From Hypericum androsaemum (Eukaryota; Streptophyta; Magnoliopsida; Malpighiales; Hypericaceae), in assembly GCA_963995505.1 (NCBI GenBank), contig OZ023182.1, forward strand, positions 16,405,619-16,469,618: a stretch of DNA of 64,000 nt, written 5' to 3'. The notes below the pieces were generated by a model that worked only from the letters and a program-made list of their open reading frames with translations, was not told the origin of the DNA and did no database searches. A program made the position numbers and the translations under genes. Positions 1 to 64,000 of the stretch are shown one piece after another. Position 1 is the first letter of the stretch; each line of letters starts with the position of its first letter.

Positions 1-1225
1 GTAATACTTTGTTGTTGGATGGACTGCTAGACCACTCTTACCAATTGATCAATCTTGTCACCCATTTCCTTGACTTGCTCGCCAAATATGGTTTCCTGGA
101 GTTTTGCTGGGCACTAGTGTTGTGTGCTTGCTGACCAAATCGAGAGAAATTTGGCTGAGCATTAGCTTGTTGTGAGTAGCCCATTCCTGGTGGTGTTCAA
201 TCAGCAATGGCCTGGATCTCTTCCAACATTGGACAGTCAGTTGTGGGATGTGCCCCTTTGCAAAGCTGACAAATATCTTGCACCACAGCTGCTTATTCCT
301 TGTCCTTGGTCAGCTTGTCAAGTCTTTTGGTAAGTGCTTCTATTTGAGCTTCGAGCTTCATGTTGGTATTTACTTCGAGTACTCCTCGGGCTGCTTCCTT
401 ACGTGGTTGCCTAGCACGTTCATTTGGCCACATACCATTGACTTCAGCCATTTCCTCCATTAAGCGAGCAGCTTCATCAGCAGTCTTTCTCAAGAACACC
501 CCTTGAGAGGAGGCATCAATATGATCACGGGATGGGCCATCTAACCCGTTGTAGAAGATTTTCATGAGGTTGTCTTGAGTTATACCATGTTGAAGGAAGG
601 CACTTTGGAGATCCGTGAACCGTTCCCAGCCTTCATAGATGCTCTCCCCATCTCCTTGGATAAACGTGTTAATTTCTTGCAAGAGTTTGGCTGACTTGGC
701 CATAGAAAAGAACTTCCGGAGGAAAGCATGGGCCAGATCATTCCAACTCTCAATCGTTTCTCCTTTCAACTTGTTGTACCAAACACGAGCTCGCTCTTTC
801 AAAAAAAAGTAAAAGAGGCGCAGCTTCAAGACATCATCATCGACATTTTGGAATTTCATGATGTTGCAGATATCTTCAAATCAAGATAGATGGTCTTGAG
901 GATCTTCGCTTGGCAAGCCGCCAAATTGGACTGAGTTTTGCAGTAGTCTGACAATCGCAGCTGGAATCTGGAAAGAGTGGGGACGTACAGGTGGTTGTTG
1001 TAGACCATTAGGGTTCCCATTCCATGTAGGAACAGATGATTCTAATAGCATCCTTCTTCGTGGAGCGTCCCCTACAGCTTGGAGCGCTCCGTCTTCCGGA
1101 TTTTGTGCCATTGCTCTCGCTTGGTCTCTCTTTTCACGCCTAATTACCATTTCGAGTACTCCGATGTCAACCTCAAGCACAGTATTTGTGTCAAGGTCCA
1201 GTCCTTCACTCCGGGTTCTTGGCAT
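1..1225 (-). pseudogene. Ty3/gypsy gag remnant
   Basis: The minus strand carries a plant Ty3/gypsy Gag-like reading frame running off the left edge. Upstream part 881-1225 and core 293-859 are in one frame, separated by a TGA at 881-883. The core has the retrotransposon-gag pattern (LKERARVWYNKL, then a WNDLAHAFLRKFF stretch). A second stop at 293-295 precedes a zinc knuckle at about 233-271 (C-x2-C-x3-H-x4-C, residues CQLCKGAHPTTDC). Another stop lies near 200. No protease or polymerase is visible because the element continues outside the window. At least three nonsense codons make this copy non-functional. The lineage is probably Athila/Tat-like, judged from the gag and the tRNA-Asp-type primer site; that assignment is inference. 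Confidence 0.8.
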
Positions 1226-1320
1226 GCACTAGAGAATCCTGAAAAAGAAATCACAAAAAAATTCAGCAAGTTTGCCACACAAAACTAATTGCTTTTGATT
1301 CTATGTCCTAAAATCTCAGT

Positions 1321-1338
1321 TCCGTGTCGACGGCGCCA
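1321..1338 (-). other. Primer binding site, tRNA-Asp type
   Basis: On the minus strand the sequence TGGCGCCGTCG lies 3 nt downstream of the LTR end. This matches the complement of the 3' end of plant tRNA-Asp, the usual primer of Athila-type elements. It fixes the orientation of the element (5' LTR on the right). Confidence 0.65.
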
Positions 1339-1341
1339 ATT

Positions 1342-2872
1342 TGATATACTAAAAATTGATAAACAATTAAACGCACAACCAAATAGTATAATGAATAAGT
1401 AGAGTTTCGAACTGAGGATTGAACACAAAATCAACGCAAATAATTATGTGAAGTGAGAGAATTAAAAGATTGCAGGTGAATAAACAAAATTGAAAATGTA
1501 AATAAAAGATGAGTTGTAAATCAATGGAGATAAACGAGCACGATACCCTTATGGACTACCCATCTATGTCGAGACTATGGTTTTTATGAAGTTCTAACTA
1601 GTATCCGGAGTGTTCTAATGCATCTCCCTAACGCTTCCGCTCATTAGAATGACAAAACTAAGCTAGAGTAGTTCATAATTACTAATCAATGCTTCCGCTC
1701 ATTAATTAGACCAAGAGCTAAGCTAAACTCAATTATGAAGTTAACTCCTAGCGGGTTATCTCTTAGTATCAAGATTCCTCATTAATACCTTAAGACATGT
1801 CAATTGATTCTTCCGTTGATTCTAATGCCTTCCGGTCCATTATTATCAACTAAACATCATAATCTAAGTGATCAAATTAGATTAAGCATTAAGATCATCA
1901 ATTGACAACTACTACGAAAGATAATCAAACCATAGCTAACATGGACGAGTAATCACATAATTAGGGCATCGCACTCACAAGAGAACTACTCGCTAAGCAT
2001 GTTAACAAAGCACAATAGATTAATGAAGAACATGATAGCAATTAACATAAAGGTAGAGATAGAGAAAGCTTAGTCGTGATGATCAAGCTTTGCCAATCCT
2101 TTCCCCGTAGCTAACTGGAATCGCGACTTTATTAAGCTCAAAGGGATGTCTCAATGTTGCAGTAGTAACGTTCCTTTAAAACCTAAGAGACTAAGGCCTA
2201 TATATAGCAAAAAGTCTAACACGAAAATAGAAAAACCTAGAGGAGGTTTAACCTAAACTAGAAGTCTTGCTAGCCAAGTAATAATATAATTATGGTCCTA
2301 GGGCCAAAACAAGAGGCCAAGAGTCGAATACTTCTTAAACGAGTCGAATTTCTAACTAAATATGACGTCCGAAATAAGCTGACATCAGGCAACTTGCGGC
2401 TACTAGTTGACTTGCAGCCGCTAGTTGGGTCTTCAATCAACATTCTCTGTCCCCTCACTAGCGGCCGCTAGTTGACTAGCGACGGAGAGTTTCCCAGCTT
2501 TCTGATCTATCTGCTTCATCGTATCTTCATATTTTGCAGTTTTGGCCCTTTTCTACTTCGAATTTGGCTTCGACTATAAAAGAAAAAATATAAATCTCTC
2601 TTCAAGCTTTCCAACAGTGTCTCATTTGATACAATCGGATACTCGAGCAGAAAGTTATGACTCTTGAAATATAGTCTCTTGAAATTACCCCTCCAACGAC
2701 CTTCATTGAGTCCCAATTTCCTACAAAATATGACAATGGGTAGAAATCTATTCCCGAATATAAATATACTAAAACGATCATAAGACTTGACATGACATGA
2801 TGAATATAACTCAAAACTTGACTAAACACGCTCGAAACATACGACAAAATATGAGCGTTTACACACTCATCA
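1342..2872 (-). repeat. 5' LTR of the truncated Ty3/gypsy element
   Basis: The stretch between the primer site and the flanking transposon reads TG...CA: TGATATAC at the left end and CACTCATCA at the right end on the plus strand. It is AT-rich and about 1.5 kb. The partner LTR is outside the window, so the ends are inferred from the primer site and from the abrupt start of a different repeat at 2873. Degenerate relatives of this LTR occur near 36.2-37.1 and 46.1-46.8 kb. Confidence 0.65.
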
Positions 2873-2989
2873 CACGACATGGCAAGATGTCAAATATCAT
2901 AATAATTACTAATATTTGTGTAATATTTAAAAAAAATCCATCACTCTCGTCTCCTTCCCTTTCCTCCTCCTCCTCCCCTCTCTCTCTCT

Positions 2990-3028
2990 CTCCCCCCCCC
3001 TCCCCCCCCCCCCCCCCCCCCCCCCCCC
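2990..3028. repeat. Poly-C homopolymer tract
   Basis: A nearly pure run of C interrupted by one T, next to a TC-rich stretch. It is non-coding; the glycine- or proline-rich reading frames across it are artefacts of composition. Confidence 0.9.
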
Positions 3029-3603
3029 ATTTCCCCTGGATCTTGTAAACCAAACTGTAAGAGAAACGATGAACCACCCAAAACCGCAATTGAAATTCAA
3101 CCATATGCAACTCTTTAACTACGAAAAAGGCTACAAATTTCACACCCAAAATATTAAAAAGAGTTCTTGTTGATAAAATTTCCTCATACCCATGAATCAT
3201 TTTTTAAAAAGAAAAAAAGGTCAGAAAGGAGCTCAACTCACTAAAGCTACTTAGTCCACTGTCCACCCATGAACTGAGACTTGAGGCTAACGGCTTCAAA
3301 AATAAGAGATGGAAAACAATCCAACCCCTAATTTTTTCTAATCCAATTAGAGAAGAAAGAAACATAAAGGGAGTGGGGAAGAGGAATCTAGGGTTTGAGA
3401 AGGAAACAATCCGCCATCCCCGATCCCAATCTACACTCATTTTTGGTGACTTTTGCCATCCCCGATCCCGACCCGTCATCCTGCCTGCCCGATCTGGCTG
3501 TACCCCATGAAGAGAAGCGTCGTTACCCCTAGAAGCGTTAGTCACGCCACGTTTAGGGCTTGGCCAGAGGCATCTCGGAAAGGTCGCGAAACCCGAATCA
3601 CAG

Positions 3604-3769
3604 AAGAAGAAGAAGAAGTCGCTGAGACATGTGGCGTCCGGAGCTGAAGATGTGTTGGGGAAGAAGGAGGAGGAGGTGGTTGGGAGCTTTGAGGAGTTGG
3701 GTTTGACCGAGGAGGTTATGGGTGCTGTTAGATAGTTGGGGATTGAGGTTGAAGTTCGAATTGAAGGAA
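3604..3769 (+). pseudogene. Captured DEAD-box helicase-like fragment
   Basis: In the frame through 3619 the plus strand reads KKKSLRHVASG..., then VVGSFEELGLTEEVMGAVR, a TAG stop, and LGIEVEV. The pattern F-x2-L-x-L-x4-A-x4-G resembles the Q-motif region that precedes the helicase core in plant DEAD-box helicases of the RH39 type. Only about 50 codons are present, with no Walker A or DEAD motif, and a stop interrupts them. The fragment lies inside element A, so it is interpreted as transduplicated host sequence. The family assignment rests on this short motif alone. Confidence 0.45.
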
Positions 3770-4078
3770 GGAGAAGGGTCGGGGAAGAAGATTGTTCATG
3801 TGTATGATTGGGTTTTTAGTGATTATTTTGATATTTTACCTCCTTGCCATGTCATGTGTACAAGTATCCTAGAAAATTTGACGTGGCATGCCACGTCGTT
3901 ACTAAAATGACGTCGTTTCAACCAGCTCAATTCGGGCAGGTCCGGATAGCTTCCCGTGGACCTTTTTGATGTTAATTTGAATAAGTATGACTCGGTTGGT
4001 CGGTTTTTTACCTCAGGGTACTAAAGTAATTTTGGGCTATACCACAGCGTACTAAAGTGGACTTTTCTCTTGAAATTT

Positions 4079-4732
4079 TGACCAAAAAGATGCCATCACG
4101 CCAAGATGAACCCAAGGGGAATCAACAATCAAAACAAAAATCATGAAACTGGAATGGACTCCACCAAAGTATTGGCTCCTACGGTGTCAACCACATCGGC
4201 CCCAAAACAACTCCAACAAAATCATATTGAAACAAAAAAAATTCAATTTTGAACCAGACTCGAGCAGTGAAAAGCTATAAGGGGGAGGAAGGTCGCCTCC
4301 GTGAACAAATGTTAAATAAAAACCCTAAATTTGAGAAAAAAGGAGAGGCATGAGACATACAAGGAAGGTCACCGGTGGGAGGAGGACGATCTTCTGCGAG
4401 GGAGGAACGGTGCCTGTGGATCGTCGTCGCCATTGAATAAAGAAAATGGTCGCTGCCCGAGGAAAATGAGAACAGAGAGGGAGAGCAGAGGGATAGAGAC
4501 GAGGAAGAAATGGAAGAATAGAGAGACGGGGGGTATAAATGTCATTTTGCAGCCAATTCCGGTTTGGCCGCGGGAATTCTGACCTGTTTTCACGGGATTT
4601 CAAATCCAGGGTTTGAGATACAAATGGAATCACTTTCCCGAGTGAAATTTGTTCCAAACATAGTCACTTTTTTAAAACTCAGGATTTGGATTTTGATTCT
4701 TATTGATTTTAGGTTTCCAAACAGGCTGTTAA
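4079..4732. other. Unassigned spacer
   Basis: The stretch is purine-rich in its middle (4330-4540). Overlapping frames exist on both strands but show no recognisable domain and no consistent codon bias. It may be promoter or UTR remnant of an interrupted gene; I see nothing that proves a gene. Confidence 0.4.
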
Positions 4733-4888
4733 GGAAAAAGTCTACTTTATTACTCTATAATATAGCCAAAAATTACTTTAATACCCTGTGATAAAAAATT
4801 GACCAATCAAATTATACTTATTCTAATTAACATCAACAAGTCCACGGGCAACTGTCCGGACCCTTCCCGACCTACCCAGTCATCTAGA

Positions 4889-5802
4889 CATGGTTTTAAA
4901 AAATACGGTCCTATCGGTGGTTCAACCGGTCGGACCACAAATCGGTAGCTATAGCGGGTCGTTTTTTGCCTTTGACCCAGGTTCCGTATAAACCGCTCAA
5001 AATCCGGTTAGACTGGATGATTTTGAGGTTTGTCCCGACCGGTCAGGAGCAGTTTGTACGGGGGCTTAAAAAAATTGAGCAAACAGTGTAGATTTTCCAA
5101 CTTTTTTTCCCAAAGATACAGAAATCCTCGACACTCTTTACACTTTCTAGTTATCCCCTAGCCGTAAACTCGACGACAGCCCCTCACTCTAGAACAGAAA
5201 ATGGAGGAGCGATTTCCCGGCCTTCTTCCAGCCTCTCGATTCCTGACTTCGAGCGGCCTCCGACCTTTAGCCCGTTCAGCCATCCCGCAGGTAACTCTTT
5301 CACATGCACATATGTTTTGGCTCTTATTCTTGGAATTTAATTTTTATTCATTTTTGGGTGGGGAGTTACATGGATGGCCGTGGGTTTGGAAGGTGAGAAA
5401 AGGGATAAGAGAGAGAAGAGAGAGGAAGAAGAAGAAGGGAAATGTCTCTTGGAAAAAGAAATGTAGGAAAAAGGAGGGAGTCTCGAGAAGGACAAAATTT
5501 ATTGGGAAGGAAAAATATTGGAGATGGGAAAAAAGATGATGTGACCTATACCATCATCTTAATACACCATATATATATATATAGTAAATAAGAAAGTAGA
5601 AAGTAGGTTTACTGGGAGGAGAGGTCAAAGTCTACGTAACCTACACCATATATATAATAATATTATACACTTATTTAATAATTTAAATATTTAAAAAATA
5701 AAAAAAAGTGTGGTCCGACCTGCGGGCTGACCGGTCGGACCATTCAACCCGGAGGACTGGAGAAATCCCAGGTCAGCCTCCGGGTCGTTTTTTAAAACCA
5801 TG
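4889..5802. mobile_element. hAT-like element C nested in element B
   Basis: It starts CATGGTTTTAAAAAA and ends TTTTTTAAAACCATG, so the tips are inverted repeats. The inversion continues inward (GGTTCAACCGGTCGGACC on the left, GGTCCGACC...CCGGTCGGACC on the right). It is flanked by the direct repeat CATCTAGA (4881-4888 and 5803-5810). An 8-bp duplication and such tips fit the hAT superfamily; a 9-bp reading (CATCTAGAC) would fit MULEs instead. No transposase is present, so it is non-autonomous. Confidence 0.8.
5201..5290 (+). pseudogene. Exon-like ORF captured in element C
   Basis: The ATG at 5201 opens a GC-rich, Arg/Ser/Leu-rich reading of about 30 codons (MEERFPGLLPASRF...), ending at a good 5' splice site (CCGCAG|GTAACT at 5290/5291). 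The composition resembles an organelle-targeting first exon. Beyond the donor the frame loses coding character. I do not recognise the parental gene. It probably is a host exon picked up by the element. Confidence 0.4.
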
Positions 5803-6017
5803 CATCTAGACCCTGTCCGTCCAACTAAGCCAACTACATCACTAATTTTTGATGACGTGGCCTCTCTCCTCTCTTCCCCTCCTCTCTTCCTCTCTCTCTC
5901 ACCAAAATCCACTGAAACGACGCCGTGAAAGGATTTCGAATAAATCCCAATTTCCCCCGAAATCCAGGCAAGAAAACAACAGCTCCGACGCGGCTACCTC
6001 CAACACTGTCGTCGCCA

Positions 6018-6423
6018 CTTCGATGCTCCGGATGGAGACCCCGGCGAAGACCCTTCCCGGCCTCAACAAGCCGATAATTTCTGGTTCTGGATTCCCTATC
6101 TCTAATCCAGGTACTGGGTTGCTAACTCACGAGATCTAGTTTTTTAACTGAGCATTTTTTTATGGGTTTCTCTTGTTTATGTTTATTATCAGGCTAAGAA
6201 ATCTCAGGATGATCTGAAGGAGATCACTAGTAAGGTGTTTTTCGATGTCGAGATCGCCGGGAAGCCCGCCGGTATCCCTGCCGGTGTTTTTCGTATCCAC
6301 TCAGTAGACTTCCCCGTGGGACCCCGGGAAATGAAGAATGAGAATTTGGGATTTGCACTTGTTCATTGTTGTCACTTGTGTTGCTGTTGGCGTGTTGATC
6401 TTTCTGGGATTGGATTTGGATGA
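6018..6423 (+). pseudogene. Captured cyclophilin-like fragment
   Basis: An exon-like stretch (about 6018-6109, MLRMETPAKTLPGL...) ends at CCAG|GTACTG. After an intron of about 85 bp ending TTATCAG at 6193 comes a second exon whose first residues AKKSQDDLKEITSKVFFDVE and then IAGKPAG match the start of the mature ER-type cyclophilin (CYP20-1/ROC7 class PPIase). The conserved GLF-x4-PKT-x2-NF core of the enzyme is missing: after GKPAG the frame runs into unrelated sequence. It cannot encode an isomerase. It sits inside element B and is read as a transduplicated fragment of a host cyclophilin gene. Confidence 0.6.
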
Positions 6424-6765
6424 TAACTGTCGGGATCAAACCCTTTTGTTGGATCAAGTCCAAGTTTTTCCGTTGACAGGAGGGGTGCCTACTTAGGGAA
6501 GGAGAGAGAGAAGGAGAAGAGAGAAGAGAGAAGATGAGGAGGAGAGAGGAGAGAGAAGAGAGATGAGGAGGAGGAGAGAGGCCACGTCATCAAAAATTGG
6601 TGATGTGGCTAGCTTAGTTGGACGGACAGGTCGGGAAAAGTTTGGACAGTTGCATGTGAACCTTTTTTATGTTAATTAGAATAAGTACTTGATTGGTCAA
6701 TTTTTTACCATATTATTCTAAAATAATTTTCGGCTATACCACAGAGTACTAAAGTAGATTTTTCC

Positions 6766-7217
6766 TTACTTTTTATTCACCACCTTGTATTCGGTTAATA
6801 ATAGGACCGACTAATCCAAACTCGAGTCGGTTAAGATTTTCAAAAAGTGAACAAACATTTGCAACAATTACATCTTAATGACACGAACATGTGACTTTTA
6901 GGTTAAGATAAAACAAATTTTTCGCTAATTGGCCCAAGTGCTTATTAGTGGTGATACCATGTTACTTGTAACTCATGATCTTTATGTTAAGTTACAATAG
7001 ATCCTTCATACATCGATTGTTGGCTATAATACCAAGTTACTTGTACACCACTTAATAACAGGTTAGCCACAACAATTGAAAAATTTACATGTCATCCGGA
7101 ATATATTGCAAAGCTCATATTCTCTGTTTACCTCGTTCCTCAAATAGGATAGGAAATTAGCTTGCTAAGTTAAATTGTTGTTGTACTTTTTGGGGTCACA
7201 TTATTTGTTGATTTTTT
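6766..7217. other. AT-rich spacer, no gene seen
   Basis: The stretch between element B and the copia element shows no long frames, no RNA gene and no clear terminal repeats. Confidence 0.5.
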
Positions 7218-7490
7218 TGTTGAGAAATAAGATCGAAACGAGTAAAACACGAGATACAAGAATTACGTGAAAACCCCAAAACGGGGAGAAAACTACGGGC
7301 AAAAGAGAGTCGTCCACTATGTGAGTCCAATCGGTTACAAGGTCTCCGTGAGGATTCTCTCTACCTCACAACTCTCAACTAGTACAAATAAGACCTAGGC
7401 ATAGGCCGTATATATATAGGAGACTAGTACTCTATTCTGATCAGGAAATAGAGCCATACTCTAATTAGGAATTTGGAACAATCCCTAACA
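7218..7490 (-). repeat. Copia 3' LTR
   Basis: 273 bp, TG...CA ends, contains a TATATATATAGG motif. It is about 97% identical to the copy at 11647. Confidence 0.95.
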
Positions 7491-7566
7491 AATCTCCACC
7501 TTGGACCAAATTCTATGACTCCAATTTCAACGCTGATCCACCTTCACCACCAGCCCCTAAGGGCAA

Positions 7567-9712
7567 TCAGCTTCGAGCATGAACACCTACCAAGTCCAAG
7601 CAATGCTCGAACTTAGTACCAGAAAGCGGCTTCGTCAACATGTCTGCAGGGTTGTCCTTTGTACCCACCTTGCTCACAATAATGTCACCTTGAGCAACAT
7701 GCTCCCGAATGAAGTGGTACCTCACATTAATGTGCTTTGTCCTCTCATGATGCATAGCATCCCTCGTGAGATGGATAGCACTTTGACTATCACAGTACAC
7801 TGTACCGACCTGCAGCTTCTCACAGATTTCACTGAAGAAATCTTTCAACCAGATAGCCTCCTTCACACCTTCAGTTATAGCCATGTACTCTGCCTCAGTG
7901 GTAGACAACGCCACTGTGGTCTGTAGACAAGCTCTCCAACTGATAGCACATCCTCCAAGAGTGAAGACATATCCAGACAAGGACCTGAACTTATCAATGT
8001 CTCTAGCATAATCTGAATCCACGAAACCAACAACTCCATCACTGGTGCGTCCAAACTGTAGACACACGCCCTTGGTACCCTTCAAGTACCTCATAATCCA
8101 CTCCACTGCTCTCCAATGACCTTCTCCAGGATTTGCCATAAACCTGCTAACAACACTCACAGCATAGGCCAAATTCGGACGTGTGCAAACCATAGCATAC
8201 ATCAGAGAACCAACAGCATTGGAGTATGGAACACCAGACATATAATCGGCCTCAACAGCTGACTTTTCAATATAACTCTCCTGACTCAGAAATAATTTCC
8301 TTGCTCCTCTATCTCTGGCAATCTCCATGCCAAGAATCTTCTTAGCAGGACCCAAATCTTTCATCTCAAACTCGCTACTCAACAGAGCTTTGAGCTTCCT
8401 CACCTCTCCTTTGTCACTGGCAGCAATTAACATGTCATCCACATACAGGAGCAAATACACTTGGGAACCATCACATAGCCTTTTCAGGTAAACACAACTA
8501 TCATACTTTGCTCCTCTCATAACCATGAGAAATCATAAAGGAATCAAACTTTTTATACCACTGCCTCAGAGACTGTTTAAGGCCATACATGGACTTCTTC
8601 AACAAGCACACATGGTCTTCTTTGCCTTCAACATGAAAACTCTCAGGCTGTGCCATATAAATTTGCTCCTCAAGCTCTCCATTCAAGAAAGCTGTATTCA
8701 CATCAAGCTGTTCAAGCTCCAAATCCTGCATAGCAACAATACCAAGAAGAGAACGAATCGAGGTATGCTTCACAACTGGTGAAAATACCTCATTAAAGTC
8801 CACACCAGGAATCTGACTATATCCTCTAGCCACTAGCCGAGCCTTGTATTTAGGCTCTTCAACTCCAGGTATACCATCTTTCTTCTTGAATACCCACTTG
8901 CAGCTGACAACCTTCTTATCCTTAGGCAGCTTAGTAATCTCCCAAGTCTTGTTCTTGTGAAGAGATTCTATCTCTTCCTCCATCGCAACCAACCATCTAG
9001 AAGAGTCTTTCGACTTCACAGCATTTGAGTAACTAGACGGTTCTTCACAGCTATCAACTTCTTCTGCCACATTCAGGGCAAAAGCAACAATATCAGCCTC
9101 ACCCAACTTCTGTGGAGGCCTGATAATTCTTCTGGGCCTGTCTCTAGCAATAGAATACGCTGGCTCCCTCTCAACTGTGCCAACATTCTCAGCTTCATCG
9201 GACAACCCACCATGAGTAGGACCATGGCAATCAACATCACGGAAGGAACTCGCTTTTGGATCAGCATCAAACTCTACCTGCACTTTTGACTTTTGCAAGT
9301 CCACACTTGGAGTACTCGGAACACCAGGTGAAGAAACATCCTCCCTCTTACTCAGCATGGCTGTCTCTTTGAAAATAACATTCCTACTCAACAAGACCTT
9401 AGACAGATCGGGACACCACAACTTGTATCCCTTCACTCCAGAAATATAGCCAAGGAAGATACACTTCACAGATCTTGGCTCTAACTTGCCATTATTCACA
9501 TAAGCAGAGGCAGGACACCCAAATATCTTCAAAACAACATAATTAGGAGGATTTTTAGACCATAATTCTTCAAGTACCTTACCATCAAGTGATGCATGAG
9601 GTGAACGATTGACAAGGTGACAGGCAGTGGAAGCAACTTCAGCCCAAAATGACTTAGACAAACCAGCATTTGACAGCATACAACGAACTTTCTCTAACAA
9701 AGTTCTGTTCAT
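7567..9712 (-). pseudogene. Copia reverse transcriptase / RNase H
   Basis: The frame 8501-9712 begins just after the stop at 9731-9733 with the integrase C-terminal part (MNRTLLEKVR, next to the position of the catalytic Glu). It continues into RT (WVFKKK, ARLVARGYSQ, AFLNGELEE, KKSMYGLKQ). A one-base shift near 8510-8526 moves to the frame 7567-8526, which holds YVDDM, the RT thumb and RNase H ([36 protein letters not shown]). About 40 residues expected between SYIEK and [14 protein letters not shown] are missing, an in-frame internal deletion. It ends close to the polypurine tract as expected. Confidence 0.9.
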
Positions 9713-9730
9713 TCTTTCAGCGACTCTATT

Positions 9731-10519
9731 CTATTGAGGTGTACCAGGGATTGTCTTATGCCTGACAATACCCTCATTCTTACAGAACTCATCAAACCAA
9801 CTAGAGCAAAACTCTAATCCATTGTCTGTGCGGAGATGCTTGACATCTCTCCCAGTCTGCTTTTCAATCATAGTCTTCCACTGCTTGAAAGTGACAAAGA
9901 CATGATCCTTGCTCTTCAAGAAGAATGCACACACCTTCCTCGAATAATCATCAATAATAGTCAGCATATACTTGGAACCATTCTTTGTTGCAACTTGAGA
10001 CGGTCCCCAAAGATCAGAATGAACATAGTCAAGTTTTCCCTTTATAGTGTGGACACCTTTCAGAAAACTGACTTTCTTCTGCTTGCCAAACACACAGTGC
10101 TCACAAAATTCTAGCTTCCCAATACCCTGTCCACTTAATAATCCTCTCCTATTTAGCTCGGTCATGCCTTTCTCACTCATGTGACCAAGTCGCATATGCC
10201 ACAATGAGGTATTCTCAGAATCTGTCAATGAGCCAGATGCAGTAGCAGCAGTCTCTTTAACTGTAGAACCCTGCAAAATGTACAGATTTTCAACCTCTTT
10301 CTTGGCCTTCATATGCACTAATGAGTTCTTACTCACACGAAAAACTCCACCTTCTCCGGTATACTTGTACCCTAATGTATCAAGAGTACTCAGCGAAATC
10401 AAGTTCCGCTTCAAATCAGGGATATGTCTCACATTCGTCAAGGTTCGAATGACACAATCATGCATTTTGATCTTCACTGTGCCAATACCAACAACCTTGC
10501 AGACAAAATTATTTTCCAT
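9731..10519 (-). pseudogene. Copia GAG-pre-integrase and integrase core
   Basis: The frame carries the GAG-pre-integrase HHCC zinc finger (HMRLGHMS ... CEHCVFGK) and the integrase core with its first Asp (HSDLWGPS) and second Asp (RTDNGLEF). It ends at a TAG (9731-9733) that replaces a Gln just before the NRVAERMN motif containing the catalytic Glu. The frame is the same as that of the upstream gag and the downstream RT segment, so this is a single nonsense change rather than a real gene end. Confidence 0.9.
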
Positions 10520-10555
10520 GAGAACATTACCCTCCGCACGTTCATATGTTGAAAA

Positions 10556-11492
10556 TCAGTCCCGGATGGGACACATATGAAACGTACAAGCAGAATCAAG
10601 GACCCAAGCAGCATCAATTTTAGACTTCCCATCAATCACATACAAAAGGTCTCCATCAGATTCTTCTTTCTGAGTGGTGGTGGCAACACTAGGACTGCCG
10701 CTATCAGAACTTTCTCCTTTCGGAGCACTGGACTTTTCGCCCTTCTTCTTGTTCTTCAACTCCGGACAGAACCATTTAATATGCCCAACCTTATGATAAT
10801 TGAAACAAGTCTTATCCTTGTGCCTTGACCTTGATTTGCTTCTGCTCTTCTTCTTCGAACCAGACTTAGCATTCCTCTCCTCAGACCTCCCTCTCACGAC
10901 CAAACCAGTCCCTTGGCTATTTTCAGAGGAACTCACAGTGTGCTTATCAATTCTCTCTTTCTCCAAGAGCGAATCATGAACATCATCCCAACTCAGAGTA
11001 TCATGGCTGAACAACAGAGTATCTCTGAATTGCTGATAAGAAGCAGGCAAGGAGCACAATAACAATAAAGCAAGATCTTCATCGTCATATTTCACATTCA
11101 GAGTTCTAAGATCAGCCACTATATCCTTAAATTCATTAAGGTGGTCGTGAGCAGACTTATCTTCTTGCATCCGGATAGAAAACAGTCGTTGCTTCAAGCA
11201 CAGTTTGTTGGTCAAACTCTTGGGCATGCACAACTTTTCAAGCTTTGCCCATAATGAGGAAGCTATTGTCTCCTTCAACACGTCCCGCAAAATATCATCT
11301 GACAGATGCAACTGGATCTGACTCACAGCCTTACGGTTCTTTGACGCCTTCATCGTAGCATCCCAACTCGAAGGCATCGACTTTTCATCAAGTAGAGTCT
11401 CATCGAGCTCTAAATGTGTCAGAATAGCGCACATCTTGACCTGCCACAGAAAAATTAGTTTTTCTCGTCAACTGAGGAATCTCGTACTTCAT
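10556..11492 (-). pseudogene. Copia gag and protease start
   Basis: A UBN2-type gag (LKQRLFSIRMQEDKSAHDHL...) is followed by a zinc knuckle CFNYHKVGHIKWFC in which the second Cys is replaced by Tyr. The protease motif LDSACTFHMCP follows. A TGA at 10556-10558 sits where Trp is usual. The likely original start is the ATG at 11490-11492 (MKYEIPQL...). A 2-nt loss near 11450 shifts that start out of frame with the rest, so the visible frame starts at an internal Met (11434). Confidence 0.85.
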
Positions 11493-11646
11493 CTCCGAGC
11501 GGCGGACGGACGGGTCTCTCCGAGCGGCGGCGGCTCCAAAGGGTTTCAAAACCCTAAATCCCGATTTTTCCCAAATCGGTTACTGTTCACATTTTTTTTT
11601 TCGTATGTCAAATACTCGTATACTCAGATCCGACTTTGATACCAAT

Positions 11647-11919
11647 TGTTGAGAAATAAGATCGAAACGAGTAAAACACGAGACACAAGAATTACGTGGA
11701 AACCCCAAAACGGGGAGAAAACTACGGGCAAAGGAGAGTCGTCCACTATGTGAGTCCAATCGGTTACAAGGCCTCCGTGAGGGTTCTCTCTACCTCACAA
11801 CTCTCAACTAGTACAAATAAGACATAGGCATAGGCCGTATATATATAGGAGACTAGTACTCTATTCTGATCAGGAAATAGAAGCCTACTCTAATTAGGAA
11901 TTTGGAACAATCCCTAACA
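11647..11919 (-). repeat. Copia 5' LTR
   Basis: 273 bp, partner of 7218-7490, adjacent to the initiator-Met-type primer site at 11632-11644. Confidence 0.95.
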
Positions 11920-12189
11920 TCGGGGGTAATGGGCTCTCGAGCCCAATTTTGGTTTTTGGGTTTTGTTTGTTGCATCATTATGTTGCTGGGTGCTTCGAAT
12001 TGTGACTTGTAACAGAATCTTGGTGGGTGTTTGAATTATGATTAGCCATCTGTCGCGGGTTTTTTTATTGGTTTCATCGCGAAATTTTTTGATGAGCCTC
12101 GCTTATACGAAGGAATTCAACATCGTAGGATGTACATATTGTAAATATTTACGATGGAATAAAAATTCACTTATAAAAAAATTTAAATT
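11920..12189. other. Spacer, no gene seen
   Basis: A TG-rich stretch ending in an A-rich tail (12150-12185, CACTTATAAAAAAA), which could be a retroposon 3' end. No coding signal. Confidence 0.4.
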
Positions 12190-13149
12190 GTTGTACACCT
12201 ACTAATGTTGATTCCTATTTATATGGCCACTTGTAATCAATCATTGGAACTATTTGTATGGCAATTTCCATTAATAAAGTCATTGATTATTTAAAACAAG
12301 GGTCTCTTTATTGGAGTAGTGGATTAAATTGAACAGGAAGCAGACTTCACAAAGTTTACGTAACATAAAAATCAAAACATTCTTTTGTAAAGCCGAGTTC
12401 GTTAAAGGCAAGAAACGGATAGAGTTGCCGCCAAAATCCGGAACCAGAAAAGTGACCATGGGAGCTTGTTTTTTAAGCACGTGCTATGTATGACTAAGCC
12501 ACGCCAGCTCCCAACTATTATTATTATATTCTTTTTTGTAAATACCGCCAACCATTATTGGGTCCCAACTTTCAGATGTGGTCTATGTGTTGGCGGCCAA
12601 TTCGACCCCCAGTAGCCTTGCTTAGATGACCGGCTGCTAGAAACAACCCCCCGCAATCGGTATGAGATCCTATTTTGAGACAATTCGAGTAATGACGGAT
12701 TCGGCTGTTACAAAAAGAATCTGAAATTGGGTGATATAGAATGCTATTAACTTTTTAGCAAATATGTAATTTTTTTGCGAATTATTATTATTTTTAAATT
12801 TGAAGACGTGTTGCGTTTTAAGGTCGGATGGACACATGTTACGTAACAATGCAGATTTGATATGTGAGGTAACCTAAGGTTGAGAAATTCAAACGTGAGG
12901 TACAATGATATTTCCTTTAAAAAGGTACAATGATATATAAGACGTGCTTAGATTTAAGTATTAACCAACCATCACTAAAAAAATTTGTTCAAACGTAATT
13001 AAGAGATTTTAACGTCAAATACTTGTTAGAACATGCCCAACTTTTAAAACATTTTAAAGCTCATCTTCGACTTTTACGGTATTCAAATATCATGTATTGT
13101 ATAGAAAAAGCAATATAAATAATCGCTAAAGAACTGCGTCAAAAAAATA

Positions 13150-14378
13150 GGGCAAATCACCCCTAATCTCTAGTGTTTGATCATCATCTCTCTCTGGTCC
13201 ATGCATTTTAAAAACTGATTTTGCCGTCCCCAACTTTGATTTTATCAACTTTCGGGTTCCTGATACACGTTAGCGACTTTTTTTATTTTTGGTCATGAAA
13301 ATGACCAAAATACCTTAAACAAAAAAAATTCACATTCTTCTACCTTTGACCAAGAACACCAAAAACCAAAAACCAACCCAAAAAAAAGATCAAACTAACC
13401 AAAATCAAGAATACAACCAAGAACACCAATCCAATCAAATAAATAGCCCCAAAACCTAACAACCCAGAAACTTAATTTAAAACCCAATTCATTGACCCGC
13501 CACCCATTAGACATCCTCCAATGTCCTCCTCCTCCACCGACCCGAAATCCCCGCCCACCGGTGCCGGTGCCAATTCTAGAGAAATCCACGCCCCGTTACG
13601 ACGACGAGCGGTGCAAGAACACCACCACGTCCCCCGGGCCCCCACCCCGCGCAGGTCGTGGTGGACCCAGCGCTCGCCCGCACTCCGCCGTGTATATCAA
13701 GGGAAGGAGGGGTTCGACAAGCCCTGGAACCTGCTCTTCTTTGGCGCGGAGTTTGTGCTCTTACTTTCGTTATCCGGTGTCATTTTGTAGCGCAAGGTCG
13801 GGCTCAGGCGGGGCGTGGTGGGGTTGCTCCCACCGGAACGGGCTCAGACTTTCGCCATCTGGGTCTTTCTTCGTGGAAGTGCAAAAAGCTCTTCTCCACC
13901 CGGTTCCAATCTCAGAACAGAGGAGGATGGGATTTCTCTCCTGTTAGGAGAATAAGGAGGCAGCGGCGGTGATTGGAAACAGAGGCACTGGGTCAATTTC
14001 GAGGAAGAAACTCTCAAAACAGCGACGGTGGTGATGTTTGATTTTGCCGGTCGATTTATTTGGATTTTTTTATTTAGTTTGGTGTTCTTGGTTGTGTTCT
14101 TGATTTTGGTTAGTTTGATCTTATTTTTGGGTTAGTTTTTGGTTTTTGGTGTTCTTTGTCAAAGGTTGAAGAAGGTAAATTTTTTTATTTTTTGTTTAAG
14201 GGTATTTTGGTCATTTCTATGACCAAAAATGAAAAAAGAGCCGATGACGTCACTTTATTGGCGTAGGGACCCGAGAGTTGATAAAATCAAATACGGGGGA
14301 CGGTAAAATCAGTTTTTAAAATGCAGAGACCCGAGGGGGAGGAGGATCAAACACCAGGGACTAGGGAGTAATTTGCCC
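13150..14378. mobile_element. MULE-like long-TIR element F
   Basis: The tips are GGGCAAATCACCCCTA and TAGGGAGTAATTTGCCC. The inverted arms continue for about 240 bp (GATCAAACACC..., TTGATTTTATCAA, GGTATTTTGGTCAT). Flanks AAAAAAATA (13141-13149) and AAAAAACTA (14379-14387) match at 8 of 9 bases. The paralogous block at about 20706 has the uninterrupted site, proving insertion. The interior (13500-13980) is GC-rich with exon-like frames, including ATG 13521 to 13790 (MSSSSTDPKSPPTGAG...). I cannot identify the source gene. Confidence 0.85.
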
Positions 14379-14657
14379 AAAAAACTATGAATCGGTTTGT
14401 CTGATGACTATGTAGGTCTATTTTATGCATCACTCATACGTATTAATGCTATTTTTTGAAGATATCCGTGTTAATACTTGGTTGTACCAATAAATTGGTT
14501 TTGTTTGATGGCTACGAAAATTTGTGTTGCAACGGAACTGCCCCAAATAGTATTATCCGAATGTAGTCCCATACGGCTACCGGAAAAGGAGTTACCCCAT
14601 CACAACGCAACCGTTTTTTAAGAAAAGAGTACACTTTAATGCCCTGTGGTATTACTG

Positions 14658-15310
14658 TGTTGGAGTGCGATAAATTCCACGACCTTTGGAGGTGAGCTCA
14701 GTTCAAGGTCCATGCCAATGGAGACGAGCTTAGTTCAAGGTCCACACCCATGGAGGCGAAGCTTAGTTTGAGGTCCATATATGTGGAGGTGAGGCTTAAG
14801 CTCAAGGTCTCATACCACATGGAGGTCGTGTTTGAAGTAAGGGATGGAAGGCATGTACAGTGGGAGGCTGAGTCGAAGTAAGGTCCCATACTGCATGGAG
14901 GTGTGAGTTGAGCTGAGGGAGTGCCCGTGCCATATTGAACTTAAGTCAAGATAGAAGGAGCCTGCATCATATGAAGCTTGATCGAGGTGTTGAAGAGATG
15001 ACTCAAAAGGAGTGCTCACATTACACCGAGCCACATTGGGCGCAATCCACAATGGGCGCACACCACATTGGGCGCAGTCCCATGCCCATTGTTGGTGCAT
15101 CAGCCGTAACATTTTACTCGATCATCAGAATGAGGTGATTCTTTTTGCCTTGGATAGCTAAGACATATATCTCCAACTTTGTAGTTTATGATATTTTCCA
15201 ATTAGGAGCGAAAGGGAGACGAAATACCAATGGAATCCTGCCCCGTTTCTTGATCAAGGTAGGTTAGGAAGAGGCTTGTACCACATAGGCTAAGGTGAGA
15301 GCAATCTAGT
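14658..15310 (+). repeat. Truncated LTR, copy 1
   Basis: It begins TGTTGGAGTGCGATAAATTCC directly after a MITE tip (AAGAGTACACTTTAATGCCC, from about 14626). It holds degenerate repeats of the type GGAGGCGAGCTTAGTTCAAG with spacing about 40-50 bp. It matches the left half of the full LTR at 20987-22259 and stops where the duplicated block ends. Confidence 0.7.
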
Positions 15311-15315
15311 ATTTA

Positions 15316-15723
15316 TGATGTTGGTGTCTAGGAAACCTTAGTTTTGGCAAAGAAAATGCTCGAAGATCCTAATAATGGCAGTTTTGGTTTGGTTACCGGA
15401 TAGAGAAAATAAGAGAGAGTGGGGGGGGTACATGATAACAGAAATCTGTTCAAATATTCATTCATCATAATGTTTGTTTCCTTCATCTCCCACATTTATA
15501 CTACTACTGCCTTTGGGCTTAGTTCATAATAAAAAGCAAAGGGAAGGCCTAACATAGTTCTTGGGCCACAACTTAGAAACAAAGGTAGTTGCTAAAGGGT
15601 AAAGCCCATTAAGCCAGCAACAGATGCTAGCTACGGACGACAGGCAACATGCAACGAACGATAGGCGACAGCTCCTAATTCCACGCGAACGACAAGCGAG
15701 AGACTCAAATATCCCATGCAACA
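15316..15723 (-). repeat. 3' LTR of element H
   Basis: 408 bp; on the minus strand it is preceded by a purine-containing stretch (AAGCGGTGTGGAT) as the polypurine tract position requires. Confidence 0.9.
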
Positions 15724-16626
15724 ATCCACACCGCTTGAGTTTCTTATCCTCAAGAAACCACGAGAACATCGATTCTTGAAGTCCAAGTGAAATTTCCAAA
15801 AGATGTCAAGTGGAGGTAATTCGAGCTGCTGCACCCAAGCTTGGATCTTCTCTCTTCCCGCTTCTTTTTCACACTATAATGCACAACGAGCGAGAAATCT
15901 TCTTCTGGATTCGTCCTTCTTAGAGTGGATGTGGCTGCCCTTGGTCGTGTTTGAAAACTGTGGTATTGTTTCAATGGAGATGTACAGGGACTAGAGTGCG
16001 CCTTCGCCCAACCTAGAACTCTCGAGGTACATAACATCTTCTCTCCTTTGTCAATTTTCTGGTAGAAACCCAAATAATTAGAGTTGAGGTACTGTGTTGT
16101 CTTGTCCAGCAGCGATAATTGACAACTTTTGTAAGGTGTTGAATTTACGAGAAGCTTGGACATGAAAAACTTGGTTGGAATCTTCCACCAAGAAGGTAGC
16201 CATAAAATATTAGCCTTGTTCCTTCTCTGGTCAGACACTTTATAAAATCCCAAGTACTGCAAATGAGCCTCCCTGTTGTTGAATAATTGGTAAATGTTGA
16301 CTTGTTTATTACCTTTGCTTTCCATAACTACTGCATGTATGTACTGTCTAGACATGAGTAGTCTTGAGATGACACACTATACCACCTTGTACTTCACCAC
16401 TTGAAAACTAAAAGGTATAGCAATGCAAGTGATGATCTCTGGTACCAGTAATATGTGCATGTCCTCAAATATGTTACTGACATAGCTTCCAATGAGAATA
16501 TTCACAAGGAGAATTGTTGAGCTCTGACTTGCAGCAAAGGTAGCCACTGCCCTTATAACCCAACTAAGATAGTATAAAGTAGAGAGTAGGATACTTGATT
16601 CTGAGAGCAAAATCTCCATAGAACAC

Positions 16627-17049
16627 TTAAGCAGGAAGTATTTTAGCAGCTGAACATGTTGAAAGGGAACACGATTGAAGTTGTTGCAAGTTTTCTGTGT
16701 AGGCTGCAAGTTTCTCCAATCCTTGAACTTGTAGCACATTTCCATATCTACTCAACATTGCTTCACTTTTGAAAACTTGCATCTGGCCAATAATTCTCAT
16801 TATGCTGGATGTCTGCAGGCCATTGCTCATTTCCACATAGACTGAACAGTTCTTATAATTATCTCCGTCATACATTCGCAACCTTCCCACTCCAGCAGAC
16901 CTACGAATCGTATCTCTTGCTATTCCCAACAGGTAAATCTCTTGACTCATCTGAAACTCATACTCTTGGATGCATTTTATATCAACCCAGTAGCAAAGTG
17001 CTTCATCTTCTTTCACCACAAACCCCATTTCCTGTCGACTTGGTTCCAA
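16627..17049 (-). CDS. Unidentified ORF inside element H
   Basis: A 140-codon frame without a recognisable domain (MEPSRQEMGFVV...). It lies just left of the internal duplication. It could be a degraded element-encoded protein or a transduced host fragment. I would not count it as a host gene. Confidence 0.2.
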   Translation of the reverse strand: MEPSRQEMGFVVKEDEALCYWVDIKCIQEYEFQMSQEIYLLGIARDTIRRSAGVGRLRMYDGDNYKNCSVYVEMSNGLQTSSIMRIIGQMQVFKSEAMLSRYGNVLQVQGLEKLAAYTENLQQLQSCSLSTCSAAKILPA

Positions 17050-18124
17050 GCTTGTAGGCGAATGACAGCATGTGTAGAGTGGTACAAGTGGCTGTTCATT
17101 AGTCCAATCAAATATGTATGGTGAGTTGGGAGGTTTATATGATCTATATGGTTGTAGTTGACTTGGAGATGGTGTGTGTAGTGGCTTGGTTAGATGTAGG
17201 GGTTTGGAACTTTGTTTGTTACTTTTTCAAAGATCGCCAATACCAGTTTTCACAAATTCATTAAAGAACTCAGTCTCAAGATCCTATAATCCATGATTCC
17301 CAAACTTATCTCTACTTCTTAACAACTTGCTATCATTAGGATCTTCAAATTGTCAGGTTCAATCAACGCTCGCTTACTAACACAACTGTAGTAGTTAACT
17401 GACTCATTGTAAGCCACCTTGTTCAACCTATCATACTTAGACTTTTCATTGAACACCTTATGTGCGTCACTTGCTTCCCCATCCTTACTCAATGATCCAG
17501 CACACTCCAAAGGTAAGTCAGCCTCGAGTAGTTCATCCTCAAACTCTTCCAACTCATGTTTAGTATTATCAACATCATTGTCCATCTTAAGTAGCTCCTC
17601 TTTCGACACAAGTAGTCCAAATCTGTTGAAATACAAGTAGATCCAAGTGGAGATGTTACCTGGCCAGCCTCTAACTCGAAGGATCTCGCTTGTTCTTCAT
17701 TAGATCTAGCTTGTGATAGCTTGTCAAGACCTTGGATCCTTTCATTTGTTGTTCGGATACTTGCAGCGATGTGTTCCATGGATTCCTTCATGTCATCCAG
17801 GGACTTGTTCATCTTCTGGACAAAGTCAACGAAGAGAGCCACAACCTCTTCGCTCGCCTCTTCGTCATCCATTTCCATAGCCAACTCATCGTTCTTCATT
17901 TTTTTTTCCTTTTCTTTTTCAGGTCTCCGAGTCCGAGGAAGAATACACGTCCAAGGTATCGAAGGCTCTGATACCAATTGATGTCGGTGTCCAGGAAGTC
18001 TTAGTTTTGGCGAAGAAAAGGCTCGAAGATCCTAACAATGGCGGTTTTGGTTTGGTTACCGGATAGAGAAAATTAGAGAGAGAGAGAGAGGATGGCAGTT
18101 TCGGTTTCGGTTTCGGTTTGGTTT
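17042..18124 (-). repeat. Internal tandem duplication in element H, copy 1
   Basis: The segment repeats at 18125 onward with an offset of 1083 bp and only a handful of differences. It contains part of an LTR (17979 to about 18080), a primer site (17964-17976) and the leader ORF 17489-17977. The junction carries short TTTCGG repeats (about 18100-18115). Confidence 0.9.
17489..17977 (-). CDS. Leader ORF in element H, duplicated copy
   Basis: The frame begins at the primer site. From MKNDELAMEMDDEEA it is acidic, followed by a heptad-like helix (VQKMNKSLDDMKESMEHIAA...). The same frame is present at 18572-19060 with few changes. It might be a divergent gag N-terminus; no zinc knuckle or capsid motif follows, so its function is unknown. 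Confidence 0.3.
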   Translation of the reverse strand: MVSEPSIPWTCILPRTRRPEKEKEKKMKNDELAMEMDDEEASEEVVALFVDFVQKMNKSLDDMKESMEHIAASIRTTNERIQGLDKLSQARSNEEQARSFELEAGQVTSPLGSTCISTDLDYLCRKRSYLRWTMMLIILNMSWKSLRMNYSRLTYLWSVLDH

Positions 18125-18571
18125 GGTTCCAAGCTTGTAGGCGGATGACAGCATGTGTAGAGTGGTACAAGTGGCTGTTCATTAGTCCAATCAAATATGT
18201 ATGGTGAGTTGGGAGGTTTATATGATCTATATGGTTGTAGTTGGCTTGGAGATGGTGTGTGTAGTGGCTTGGTTAGATGTAGGGGTTTGGAACTTTGTTT
18301 GTTACTTTTTCGAAGATCGCCAATACCAGTTTTCACAAATTCATTAAAGAACTCAGCCTCAAGATCCTATAATCCATGATTCCCAAACTTATCTCTACTT
18401 CTTAACAACTTGCTATCATTAGGATCTTCAAATTGTCAGGTTCAATCAATGCTCGCTTACTAACACAACTGTAGTAGTTAACTGACTCATTGTAAGCCAC
18501 CTTGTTCAACCTATCATACTTAGACTTTTCATTGAACACCTTATGTGCGTCACTTGCTTCCCCATCCTTAC

Positions 18572-19060
18572 TCAACGATCCAGCACACTCCAAAGGTAAG
18601 TCAGCCTCGAGTAGTTCATCCTCAAACTCTCCCAACTCATGTTTAGTATTATCAACATCATTGTCCATCTTAAGGAGCTCCTCTTTCGACACAAGTAGTC
18701 CAAATCTGTTGAAATACAAGTAGATCCAAGTGGAGATGTTACCTGGCCAGCCTCTAACTCAAAGGATCTCGCTTGTTCTTCATTAGATCTAGCTTGTGAT
18801 AGCTTGTCAAGACCTTGGATCCTTTCATTTGTTGTTCGGATACTTGCAGCGATGTGTTCCATGGATTCCTTCATGTCATCCAGGGACTTGTTCATCTTCT
18901 GGACAAAGTCAACGAAGAGAGCCACAACCTCTTCGCTCGCCTCTTCTTCATCCATTTCCATAGCCAACTCATCGTTCTTCATTTTTTTTTCCTTTTCTTT
19001 TTCAGGTCTCCAAGTCCGAGGAAGAATACACGTCCAAGGTATCGAAGGCTCTGATACCAA
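18572..19060 (-). CDS. Leader ORF in element H, LTR-proximal copy
   Basis: Second copy of the frame at 17489-17977, immediately downstream of the true 5' LTR and primer site. It encodes the same acidic, coiled-coil-like segment. Unidentified; possibly a short gag remnant. Confidence 0.3.
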   Translation of the reverse strand: MVSEPSIPWTCILPRTWRPEKEKEKKMKNDELAMEMDEEEASEEVVALFVDFVQKMNKSLDDMKESMEHIAASIRTTNERIQGLDKLSQARSNEEQARSFELEAGQVTSPLGSTCISTDLDYLCRKRSSLRWTMMLIILNMSWESLRMNYSRLTYLWSVLDR

Positions 19061-19061
19061 T

Positions 19062-19472
19062 TGATGTCGGTGTCCAGGAAGTCTTAGTTTTGGCGAAGAA
19101 AAGGCTCGAAGATCCTAACAATGGCGGTTTCGGTTTGGTTACCGGATAGAGAAAATAAGAGAGAGAAGAGAGAGGGGTACGTGATAACAGAAATCTGTTC
19201 AAATATTCATTCATCATGATGTTTGTTTCCTTCATCTCCCACATTTATACTTCTAGTGCCTTTGGGCTTAGTTCGTAATAAAAAGCAAAAGGAAAGCCTA
19301 ACATAGTTCTTGGGCCACAACTTAGAAACAAAGGTAGTTGCCAAAGGGTAAAGCCCATTAAGCCAGAAACAGATGCTAGCTACGGACGACAGGCAACCTG
19401 CAACGAACGATAGGCGACAACTCCTAATTCCACGCAAACGACAAGCAAGAGACTCAAATATCCCATGCAACA
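19062..19472 (-). repeat. 5' LTR of element H
   Basis: 411 bp, followed on the minus strand by the initiator-Met-type primer site at 19047-19059 and bounded outside by the ATTTA duplication. Confidence 0.9.
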
Positions 19473-19561
19473 ATTTAACATTGCTGCGTACCCAATGACT
19501 CGAACCTGAGATCTGGTTAAACTAGAATAACTCATTTGCCAATTAATCTAAGTATATGTTG

Positions 19562-21600
19562 GTTACACCTACTAATGTTGCCTACTAATGTTGATTCTTA
19601 TTTATATGGCCACTTGTATTCAATCATTGAACGATTTGTATGGCAATTTCTATTAATAAAGTCATTGATTATTGGAGTAGTGGATTAAATCGAACAGGAA
19701 GCAGACTTCACAAAGTTCACGTAACATAAAAAATAAAAACATTCTTTTGTAAGCCAAGTTCGTTAAAAGGCAAGAAGCGGATAGAGTTGCCGCCAAAATC
19801 CGGGACCAGAAAAGTAACCATGGGAGCTTAATTTTTAAGCACGTGTATGAATGACTAAGCCACGCCAGCTCCAGCTCCAGCTCCCAACTATTATTATTAT
19901 TCTTTTTTGTAAATACTGCCAACAATTATTGGGTCCCAACTTTCCCTCAAAAAAGCATTATTGGGTCCCAACTTCCAGATGTGGTCTATGTGTTGGCGGC
20001 CAATTCGACCCCCAGTAGCCTTGCTTAGATGACTGGCTGCTAAAAAAACCCCCGCAATCGGTATGAGATCCTATTTTGAGACAATTCGAGTAATGACGGT
20101 TTCGGCTGTTATTAAAAGAATCTGAAATTGGGTGATATAGATGTTATTACCTTTTTTTTTACAAAGTAAAATTTTCATTCACCACCAAGAGATCCGTCAC
20201 AAATAATTACACCATTGATATCAAAAATATCGCATCTTAAGTATCAGATAACGCATATCAGACGTACAACAGTGATATACAGTAATATGGCCAAATATGT
20301 AAATCAGACGCACAACAGTGCTATTAACTTTTTAGCAAATATGTAAATTTTTTTGCCAATTATTTTTTTATAATTTGACGACATGTTGCATTTTAAGGTC
20401 GGATGGACACATGTTACGTAACAATGCAGATTTGATATGTGAAGTAACGTCAGGTTGAGAAATTCAAACGTGAGGTATAATGATACAAACGTGAGGTATG
20501 ATATATAAAACACGTGCTTACAATTAAGTATTAACCAACCATTACTTAAGAAATTTGTTCTAATATAATAAAAAGATTTTTAGGTTAAATATTTGTTAGA
20601 ACAATATTCAACTTTTACAATATTTTAAAGCTCGTTCTCGACTTTTACGGTATTCAAATATCATGTATTATATGCAAAAAGAAATATATAATCGCGAAAG
20701 AAGTGCGTCAAAAAAACAAAGATCGGTTTGTTTGATGGCCATGTAGGTCTACTTTATGCAACACTCATCCGTGTTAATACTATTTTTTGAAGATATCCGT
20801 ATTAATACTTGGTTGTACCAATAAATCGGTTTGTTTGATGGCTACGAAAATTTGTGTTGCAGCGGAACCGCACTAAATAGTATCGTTCGAATGTAGTCCC
20901 ATACGGCTATCGGCAAAGGAGTTATCCGGTCACAATGCAAGTTTTTTTAAGGGAAGAGTACACTTTAATGCCCTGTGGTATCACCTTGTTAAAGTGCAAA
21001 AAATTCCACGCCCATTGAAGGTGAGTTCAGCTCAAGGTCCATGCCCATCGAGGCGAGCTTAGTTCAAGGTGCACACCCAAGGAGTCGAAGCTTAGTTTGA
21101 GATCCATATCCGAGGAGGTGAGGCTTAAGGTCGAGGTCCCATGCCACATGGAGGCCGAGTCCAGGTAAGGGATGGAAGGCCTGTACTATGGGAGCCTGAG
21201 TCGAAGTAAGGTTCCATACAGCATGGAGGCCTGAGTCGAGCTAAGGGAGTGCCCGTGCCATGTTGAACTTAAGTTGAGGTAGAATGAGCCTGCATAATAT
21301 GAAGCTTGATCGAGGTGTCGAAGAGATGGCTCAAAAGGAGTGCTCACGTTACGCCGAGCCACATTGGGCGCAGTCCCACGTCCATTGTTTGTGCATCAAC
21401 AGTAACTTTTTACTCGGTTGTCAGAATGAGGTGATTCTTGTTGCTTTGGATAGCTAAGACTCATGTCTCCAACATTGTAGTTTATGACCTTTTTCAATTC
21501 GGAGAGGAAGGGGGACGAAATTCTAATGGAATCCTGCCCTATTTCTTGATCAAGGTACGTTAGGAAGAGGGTTATACCACATAGAACCTGATCGATGTAA
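19562..21600. repeat. Duplicated block, copy 2
   Basis: Paralogue of 12190-15310 without element F. It carries its own insertion at 20151-20318. The duplication includes the MITE tip and the start of the LTR at 20987, so it occurred after those insertions. The short piece 19478-19561 links element H to this copy. Confidence 0.8.
20151..20318 (-). mobile_element. Short retroposon (LINE/SINE 3' end)
   Basis: On the minus strand the insert ends ATTTTACTTTGTAAAAAAAA, a poly-A tail typical of a 5'-truncated LINE. Flanks TGTTATTAC and TGCTATTAAC are near-identical. The corresponding position in copy 1 (near 12740) has a single GCTATTAAC and no insert. Confidence 0.65.
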
Positions 21601-22712
21601 GGTGAGAGCGGTCTAGTCCATATGGAGCTTGATTGAGACAAGGTAAAGAGAGACCATTCCACATGGAGCTTATTTGAGGTAAGAGGTTTATGAGCCGCAC
21701 GAAGACCAATGCCGACTAAAGCCAGCATAAGGCATACCACATTGGGCGCAGCCTATAGCGGGCGCAGGCCTTAACAAATGTGGCCCATGATGGAGGGTTA
21801 GGCTCGGGTTTGATCAAGAACTGATTTTTCCTATTCTGAAGTCGGGGTTAAGATTTCCCTCATAAGAGCAGCTCGTTCCTCACGTTAGGTCAAATTCATG
21901 ATGTTCTATAATGGCTCTTTCCTGGTTTGAAATCAGATCTCCTTGTTTTGGGAAGTCGGCTTAGGTTTTCCTATTCTAGGTCGGGTTAAGTTGGAAACGG
22001 CCTAGTGAGAGTTTTTTCTATTTTGGTGGCCGGGGCTAGGTTAAGGCGTTCTATAAAGGGAGTTCGGGCAGAGGAGCGAGGGACCCATCAACACAACAAC
22101 AAACTCTACTTTACTTTTACTTTTGTATCACTTTTCCTTTCCATAGCTTAGCTTTAGCATAGCCTTTTTTCTCCCCTCTCCGTTAGGCCGACCTTGGGAC
22201 GACCACTCCGGATCCGTCCTTGGTCTTCATGACGTTCTTGTACCCTTTTTCCCGCAACACACCGATTATCACTTAGATATCCTGTGGTTTTAAACCCATT
22301 CCAACTTATTTCAATTTTATCACTTAGAGGACCCCTGGTCCGGTCCGAGTTTTTTGGGCAAACAACGTCATTTTGATATCTACATGGAGATCCACCTGGT
22401 AGTGACCTGGATTAAAAAGGGAACTAAAATGTACTTTTTCCTTTTTAATATTATATAGGATTTTTGATAAATCATAAACAAATTTGATAATTTACCCATC
22501 GCCACATCAACATCGACTAATCCAGATCACTACTACATGACACTCTACGTAGGCGTCAAAACGACGTCGTTTGCCAAAAAATCCTGGACCGGACATGAGA
22601 TCCTCTAATTGATAAACATTAAAATAAGTTAGACTTGTTTGATAGGTTTAAAACTACAAGATACTCAAGTGATAATCAGTAATACTACGTGATACTAAAG
22701 CATACTTTTCTC
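20951..22712. mobile_element. MITE G split by a solo LTR
   Basis: The left tip GGGAAGAGTACACTTTAATG and right tip (inverted) GAGAAAAGTATGCTTTAGTATC resemble the long-TIR family of elements A, B, D and E. Inside the LTR boundaries the arms continue as GATTATCACTTAGATATCCTG (22265 on) versus inverted GATTATCACTTGAGTATC. The arms are about 160-200 bp and include CTGGTCCGGTCC and CAACGTCATTTTGA versus AACGACGTCGTTTTGA. Flanks are T-rich and uninformative. Confidence 0.75.
20987..22259 (+). repeat. Solo LTR inside MITE G
   Basis: 1273 bp, TGTTAAAGTGC...CCCGCAACA, flanked by CACCT (20982-20986) and CACCG (22260-22264). A TATAAAGGGAG promoter-like motif lies near 22053. The 3' 180 bp (CTCTACTTTACTTTTAC..., CCGATCCG-type segments) match, in inverse orientation, the solo LTR at 59631-60920. 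No internal region or second LTR is present, consistent with LTR-LTR recombination. Confidence 0.75.
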
Positions 22713-23146
22713 TTTTTTATAATAATAATAAGATAATTATTCGGCTTTTGAATACCGAAGATTAAGAAAAAAGCAACTGCTGAACTCTTTATCATTATCT
22801 TTAGGGAATAATATACATACCATTTACCTTTCCGGAAAAAAAAAAAGCAACCCCACGTTGGGTTTTTTTCCTGGTGGGGGTCGAATTTTCTGACAAATCT
22901 AAGAATGGGGTTGTCAGAAAAAGTTTTCCTTGTCTGGGGTTGGTTAGAAACCGCACAAAATGTCGCGGTTTTATTTGCAAAAAAACTGCACAAAATAGTG
23001 CGGGTTTTGACCAAAAATGCACTATTTTGTGCGGTTTTAGTTGGAGCCGAGAGATGACAAAGTTTTGAGCCGATGTGAGCCGAGAGATGTCAAAGTGGAG
23101 CCGGGGAAAAAGATCCAATAAAAATATAGTTCTCTTTGTTGTGATT

Positions 23147-23206
23147 CGAACTCATGACCTCCCACTTCTTCAATAGTTGCTCTAACCAACTAAGCTACGA
23201 GAGATC
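23147..23206 (-). other. tRNA-like segment in foldback arm (left)
   Basis: On the minus strand the segment reads TAGCTTAGTTGGTTAGAGC (A-box-like), then about 30 nt, then GAGTTCGAATCAC (B-box-like). This is the internal pol III promoter layout of a tRNA or tRNA-derived SINE. It does not fold into a full tRNA by eye. Its mirror copy lies at 24179-24239 on the plus strand. Confidence 0.5.
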
Positions 23207-24178
23207 ATTGTTAGGAACTTTATAATAAATTATATAATATAAAATACGGAGCATTGTTCTCATTTATAAATGCATAATTGCTAATGCATTTATACTTTTA
23301 CACAATGATATTAACAAAACTAACCAACCTTTCACTCAAAAAAAATAATTAACCAAATATATATTCAAGTAATTCTCTACTTAGCTACGGAATTCGAACA
23401 TATATTATTATTACAATGAATAGTATATTCTATATGAAGTTAATATTTTCCTAAAAAAATATGAAGTTAATATAATTTAATATAACTTTTCATCAAAATA
23501 TAATTTAATATAACTTAATAGATGAGAACAATGCTCTCAATAATTTGTTCTTGTCAGTTTATAAGAAAATTATTACAATTAATGTTATATGATTATTATT
23601 ATTAATATTATTAATCAAGAAAAATTAACAAATATTTTAAAACAAATAAATACTTATTGTCAAAGAAAATCATTAATATTTTAAAACTAATCAGACTAGA
23701 ACTTCGACATCAAAGCAGATCGTTAATATTTATTTGTTTTAAAATATTTGTTAATTTTTCTTGATTACTAATATTAATTGTAATAATCATATACCATTAA
23801 TTGTAATAATATTCTTATAAACTAACAAGAACAAAGTATTGAGAGCATTGTTCTCGTCTATTAAGTTATATTAAATTATATTTTGATGAAAAGTTAAATT
23901 AAATTATATTAACTTCATATTTTTTTAGGAAAATATTAAATTCATATAGAATATACTATTCATTATAATAATAATATATGTTCGGATTCCGTAGCTAAGT
24001 AGAGAATTACTTGAATATATATTTGGTTAATTATTTTTTTTTGAATGAAAGGTTGGTTAGTTTTGTTAATGTCGTTGTGTAAAAGTATAAATGCATTAGC
24101 GATTATGCATTTATAAATGAGAACAATGCTCCGTATTTTATATTATATAATTTATTATAAAGTTCCTAACAATGATCT

Positions 24179-24239
24179 CTCGTAGCTTAGTTAGATAGAG
24201 CAACTATTGAAGAAGTGGGAGGTCATGAGTTCGAATCAT
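24179..24239 (+). other. tRNA-like segment in foldback arm (right)
   Basis: Mirror copy of 23147-23206: GTAGCTTAGTTAGATAGAGC ... GAGTTCGAATCAT on the plus strand, with two changes in the A box. Confidence 0.5.
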
Positions 24240-24717
24240 AACAAAGAGAACTATATTTTTATTGGATCTTTTTTCCCGGCTCCACTTTGACATCTCTTGG
24301 CTCAAAACTTTGTCATCTCTCGGCTCCAACTAAAACCGCACAAAATAGTGCGTTTTTGGTCAAAACCCGCACTATTTTGTGTAGTTTTTTTGCAAATAAA
24401 ACTGCGATATTTTGTGCGATTTCTAATCAACTCCAGACAAGAAAAACTTTTTCTGACAACCCCATTCTAAGATTTGTCGGAAAATTCGACCCCCACCAAA
24501 AAAAAACTCCCCCACGTTAGCCAATACGTAGTATAACACAGCCGTTCCCAGCACCACCATCCACCCACCCACTGCAATAAATGTTATAATATGATATGAC
24601 CCCAGCCGCCAGCCACTTGGTACTATAGCCCAATGATCCAAAATCTAATCCAGACACACCACCCTTCCCTTTTCCACGATCCTTCTAATATTAACCTCAC
24701 TCCTTCCGCTTCCCACT

Positions 24718-24726
24718 TATATATAT
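24718..24726 (+). promoter_or_regulatory. TATA box of the MAPKK gene
   Basis: TTATATATAT about 110 bp upstream of the ATG at 24835, followed by a pyrimidine-rich leader (CTCC/CTTTTC tracts) typical of plant 5' UTRs. Confidence 0.6.
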
Positions 24727-24834
24727 CCCCAAGAACCTTCCCCTTTCCTCCCCGCCTCTCACTCATTTCCTCTCCGCCTCTCCCCCTCCTCCGCCTCTTC
24801 TTTTCTTTTCTTTCTTCCTATTAATTAACCCTAA

Positions 24835-25791
24835 ATGGCCCTAGTCCGCGACCGCCGCCAAGTGAACCTCAGCCTCCCGCTCCCCGACCGCCGTCCCCGC
24901 TTCCCCTTACCCCTCCCACCGACCAACGCCGCAGCCGCCCCTGCCCCGTCCTCGGCCTTCAACGACCTCGAGAAGCTCCACGCTGTCGGAAACGGAAACG
25001 GCGGGACGGTCTATAAAGTCCGCCACAAGAAGACCTCCCAGGTCTACGCTTTGAAGCTCGTCCACGGCGATAGCGACGCCGTGGCCCGCCGCCAGGCGGC
25101 CCGCGAGATGGACATCCTCCGCCGCACGTCAAACTCTCCGTACGTCGTTCACTGCCACGACATCTGCGTGAAGCCGTCCGGGGACATCGCCATCCTCATG
25201 GAGTACATGGACGCCGGGTCCCTCGACACGCTCCTCCAGACCAAGGGCCCGTTCGCTGAGTCGGACCTGGCGTGCGTAGCGCGCCAGGTCCTCAGTGGGC
25301 TCGGGTACCTCCACGGGCTCAAGATCGTGCACCGCGACATCAAGCCGTCGAACCTCCTCGTCACCTCCGGGGGCGAGATCAAGATCGCCGACTTCGGGGT
25401 GAGCAAGATCCTGGGTCGTTCCCTGGACTGGTGCAACTCGTACGTGGGCACGTGCGCGTACATGAGCCCGGAGCGGTTCGACCCGGACGCGTACGGCGGG
25501 AACTACAACGGCTTCGCGGCGGACATCTGGAGCCTCGGGCTGACCTTGCTGGAGCTGTACATGGGGCACTTCCCGCTGCTGCCCGCCGGGCAGAGGCCCG
25601 ACTGGGCGACGCTAATGTGCGCCATCTGCTTCGGGGACCCGCCGCCGCTACCGGAAGGGGCCTCCGAGGAGTTCCGGAGCTTCGTGGGGTGCTGCCTGGA
25701 GAAGGAGTCCAGTAAGAGGTGGACGGTGGCGCAGCTGCTCTCCCACCCTTTTGTAAATCAGAAAAACGGGTCGGGGATCCGGTTAGGTTAG
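24835..25791 (+). CDS. MKK9: MAP kinase kinase, group D (MKK7/MKK9-like)
   Basis: A single-exon, 318-residue dual-specificity kinase that phosphorylates MAPKs in plant stress and hormone signalling. The N-terminus RDRRQVNLSLPLP (5-17) is the MAPK docking site. Kinase landmarks: Gly-rich loop VGNGNGGTVYKV (51-62), catalytic Lys74 (ALKLV), Glu91 of helix C, HRDIKPSN (166-173), DFG (186-188), SPE (211-213). The plant MAPKK activation motif S-x5-S lies at Ser196 and Ser202 (RSLDWCNSYVGTCAYMSPERF). Lack of introns and the MALVR start are typical of MKK7/8/9. The coding region is far more GC-rich than its surroundings. All catalytic residues are intact, so it should be functional. MKK9 versus MKK7 is inferred from the N-terminus. 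Confidence 0.95.
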   Translation: MALVRDRRQVNLSLPLPDRRPRFPLPLPPTNAAAAPAPSSAFNDLEKLHAVGNGNGGTVYKVRHKKTSQVYALKLVHGDSDAVARRQAAREMDILRRTSNSPYVVHCHDICVKPSGDIAILMEYMDAGSLDTLLQTKGPFAESDLACVARQVLSGLGYLHGLKIVHRDIKPSNLLVTSGGEIKIADFGVSKILGRSLDWCNSYVGTCAYMSPERFDPDAYGGNYNGFAADIWSLGLTLLELYMGHFPLLPAGQRPDWATLMCAICFGDPPPLPEGASEEFRSFVGCCLEKESSKRWTVAQLLSHPFVNQKNGSGIRLG

Positions 25792-26211
25792 GTTATGGTC
25801 TCCGAGATGACCCGATTTGATCCGTGGGTCGGGTTAAAGTTCTTTGTAACTTGTACATATGCGACCAGGATTCAATCGGATTAATTTTGATTCTATTAAT
25901 TTTATTTTTAATGTTAATTTCCCATCTCATCAGCCGTATATTATATATCCACCACTGAAATAACCTATGAATTAACGGAACTTTGCAACGGACATATTTG
26001 AAGTTCAACTGATCTAATATAATTAATCCACATCAGATAATTTTAAACAAATTAGCAATGAATTATTGCCTAGAAAAATGTTTATAGTTCCGAAGAAGGT
26101 TTTCTCTCAATAATTGCGGATGAGATGAGACCTGTTTTTTTACTTCAAATCCGTCTTTCAAGATTATCCTAAAGAATTAGATATTGTATAAAATAATCTG
26201 TATAGTGAAAG
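25792..26211. other. 3' flank of the MAPKK gene
   Basis: An AT-rich stretch with several AATAAA-like variants; presumably 3' UTR and terminator region. No other gene seen. Confidence 0.5.
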
Positions 26212-26221
26212 ATCCTGAATT

Positions 26222-26359
26222 TTTTTCTCCGGGGCTCCATATTGGACTCTGGTTCCATTTCGGGGTAGGTCGGGGGCTTTCTGTTGTAGATACATTTAAC
26301 TTTCTGTTTTTTTTTTGCTTCTTGTTTTTCTTATTTTAATAAAATTTTACTTATAAAAA
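26222..26359 (+). mobile_element. Short retroposon with target duplication
   Basis: A 138-bp insert ending TTTTACTTATAAAAA, flanked by the 10-bp direct repeat ATCCTGAATT (26212-26221 and 26360-26369). The A-rich end and long target duplication indicate target-primed insertion of a 5'-truncated LINE or a SINE. Confidence 0.7.
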
Positions 26360-26369
26360 ATCCTGAATT

Positions 26370-27588
26370 GGAAATTTTTTACATGGAAAATATTCGCAGG
26401 CAGCAGAAGCCTATTATCTAAATAATTACTAACTAAACTGCTGCGACACTACTTCACATATATCTTATTGGCTTGTGTTGACGTATAACATTGACTTTGA
26501 ACCTCTTAATTTCTTCTGTAACGAAGCGACCAAGAAACCTCTCGCATCTTGTCTAGATTCATAAACTTCGTTTGCGATTTGTTGAGGTTTGGACTTATTC
26601 AAGTATTTAAGTCATGAAAAGAGTAACAACTTCCGTCTTTAGGCAAACCAAAGCCTCCTCAAACATTTTTTTTATAAATAAAAGTATATTATTCTTCAAA
26701 AAATACCAAAGAAATTTACATCCAGATAATTATAACTCATATAGAACCGGATAAATATCTATCGACAGAGTACCTACCAGATTAATACTATCTAACTCTC
26801 TTAATTAAGCCTCCTCTAATATAGGAAAAAAATCTCTTCTATTCGTTTCCAGAGGTTGTAATTTCTGGACAGTAATCCTAAATTTTCTATATTTTTTACT
26901 TCAATTAATATTTATTCTTGTTTAGATCTGTGTAGATGGCTAATCTACATGGAATTAATGAAATAGAGTTGGTATTTCGTAATTATTTTATAACCTCTTT
27001 TACCAACTAAATAAAAAATATGCTCTTTTATTTCCGGGTCATGACTATTCAATCACTTGAATATTCTATAGACAAAAAAAAAGACTATTTTCTTTACTTG
27101 CCGTTAACTGCAATCCGGCAGCTGGTTTCCCGGTAGATTCCGTTGCCCCACCAATACCAACTTGCAAAGCACCCACCAAAAGCACGTGCTTTTTATGATA
27201 TCGATGGACAAGCTGCACTTCTGCTTCATAAATAAAGTGGAGTGCTGACAAAAAAATATTAAAAATAAAGTAGATAATAAGACATACAAATAAAATTAGT
27301 AATATAATAAAATACGCTAGATAGCCTAAATAAATTAGATTCGCGTGTGTTACTTATTGTCAATAGGTAAATTATTTAAAAGTACGAAATAGTGATATGT
27401 TAAAATACGAAAACAACAATCTTTAAGAAAATAAAACAAAGTGGTGGGGGTCATTGATGGGTCACCAAATGTCCGTTCAACTAGCAACTTGCCAAATATG
27501 TCAATTTCAGTACACGCAAGTGCATGAATATGGCTGGCTCTTAGTGATTATTACAGAACAAAATTAGCCACCATCATGGATGACGATG
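26370..27588. other. AT-rich intergenic region
   Basis: No supported gene. Short frames near 27066-27289 lack domains. No RNA gene recognised. Confidence 0.5.
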
Positions 27589-28775
27589 TGTCACGACCAA
27601 GAAGTGACAAATATCTGAGGTTTAAAATATCTTGCTAGGCATCAGACTTTATTAAAAGCTAAAAACGTACTCAATAAATAGAAAACGAACAATTGTCATC
27701 AAATTCAAATTCACGCAGTCGGAAAAAAACATCCGCCTTTATTTTTTTTTTTGCAAAGAAAATAGTGATGAAGCATGCATGCAAGCCGAACCCTCTACTC
27801 CCGATCCCGGACCTCAGCGGAACCATCTGAAACACACACGACTAATGTGAGTTGATTAACTCAGTAAGTGAAACTAAAACGAATATAATTCACAACGAGA
27901 TCAATACGCGAACATAAATACACTGAATACTCTGTGAAGCAACAAGGGAGCAAAAAAGGATCCCCTATCCGACTAACATACAAAGACTCCGGAGCCTAAC
28001 ATATTCATGACGGGATTCTCGGAGGCCCAGAAAGTACCCCTCCGTTCTCGCGTTGCGGGGCCAAAGGACGGAAGGGTATCCCTACGAGCCCAGATAATTT
28101 CTGCACTCCCTATCCATTTGATCACACGCACCTAGGGTTACTCGGTTGCCCCTTTGAAGCGCTGCGCACGAACTATAGGGCCCAAAAGGTACAAAAATAA
28201 TCCCGCATGACGGAACATAACATAAAAACTATATCCACATTGAAACTTATACTCACATCCGAACAGAATTGGTTTCGTAAACAAACAAAAAAACAGAATC
28301 AGATCCATAAATGAAAACATAATCAGAATATCAGAATAAGTCAGAAACTTAAATTGAGCCATGTGTGTTCAGAATCATAAAACCCTCGATTTACGATTTC
28401 TACTTACCTAACGTAGCTCCTAGATCCTTAAACCTCCAATGATCCGTCTGAAGCCCCGTAGGTTCGTCCTCTTCACCCTTCTCGTGCGGTGATTCTCGGA
28501 TGATTTCGTCCCCTCCTAGCACCTCCTCCCGGGTCAGATCTCGCTCCTCGCCTTTACAGAGAGAAGAGATTTGTGGTTGTTATCTCTGTGGTAGAATGGA
28601 CGGCCTAAGGGCCTATTTAACATAGTTTTCGGGGCTACAAACCCTAATCTGCCCTAGTTACCCTAACACAGTTAAGGTTATGGGAAATTACCTTTTGCCC
28701 CTCAAATTTTGTTAGGACATGCCAATTGCTCCTTTAAACTTAGAAAATTATCACTTTAGTTTCTCAATTCTTACA
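27589..28775 (-). repeat. Chromovirus 3' LTR
   Basis: 1187 bp. It is longer than its partner by a segment near 28010-28070 that the other LTR lost between GACGG repeats. Confidence 0.95.
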
Positions 28776-30855
28776 TTCTTTCCCCCTTAAAATGAAGTTT
28801 GTCCTCAAACTTACTTGTGAACTTACTTGTGCATTCGAAGAGGTAAGGGTACTTCTCCTTCATTTCCGAGCTCAACTCCCAGGTGGCTTCCCTCTCTGTG
28901 TGATTACTCCATTGCACCTTGACATATTCAATAGTCCTCCGGCGAAGCTGTTGGAGTTTAGCATCAACAATTCTCAGAGGTACCTCCTCATAGCTTACAT
29001 CCGGACGAACCTCTGTCGGAATATCTTGTACTACATGTCCCTCCCTTGGGATGTATTTTCGTAGCATCGGCACGTGGAATACATCATGTACTCCAACTAA
29101 GCTCGGAGGCAAGGCCAACCGGTAAGCTAACTTCCCTATCCGTTGGATCACGTCAAATGGTCCAATATATCGTGGACTCAGTTTTCCCTTGACTCCAAAC
29201 CTTCAAATTCCTTTGGTAGGTGATACCTTCAAGAATACGTGATCCCCGATTTCAAATTCTATTTCCCTCCGATGCTGGTCTGCAAATTTTTTCTGTCGGT
29301 CCTGAGTTGCTTGGATTCGACTTCGTATTATTGGTACTTTTTCAGTCAGCTCTCTGAACATATCCGGGCCAAGAATTTCCTTCTCTCCTATCTCGTTCCA
29401 ACTGATGGGTGACCGACACTTCCTGCCGTACAGCACCTCATATGGAGCCATTCATATACTTGCCTGGAAGCTGTTATTATAGGCGAATTCCACTAATGGC
29501 AGATGTCCCTCCCAGTTCCCCCCGAAATCTAACACACAAGCTCTTAGCAAATCTTCTAGGGTCTGTATGGTCCGTTCAGATTATCCATCTGTCTGCGGAT
29601 GGAATGCTGTGCTGAACTGTAATTTTGTCCCCAGTGCCTTCTGTATACTGCTCCAAAATTTGGACAAAAATCTGGTATCTCTATGTAGCCTCACTATCTC
29701 TCTTATGTACAGTTCTGCCATTTGCTCAATAGACATTCCTATCTTATATGCTAAGAAGTGGGCTGACTTGGTGAGGCGGTCTACTACTACGCATACCGCA
29801 TCCTTACCTTGAAGGTTCCCCGGGAGTCCCATCACAAAATCTATTGTAATCTTCTCCCACTTCCACTCAGAAATCTCTAATGGTTGTAGGGGGCCGGCTA
29901 GTCGTTGGTGCTCTGCCTTAACCAATTGACATACCATGCAACTGGCTACAAAGTCGGCTATCTCTTTCTTCATGCCGGACCACCAAAAATTGAGTTTAAG
30001 ATCTTGATACATCTTGGTCCCTCCCGGATGTCCTGCATAGCGAGCAGTATGGGCCTCTTCCAATACTTTATTCTTTAGTTCCTTGGCTGCTGGCACACAT
30101 ATTCTATTCTGGTAGTAGAGATAGTTATCGGCTCCAATATGGAAGCCTGCTAGTTCCCCTCGTTCAACTTGCTGTCTGAGGGCCATGAGGGTTGCGTCCT
30201 TGCGTTGTCCCTCACCTAGTTGAGTTTGCAATATAGGCTCTAGTTCCATGCTTGCCACTAGACTGGCTGAGTAATCAGGGTCTTCCAGCCCCAGACTTCT
30301 CAACTCTCGTATCCGTCCTTCTTGTGTTGTAAGCCCGTTCCCAACTTGGTCTTTCCTGCTAAGAGCATCCGCTACAACATTAGCCTTTCCTGGGTGGTAG
30401 TGTATCACAATATCATAATCTTTAATCAATTCTAGCCACCTTCGTTGTCTCATATTCAGTTCCTTCTGTGTGAAGATGTATTTGAGGCTTTTGTGATCCG
30501 TGTACATCTCGCAGCGAACCCCATATAGATAATGTCTCTATATCTTCAGTGCGTGAACCACTGCTGCTAGCTCCAGGTCATGAGTAGGGTAGTTCTTTTC
30601 GTATGGCTTAAGTTGTCTTGATGCATAAGCGATCACTTTATCCTCTTACATAAGTACACATCCCAACCCATTTCTTGATGCATCACTGTAGATAACATAA
30701 TCCTTCCCTTCGCTGGGTTGCGCCTGTATGGGAGCTGATAGCATTCTCTTCTTTAGTTCCCGGAAGCTTTGTTCACACTCCTCACTCCATGTAAACTTTA
30801 CCCCCTTTTGAGTTAACCGGGTTAATGGCATGGCTATCCTAGAGAACCCTTCCAC
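28771..30855 (-). pseudogene. Chromovirus RNase H, integrase and chromodomain
   Basis: A single frame broken by stops: RNase H from 30855 (YSDASRNGLGCVLM, stop at 30646-30648, then the continuation to [12 protein letters not shown] at 30507). Integrase follows with its HHCC finger ([15 protein letters not shown] ... [11 protein letters not shown]) and core ([22 protein letters not shown]). Further stops lie at 29581, near 29452 and at 29203. The C-terminal part ([20 protein letters not shown]) is a chromodomain, which marks the chromovirus clade, probably Tekay/Del-like. Most stops are CGA to TGA, CAA to TAA or TGG to TAG changes, the signature of methyl-cytosine decay. Confidence 0.9.
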
Positions 30856-30937
30856 AAATCATCGATAATAGCCTGCCAAACCCAAGAAACTATGCACATC
30901 TGACACGGTACTTGGAGGCTGCCATCCTACAACTGTC

Positions 30938-31745
30938 TCAATCTTGCTGGAGTTTACAGACACTCCTTCCTTGGATATAACGTTCAAGGAAGGCAACTTT
31001 CTCGAGCCAAAATTCACACTTCTTCAACTTGGCGTATATCTGTTCCTTCCGTAGTATTTGTAGGACCATCCTTAAGTGCTCTTCATGTTGCTTCTTACTT
31101 GGTGAATACACCAGGATGTCATCAATAAATACCACCACACATTTATCCAAGTACGGTCGGAAGGTCCGATTCATCAAGTCCATGAATATCGCCAGAGCAT
31201 TTGTCAATCCAAAGGGCATCACCAGAAACTCGTAATGTCCATATCTAGTACGAAAGGCTGTCAAATGCACATCTCCATCCCTAATCTTTAGTTGGTGATA
31301 GCCCGAGCACAGGTCTATTTTGGAGAACACTTGCGCTCCCTTCAACTGATCAAACAGGTCTTCAATTCTGGGTAGGGGGTATTTATTCTTAATGGTGAGC
31401 TTATTTAACTCACGATAATCCATACATATCCTCATGGAGCCATCTTTCTTCTTCACGAATAACACCGGTGCTCCCCATGGTGAGACACTTGGTCTAATGA
31501 ACTCCTTTTTGAGCAAGTCCACCAGCTGTATTTTTAGCTCTTTTAGTTCTGCTGGAGCCATGCGATAAGGCGCCTTGGATACCGGTCTTGCTTCGGGAAT
31601 CAGTTCAATCTGGAACTCCACTTCGTGATCTGGTGGTACCCCTTGTATCTCCTCTGGGAATACATCTGAGAAGTCTCTAACAACTAGAATATGGTCTAAT
31701 AAAGTCTCGCTCTGCGTATCCATGGTAGTAGCTAGGTAAGCTACG
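30938..31745 (-). pseudogene. Chromovirus reverse transcriptase
   Basis: The frame shows the linker after protease ([15 protein letters not shown]), the [18 protein letters not shown] motif, [36 protein letters not shown], the [16 protein letters not shown] fingers and the active site [11 protein letters not shown] (a normal FIDD). A one-base loss near 30980 shifts the frame after EKVAFLE; the other frame continues to 30861, where a TGA interrupts. Upstream of 31745 the minus strand has no protease or gag, which is the breakpoint of the inverted block. Confidence 0.9.
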
Positions 31746-32038
31746 GCACCAGTAAGTAAGTGATTAGTGTAGCCTGAGAAAATAGTGAAAGATTGTGATT
31801 TCGTGATATTCTGTGATTGTGATTATTTCGTGGTGTTCTGTAATCGTGTTTTTCATGTTTACGATACGGTAATTATGTGCTTATCTACTTATATGCTCAG
31901 AATCTTGGTAATTTCGTGGCTGATCTTGAGATTCTGATTTCGATAGCTCTGAGATTGAAATTTTAAGATGCTTATGGCTTCGAGATTTAAGAAATGAATT
32001 AGTTATGAATGTAAATTAATGTCGTAGTAACAACCTAT
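31746..32038 (+). other. T-rich leader upstream of plus-strand gag, intron-like
   Basis: A T- and G-rich non-coding stretch between the RT start and the gag N-terminus. It begins near donor-like sequences (CTAG|GTAAGC near 31736, CCA|GTAAGTAAG near 31758) and ends with an acceptor-like CCTATCAG at 32038. It could be a leader intron or promoter for the plus-strand gag. This is inference from motifs only. Confidence 0.3.
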
Positions 32039-33128
32039 CAGGGCAGGAATTCATCACACCGCAAACCAGAAGTCGAGCATCCAGGAGACAAGATTCAAGA
32101 CAGGGTGCAAATACTGGGCTGCCTCCATTTGCCGCCAGGAATGCGCAAGTTACCAATGCACGAGCTGCTACCGCCACTGAGGTGCCCTCTGGCTCAAATG
32201 CGCATGCTGACCCAAGTGCGTATGCCGAGTCAGATGCGCAATCTGCCACCAATGTGCATGTCAATGGCCCGGCTGCTCCTGGTCTGCACCCAGCAGGGTT
32301 AAACACAGAAGGTGCACTGTTGCAAATTCTGAACCTATTAGTTCAGCAATGCCAGCCGGCAGCTGCAGTCGCCGTGCCACAGCCTGTACCTGTACCTGTA
32401 CCCCAACCCACCATAGGGGGTTACCGGAAATTCCTGAGAGTTAAACCACCCTCTTTCGATGGTTCAGAAGACCCAATACAGGTAGAAGATTGGGTAATTG
32501 AGATGGAGAAGGCCTTTGATATCGCTCACACCCAGCCCATAGAGAAAGTGAAGTATGCTACTTATGCGCTGAAGGGCGATGCTCGTAGGTGGTGGGAGAC
32601 CTAGGACAGGATCCGTCGGGACAAGAGGGCGGATGAGGCAGCAGCGGAAGCAGAAGTGTATGGCCGGGAAGAATTCCTGAGAGATTTCAGGGGTCACTTC
32701 ATTTTGTCGGCCAAAAAGAGAGAGAAGGCGCGAGAATTTGATCAGTTGGTGCAGGGGAACATGACTGTGTCGGAATACGACCGAGAGTTTTCTAGATTTT
32801 CAATCTTCAAGTCAATGGCTACTCTTGATGAAGAGGCTCAAGCTAGGAAATTCGAGGATGGGCTCGCAGATGATATCAAGAAGTTGGTGGTATCCTTCCT
32901 CTTGCCCTCCTATTTGGAGGTACTCCACAGAGCGCTGGTAATCGAACAGACGCAAAACCTATGCCAAAAGAGGGCAGAGAAGGAGATTGCAAAGAGGAAA
33001 GGGGGACCCGATATAGGGAATCAGTATACTGAATCAACCAAAAGACCCTACCACCCACCCCCTGCTAGAAACATGAACGCGTGGTGTGGGAGATACAATC
33101 GTGCGGGACACAATCAGGATCAGTGCAG

Positions 33129-33201
33129 GTGAATAGCATGTTATTTCAAGCAACCAGAATATTTGAACTTTAATTTAGGAGTGTAACATGTATTCTTATA
33201 G
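33129..33201 (+). other. Intron 1 in plus-strand gag
   Basis: 73 bp, CAGTGCAG|GTGAATAG ... TTCTTATAG|GTGG, AT-rich, with in-frame stops. Its removal changes the frame by one, exactly as needed to join the two knuckle-bearing frames. It yields the spacing C-R-x-x-T-G-A-C-F-x-C-G, which is the usual junction between the two zinc-knuckle motifs in plant chromovirus gags. Confidence 0.8.
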
Positions 33202-33401
33202 GTGGATTACTGGAGCATGCTTTCAGTGTGGGAAGATGGGACACCGATTGGCAAAATGTCTAGAGATGCATGCACGGGGCCCAACGGTGACCAACTCTAA
33301 TGGCCGCACTCCTGCAGGAGGGAACCCACCACCGAGAGCTACGGCACGGGTGTACGCACTCAACCAGATAGAAGCTGGGCAACGGGGAGATGTGGTAACA
33401 G

Positions 33402-33470
33402 GTAAATACTTGCTTGGTAAATTATTTGTGTCGCTAAGAGAATACCATTAAGTTTAGGACCATATCGCAG
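33402..33470 (+). other. Intron 2 in plus-strand protease leader
   Basis: 69 bp, GTAACAG|GTAAATAC ... ATATCGCAG|GAAAAT. It contains stop codons. Removal joins DVVTG to KFLVAGFLANSIFDSGA, reproducing the conserved VVTG-x-FL-...-FDSGA start of gypsy proteases without gap. Confidence 0.8.
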
Positions 33471-33907
33471 GAAAATTTTTAGTAGCGGGCTTCCTTGCAA
33501 ATTCAATATTTGATTCTGGAGCAATCCATTCGTTCATTGCTGAACATTTTGTGAGGAGACATAGATTGTCAAGGAATAGACGTAGGGAGGAGATGGCAGT
33601 TATAACTCTACTGGGAAAGACCATCATGATAGACCAGAGTTGTGACTGTGAAATCCTTATAGGCGACTAGCAATTCATGGGACACTTCCAAATTATGGGG
33701 ATGATGGGCTTCGATGTCATCATGGGAATGGACTGGCTAGCAGGACAGCACGCATGTATTGATTGCATGTGTAAGTCTGTTATTTTTCGGCCACCAGGAA
33801 AGAAAGAATTTAAGTATGGGGGCGACAGTGTCAAAACCCCTGTGTCAATAATTTCTGCGGTGGAAGCAAAGAGACTGGTACAAAAATATACTACTGTAGA
33901 ACAGTAA

Positions 33908-34344
33908 TCACGATATGCCCATGAAAATCACATAAGTCCCTCTTCCTAAGGTCACTCAACCCCTTAATACAGGACTGGTAACGTAAAATTTCAAAGCCAA
34001 CTCAGAATTCCCACGAAAATCACTTAAAATTTTTTGAACAAAACTTCAAATGGTTGTAACTTTCAAACGGCTGCGAATTAGCCCCCGAAAGTCGATCGCT
34101 CTGGCTATAACTTAAGTTTTTAGTGGTTTTGGCCACAAAAGTCACGAAATTTTGACACCAAAACTATGGTTTCAAAATGATTTGCACCGCCTCTTTACCA
34201 CTAGTTATTTTTAGACAAAATTTTAGAAAAATAAGAGATATGTGCAACTTTTCAAGCAGCAATATGCAATGCCTATTCTGACACATTTCGATGCCATGCA
34301 TGACACGATAAATCTGTGTAGCTTTCAAAAAAAAATTTAAAATT
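33908..34344 (-). other. Chromovirus leader between PBS and inverted block
   Basis: Non-coding sequence adjoining the primer site (34345-34357). It has no gag on the minus strand, where gag would normally start. Confidence 0.6.
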
Positions 34345-34357
34345 GGCTCTGATACCA
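34345..34357 (-). other. Chromovirus primer binding site
   Basis: TGGTATCAGAGCC on the minus strand, complementary to the 3' end of initiator tRNA-Met, 5 nt from the LTR end. Confidence 0.9.
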
Positions 34358-34362
34358 TAATA

Positions 34363-35495
34363 TGTCACGACCAGAAAATAGAAGTGACAAATGCCCGAGA
34401 TTTAAAATACCCCGCTAGGCATCAGACTTTATTAAAAGCTAAAAACGTACTCAATAAATAGAAAACGAACAATTATCATCAAATCCAAATTCACGCAGTC
34501 GGAAAAAAACATCCGCCTTTATTTTTTTTTTGCAAAGAAAATAGTGATGAAGCATGCATGCAAGCCGAACCCTCTACTCCCGATCCCGGACCTCAGCGGA
34601 ACCATCTGAAACATACACGACTAATGTGAGTTGATTAACTCGGTAAGTGGAACCAAAACGAATATAATTCACAACGAGATCAATATGCGAACATAAATAC
34701 ACTGAATACTCTGTGAAGCAACAAGGGAGCAAAAAGGGATCCCCTATCCAACTAACATACAAAGACTCCGGAGCCTAACATATTCATGACGGAAGGGTAT
34801 TCCTACGAGTCCATATAATTTCTGCACTCCCTATCCATTTGATCACACGCACCTAGGGTTACCCGGTTGCCCCTTTGAAGCGATGCGCACGAACTATAGG
34901 GCCCAAAAGGTACAGAAATAATTTCGCATGACTGAACATAACATAAACACCATATCCACATTGAAACTTATACTCACATCCGAACAGAATCGGTTTCGTA
35001 AACAAACAAAAAAATAGAATCAGATCAATAAACGAAAACAGAATCAGAATATCAGAATAAGTCAGAAACCTAAATTGAGCCATGTGTGTTCAGAATCCTA
35101 AAACCCTCGATTTACGATTTCCACTTACCTGACGTAGCTCCTAGATCCTTAAACCTCCAACGATCCGTCCGAAGCCCCGTAGGTTCGTCCTCTTCACCCT
35201 TCTCGTGCTATGATTCTCGGATGATTTCGTCCCCTCCTAGCACCTCCTCCCGGGTCAGATCTCGCTCCTCGCCTTTATAGAGAGAAGAAATTCGTGGCTA
35301 TTATTTCTGTGGTAGAATGGACGACCTAAGGGCCTATTTAACATAGTTTTCGGAGCTAAAAACTATAATCCACCCTAGTTACCTTAACACAGCTAAGGTT
35401 GTGAAAAATTACCTTTTGCCCCCCAATTTTGTTAAGACATGCCAATTGCTCCTTTAAATTTAGAAAATTATCACTTTAGTTTTTCAATTCTTACA
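34363..35495 (-). repeat. Chromovirus 5' LTR
   Basis: 1133 bp, partner of 27589-28775. It differs by scattered, mostly transition changes and by loss of about 54-57 bp between two GACGG repeats (near 34789). Confidence 0.95.
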
Positions 35496-36239
35496 CAATG
35501 CATCATATATTGTATTGTTTTTCTCCACAGCACGCCATAACATTCCTGGTCGACTATGGATAATATATAAAAGTCCGGCTCGCGAAATTGATATTATAAC
35601 AAATATAACTTCTTCTTTTTTGCGGGGAACAAATATAACTAATTTCATCGTCTGACATCATGGTTTGAAATCATATTAACGAGTTATTATGTGTGTCTCT
35701 TTGGTGTCATGTCTATGTATTTTTGTCTCATTTCTTGTAACTTTGTTCCTTAATGAAAAACTTATCCTTAGCAAAAAGTTAGCTTCATACCACTTGGACC
35801 GATGATTAACCAACTGTTTTAATGAAATATGTAGTTTGATTTTTTTCATCGTCATAAGATCATATATATATAAGAGTTATAAATTTATTATCTAATTTAA
35901 CTATTGATTAGAAATCTAACTTGATCATTATATAATTAATTACCAAATAACTATTGATTATGAATCTAACTTGATCACCAAATAACTAAGACTAAGACGT
36001 CTATATGAATATCACTTCTATTCCTAACATGTTTTTTACGGAACAGCGCATAGTAGCCACACTGAACTAACATGTTTGAGCGTTCACGCAAGTGACTAAA
36101 CGTTAATAAGATCTAATAAACGATGAGGGTGAAAAATACATCCGTTGTAATAAATAATAATAGTGAATGAGAGTATTGAACTACGAGGAAAAATGAAGTT
36201 CGGCCTTAATCGAGTCTATCTACTTGTTTAAGATTCAAA
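35496..36239. other. AT-rich intergenic region
   Basis: No gene or clear repeat boundary recognised. Confidence 0.5.
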
Positions 36240-37110
36240 ATTATGACAACTGGAAATTGAGTACTAAAACACTAACGACACAAAACAAAAAGATATGTGC
36301 TCGGTGTCCCTTGCGACATCTCTGCTAATAATTTGTTTCGATGTTATTTCAGCTCTTACTTTCCTTTTTGAAGAAGTAAATTTTTATTATAATATTTACG
36401 TCGAAAGAACTCGCAATCTCAAATGTGTCAGTTTTTTCAAAATCCTGATACGGCAAAATCTACTGGAAAAAAATCGCACCAAAAAAAGAATATTGTCGAT
36501 AGCACCACAAATACAAAATTATTTTTCGACCCACAAGTACGGAACACATTTCAACTCTTATTAGTACTCGAAAGTTTCACATGCATTTTCCATACATTTC
36601 CGCTTATTAGGGTGATAAATTGGAGTTTGAGAGGTATAAAGATATTAATCAACACTTTCACTCATTAACTAGACTCTAATCCTAATCCTAACCTAATCTA
36701 AATTGTATTCATTGAATGTCAAGATTCCTCGTTAACATCTAACCAACATGCTAACTAATTTTACTATTGAATTTAATGCCTTCTGGTCCACTTTCATCAA
36801 CTATAAACGAAGTCTAGTTGACCAATCTAGAACGAAGTATTATGTGCATCAATAAACAACTGCTTCTACACATATTTCACCAATAACCTTTGATTGAAAA
36901 GATGCCAATGGTTTGGGCACCTCGCCTATTAAAAGACTACTCACACATCATCTTCAAAACAAACATCAATTCTATCAATCGAAACATGAATACAAAGCAA
37001 GTACAAAGGAGAGAGTGGCTCATGATGAGTCGATAGAACAACTTCAAGATAACGCTAAAACGACTTTCTCAACAGTTGATCTAGCTGCCTTGTAATAAAG
37101 CTGTCTAACT
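36240..37110 (-). repeat. Degenerate LTR related to 1342-2872
   Basis: It shares an ordered series of motifs with the LTR at 1342-2872: TTCCGCTTATTAGGGTGA, CAAGATTCCTCGTTAACA, AATGCCTTCTGGTCCA...ATCAACTA, then GGGCA(C/T)C(T/G)CGC and ACTACTC. Ends are not defined. Old solo LTR or fragment. Confidence 0.5.
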
Positions 37111-37205
37111 ATCTAATGTTCACATATGTCAGCTTTATTTTTCTTACGAATTACATATGCAGTTTTATGGACCAAAAGTAGCTGCAAAACTTAACAGATT
37201 GAAGC

Positions 37206-39162
37206 TCATGGCAGCTCTTCCCTCAAATAACCTGGCGGTTTGTAAGGATCGGGTTCGTAGTAAGCTTCAGGGCGATTAAAGCCAGCATCATTCATGCGGT
37301 TACTAAGAACATGAAGTACGGCCTTTTTGTTGAAACCATATTCGTCTCTATTGTTGTCCACATACTTGGTAGCCTCTGCTGCCACCTCGTTGACGAAATC
37401 AAACCTGTTATCTTCTGAGAGCAACAACCTTTCAATATCACCTGAAATATGCTCTTTAGTGTCTTTTATCTTCCACATTCTCTCCTCCAGGAAAGGGACC
37501 CGTTGTAGCTTGTAACGCAGCATGTCATCCTTCTTGGTCTGATAAAAATACATCACGATGCCATGCCAGTAGTTAAAAAGGCAGTCTATTTCCAGTGAAA
37601 AACTATTGCAAGGTCAATTTTCATAAAATAGGAGGAACTTAGAGCACTCTAAAGACAATTCAATTAATCAAGTAAGACCTACTTTTGCCATTGGTCCAAC
37701 GAAAGAAATATTGCCAAATTTAAATTTCAGAATTCGGTTTTTACTCCTTCATGATCTAAAGTGCCACTATTATGCTCTATGCAGATGCCTCTTCCAACTG
37801 GAAACCGCTAGAATAGAGAATGATGCAGAGTACATCAATCGGGCAGTGGGAACAGTCACGAGGCCAGATTGATGCAAATTACTTGAGGCACTTTTCGATG
37901 CAGGGCTCTTGAAACAGAAAAAGTTGTCGATTTCGTTATAAACTTTCCTATAGCATGACATGAGGGCATTGCCTCAAAGGTTGAAGGAGGCAGTCAGAAA
38001 GGCATTAAACATCTGGAAAGCAAGGACGCACAGACAAGAAAGCAGCCAATAACATCACTTCAGAAGCACTTCACCCTATCAAAGTTTGAAGAAAGTGAAG
38101 TACAAAAAAACAAATATAGAACAAGAAAAGGTAACGATAATGTTCATAGAGCCACTTATGCATAGGGTATCAGGTTACACCTTTCAAATTCATAAAAAGA
38201 GATGAGTAGAACCTCGGAAGAACTAAACTAACTATAATTAATAGTCCGGAGTAGTATATAAGCTATTAAGAACCTGGCCATTCCGAAGAAACTAACAGGA
38301 CTGTCTGTAGGCAAGCTAGTGCGAGGAAAAAGTACAACAAAGAATAGCCTAAAAGTGGCATATAACTAATGATAGGGTTAGAGACAGTCCCCTCAAGAAC
38401 TCCGTGATAAAAAGGTTGTGACATAGCCCAACGGCCGAACATGGCCAGTCACCAGGTCACATATCAACCCAGTAATAGAAATCTAAACAAAAGAAAACGA
38501 CTATTAAGCATAGGTGTCGTATCAGATGTATCATGACAACCCTCTTGGGACTTGAGGTAATCAATCCAACAGAGAAACACGGCACACACTGACACACATT
38601 TCAACAGGAAAATTGAAATCAACATCGTAGTTTCGTGAATGTTTTGCACAACACATTGCTCAGCATATAGGATACAGAATTCAGCAGACAGCACAATAGC
38701 GCCATACACTATACCGACCAAAATCCGCTGTCATCAGTTCAAGATGTGCTACAACAGAATGCTTCCGTGAGTATTATCGCGGTTCATATACCTATTGACA
38801 ACGGCTAACTACTTCCCTTCAACTTCAAAAGGAACACAAACAGAAACACAAAGTCTTTATGTTACCAGTATAGGGTTGATGGGTTTACCAATTTCCTCCG
38901 TCGCCACACCTTACGCCCGCCGCTGCCGCCATCGCCCCCCGACTGCGCAACTACCTGAAAGCCAAGTCGTCGGAGAAAGGAAGCAACTAACAACCAACCA
39001 ACCAAACTAGACAAAGGATTCGTACAGTAGAAAGAAAGAGAGAGAGACCTGTAAGTGAACTGGACATGAACGGGCATGGTCCCGGACGGACACTTTTCCG
39101 GTCACCGGCGAAGGCAAGGAAAAACCCAACGGGAAACCACTGGCCACCCCCACCACCATCAT
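37206..39162 (-). CDS. PTAC7: pTAC7-like plastid transcription complex protein
   Basis: Three exons on the minus strand: 39049-39162, 38889-38954 and 37206-37538 (513 nt, 170 residues). Donors (CTTACAG|GTCTCT, AAATTG|GTAAAC) and acceptors (GCTTTCAG|GTAG, TTATCAG|ACCAAG) are canonical. The protein begins with a Val/Gly/Ser/Arg-rich plastid-targeting segment, then GRKVWRRRKL joined to TKKDDMLRYKL. The core has LLLSEDNRFDFVNEVAAEA, RDEYGFNKKAVLHVLSNRMN and a DPYKPPGYL end. This matches plant PTAC7, a small protein of the plastid-encoded RNA polymerase complex (about 160 residues in Arabidopsis). The start at 39162 is chosen because it gives a plausible transit peptide; an in-frame upstream Met exists at 39258. 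Intron 2 is 1.35 kb. The gene is divergent from RCF3. Confidence 0.8.
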
Positions 39163-39692
39163 TCTTCTTCCCTTTTTCTTCCTCGTCTCCTCCCTCTGGA
39201 TAAGGTGGAAGGTCTTCAACGAATCTTCTCCTGGAGGCCCAATAGTACGACGGCCCAAATATATGTGGGCTGCGTCACTCCTTCATTGACATAAGCCCAA
39301 TATAAGAAACTCATAATTTTTAGCCGGAAATGACGGACAAGCCTCCCCGTTATATAAATATGAAAATATAATATAATCACATTCTAAATAAATATCCTAC
39401 CCCAAAATTCATAAAATATGTTAATATTTTTACTCTTCTCATGAGAAGAAAGAAATTAATGTTATAAATGTATGCAATATAATCAGATAACTAGTAGAAG
39501 AAGAAAGTAACAACACTTATTAATAAACAAATGTACATCAAATTTAAGCTTTAGAGTTCTCTCTCATAGAAAAAAAAAATTACATCTTATTGATATAAAT
39601 ACTACAATTAAATCATTTAATTAATAATTAAAATAAGAGAAGTGACAAACCGTGGTAATGGAGAAAATGCCACCAAACTAAAGTAAAAAATA
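39163..39692. other. Upstream region of the pTAC7-like gene
   Basis: AT-rich, with no other gene. It runs into transposon D, which lies between this gene and RCF3. Confidence 0.5.
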
Positions 39693-40690
39693 GGAAAAAG
39701 TCCACTTTAGTACTCTGCGGTATCGCCCAAAATTACTTTAGTACTCTGTGGTAAAAAACTGATCAATCAAGTCATATTTATTCCAATTAACATCAAAAAG
39801 GTCCTCGGGCAGCTGTCCGGACTTGCCCGAACCTACCCGAACCCTGCCCGAACTACGTGGCCAGCCACGTCACCAAATTTTGATGACGTGGCGCCACGTG
39901 GACATCCATCTCCTTCCCTCCTCCTCCTCCTCCGCATCCTCCTCCTCCTCCTCCTCCGCGTCCTCCTCCTCCTCCTCTTCTCTGCGTCCTCCTCCTCCTC
40001 CTCCTCCTCCTCCCCGCGTCTGCATCCTCCTCCTCCTCCTCGTCGTCCTCCTCCGCGTCCTCGTCCTCCTCCTCCTCCTCCCCGCATCCTCGCCCTCCTC
40101 CTCTTCCTCCTCCTCCGCGTCCTTCTCCGCATCCTCCTGTCCGCGTTCTCCTCCTCCTCCTCCTGTCAACGTCCTCCTCCTCCTCCTCTTCTCCGCGTCC
40201 TCCTCCTCCTCCTCCTCCCGGCGTCTGCATCGTCGTCCTCCTCCGCGTCCTCGTCCTCCTCGTCCTCCTCCTCCTCCGTGTCCTCGTCCTCCTCCTCCTC
40301 CTCCTCCGCGTCCTCGTCCTCCTCCTCCCCGCGTCCTCGTCCTCCTCCTCCTCCTCTCCGCCTCCTCCTCCTCCTCCCCGCGTCCTCGTCCTCCGCGTCC
40401 TCCTCCTCCTCCTCCTCCGTGTCCTCCTCCTCCTCTCCGCATCCTCCTCCTCCTCCTCCTCCGCGTCCTCCTCCTCCTCTCCACGTGGTGCCATGTCATC
40501 AAAATTTGGTGATGTGGCTGGCCACGTAGGTTCGGGCAGGGTTCGGGTAGGGTCGGGCAGGTCCGGGCAGCTGCCCGAGGACCTTTTTTATGTTAATTGG
40601 AATAAGTATGACTCGATTGATCAATTTTTTACCACAGGGTACTAAAGTGATTTTAGGCGATACTACAGAGTACTAAAGTGGACTTTTCTC
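39693..40690. mobile_element. Long-TIR element D with CTC-repeat interior
   Basis: Two arms of about 209 bp (39693-39901 and 40482-40690) are near-perfect inverted copies: AAAAGTCCACTTTAGTACTC, ATTCCAATTAACATAAAA-type, GGGCAGCTGTCCGGAC, GATGACGTGGCGCCACGTGG. Flanks TAAAAAATA and AAAAAATTA match at 7 of 9. The roughly 580-bp core is an imperfect (CTC)n / CTCCTCCGCGTC minisatellite. No transposase. It is a member of the same family as elements A, B, E and probably G. Confidence 0.85.
39906..40481. repeat. (CTC)n minisatellite core of element D
   Basis: Imperfect tandem CTCCTC units with periodic CGCGTC or CGCATC interruptions. Open in several frames on both strands only because of composition (poly-Arg, Pro, Ser, Glu, Gly). 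Confidence 0.95.
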
Positions 40691-41083
40691 AAAAAATTAT
40701 CAAATGAGGGTAAGATCGACACCGTTTCCAGCTCCCACTCGCCACATAATTGAGCGAAACACTCTTCTGAGTTCTGACCTCCTAAAAAGATAAAACAATT
40801 TTCCACACAAAAATAAAAAACAATTAAACAATTAAAAAGTAAAAGAAAATCATCGCTGAAATACGAAGAAAAGAGTGCAAGTCAGCTCAAGTGGTTTTGC
40901 CATTCCCTTCTCTCTCTACAAGAACGAGGAAGAGGTCGAAGCAGCAGGAGACGGCGCCGTATCGGAGGAATCGGAAACCGGAACGAGACAGAAGACGCGC
41001 GCCATTTTTCAATCTCGCGAGATATCGAGAGGATTGACTCGTTTTTTTTTTTAAACTTTATTTTGTCGTTAAAAAGGAAATAA
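40691..41083 (+). promoter_or_regulatory. RCF3 upstream region and 5' UTR
   Basis: This 393-bp stretch separates element D from the RCF3 ATG. It includes a CT-rich run (TTCCCTTCTCTCTCTACAAG, about 40906) and a GA-rich leader. No TATA box is evident. The proximal promoter must lie here or within element D. Confidence 0.5.
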
Positions 41084-44000
41084 ATGGAGAGATCTAGATC
41101 GAAGCGGAGCTACCACTATCAGGACTACGAAAACGACGCCGTCGGCGGTGGAGGCCGGACTAAGCCCCGCTACAACAACAACAACAACTACAACAGTAAC
41201 AGCGGCAATTACAACCGCTACCCCCGGAACCCTAACCCTAACAGCGGCAACTACGGGAACAGCTACAGGGGTGGGGGGAAGGGCGGCGGAGGATCTTCCG
41301 GCCCCGGCCAGGAGCCGGCGACGGTGACGACGAGCTACCGGATACTCTGCCAGGACGAGAAGGTGGGAGGGGTGATCGGGAAATCGGGGAGCATTATAAA
41401 GCAGATAAGGCAGCACACGGGGGCGTGGGTCAACGTGCACGAGCTGGTCTCCGGGGACGACGAGACGATCATCGAGGTCTCCGACAATCGGAGGCGGGAC
41501 TCCGAGGGCAGGATGCCGCCCTACTCCCCCGCCGAAGCCGCCCTTATCATGATCCATGACCGCATTCTGATGAGCGAGCCCCTTTCCGGGGAGGGGAACG
41601 GGGAGGAAGGGGAGTTCAGGGGTGGGGGAGGGTACAATGGGAACTACAGCGGGAATGGCGGGGTGAGCAACCGCGTGGCGACGAGGCTGGTGGTGTCCAG
41701 GATCCACGTGGGCTGCCTGCTTGGGAAAGGAGGGAAGATCATCGAGCAGATGAGGGTTGAGACCAAGACGCAGATTCGGGTTCTTCCCCGGGACCATACC
41801 CTGCCGCGTTGTGTTTCCGCCTCTGAAGAGATTGTTCAGGTGGTTCTTTCGTGAACTTTCGAGGGGTCTGTGTTTGGGAATGAACTTTTGTTGAATTTTT
41901 TGAGGGGCACTTGCTGCATTTGGGATGAATGCATTGCTTTGATTAATTTTTGGGGCGGGGAAGAGAATTAAACATGAAACATTTGTGTGTTTGGAATCAT
42001 AATTAGGGTGAGTTATGGGCGGGCACTAGTAACTGAGGTGCATTCTGAAATAAAGGGTGAGGATGTGAGGCAGTTATGCAGCGCGGATTAATTTGGGGAT
42101 GAGAAACTGTTGCTTGCATTTGTTATTAAGAAGGAAGAACTAATAAAAGGATTTCTATATTGGACAGTTTGCTGCTGGGTATGATTTGGCTGATAGTTTC
42201 TTGCATAGATTCTGTCCATATTGGCCATTCCCATATAAAAGGAAAACCCGTCAATTGATGGAAAGGCCTGGCTGAGGGATTATGAGTTTATTTGCATTGC
42301 AGCCATGTGTAAGTAGTAGATTCATTTGAGTTGATAAAGTGATAGACTTGCGATACCTCTCAGGTTATAGCTTCTGACGTTTGTTTTTCTTCCTTATCTC
42401 TCTTTCTCAACCGTGCATTCTAGATTGATGTTGGAAATCTGGGTACTGATTTCTTTTGGAAATGAACACAGAGAAATTTCAAATTGAATTGAGACTTCTG
42501 TGAGCAAGAGTCACTCTCTCTAATTTTTATGCCATTCTATGGAAACTAAGTCATAGTTACAGAAAAATTGACTTTGTTTATCTTGCAGAAATTAAGAGTT
42601 GATCCTCGTATTTGTTTCTGAAATTGTGAAGTTCGTTTCCTCATGAATCTTGCTATATGGCAGGTAGTGGGAGAAGTAAACAATGTGAAAAGTGCTATTG
42701 AAATTATAGCAGGACGCTTGAAAGAGAGTCAGCATCGGGACCGCGGTAGTTTCCATGGCCGCTTACATTCACCCGAAAGATCTTTCCCTGAAGATGCTCC
42801 TCATATGAACAATGCAGCACGTAGGTCTTCCAGTGATGGGTCCTCATTTGGCTCTTGTTTATCTGGTTCAAACTACAGAATCAATAGCTACTCTTCGCGG
42901 CAATTGGGTTATTCGGCTGATGCTGGTGCAGCTTCCATGGTGGATGGCCCAGAAGGTTATTGTGCTGAGGACCTTGTGTTTCGAATGCTTTGCCCTATCG
43001 ACAGGGTACAAAGAGTTTTTGGAGAATCAGATGGTATAGTAGAATGGCTTCAAAATGAAATCGGAGTGGATGTCAGGGTGGCAGAGCCAGTATCCGGATC
43101 TGATGAGCAGATAATTATCATTTCCTCTGAAGAGGTTCCCTCCGTTACCCTATGTCTAAGTGTGCATTTAGATATGTCCTCTTTTGTGCAGTATTGTTGT
43201 TGTGATACTTTGCCCACCGAACTTGTTTCCCCAAATTTGCTAGCTACTGCAGTTCATTCATCTCCTCTGTTTTGAGTTGACAATCTATTGGACCATATTT
43301 GTTATGAAACCTCTGTTGCTTTTCCTCTGCAGTCCAAACTGCCGTTCCTTACTCTAAAAGGTCTGGAATATCTCTTTGACATGCATCTCTTGTAGGGTCC
43401 TGATGATGAGTTATTTCCTGCTCAAGAGGCCTTGCTGCATATCCAAACTCGTATTGTTGACCTTGCTCCAGATCTCGACAATGTCATAAAAACAAGGTTA
43501 CTTGTCCCATCTAGTGAAATAAGGTGTCTAGAAGGAAGGGATGGGTCATTGTTTGACGTGGAAAGAAATACTGGTGCAAAAATACATATTGTGTCAAAGG
43601 ATAAACTTCCTGCATGTGCACCAGCGGCAGATGAGCTTTTACAGGTTTGTACTTGATATTTCTGAGAGGTTCTGGGGTCCCGATGTTCTTCATGATTGTT
43701 AAGATGATGTTTAGTTTGATACAAGTGGGTGATGGATTTTGTGGCTGTACTTGGCTCTTTTGGACTTAAGAATTCAGTCTGTAGTGCACGGCATAGATTG
43801 TTTTGCTCACAGGCAAATTCTAGCAAAGTTGAGAAACTGTGTATAAGTAAGCCAAGGAAGCTCCTAAAAACTGGGAACAAATGTTTTAACTTTTCAATGG
43901 CCAATTATGGCCCCATTGTTTCTGATAGGAAGAGATAGAGTGCTTTGGACTCTTTCAGACTTGATTTGAGGGTATTTCTGCAATACAGATTGAAGGCGAA

Positions 44001-45455
44001 ATCAAAGCTGCTCGGGATGCTCTGGTTGAAGTGACTTCCAGACTAAAAAGTTACATTTACAAGGATTTGTTTCAAAGGGATGTACTGCCCGCTACTGCCG
44101 TGCCAGGTCCCGTAGTAAGTGTTTTGGGACAGGATACAGCATCTCCGATGAATGTGTCTCAAGGTCGTGATGGGCAGATTGATTTGGACCTTCCTCTTTC
44201 AACCTATCAGAATCTGAACACCCCAGTATCGTCACTGCCATCCAAGGTTATTCGTAGATTTCAAACTCTCAGTGATGTCATTGGAATGGATTCATATAAT
44301 TGATTCAACAAAGACATTTTATCTTCTTTCTCGGTTCTTTATTTTGTCACCAATGATCGCTAGGTGATATTTCATCTGGTCATTGGGCAGACCCTTGTTG
44401 TTAACAACTTAATGCTGGTCACGTTTAATTGTCAGTCTATTCCCTGATAGCAACTTGTTAACCCCGACTAGAATAGTGTAAGCAAACTAGCACCTTGGAT
44501 GATGTTGCAATACCCTAGAAAATATGCTTTAGGTTGCGAATTTGAAATTCTGCAGAAACTAATGAAATGTGCTGGACACCGGTTACCCCTGTAGTCTTTC
44601 CATAACAAAACAGACATAGATATGGATGACTGAAAAAAATTCAAATGGACTCAGATGGACTAGCAAAACATATGCTTTGACTTTCTTTGCTCAAGTCTTT
44701 CGACATTGAGGATTGTGATAGCTGTATGATTTTCTGTGGTTCCGGTTCTCCCTATCCCTTTTGGTTAAAAGGTTTGTGACCTTCATTTTTAGGATGCTGT
44801 TACATATAGCATGGAGACCTTGAAGCAATCTGCTCCGGAGGTGGTGAAGAAAAGTGACAGTGAGCGCCGTGAAGATCTGCCTGCTGCAGTTAATAGGTAT
44901 ATATTTGTTCTGCAGAGCGTCTGTTTTCTTTTACGAGTCACCTGATCTCTTGACTACTGTTTCGTGAAACAATTATTATCCCTCAGTTTCCAATGGAATA
45001 TTTTCATTCTTTTGGTTAGGATTGCTGTACCACTTGTCACTCGGAGTATTCTTGAAGTTGTCATTCCAGAACAAGCCGTTCCCAAACTTATTACGAAATC
45101 AAAGAACAAGCTTGCACAAATAAGCGAGGTCAGCCTCTCTACCAATGCAACTATTTTACTTGCTAGCATGTGGTAATTTTGATGTACCTTGTGTTGTCTA
45201 TGGATGCAGTTGTCTGGAGCCAGCGTAACCCTTGTAGAGGATAGACCGGATGTGACAGAAAAAATTATCCAATTATCAGGCACTCCGGAGCAAGCGGAAA
45301 GAGCTCAGAGCTTGCTTCAAGGCTTTATTCTGAGCAGTAAGCTTCTATCTCATTATTTCTGTTTCGACTGCCTTTGCTTGCTACCATGTTTGGGATGTTG
45401 ATTAAAATGGCACCTTAAATACTTGTTCAATCCAGCACTAGAAGATGGACCTTAG
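41084..45455 (+). CDS. RCF3: KH-domain RNA-binding protein RCF3/HOS5-like
   Basis: Eight exons: 41084-41839, 42664-43134, 43396-43644, 43989-44246, 44793-44896, 45020-45128, 45210-45336, 45436-45455 (2094 nt, 697 residues). All introns are GT-AG. The start MERSRSKRSY and the Asn/Gly/Tyr-rich tract (25-75) match RCF3 (HOS5/SHI1), a nuclear protein that works with the CTD phosphatase FRY2/CPL1 in mRNA processing, microRNA biogenesis and stress-gene repression. Five KH modules are visible: KH1 (84-163, GKSG 99-102), KH2 (199 on, GKGG 214-217), KH3 (355 on, GESD 372-375), KH4 (434 on) and a C-terminal KH5 (SILEVVIPEQAVPKLITKSK) whose GxxG is degenerate. The C-terminal GTPEQAERAQSLLQGFIL is typical. 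The last exon adds only six residues. Element D sits 393 bp upstream. Confidence 0.93.
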
Positions 45456-46079
45456 ATGAGATTCTTAAATGGGTGGAATTGGCAGACGGTTCTCGCGCCA
45501 CCGAGCCTTCGCAATCCTGATCTCACAGACGTACTAAAGGCGTGGAGTGAGGAAATTTTTGTCCCCTGTTCAAATCAGGAGCGGTACGCTTTTCATTTTC
45601 GTTTAGTCTTTCAGCACCCTCGATCGTTATTACTAGTTATTGGTCCATTGTAAATATATTTTATCAGGATCTAATTTTGTTTTTTTCAGCAATTACAAGT
45701 TTTATCCATGGAGATGAGATGAGACATTCTGTGGTCCCTTTAAGCAATTGTCTCTACCATTTCCGTCCAAGTTTGTATAATATGGACCAACTTTGGCTAA
45801 TGGTATACCCACTAGACGTTCAAATTTATGGTTTATGGCTAACCTCTGACCTTATATAAGGCATCAATGAACACCTAATGAGTTGGAGTTCAAAACTCGA
45901 AAGCATTGAATTGGTTCGTCGAGGACGCCAGTGGGGTGGGATTTTTCTGATCACTTGGGACATAAAAGGGAGAGACAATTGAAACAGCTCCAACGTAAAA
46001 TAGCCCGTTACCTTATAACCCATATATCAGGCTTACTGGTCAAATCTAGATTTGAGTCGGATAAGATTTTTGTTGGGGC
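45456..46079. other. RCF3 3' flank
   Basis: Likely 3' UTR in its first part; no second gene recognised. Confidence 0.5.
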
Positions 46080-46760
46080 TAGCTCTAGGTAACAGTTTAA
46101 ATTAAACTAAAGATTCAAGTAAATTGATCCAGCATACACTGGAATAGAAAAGGATGATTCAATAATTATGAGCTTCGTGCTCCTTGGGACGTCTAGCGAC
46201 TTAGAAGTTTGAGGTTAACTATGCACTTACTAGTACCCGAAGGTTCGTAATACACCTATCTAATGTTTCCACTCGTTAGAGAGGTAAAACTAATGACATG
46301 ACTAACTAATGCTTTCGCTCACTAGTTATAGACCCTATCACTAATAACCCTAATTATGACTTGCATTCCTACGAGTTCTTAATCAAATGCCAAGATTACT
46401 CATTAACATTTGATTAATATGCTATTTGATTATTCCTTTTTGGTCCACCATCATCAAATGAATATAAGCCCAAATGGCCAACTTAGACCTAAGCATTAAT
46501 TACCGATTACCAACTACTACTAATTTCACCCCTAACGCCCAAGGGTCAAGCAACTAGCACATCAACTAACTACTCTTTTTGTTAATATTAATGAAATCCA
46601 CATAACCCACTAGTCCAAGTTCAAACTAGGTAGGATCATTAAATGGCAGCAAAACTCTCTCATCGTTGCATCATTCTCAAGGGTTCAAAACTCAAGACCT
46701 TTTGGATAAGGTAGAATAATTTAACTTTTTTTTGGGGTGGTGGAAGGTAGAATAACTTAA
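46080..46760 (-). repeat. Degenerate LTR related to 1342-2872
   Basis: Motifs in the same order as in the LTR at 1342-2872: TTTCCACTCGTTAGAGAGGTAAAACT, TGCTTTCGCTCACTAG, CAAGATTACTCATTAACA, TTTGGTCCACCATCATCAA, ACCAACTACTAC. It may begin at TGTTGGGGCTAGC (about 46072). Old fragment with undefined ends. Confidence 0.5.
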
Positions 46761-46988
46761 CTAATTACTCACTACTCATCAAAATTGCTCAAGAAAGAGA
46801 TGAACAAAAGAGGCAACACGTAGAAGGACATAATAGGAAAAGAGAGAGAAGAATGGTTATGTGTTTGGACCATAGAATGATTTTTCCCTAGTGTATAGCA
46901 ACAATGCTTGTAGACTATGCTGCTAATTGATGATGTGAATTTAGTACATTCACGTTTGACCAAACAGTGTAGCAGCTGTAGAAGTAGA

Positions 46989-48977
46989 TTAGTACAGGCC
47001 TGAACTGAGAAACAGGACAATCACTACCATCATGAAAATCGGAAGCATTAGCCTTATAATGCTGCTCTTGGAGTTCTTGAAGGAGCTGACCTTGTCGATA
47101 ATCATCGTCGCATACGGCACGAGTGTCTGCTTAAGTCTGTATCAGAGCTCTAGAAAATGATGCAACCTAAAATTTTGCAGCGGAATTAGTGAATGGGAGA
47201 GGCCAGTTACTTACCAGTCTGAAAGGTTCTAAATGAAGCAGCGGTTCCATGAACATCTCGACGTTCCTGATTATGTACATTAGATCCAGTCAGCGATTGA
47301 ACTAAATTTGTGTTGTTGATGACATTGACAACAATTGACAGGTAATAAAAAAAGTCTGCAGAACTTTTATTCAAAAGTTGGCAAAAGAAATATTGGAAAG
47401 GAAACTGGATTTTGCAGACGTCACAAGGTATCTTGTTTCAAGTAAGGTCTCGCAGCAATATTGCATTGACATTGCAGGGAATTTCAGCTACTATGGATGC
47501 CGTGTTTACAACAACCACAATTGGGTTTCGTTTGTCAGACTATGTTGTCAATAGCCGATAGGATAGCGGGATGACCACTATTGCAAAAACTAAAAATTAG
47601 TGTACAAAGTAAACATAAATACTCAAAAATAGTAAAATACACAAAACTAAAGAGAACACCACACTTAATAATTATAATCAACTTTGTAAAAATTAAAGAG
47701 ACCATCGTACTTAAAGAATTATAATCCAAAAATAATTGAAGATAAAAAATAACATCCATCAAAATGACAATCAGGTTCTAAGTAAGGGAGAGGAGACTTT
47801 TTTTGAAGAGTGAGGGAGAGAGAAAATTGAGATGAGTATAAATTAGGGCACCCATGTGAATTGAGTAACTTATTGAGGTGAGAAATGACCTATATATCTT
47901 CCATAAATAAATAAACATTTAAAAAATCAAGAGTATTTAAGAAATTTTTTGCATAAGTAAGATAGCTGACGCTATTTGGCTGCTATAGCGGCCGCTATGG
48001 CTGCTATTGTCATAGCGTTTAGCAGCAGCATATCGTAGCGGTAGGCATGAAAACCGCTACATAGCGCTATAGCGCATTATTGACAGCATAGTTGTCAGAT
48101 CGAGTCGGTTATAACTATCCTACCCGGCAATCGGGGAATATGGGGCATAGTTGCTTGATGCATTACATTCTGCAAAGATATGAAAATGGGGAAAGAGTTC
48201 ACCTGATTACAACTTTCCCTTGGTATATTTGACATATGTAGAAGCTGAAACCTTTTCCTAAAGGAATATGCGTATGCTTCCATTCTGCATAGTATAAAAA
48301 TTACTCAAGCCCTCGTCTACAGTCTCGTCAGAAAAGGATGATGTACAAGCACAAAGTGTCAATTTAACCTAGCTTCCAGCGAACCCCGACGTTAAGGCCA
48401 TCATCGAGCAGAGTTGGTTGTATGACAAACTCGACGTTGTTTCCCAGGATTCTTATAAGATAAGCAAAGAAGTCCAAAACTTGCTGCAACAAAGGAAACA
48501 CTGTCATAATGCAGCTCTTGTACTAACTTAAAAAGGAAAGGGCATGAAGTGTTCCACTAGGTTCCAGCGTATCAACTTTCGTTCTTGAGATGAATGTACC
48601 TGCTTTCCTTCAAAGGGCTGGACGGATGAAAAGAAGTTGCAGATGCATCGGCATTCATCACCGATAATGTCAGATATGTCTCGAAGATTCTGGTTTTTGA
48701 TTGCAGTATAGAGCTTGATAACAGTGTCTAAAGCGTCGTGGCTGTCTTCCCGCCTGGATCCTGTTGGCCCCGCCCCCTTGACACACGCCAGTGCGGTTGA
48801 CGATCTCTTCTCAAAACCGAAGCTCGTTTTAATGAAAGATTGTTCGAGTAATCCTGTCCCATGAATAATTCTCTTCTTCCAACTGCTTGCTAGAACAAAA
48901 TCATAATTACGGTTAATTGATCGTTTGGTGAGGAAACAGGGGGAGCTCAAGACAGATCTCATTCCAGTTGCTGACAT
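46989..48977 (-). CDS. NTF2-like domain protein, plastid-targeted with C-terminal TM
   Basis: Five exons on the minus strand: 48600-48977, 48369-48483, 48203-48284, 47215-47266, 46989-47129 (768 nt, 255 residues). The first about 60 residues (MSATGMRSVLSSPCF...) look like a transit peptide. The domain starts at DALDTVIKLYTAIKN and includes DIIGDECRCICNFF, VLDFFAYLIRILGNNVEFVI, GVRWKLEW, IPLGKGFSFYICQIYQGK and NVEMFMEPLLHLEPFRL. It matches the plant NTF2 family type of Arabidopsis At2g46100, whose function is not established. The last exon gives a hydrophobic segment (LMLPIFMMVVIVLFLSSGLY), suggesting a membrane anchor. The last acceptor used here is TTAAG|CAGAC at 47129; the stronger CAG 7 nt upstream would end the protein at once. 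Intron 3 contains a hAT-like MITE. Confidence 0.85.
47540..48091. mobile_element. hAT-like MITE in intron 3 of the NTF2-like gene
   Basis: 552 bp with inverted tips CTATGTTGTCAATAGC / TATTGACAGCATAG and the 8-bp direct repeat TTGTCAGA (47532-47539, 48092-48099). The right half has TAGCGGCCGCTA-type repeats. No ORF. The 8-bp duplication indicates hAT. Confidence 0.85.
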
Positions 48978-49607
48978 GGGAAAAGAAGCGAGACCCAGTT
49001 TGCAAATCTGTAGGAATTGAAGGACAGGTAGTATAATGGTGAAGGCAAGAGACCAAACAAACATAAATAAAGCAAACATAGTAAAACATCACCTTGCTTC
49101 TTCAAACACGATAGGTATCTTCTTCAATAGCAACAACATTTAATAAAGTTATACCTTCCTCCTTGCGCCCGCTTTAATTATATTTGCTGTGCCCCCAGAA
49201 GCCCTTTCTAGCTCCATTTGCGCACAAGAAAAATTCTCCGAAGCCCCCTTAATCGCTCGTTTTACTTCAAAGTTTTCTCAGTTGGCCGTTCATACAAGTA
49301 TCATAAGAGGGCCCTCCGTAGCCAAGTAACATCTGGTCCGAGCTAATCGTGTTACCAACTCGAAATTCGGAGACACGAAAGGCGAAGATGTGTTTCAACT
49401 CCATATCCACATCTATGATCTATGCTAAGCTTGCATCATAATCCGAACCGAGATGAGAGAGCTCGTGAAGAAACCAGACAAGCGCAATTATGATACACTG
49501 CATCAGGTGACTATGAGCAGTGAAGTTCAACCAGTACAAATAGCCATATACATTAATGAAGAATTTTGTCAAATGAATGCTAACTAAAAATACGGAGGGT
49601 CTCAAAA

Positions 49608-52159
49608 TTAGTCAGTCTTTGATGCTACAGGTCGTAGACAAGGCCAGTCCCGATTACAAATGTCTTGTGCAGTCATGCCGTCATTGTCCCTCATGTCTGT
49701 GTCCGCGCTGTGGTTCACCAGAAATTTGGCGATGGCTTCTCTCTCACACACAACTGCATAGTGCAATGGTGTTTGGCCTTCATTGTCCTGCAATATAGAG
49801 AAGAACAGAAACACGTGACTAACAAAAGTATGATAAAGCCTGCCAAAGGAAAAGCTAAGGCGGTCATATATGTGTGTATGTGTGTGTAAAGATCTTAGCA
49901 CATTTAAGAACTGCAACCAACATGGTGAATCTAAAGTAAAATAAAACTAATTGCCTTCAAGTGCTAGAATGAACAGGCCGAACAAAGAAAACATCCAAAG
50001 AAGAATAAGCATAAAAATACTTGGTTATTCCAGGATGGGTCTTGTAAACAAATGCTGATTGTAACAAAACCAATCCGAGAGGACACTGATACTTCTACGA
50101 TACTTGAGAAACTATAAACAGGCCAAAACAATCAAGATCAATCGACAGCCAACAAATGAATATTATGTTACCATGGCATTAACATCAGCATTCTTGCCCA
50201 CAAGAACTTCCACAATATTTAGGTGGCCACGATCTACGGCCCAATGAAGAGGAGTCTGACCCTGACTATCTGCCAATTATTGCAAAAAAATGAACAGTTC
50301 AGAAAAAGTTTACTACCCAATCAGCAATCACAGACAGCAACTTTGAACTACCCAGACCGGTATCTAATTTTTTACATAGCCAACAAGCTTCAGAAAAAGT
50401 TAGGAAGAGAGACTAAATTGTTGGGTAACACCGCATCAACCAAAATGTAAACTTTTTTTCTTTCAAGGAAGTACCACGCAAAATCGCTGCAAATACTTCT
50501 GTTGTCATTGAAGCCAGTCCAACTTCAATCAAAAACCACTAAACAAGAAAACCAGGGAAAAATTATAGCACTTAAGTGGGAAAGACGTTATCTCAAAAGA
50601 TAAGTTTAAGAAGTTAGGGGGACTCGATGAGCAATACTTGTTGTTAATACTATCAAGAATCTAGGTCAAGCCACTTAAGATTGTGTTCCTGGCTCTTAGT
50701 TTCAAGTGCTCTACCTAGCAAATTTACCATGACTATCATCTTATAAGATCAATTCCGGAAGATAAATTACAAGCAGATTGGCCTCTTTGACCTGCATGCA
50801 ATTAGGTCAACAACTTCACTGCAGAAGTTAACCAAAAGCTGGCTATTTAATAATAACCCCAAATGAGGGAACCAACCTTTCAAATTTACGGAAACTCCAC
50901 TGTCAACGCATCTGAGCAAATTATCAAGTTCTCCTTCTCTAGCAAATCCATGAACGGCATCCATTATCCTGATGGCACAACGGAGAAGGAACAAGACCAA
51001 GGAAAAACTTCAGAATGCAAAGCAACGTCTACTTTCTAGTGCAATATAAAAACCAGATCAACAACCACCCATTGAACACTCCTATGGCATGACACCACCC
51101 GCAACATGTAAGAAGAAACTGGCGCAGCTAGTCATTACCAAGTAGAAAAGAAAAGACGGGAGAACGAGACTAACTATTCAGGATTAATAGCCTACACCAA
51201 ATTCGCTTACTTCTTCACACTAGAAGTTGGGAGTATGGTGAATAGGAAAAGGTAATAGTGTTGAATCATAAGAGCATAAATCCGCTATTCCTTATCTGTA
51301 AGCATCATTTTATCACCACTTTCAAGCTTAAAATGAGCAGAACTGAACATCAAACTACACAAGCCTCACGTGTCATCTGCAGATTCATCTTCCATGACGA
51401 GAGAACTGAACACCGGCCCCATAGGCCCTTTCTGATCTGCACTATGCGTATCACCATCAACACCTCCTCTGCTCTTCTGGTCAAATTGCACACTCCCATG
51501 ATCAAATAATCAAATCAAAGTGACACTTCAAACCACCCGATACAACAGCAAAATCTCACCACAGCGGAGCCCGCGGCCCAAGTCGGATACAAGTCAGTAA
51601 CCATGTCAATGTACTTCAACATCGCGTCCTCGGGAGGGATGGCGCCGAGCTTCTTCCACGCTTGCCTGAGACACAGATAACGCGGTTAATGCTGCTGAGT
51701 TCCTAGGGCTTGGCGGTTAAGAGAACACGAAAGCGAACCTCACCATTTGGCGCGAGCGGTTAGTTTGAGAGGGGAAGGCTGCGATGTGCTACACGGTCCC
51801 TCCGTGGCGATCTTGTAGAGACCGTACAGCTGAAGCTGCGTCTCCGCGGGGACCTTCGCCTTCTCCGACGCCGCGGCCGCCACAAAGGCCGTCGCGGCGC
51901 TGAACGCCTCGTCGAGCTCCGTGCTCTCCACGCCCTCCCAGTCTTCGCTGTCTCCGTAGCCTTCATCGTTCCGGTCGCTGCCGTGTGCGGTGGCGGGGGG
52001 AGGCTGGGGTTCGACTTCGGCGGCGTCGGGGTAGCTGCTCCTGGAGAGGGAGAGGTTGTCATTTTTGAAGGAAACGACGACGGAGATGAGCTTCGCGAGT
52101 AGGTAGGAGAAGATGAGGCCGATTAGTACGGATTGGAGAAGCTGTTGCCAATCCCCCAT
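49608..52159 (-). CDS. ACBP1: Acyl-CoA-binding protein with ankyrin repeats (ACBP1/2 type)
   Basis: Six exons on the minus strand: 51744-52159, 51560-51665, 51370-51476, 50877-50968, 50172-50269, 49608-49787 (999 nt, 332 residues; 338-354 in Arabidopsis ACBP1/2). All junctions are GT-AG. An N-terminal signal anchor (MGDWQQLLQSVLIGLIFSYL, TM about 8-28) is followed by an acidic linker with DWEGVESTELDEAFSAAT, then the acyl-CoA-binding domain (about 82-170: YGLYKIATEGPC, KLTARAKWQAWKKLG, YIDMVTDLYPTW). A linker with GPMGPVFSSLV precedes DAVHGFAREGE and two ankyrin repeats (GQTPLHWAVDRGH, GQTPLHYAVVCERE). Class II plant ACBPs sit at ER/plasma membrane, bind acyl-CoA esters and phospholipids, and recruit partners through the ankyrins. 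Start chosen at MGDW, the family's conserved start. ACBP1 versus ACBP2 is not resolved. Confidence 0.93.
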
Positions 52160-52820
52160 TTTCACTTTCCCTTTTTGCTTTATATTTGTTGATACGCGTG
52201 AAGAATGAAACGCAGCGTTTTAGTGAGTCAGAGAAACCCTAGGCTAGACTAGAGTGGGAGGAGGAGGATGAGAAGGAGAGTACGAAGACGGGGGAAGTTC
52301 AGATTCTAGTCTGATATCACGATATTGAATAATTTAGATTCGAATCGTGAATTAGCGATTTTGTTTTCATTGTTAATTTTCTTTATTTTAGTAGTAACGT
52401 TCACTCTTTAAAAAAAAATTAGTAGTAAGTAGTAACGTTCACGTGGGTGCGACGCCGGGAGGAAGCAAGGAAGAAAGAGAGATAATTGGGAAGGGGATCG
52501 CTGGTTGCTTATTTAGATGATTTTTTCCCCAGCGGATTTATTGATTCGTGCATTTCCTAATATAATACTATGTGTACCAAGAAATATTTAAAATCATTGG
52601 TAAAGAAATTGTTTTAAAAAAATTAAGAGATTTTTGTTTAAATATTTAAATATTAGATTTTTTAAAATTTAACTTGGCATTTTTATCGTAAATTTCTACC
52701 CCTTCCACAAAGTAGAATATTGGCAAAAAATACTGACCTCGCCAAAAGAAAATAGTAAATCTTTCTCACAGTTTAAGACAAAATTACGAGTCCGAGTAGA
52801 ATAGAACGATGACAAATTTA
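52160..52820. other. Intergenic region upstream of ACBP gene
   Basis: It contains the ACBP 5' UTR/promoter (first about 150 bp) and AT-rich sequence. No gene recognised. Confidence 0.5.
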
Positions 52821-53207
52821 TCATTTCCGGGCAACAAGCGACCTACACTTGCGATAGACTAGTCGACTCTTTGCCAAATATTCCTCAAGATGTGCCCTAA
52901 ATTTATACGAACTGGCGACGTAGTAAGCGATGTCGTTGTGGCATTTCTCTCCACTGGCTATCAATTTGGCGCAACAATTATTGCTCACCACACCGTCCCT
53001 GAAGATTGAATTGAAGACTTCTGTCCCGCATTTTTGGCTACTCTTCTTGTTGCACTTTCTGATGTATCTGAATAAGTCGGGTCGTGGCTTGGGCGCAGCT
53101 ATGGTTGTGTGACTTGTAATTCCAAGTGTTGGGGAGATTAGAATCACTAATCCAATGGCGACCACGACCATGGTTGAGAGGATATGGAGGTTACTGATCT
53201 TGGCCAT
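52821..53207 (-). CDS. Prolamin-like secreted Cys-rich peptide (ECA1 type)
   Basis: A single-exon 128-residue protein. Residues 1-29 form a signal peptide (LSTMVVVAIGLVILISPTLG). The mature part has six Cys (52, 60, 78, 79, 89, 121) in the order C-x7-C-x17-CC-x9-C-x31-C, with VSNNCCAKLIASGEKCH typical of the plant prolamin-like / ECA1-gametogenesis-related family. These are small secreted proteins, several expressed in egg cell or female gametophyte (family knowledge). The specific role is unknown. TATA box at 53302-53310, about 95 bp upstream. No intron, as usual for this family. Confidence 0.8.
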   Translation of the reverse strand: MAKISNLHILSTMVVVAIGLVILISPTLGITSHTTIAAPKPRPDLFRYIRKCNKKSSQKCGTEVFNSIFRDGVVSNNCCAKLIASGEKCHNDIAYYVASSYKFRAHLEEYLAKSRLVYRKCRSLVARK

Positions 53208-54090
53208 GATGTGACAATGTATGTATTCGGATACGACTTGAGCGATTATTGCAGGTTCGAGCCTCGTCGAATTTGTATGCTATGATGATGATGTGATTGG
53301 GTATTTATAGGGAGGAAAAGGGTTGGAGTTGTGGCAATTGCATTGAATGCAACTGGTGGGTTTCGTGTTTGTAGCAAGTTACTATGCGTGTAGTAGGTTT
53401 CATGAGTTCATGCATTGGATATGGTACCAACATGAGTTATTCCTAATAATACACAGCTAGCGTTTTTTATTAAGCACAAAATAATACATCATTAATGTTT
53501 TTAATTCAGAATATCGGGTTTAATTGTCATCAATGAAACAAAACACCTGCCGAAAATTGTCGCATGTCGACTCCAATAATATTCTACTCTAAATCAATTA
53601 CCAACGATTAATTAGTGAACGAATTGTTCTAACTTAACTAAGAAATTTCAAGTTCGAGATATTAAAAACTGACCAATATTAAAAATTTATTTAGAGAATT
53701 TTGTCACATTTTAAAGGTTTTATCAGCTCAAAAATGCATTATTTGTCTTAATGGGGTGGTTAGATGATATACACCAAAACAATTAATATGAGATGCCAAA
53801 AAAATACAAACTAAAAAGAAACTGAATTAACATAGAATATCGCCCTATTATAAATAAACAACTTTTATACATATATATATATATATATAATAAAAATAAA
53901 AATTTGCTATGACATGAACCGGAGACATAAAACCATATACTCGAAGCCAAGATATACTTGGCTACATATTTGCTAGCTAAAACGAGTTCAAGCTTGTAAA
54001 TTTAGATGTAAAAAAATCTCTCTTCTGTTTGGCTTATGAGACAACAGTAACTTCAGCATCTGGACCAGTATTGTTTGAATTGCTCCAGCA
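53208..54090. other. Intergenic region with TA microsatellite
   Basis: AT-rich. A (TA)n run lies at about 53870-53888. No gene recognised apart from the promoter noted at 53302. Confidence 0.5.
53302..53310 (-). promoter_or_regulatory. TATA box of the prolamin-like gene
   Basis: CTATAAATAC on the minus strand, about 95 bp before the ATG at 53207. Confidence 0.6.
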
Positions 54091-55925
54091 TCAATACTTA
54101 CATTTTCCGTAGCCTGACACGTGAACCAAATTGAAAAGAAAATCAATAGCTCGTCAGCTAAAACAACACATAAAGACGGATACATGAAACTTAATCAATG
54201 GGGATTGACTCGAACATAGATTAGTCGGGCCAAATATTGTAATCCGTATACTTACTTGGATCCACGTTGGTGATTGCTCCAGTTTGCCTAAAGTCACAAT
54301 CATTATCGTTCCTCCCGTAAGCTTGGTAGTACTTGTTCATGGCGAACGCGGCGTGAGCTCGGACCGTATTAGGCAGGAAGCACTCTCCACCTGGTTTAAT
54401 AGGCCCACAGTCCACTCCCAGCCCGCACACATAATCAATGTTCCCCTGCAGATCATCAACATCTGCATCCGATTTGGGAAGACACCAAATCCTGCCCGTG
54501 GACCCTGCAGGTCGCGACCTGATCGGTGCAGCCATTGGCACGGGGGCCGGGGTGGATATTCCTGGCGCGGTGGCAACCGTGTGGCGGATGATCCCTATAT
54601 TGTATACCGGTCTCATGTCCGGGTCGAACAATCCAAAGTTGCGCTCGCAGGTAGGCCCCGGCTTGAGGTCTTCGTTGAACAGCGCGAAAATGTACGTCTC
54701 GAACGTCCGGTTTGGCATCAGGGGTGTCCCGTTTCCGGATGTCACGTGCCTCATGAGGTTCATGTTGTACTGAGCCGCGCTTTGAGGATCCACGCCTAGT
54801 TGTGATCCGTCTCCTCTCGATGGCCACCCTGTTTCGGCTATGACTATCTCCACGTCTGCGAACCCGAGGGCCTTCATCGCGGAGTAGACAGCGTCGAGCT
54901 GCCCGTCCAGCATGTTTGTGTAGGTGAGCTCTGTGTTTTCGTCCAACACCCCTGCATTCGGCCTGAATAAAGCGTAGTCAAGGGTGTCCGCAGAGAACCC
55001 GAAGTACGGGTAAGGGTTGATCATGAACGACGAGTTTGTATCCCTTAGGAAGGCAAGCAACGGCTTTAGCACGCGGATGGCATATTCTTGACGGAACCTT
55101 CCCGTCGAAGGCGGGCTAGAAGCCGACAGAACGCCTAACGAATGAGGCGTAGACACCTTGATGTTCCGGTCCAAGGACGCATCCTTCAGGGCCATGTAAA
55201 GGGTATGCATTGCTGGTACAAGACTGGCTAACAACAAGTTGTTTCCGGTGGCCAAAACTTCGTTTCCGACCATGATTCGAACAATGTTCGTCGCGGGTAG
55301 GTACGGTTGGACGTTGGATTGCAGCCATTGCTTGCAGAAGTTGAGGTCGGTCAGGTGAGGGATCTGATCATTAGGGATGGTCACTGTGATTGCAACTCCG
55401 GAGTGAGCAAATGCTTGTAATATGTCGGGGTTAGTGTCGAAGAGCCTAACACGGTCGATGGAGGTGGACTTTGATATGAAACGTGCTACTTCTGATGGTG
55501 GAGGGAGGTCGTCTGCAACTGTCCCGTAGTTAACTCCGATTGATGTCCCTTCAATTCCAAAAAATGATGTTCAGATGTATGCATGGATTTGTATAATGCA
55601 TAGATTAATAGTGTTAGGAAATTAGATGACAACCAGAACACATAACGCATAAAATTTACGTAAAAAATTTCAAGACGAGAAAAAAGCAGTACAGGTGCAA
55701 TGGCTCTATGAAGTCTCACAACTCTCGACTACACACATAACACCAATGACATTTGTATGAGAAACTACTGGAGCTCAAGGTCCAATAACATAATTTGGGT
55801 CAAATACCCGGCAAGAAGTGATCGACTTTGGCGTTGTGGCTCCTACCTCGTGTGGTGATTGATGCAATTAGAAACAGGAAGCAATAGGTGAGTGTGGAAG
55901 TACGAACAAGTGTGAAGCTGTCCAT
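54091..55925 (-). CDS. GH17 beta-1,3-glucanase with X8 (CBM43) domain
   Basis: Three exons on the minus strand: 55847-55925, 54256-55548, 54091-54113 (1395 nt, 464 residues). Exon 1 encodes a signal peptide (MDSFTLVRTSTLTYCFLFLI...). The GH17 domain starts at GTSIGVNYGTVADDLP. Catalytic Glu123 lies in VRIMVGNEV and Glu265 in IVIAETGWPS, as required for hydrolysis of callose. A Pro/Ala-rich linker (about 355-375) leads to the X8 domain (WCLPK at 381 to the C-terminus) with six Cys (382, 401, 407, 416, 444, 462). The final exon is a 23-nt microexon that completes DPSYGKCKY; reading through its strong donor (CCAA|GTAAGTAT) would instead give KYTDYNIWPD and lose the last Cys. There is no hydrophobic GPI tail, so it is likely secreted to the apoplast. 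Similar plant proteins act at plasmodesmata and cell walls. Confidence 0.92.
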
Positions 55926-56746
55926 GTTAGGGATAGGTGACGAATTGGAGGAAGGACGGCACACATGATGAAGAAGTTGATGTTGGATCAAGTAGTGGAC
56001 CTCAGGAGATGCTTTTCTTTGCAAGAGGGCGACGTCTAAAGTGGCTCCATATTCCAGTATTTTCATTATACCTTGCTCGTTTAGATGGAACTTGCTTACT
56101 TCCTTTACCTTCTTTTGCTTTGCATCTTGTCTTTCTTCTTGTCTGTTTCTTTTTTGTTTTTTTTTTAAAAAATTTCTTCTCCTCCTGAAAAGCTTTGTTG
56201 GATGGAGTTTGGAGCTTTTGGTTGGACTTGGCTCATTTTATTTATAAAAATTCTAGTCCACTTTTTTGCCCGCCTAGTTCTGCGCCTGCTTCGAGGATCG
56301 CTTATTATTCTTCTGATAAAAAAGGTAAGATGTTTTCGAAGGTTTATCAAGGGGACGGGATAGGGAATTAGGGTGCAGTTTTATATATATATAAATAGAT
56401 ACCTGATCATCCAATAATTGACTAATTTAATTTTTGTGAATTCTTCCAAAAAATATTTAATACTATTATGTTCTAAAATATTAGAATATTTTTTGATTAA
56501 AATCAAACAACTTATTTATCCATTGATGCATATGCTGGTTAGGTGGAAATAGAGGTTGATTCAAAATGTTTGTTCATTACCTTACGGAGACTTCCGATTT
56601 GGTATGGTGAGCATTTTACTCCCAATATAACAGAGGCTATTTTTTAAAAAAAACATAGGGTTTTTAATTTTATCAGAAGAATATAAAAAAACTAGAAGGA
56701 TTTCAAAAAGAACAACACAATTATTGATAAAACCTGAAAATGAAAT
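55926..56746. other. Intergenic region
   Basis: Upstream region of the glucanase gene followed by T-rich and AT-rich sequence. No gene recognised before the tRNA. Confidence 0.5.
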
Positions 56747-56817
56747 TGCGCATCCGGGGAATCGAACCCCGGTCAGTACCGTGGGAGGGTACTATGATAC
56801 CACTACACTAGATGCGC
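56747..56817 (-). tRNA. tRNA-Gly (CCC)
   Basis: On the minus strand it reads GCGCATCTAGTGTAGTGGTA at the 5' end and pairs with GGATGCGC at the 3' end. The anticodon loop is CTCCCAC, anticodon CCC (glycine). A box TAGTGTAGTGG and B box GGTTCGATTCC are intact. Stems: acceptor GCGCATC/GATGCGC, T stem CCGGG/CCCGG. No intron. The discriminator A is at 56747, and T-runs that could stop pol III follow only weakly. Confidence 0.95.
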
Positions 56818-56877
56818 TCGTGTAGGTGTGTATGGCACAACTAAGTTTATTTCTTTAGTTTGGCACGGTTGAAGTTT

Positions 56878-58099
56878 GGGAAAAGTCCATTTTAGTAACC
56901 TATAGTATCGCGAAAACCTACTTTAGTACCATATAGGCTATGGTAAAAAAATCCATCAATCGAGTCAAAGTGCAATCAATTAACATCACTTAGGTCCACG
57001 GGCAGCTTCCCGGACCTGCCCGAGTCAAGCTGATTGAAACGACGTCGTTACTAAAACGATGTGGCATACCACGTCAGATATTCTAGCATACTTGTAAAAT
57101 GACATGGCAGGGTGGTAAAATATCAAAATAGTCACTAATATATTCATAACATTTCAAAAAACCCAATCGTACACACTATCATCTTTTTTATACTCCATAT
57201 GAACATTTTTTATGTAGTCTCCATTGAATCCGAAATTCTCTGCTCTCCTCTTCTCTCTCTCTCTCTTTCCCTCCCCCACTCCCATTTCCCCCAAGACCTG
57301 AGTCAATAAAGTTACGCTCCAGAGAAGGAAAATGAGAAGGACCCAAAAAACCCATTAGAGAAGAGCACCGCCCACCATCATCTCGGGCTACGGCAACGAC
57401 TGTCTTCGTGGCCGATACATCGCCTACGGCTCCAACCCCCCATCGTCTCCGCCACAGAACCGTCCACCATCACCGCCTCCCTCTCCTTCCTCCTCCTCCT
57501 CATCCTCCTCGTGGGAGCCAAACATCGACCGGCAGCGGTCGTCTCGATTGTCGCATAACCGTTTGATACGAAGGCGTAAGGAAGCGCTGGAAGACAGTGG
57601 AGGGGCGAATCGAGTAGGCGATTGGGGAATTGGAATAAAAGGAATTACGGGGGACAGATTCCGATCTCCGTCTCGTATTTCTCTCTCTTCTCTTTGTGTT
57701 TGTAACTCAAACTTGATTTGTCGTGCTGGCTTTGGGTTTAGGCGGTGGAGCCCAATAGAGTGTTTTGTGTTAGGAAGGAGAAGGGTTGGGGAAGAAGATG
57801 ATTGATAGTGTACGATTGGGTTTTTTTTGAAATATTATGAATAAATCAGTGACTATTTTGATATTTTGCCACCTTGCCATCTCATTTTACAAGTATGTTA
57901 GAATATCTGACGTGGCATGCCACATCGTCACTAAAACGACGTCGTTTCAACCAGCTCGATTCGGGCAGGTCCGGAAAGCTGCCCGTGGACCTAACTGATG
58001 TTAATTGGTTGCAGTTTGGCTCGATTGATGTATTTTTTACCACATGGTACTAAAGTTATTTTTTTGCGATACCACAGGGTACTAAAATGAACTTTTTTC
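56878..58099. mobile_element. Long-TIR MULE-like element E
   Basis: A complete 1222-bp unit with arms of about 280 bp (GGGAAAAGTCCATTTTAG ... CTAAAATGAACTTTTTTC). The arms contain GGGCAGCTTCCCGGACC, AACGACGTCGTT and ACGTGGCATGCCACATCG-type motifs. Flanks TTGAAGTTT (56869-56877) and TTGAATTTT (58100-58108) match at 8 of 9. The GC-rich interior (57340-57800) looks exon-like (PSSPPQNRPPSPPPSPS-type and MSHNRLIRRRKEALE frames), but I recognise no parental gene. Its right interior shares AGGAAGGAGAAGGGTYGGGG with element A, so the two share an ancestor. Confidence 0.85.
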
Positions 58100-58441
58100 T
58101 TGAATTTTTTTAAATAATTATACCAACTATGAGTGATAATACAACCGCCCAATTTGTTTCTTAATGCGCTTGTTTCGTTCAAAGGCTGCATTTCACGGAA
58201 GATGAGCTTTTTAAAGAAAACACACTAAATTTTGAAATTTGTTTTGACAAGATAATCATTAATTCGGAACGGAACAACACAGCCTGAGCCTAGCTTGATA
58301 TTTTAGTAACAAATTCCAAGTCGGAGTCTTGAGGATAAGATGACTCTATACATCACTGGGAACTCATAAAACATCTTATTACAGTGTAATGTTCACGACA
58401 GTATATTTTAAAGTTAAAAGTTTTCAGAGTGTAATTCCGAG
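58100..58441. other. 3' flank of TL17.4-like gene
   Basis: Probable 3' UTR close to 58441; otherwise non-coding. Confidence 0.5.
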
Positions 58442-61400
58442 TCACCGGCATCCGAGAGCGTCTCGTCCATCAGGGTTGATTGTGGTATTCGTGCAGAACT
58501 TCTGAAGGTCAATGTAGCCAATGATGGTGTCCTCAAATACAGCATCCTCGAGGTGAGCTTGTTCAAATGTCGAGCCCGAAAGTACCGTATTCCTGAACAC
58601 GGCTCCTTGGAGATTGGCCTTTCCGAAGTTGACGCGATCCAGAACAGCATTTGAGAAGTCTGTACCTGTGAGTAGCAAGGAACGGTATTAACTCCCCGGC
58701 GATACGACACGCTAGTTCACCGGTGGATTTAACTCGCTGTTGAAGAAACATGGTTGCCCTACTCTCTCTTTTTATGCATTAAAATTTCCCTAGAATGTGT
58801 GAATCAACCATAAGTAGATGAGTTCAAGAAAGGTAAGTTGGAACAGAACATTACTACCTTTGAAGCTAGCTCCAACGGCATAAGCCTTGGACATCACAAC
58901 TTCAGACATGTCGGCTCCATCGAACTTGGCGTCTGACATGAGTGCAGCAGCAAGAGACTTCCCCTTGAGATTTTTTTTTGGTCGAGTCCCCTTGAGATTT
59001 GATTTCTCATTTGTGAAGTCGCAGAAGCGAAGATCAATTGGTTTGTCATAAACACCATTAGCTTGACCAATTGTATTCCCAACAAAAGCCTTCTCACACC
59101 TGTTGGGCTCCGTAGATAATGGTGGAAGTCTCTGAAAGATGAAATCGGTATGAATGCTGACGCGGTTTGCGCTCAGTCGCATTAGAAAACTCGAGCACAT
59201 GTATGCGCTTTACCCATTTATTCAAACAAAACTTAGTGGCCTACCAACCTGAGGGGCAGCAATTACAGGGGAGGCAGTAGTAGTCAATGCAAAAGCAGCA
59301 AGAATTCCGCAAACAACACTCATTGCTTCTTTCATCGGTAGCATGCTTTCTCCTTTACGACCTGTTCGATATAAGCACATAAAATGACAAGCAATTCCAC
59401 ATTCTCAACCCGCGACACACTCGCATCAGAAACAACTTGCCGATGGGCCTTATTATTATGCAGGCAAGTTCTTTGTATCATTACAAATTATCAGTAAGAA
59501 GTAACGCAAGACAAAGGAAACTTAGTAAAACGTCTCTGTAGACATAAACAGATGATAACTAGGAACAACCCATTAACTGTTTAACATGCTATCAAAGCAC
59601 GGTATAGATTTCGCATTCGGCTAAAGCCGCTGTTGTGGGAAAAGTGGTACAAGAACGCAAGACTTCCCAAGACGGATCCGGAATGGACGTCCCAAGGTCA
59701 GTCTAACGGAAAGGGTGAAAAAAGTGCTACGGTCGACTAAAGCTATGCTACGGAAAGGAAAATGATACAAGTAAAAATAGAGTAGTTGGTTGTGTTGTTT
59801 GTTGATGATTTTGCCCTTGTACCCGTGCCTTTATATAGAGACGTCGCCGACTTAGTTCCACCTCGTGATGAGAAAATCCGAACCACCTTAGTCATGTCGA
59901 TGGCGCCAACTTGGCTCCAGCTCACAAACCGCCTTAGTCGTACCCAAACCGCCTTAGTCATATCGATGACGCCAACTTGGGTCCGGCTCATGATGAGAAA
60001 CACAAACCGCCTTCGTCACGTTGAGGACGCCGACCTAGCCTCATTTCATGATGAAAAACCCGAACTGCCTTAGTTAAATCGATGACGCCAACTTGGCTCC
60101 GGCTCATGATGAGAAACCCGAACCGCCTTAGTCAAATCGATGACGCCAAGTTGGCTCCGGCTCATGATGAGAAACACAAACCGACATAGTCACATTGAGG
60201 ACGCCGACTTGGCTTTCTCTAATGTCTCCGCCGAATAGACGACACAAAATCGTGAACTCAGCCCAGCATCCTCAAACCCAACATCTTCCAACCCGGCGTT
60301 CTTCAACGCGGGCGTACGCTAGGCCCAACGCCATACGGGCGTTCGCCAAGTCCAGACGTGAGCGTTCTTAACTTTGCCAAGCCCAGGCGTTCTCAAGCTC
60401 GGAGCCCATCACGGGCGTTCTCCAACTCAGCCTAAAAGCGAGCATCCTCCAACTCAACCCAAAAGCGGGTGTTCGCGCCAGCCCAACATGGGAGGGCTTT
60501 CTCAGCCCATCGCAGGCATTTGCCCAGCCCGATCCAAAAGCGGGCGTTCGTGCCAGCTTGCCTTATCGCGGGCGTTCGCCTAGCCCGATCAAAAGCAGGC
60601 GTTCGCCTAGCCCAATGCGTCCTCGTCCAAGGTGTTCTCGTCCAAGGCGTTCTCGTCCGAGGCTTTCTCCAATGCGGGCGTCGTCATCCCAAGTAGGCGC
60701 TCGCCAGCCCAAGTAGGCGTTCGCCATCCCAAGTACGGGCGTTTGCCAGTCCAAGTGCGGGCTCCGGACCGGCGTTCTTGAGAAATGGCCCTTAACGCGG
60801 GTAAACTTTAGGCCAAATGGCCCTTAACGCGGGTAAACTTTATCCGAGCTCAACCCACACGGATCATCCGAGATCAACCAATCTGAAATCCGGCTCGAAG
60901 ATTATTTTTAAGCCCCAACAACCGCATACACCTACTTTGCCTTCCAAGGCATAATAGGGCTACAACTTACTGACTTCTAAAGATTTTAGCAGAATAGCAG
61001 TTTCGAATCGTCGGTAGGTTATTGTCATAATAGTACTCGTATAGTATCGCTTCGAATCCTTTTTTAAGTACACATAGAACATCACTAGAGCAATGCACAG
61101 CATAATGTGAATCAATCCTCTCCTTTGCAATCCCCTAGTAACTCACCAGAATCTAAATCCGAATCCGAATCCAAAATCTATGACCCTCTAGTTTTTGCCA
61201 ATTATATCTACGCGGAGTGACTAAACCAAAAAGTCTCAAACAATCTCGTGTCGTTGCTTTTTCAATGTGATAATTCAATACCGAATACTCTGCTGCTTAG
61301 GCCAACTATGAAATTCATATAACGAACAAGTCAATGTGTAGTACCGGAGCAGCAGTTGATTCTGAGAGGTGGTGGTTGTGTGGAAGGGGAAAGTTCTGGA

Positions 61401-61459
61401 ACAGGGAAACTCCGCTGTTGGGGAAATAGGGAGCGAACGGAAAAGGAAACGGTCGCCAT
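58442..61459 (-). CDS. TL17: Thylakoid lumen pentapeptide-repeat protein, TL17.4-like
   Basis: Four exons on the minus strand: 61345-61459, 59249-59361, 58858-59131, 58442-58665 (726 nt, 241 residues), all GT-AG. Exon 1 (MATVSFSVRSLFPQQRSFPV...) is a stroma-targeting sequence. Exon 2 gives a lumen signal (MSVVCGILAAFALTTTASPVIAAPQ) with an A-x-A-type cleavage site. The mature part RLPPLSTEPNRCEKAFVGNT, the pentapeptide A(D/N)LXX/F repeats (AKFDGADMSEVV, ASFKGTDFSNAV, VNFGKANLQGAVF) and the end IGYIDLQKFC...ALGCR match the Arabidopsis thylakoid lumenal 17.4-kDa protein. Function in the lumen is not established. Exon 3 contains a 27-nt in-frame insertion (TRPKKNLKG) absent from the family. Intron 1 (1983 bp) houses a solo LTR. 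Confidence 0.92.
58969..58995. repeat. 27-nt in-frame insertion in TL17.4-like exon 3
   Basis: The 13-bp direct repeat CCCCTTGAGATTT occurs twice, separated by TTTTTTGGTCGAGT. On the coding strand the extra sequence is ACTCGACC followed by A's, then the duplicate. It adds TRPKKNLKG to the protein after NLKG. This has the form of a tiny 5'-truncated retroposon with target duplication. Confidence 0.75.
59631..60920 (-). repeat. Solo LTR in intron 1 of TL17.4-like gene
   Basis: 1290 bp, minus orientation TGTTGGGGCTTAAAA...TTTTCCCACAACA. Flanks GCCGC (59626-59630) and ACCGC (60921-60925) match at 4 of 5. It contains a tandem array of about 58-bp units (GACGCCAACTTGGCTCCGGC, about 59830-60230) and a second array rich in GCGGGCGTTCGCC (about 60290-60760). 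The part near 59640-59780 matches inversely the end of the solo LTR at 20987-22259. Confidence 0.85.
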
Positions 61460-61560
61460 TTTTTATCCTCCGTAGAATTTCCTTCTCAAAATTGCTTGAT
61501 CACCGTCGCTTTGCCGGTGTTATCCATTTTGAAGGTTCTAGCTTGTACATACATGTGTCT

Positions 61561-61583
61561 GACGTGGCACTGGATCGCCACGT
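61561..61583 (-). promoter_or_regulatory. Inverted pair of G-box-like elements
   Basis: GACGTGGC (61561-61568) and GCCACGT (61577-61583) face each other about 100 bp upstream of the TL17.4-like ATG. ACGTGGC cores are bound by bZIP/bHLH factors in light- and ABA-responsive plant promoters. Confidence 0.45.
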
Positions 61584-62863
61584 AGAATGTTTGTCCCCCG
61601 AACGGAACTAGCATATATGGCCCTCTTTCTTCTGGGCCTAGAAAATTAATCGATTGGATTCTCTCTGTTTCTAAATCTTTAGATCATGAGAAAAATATTT
61701 TTTTGTTTTGACGGTTTTACATATATAATCTTTTCATTCAAAAATGACTAGAATAGTCTCTTTGAAACCACTTTGGTCAATCACGAGAACTGCTAAATTT
61801 TAAACCATATAATTATATATTTAAACGCCCTTAAAAAAATTATATATACTGCTAAATTTCAGGATACTGAAATAATTTTTTTCTTAGTATCATGAAGGTT
61901 CTAGATAGCATTCAACTAGAGTAACGGTTTTAATAAATCTCATATTTAATTTTCTGTATTAATGAGCTTTACCGTTATGAATATTTAGTGTAATTTATAT
62001 TTTTCCGGTGAGGATTGGAAGAAGAGTATAACCTCCTTTCTTGCACTTTCTTTTCTCCGAGTCACTAACTATATGTATATGTTTCATATTGTAGTTATTG
62101 TTTCATGAGGCCATTTTCTTCTATTAAATTCCAGGGAACTGCATATTATAGGTGTGTGAGTCTTAAAGGATAATACAATCAATATGTTTCGAGATCGTTC
62201 CATTTTCGGATTTTTCACCAAGATTTCCAACAGGTGCCGGTCACAATCAACCAGGCTCCAGATACAAAGTAATAGTGACGTTTAGTGATGGTGAGGATCA
62301 CCAAGTCTCCCTGCGAAAAAAGCAGCACCATGTGGAGTCCATCTTCATTATCACATGGGTAAAGAACCTTGCCCGAGCAATGTCCAAGCTAAGAATTTTT
62401 GTACAAAGTGGAAAAAACTTTATTTCTAGAATACCTACAAATTCGATGAGACACAAATAATTTACGAGACATACTTGAAGCTCTAATGGATTGTCAAGTT
62501 ATTGACTCGATAGTGCTTAAACTAATCAAATAGAAATTTGTGCACGTATAATTTTAACGTGATTGATAATCACTCTATTTGAAGTGTTATTTACATCTAT
62601 CGTATGTTACAAATGAGTTCCAGAAATTTTTAGGATTGCTTAAAAATTCTAAAAATTTTAAATAACAATTCTTAAAAGTCTATCTCTAAAACTAAAACCG
62701 CAATATTTTATGGTGGAAATCTAGGAAATTGAGAAGATAATAAATGATTGGACGAATTAAATGAAAAGAAAAGTATTTTATTTACAAGATTTCAATGTTA
62801 CATGTTGAATAACAACGATGACGAAAGGCCTGCCACAGAATGCGAGACTTGGGACAGTCCCTA
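61584..62863. other. AT-rich intergenic region
   Basis: No supported gene. A short frame at 62275-62460 has no recognisable domain. Confidence 0.5.
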
Positions 62864-63955
62864 GGGTTATTTTCCGCGGTGGTATTGAAAATTATGACAA
62901 TTCCGAAAATGGAGTTGTCAGTTAAAGTATTCCTTGTCTGGGGTTGGTTAGAAACTGCACAAAATATTGCGGTTTTGATTTGCAAAGAAACCGCACAAAA
63001 TTGTGCGGTTTTGATTTGCAAAGAAACCGCACAAAATATTGCGGTTTTGATTTGCAAAGAAACCGCACAAAATTGTGCGGTTTTGATTTGCAAAGAAACC
63101 GCACAAAATATTGCGGTTTTGATTTGCAAAGAAACCGCACAAAATTGTGCAGTTTTTGGCAAAAACGTACTTTTTTGTGCGGTTTCTTGCACAAGCTGAA
63201 TATTTGGCTCCGGTTATCGGCTCGGCTCGTTGTCTACTTTTTTTTCTGATTATTTGAAAAAAATTGTAATTATCTCGATTATTTGTAATGTTTATCTTTA
63301 TTTTCGATATTTGTAATAATCTTGAACCCTTCTGTATATAAATTTTCTCTATACCTCGAATAAAAACACGTCTTTTTTAGCTAAAAATAGATGGAGTAGT
63401 ATGGCATTTGATTCCTTCAGATGCTTAAAAGAAAATTATATGTCCATGACATGCTCGCGAATACGTACAAGAAACATGGACAATTACGTTCACATTAAAA
63501 ACTTAAAACGCAAAAAAAGATGCATTTTTATTCGATGTACAGAGAAAATATATATACGGAATGATTCAAGATTATTATAAATACCGAAAATATAGATAAA
63601 CATTACAAATAATCGAGATAATTACAATTTTTTTCAAATAATCAGAAAAAAAAGTAGACAACGAGCCGAGCCGATAACCGGAGCCAAATGTTCAGCTTGT
63701 GCAAGAAACCGCACAAAAAAGTACGTTTTTGCCAAAAACCGCACAATTTTGTGCGGTTTCTTTGCAAATCAAAACCGCAATATTTTGTGCGGTTTCTTTG
63801 CAAATCAAAACCGCACAATTTTGTGCAGTTTTTTTGCAAATCAAAATCGCAATATTTTGTGCGGTTTCTAACCAACCCCAGACAAGGAATACTTTAACTG
63901 ACAACTCCATTTTCGGAATTGTCATAATTTTCAATACCACTGCGGAAAATAACCC
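62864..63955. mobile_element. Foldback (MULE-type) element 2
   Basis: Tips GGGTTATTTTCCGC and its exact inverse, flanked by a perfect 9-bp duplication CAGTCCCTA (62855-62863, 63956-63964). Arms of about 430-500 bp with a loop near 63375-63525. Outer arms share CCTTGTCTGGGGTTGGTTAG and the AAACCGCACAAAAT units with foldback 1, which defines one family. No transposase. Confidence 0.92.
62948..63160. repeat. 36-bp tandem repeats in left foldback arm
   Basis: About six units of GCACAAAAT(A/-)TTGCGGTTTTG + ATTTGCAAAGAAACC. Alternating units end in ATTGCGG and TTGTGCGG, so the real period is a dimer of about 72 bp. The right arm (about 63690-63870) has fewer units. Each unit is itself a small palindrome (CCGCACAAAATTGTGCGG). 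Confidence 0.9.
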
Positions 63956-64000
63956 CAGTCCCTACCGACACGAACAAGAGTCCCTCTTTGTCCAAAAGAT

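Follow-up and report, generated by a model that had tools for sequence, protein, structure and literature searches.

The window, the whole stretch of 64,000 nucleotides of Hypericum androsaemum DNA analyzed here, comes from an assembly of 385 Mb in 29 contigs and contains a Ty3/gypsy LTR retrotransposon that spans positions 27589-35495 on the minus strand. LTR alignment placed the 3' LTR at 27589-28775 (minus strand; ends TG...CA) and the 5' LTR at 34363-35495 (minus strand), with 94.5% identity between the two (1065 of 1127 aligned bases; K2P 0.058). The element is bordered by a 5-bp target site duplication, whose left copy (CGATG, 27584-27588) differs by one base from its right partner (CAATG, 35496-35500). 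Direct reading of the sequence located, both on the minus strand, the primer binding site TGGTATCAGAGCC at 34345-34357, which we take to be the complement of initiator tRNA-Met, and a polypurine tract adjoining the 3' LTR at 28776-28789. An untranslated leader in its original orientation (33885-34344, minus strand) is collinear with the leader of copies found elsewhere in the assembly.

The pol domains also read on the minus strand. Pfam identified the reverse transcriptase (RT) at 30941-31741 (RVT_1, E 1.5e-34), RNase H together with the integrase zinc-binding domain at 29584-30537 (RT_RNaseH and Integrase_H2C2), and, in the segment 28774-29202 that also holds a chromodomain-like tail, the C-terminal SH3 domain of integrase (SH3_Tf2-1). 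A further integrase fragment at 29206-29451 (minus strand) is an open frame without a Pfam match, assigned by position. In a short piece of the tail, Chromo scored 19.6 bits (E 8.8e-4), under the Pfam cut-off of 25.1, and it was not reported at E 0.001 for a longer piece of the same tail. Chromo came just under this cut-off in a copy with gag in sense, L017 (23 bits, E 7.5e-5), and SH3_Tf2-1 was the sole Pfam match in a piece of L027.

The remaining coding part, a block made of the leader end, gag and protease (31752-33884), reads on the plus strand, opposite to pol. Its first gag exon (32053-33128) contains the Retrotrans_gag domain (PF03732) and is followed by a 73-bp GT-AG intron (33129-33201) that lies between two zinc knuckles. 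The second exon (33202-33401) carries the second knuckle and a spacer, and a 69-bp GT-AG intron (33402-33470) directly precedes the third exon (33471-33884), which encodes an aspartic protease with a DSGA motif (RVP_2, PF08284). The knuckles were identified by eye because Pfam gave nothing for the knuckle piece (33203-33400); the N-terminal piece of gag was likewise without a Pfam match. The division described in the earlier note is thus confirmed by direct reading and by Pfam: LTR ends, primer site, polypurine tract, RT, RNase H and integrase belong to the minus strand, whereas gag and protease are encoded on the plus strand.

RT and RNase H precede integrase, an order that is collinear in 20 sense copies, and gag and an aspartic protease are present, which places the element in Ty3/gypsy (Metaviridae). 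The family resembles plant Ty3/gypsy chromoviruses in its Gag, protease, RT, RNase H and integrase with an SH3 domain and chromodomain-like tail, and the window copy also shares their TG...CA LTRs and 5-bp target duplication. From motif resemblance we suspect a Tekay/Del-like clade. The window RT was up to 74% identical to proteins among 120 listed of 7993 matches, mostly named plant RT without a clade, and a protein search with gag returned 19 unnamed matches at no more than 45% identity.

The window copy is dead, because its gag start is lost and stops interrupt gag, protease and pol. ATC stands at the gag start site (32053), where ATG was found in 19 of the 19 sense copies checked; in-frame TAG codons occur in gag (32602-32604) and in protease (33668-33670), and pol is broken into several open pieces. 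Divergence from the copy L021 amounts to 0.127, 0.121 and 0.152 at the three codon positions and to 0.137 and 0.072 in the two introns, and this weak codon-position bias fits a pair of old copies free of constraint.

Two further features lie elsewhere in the window. On the minus strand, positions 7567-11467 contain open frames that by eye resemble Ty1/copia (gag with a zinc knuckle, integrase, RT and RNase H). Near-identical 180-aa open frames stand in tandem at 17489-18031 and 18572-19114, about 1.1 kb apart, which suggests a local duplication.

Orientation of gag-protease across the family and origin of the inverted block

We searched the assembly with pol and scored 40 of 767 candidates, which gave 39 places besides the window; 20 of these were taken as 9.9-kb stretches and the other 19 were examined at the protease/RT boundary. 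Protease adjoins RT in sense in all 39, and in 33 the aligned parts are one base apart. A separate search with gag, in which 40 of 159 candidates were scored, added 11 copies outside the pol list: nine in sense, of which one has a boundary deletion, and two (L057 and L058) truncated before RT. Two of the 50 other copies are therefore too truncated to judge, and gag-protease and pol share a strand in 48 of the 48 that can be tested. A search of the whole assembly for the inverted pol/gag junction, allowing up to three mismatches, returned the window itself (exact) and one unrelated place. The latter, C5:8318789, was considered as a second inverted copy and rejected, its resemblance to the element being limited to pieces of 25-31 bp.

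These results bear on the reading preferred in the earlier note, a mobile chromovirus family with ambisense coding in which gag-protease would be made from an antisense transcript. The window does offer a block opposite to pol with GT-AG introns in the block's own sense, and the earlier note took these introns to favor such expression. They lend it no support, because copies with gag in sense have the same introns. With not one opposite orientation among the testable copies, a searched junction unique to the window, and a window gag that has lost its start codon and acquired stops, we regard an ambisense family as having next to no chance of being right. The independent inverted copies that the earlier note proposed to look for did not appear in either search. 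It had also set against its own reading a family with gag in sense and no introns; the sense orientation was found in every testable copy, whereas the second part does not hold, since the sense copies have introns.

Comparison with sense copies corrects the limits of the block from the 31746-33907 given previously to 31752-33884, a length of 2.13 kb with an uncertainty of about 2 bases either way. The limit near 33907 was wrong because the protease frame continues by chance for about 23 bases beyond the real join. The junction comparison used 11 copies, and the alignment of the block 14 of the 20 long stretches. The closest sister found, L048 (C16:4970500-4979500), has gag-protease in sense, with the two ancestral junctions intact; it is 93.1% and 94.6% identical to the window over the gag block and 95.0% over the adjoining leader. 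Relative to this sister, the window leader abuts the protease end, and the block start is fused to the RT linker. Each new join, read by eye against L048, misses about 2 bp and has an ambiguous overlap of 1-2 bp. Inverted similarity of one breakpoint region to the other is weak, 27 bp at 70% (E 0.29) being the best match.

The block begins exactly at a GTAAGTAAGTG motif in the leader (window 31752-31762), a good splice donor. This position of the block start may be a coincidence; at this site 10 of 11 sense copies read ATAAG.

On these comparisons, the window block is a single local inversion of one decayed element and not ambisense coding. The element would have inserted with leader, gag, protease, RT, RNase H and integrase in this order on the minus strand. 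Later, the DNA would have broken both in the leader and at the protease/RT boundary, and rejoining would have flipped the 2.13-kb piece between the breaks, with about 2 bp lost per end; the state of the joins points to end-joining repair as the probable mechanism. The inversion probably followed insertion, given that no second inverted copy was found. This was the first of two alternatives raised in the earlier note, and it proves the better one, given that all testable copies are in sense and that the one junction searched is unique. An inversion before or during insertion, for instance by template switching in reverse transcription, would have delivered an element already inverted. The LTRs and the target duplication fit both timings and the small losses at the joins are compatible with either, but the pol/gag junction occurs nowhere else in the assembly and the sister is in sense, so that we consider this earlier timing unlikely.

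The inverted arrangement is read from the assembled sequence, in which the block might have been flipped by mistake. However, the breakpoints have no strong inverted repeat that could mislead an assembler, the small base losses at the joins resemble real repair, and the identity of the block to the sister (93.1-94.6%) is similar to that of leader, LTR and pol pieces (87-96%). An assembly error is thus very improbable. Altogether, we put at roughly 95% the probability that the element inserted in normal order and that its 2.13-kb block was inverted later, in a family whose relatives carry two introns in gag-protease in sense.

Two introns in gag-protease

The introns noticed in the earlier note are real features of the family, with window limits at 33129-33201 and 33402-33470 and the same sites in relatives. 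Both occur at identical positions, in sense with pol, in 20 of the 20 copies taken as 9.9-kb stretches, which include four whose identity to the window in this region is about 75%. Both introns are GT-AG in 18 of these copies, the exceptions being one GC donor and one AA acceptor, and lengths range from 68 to 79 bp for intron 1 and from 69 to 74 bp for intron 2. In the window, their GC content (0.29 and 0.35, against 0.43-0.56 in the exons) makes them AT-rich, in agreement with the plant-intron criteria quoted in the available part of PMC3735527.

Exon by exon, we counted 19 of the 20 copies, L013 being excluded for a large insertion in gag. The phase of exon length fits in 15 of 19 copies for exon 1 and in 16 of 19 for exon 2. 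Intron 1 opens with an in-frame stop in 18 of the 19, and intron 2 contains one in all of them. We further compared 12 close with four distant copies. Divergence between these subfamilies is 0.180, 0.175 and 0.387 at codon positions 1, 2 and 3; intron 1 (0.385) is similar to third positions, intron 2 (0.282) is lower, and both exceed positions 1 and 2. By this measure the exons are constrained, and the introns less so or not at all.

These intervals might instead be mere insertions or decay in gag-protease that are never spliced. They are predicted from DNA, the exons of most copies are also disrupted by some stops or frame changes, with all three exons open in just 2 of 19, and divergence is lower in intron 2 than at third codon positions. 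However, sites and splice signals are conserved across subfamilies that share about 75% identity, length changes freely inside the intervals with constraint outside them, the gag ATG is kept in every sense copy counted, and one copy, L062, has lost both intervals precisely. We therefore hold it highly unlikely that the two introns are unspliced.

Both introns are missing from the copy L062 (C18:11698300-11707200), and the cuts coincide exactly with the predicted splice sites (near 3413 and 3618-3626 of its stretch). It retains a 5' LTR, some of the leader and a large part of pol; no second LTR was found in the stretch examined, nor an exact match to the primer-site core. The simplest reading is that it probably arose by reverse transcription of spliced RNA, and as such it is direct support for splicing, from one natural copy. 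Its leader also misses 275-278 bp, a gap that is not GT-AG and has GAAA common to both sides, and this looks like an ordinary deletion. The sister L048, whose stretch as taken lacks most of pol, has lost about 55 bp (window 33385-33439) across the boundary of exon 2 and intron 2; this deletion, which covers the exon end and a part of the intron, does not correspond to splicing. Across both intron sites, 22 copies were seen in all (the 20 long stretches, L048 and L062), and both introns are present in 20. Gaps in the gag-search alignments at C13:10751047-10752530 and C2:24991474-24993074 miss the intron limits.

The LTR pairs of 15 intron-bearing copies, measured on partial LTRs, have K2P values of 0.004-0.064. 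This range leaves out L009, whose repeat pair lies about 8.6 kb apart; four others of the 20, and L048, are without an LTR pair in the stretch. These values suggest that fairly recent rounds of transposition left the introns in place.

An additional intron in the leader, from GTAAGTAAGTG at the block start to a CAG before gag, was considered and rejected; no upstream exon is needed, because an in-frame gag ATG is present in 19 of 19 sense copies. Two observations concern the leader itself. Leader pieces corresponding to window 33981-34211 are 83-88% identical to the window in L025-L028, where gag is only 76-78% identical, and the leader may thus carry a packaging or other RNA signal. In L014, the leader and block start look partly duplicated in tandem (543-963 and 1178-1620).

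Known intron-bearing elements and a working model of splicing

Plant LTR retrotransposons are described as generally intronless, with Ogre and EVADE as notable exceptions, in the part of a 2025 review available to us (PMC12786077). In Ogre, of the Tat lineage, some of the transcripts have the intron spliced out (PMC6317226, accessible portion). A similar use of partly spliced RNA underlies our working model, and, as is characteristic of Ogre, the sequences indicate that intron removal is needed to open the polyprotein frame: stops lie within the introns, and both introns are absent from L062. In contrast to Ogre, the family has two small introns situated upstream, between the zinc knuckles and before the protease, and a chromodomain-like tail. 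The Ogre-type intron between protease and RT is absent, protease adjoining RT in 39 of 39 copies. Because the intron sites differ and the chromodomain-like tail is present, we do not file the family as Ogre.

Several Ty1/copia elements also combine spliced and unspliced RNA. In the sections available of the respective papers, BARE1 has a short intron in its gag/protease part, with spliced and unspliced RNA dividing the work (PMC3735527), spliced and unspliced RNA share tasks in EVADE (PMC12786077), and the sunflower elements Tyran and Varan produce an isoform with two spliced introns and shortened Gag RNAs (PMC7730604). In these elements splicing of an otherwise open frame leads to Gag-only or shortened products, whereas the frame of the Hypericum family is closed until splicing. 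The BARE authors were unable to amplify spliced DNA copies (PMC3735527), while a spliced genomic copy, L062, exists in this family. The predicted splicing here connects gag with protease and retains RT, which sets the family apart from CRR. We take CRR to be a rice centromeric element and a chromovirus. The transcripts of this Gypsy element are spliced so that RT is removed and two ORFs are created, as stated in an excerpt of PMC3735527.

Compared with plant chromoviruses, the family differs by its two coding introns in gag-protease, and the window copy alone differs by its inverted gag-protease; the other copies have gag-protease and pol on one strand, as is usual in the group. We found no description of a chromovirus with coding introns in gag-protease that must be spliced to reach pol; the literature covered includes little of that behind subscription, and absence of such a description is unproven. 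The accessible part of PMC3059260 makes no mention of introns or splicing. As far as the literature covered goes, the intron-bearing family is new, as a variant of known intron-bearing elements.

The unspliced frame stops at intron 1, so that in our working model Gag-Pro-Pol could be made solely from RNA that has lost both introns. Gag alone would come from unspliced RNA, ending at the intron 1 stop, and the packaged genome RNA would be mostly unspliced. We give somewhat better than even odds to a plant chromovirus lineage in which two spliceosomal introns split gag-protease and have been kept through many rounds of RNA-mediated transposition, with Gag made from unspliced RNA, Gag-Pro-Pol only from doubly spliced RNA, and packaging that strongly favors unspliced RNA, with rare escapes like L062. 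If this is true, splicing would set the ratio of Gag to Pol and mark the genome RNA.

As a rearrangement, the inversion is ordinary decay, and it cautions that ambisense coding should not be deduced from one copy alone. Of greater importance is a chromovirus-like family predicted to need splicing for Gag-Pro-Pol. An element copied through RNA is expected to lose its introns, yet 20 of 20 copies keep both sites, and L062 shows that exact removal is possible. The intron-bearing family offers a genomic means to measure the exclusion of spliced RNA from plant retroelement replication.
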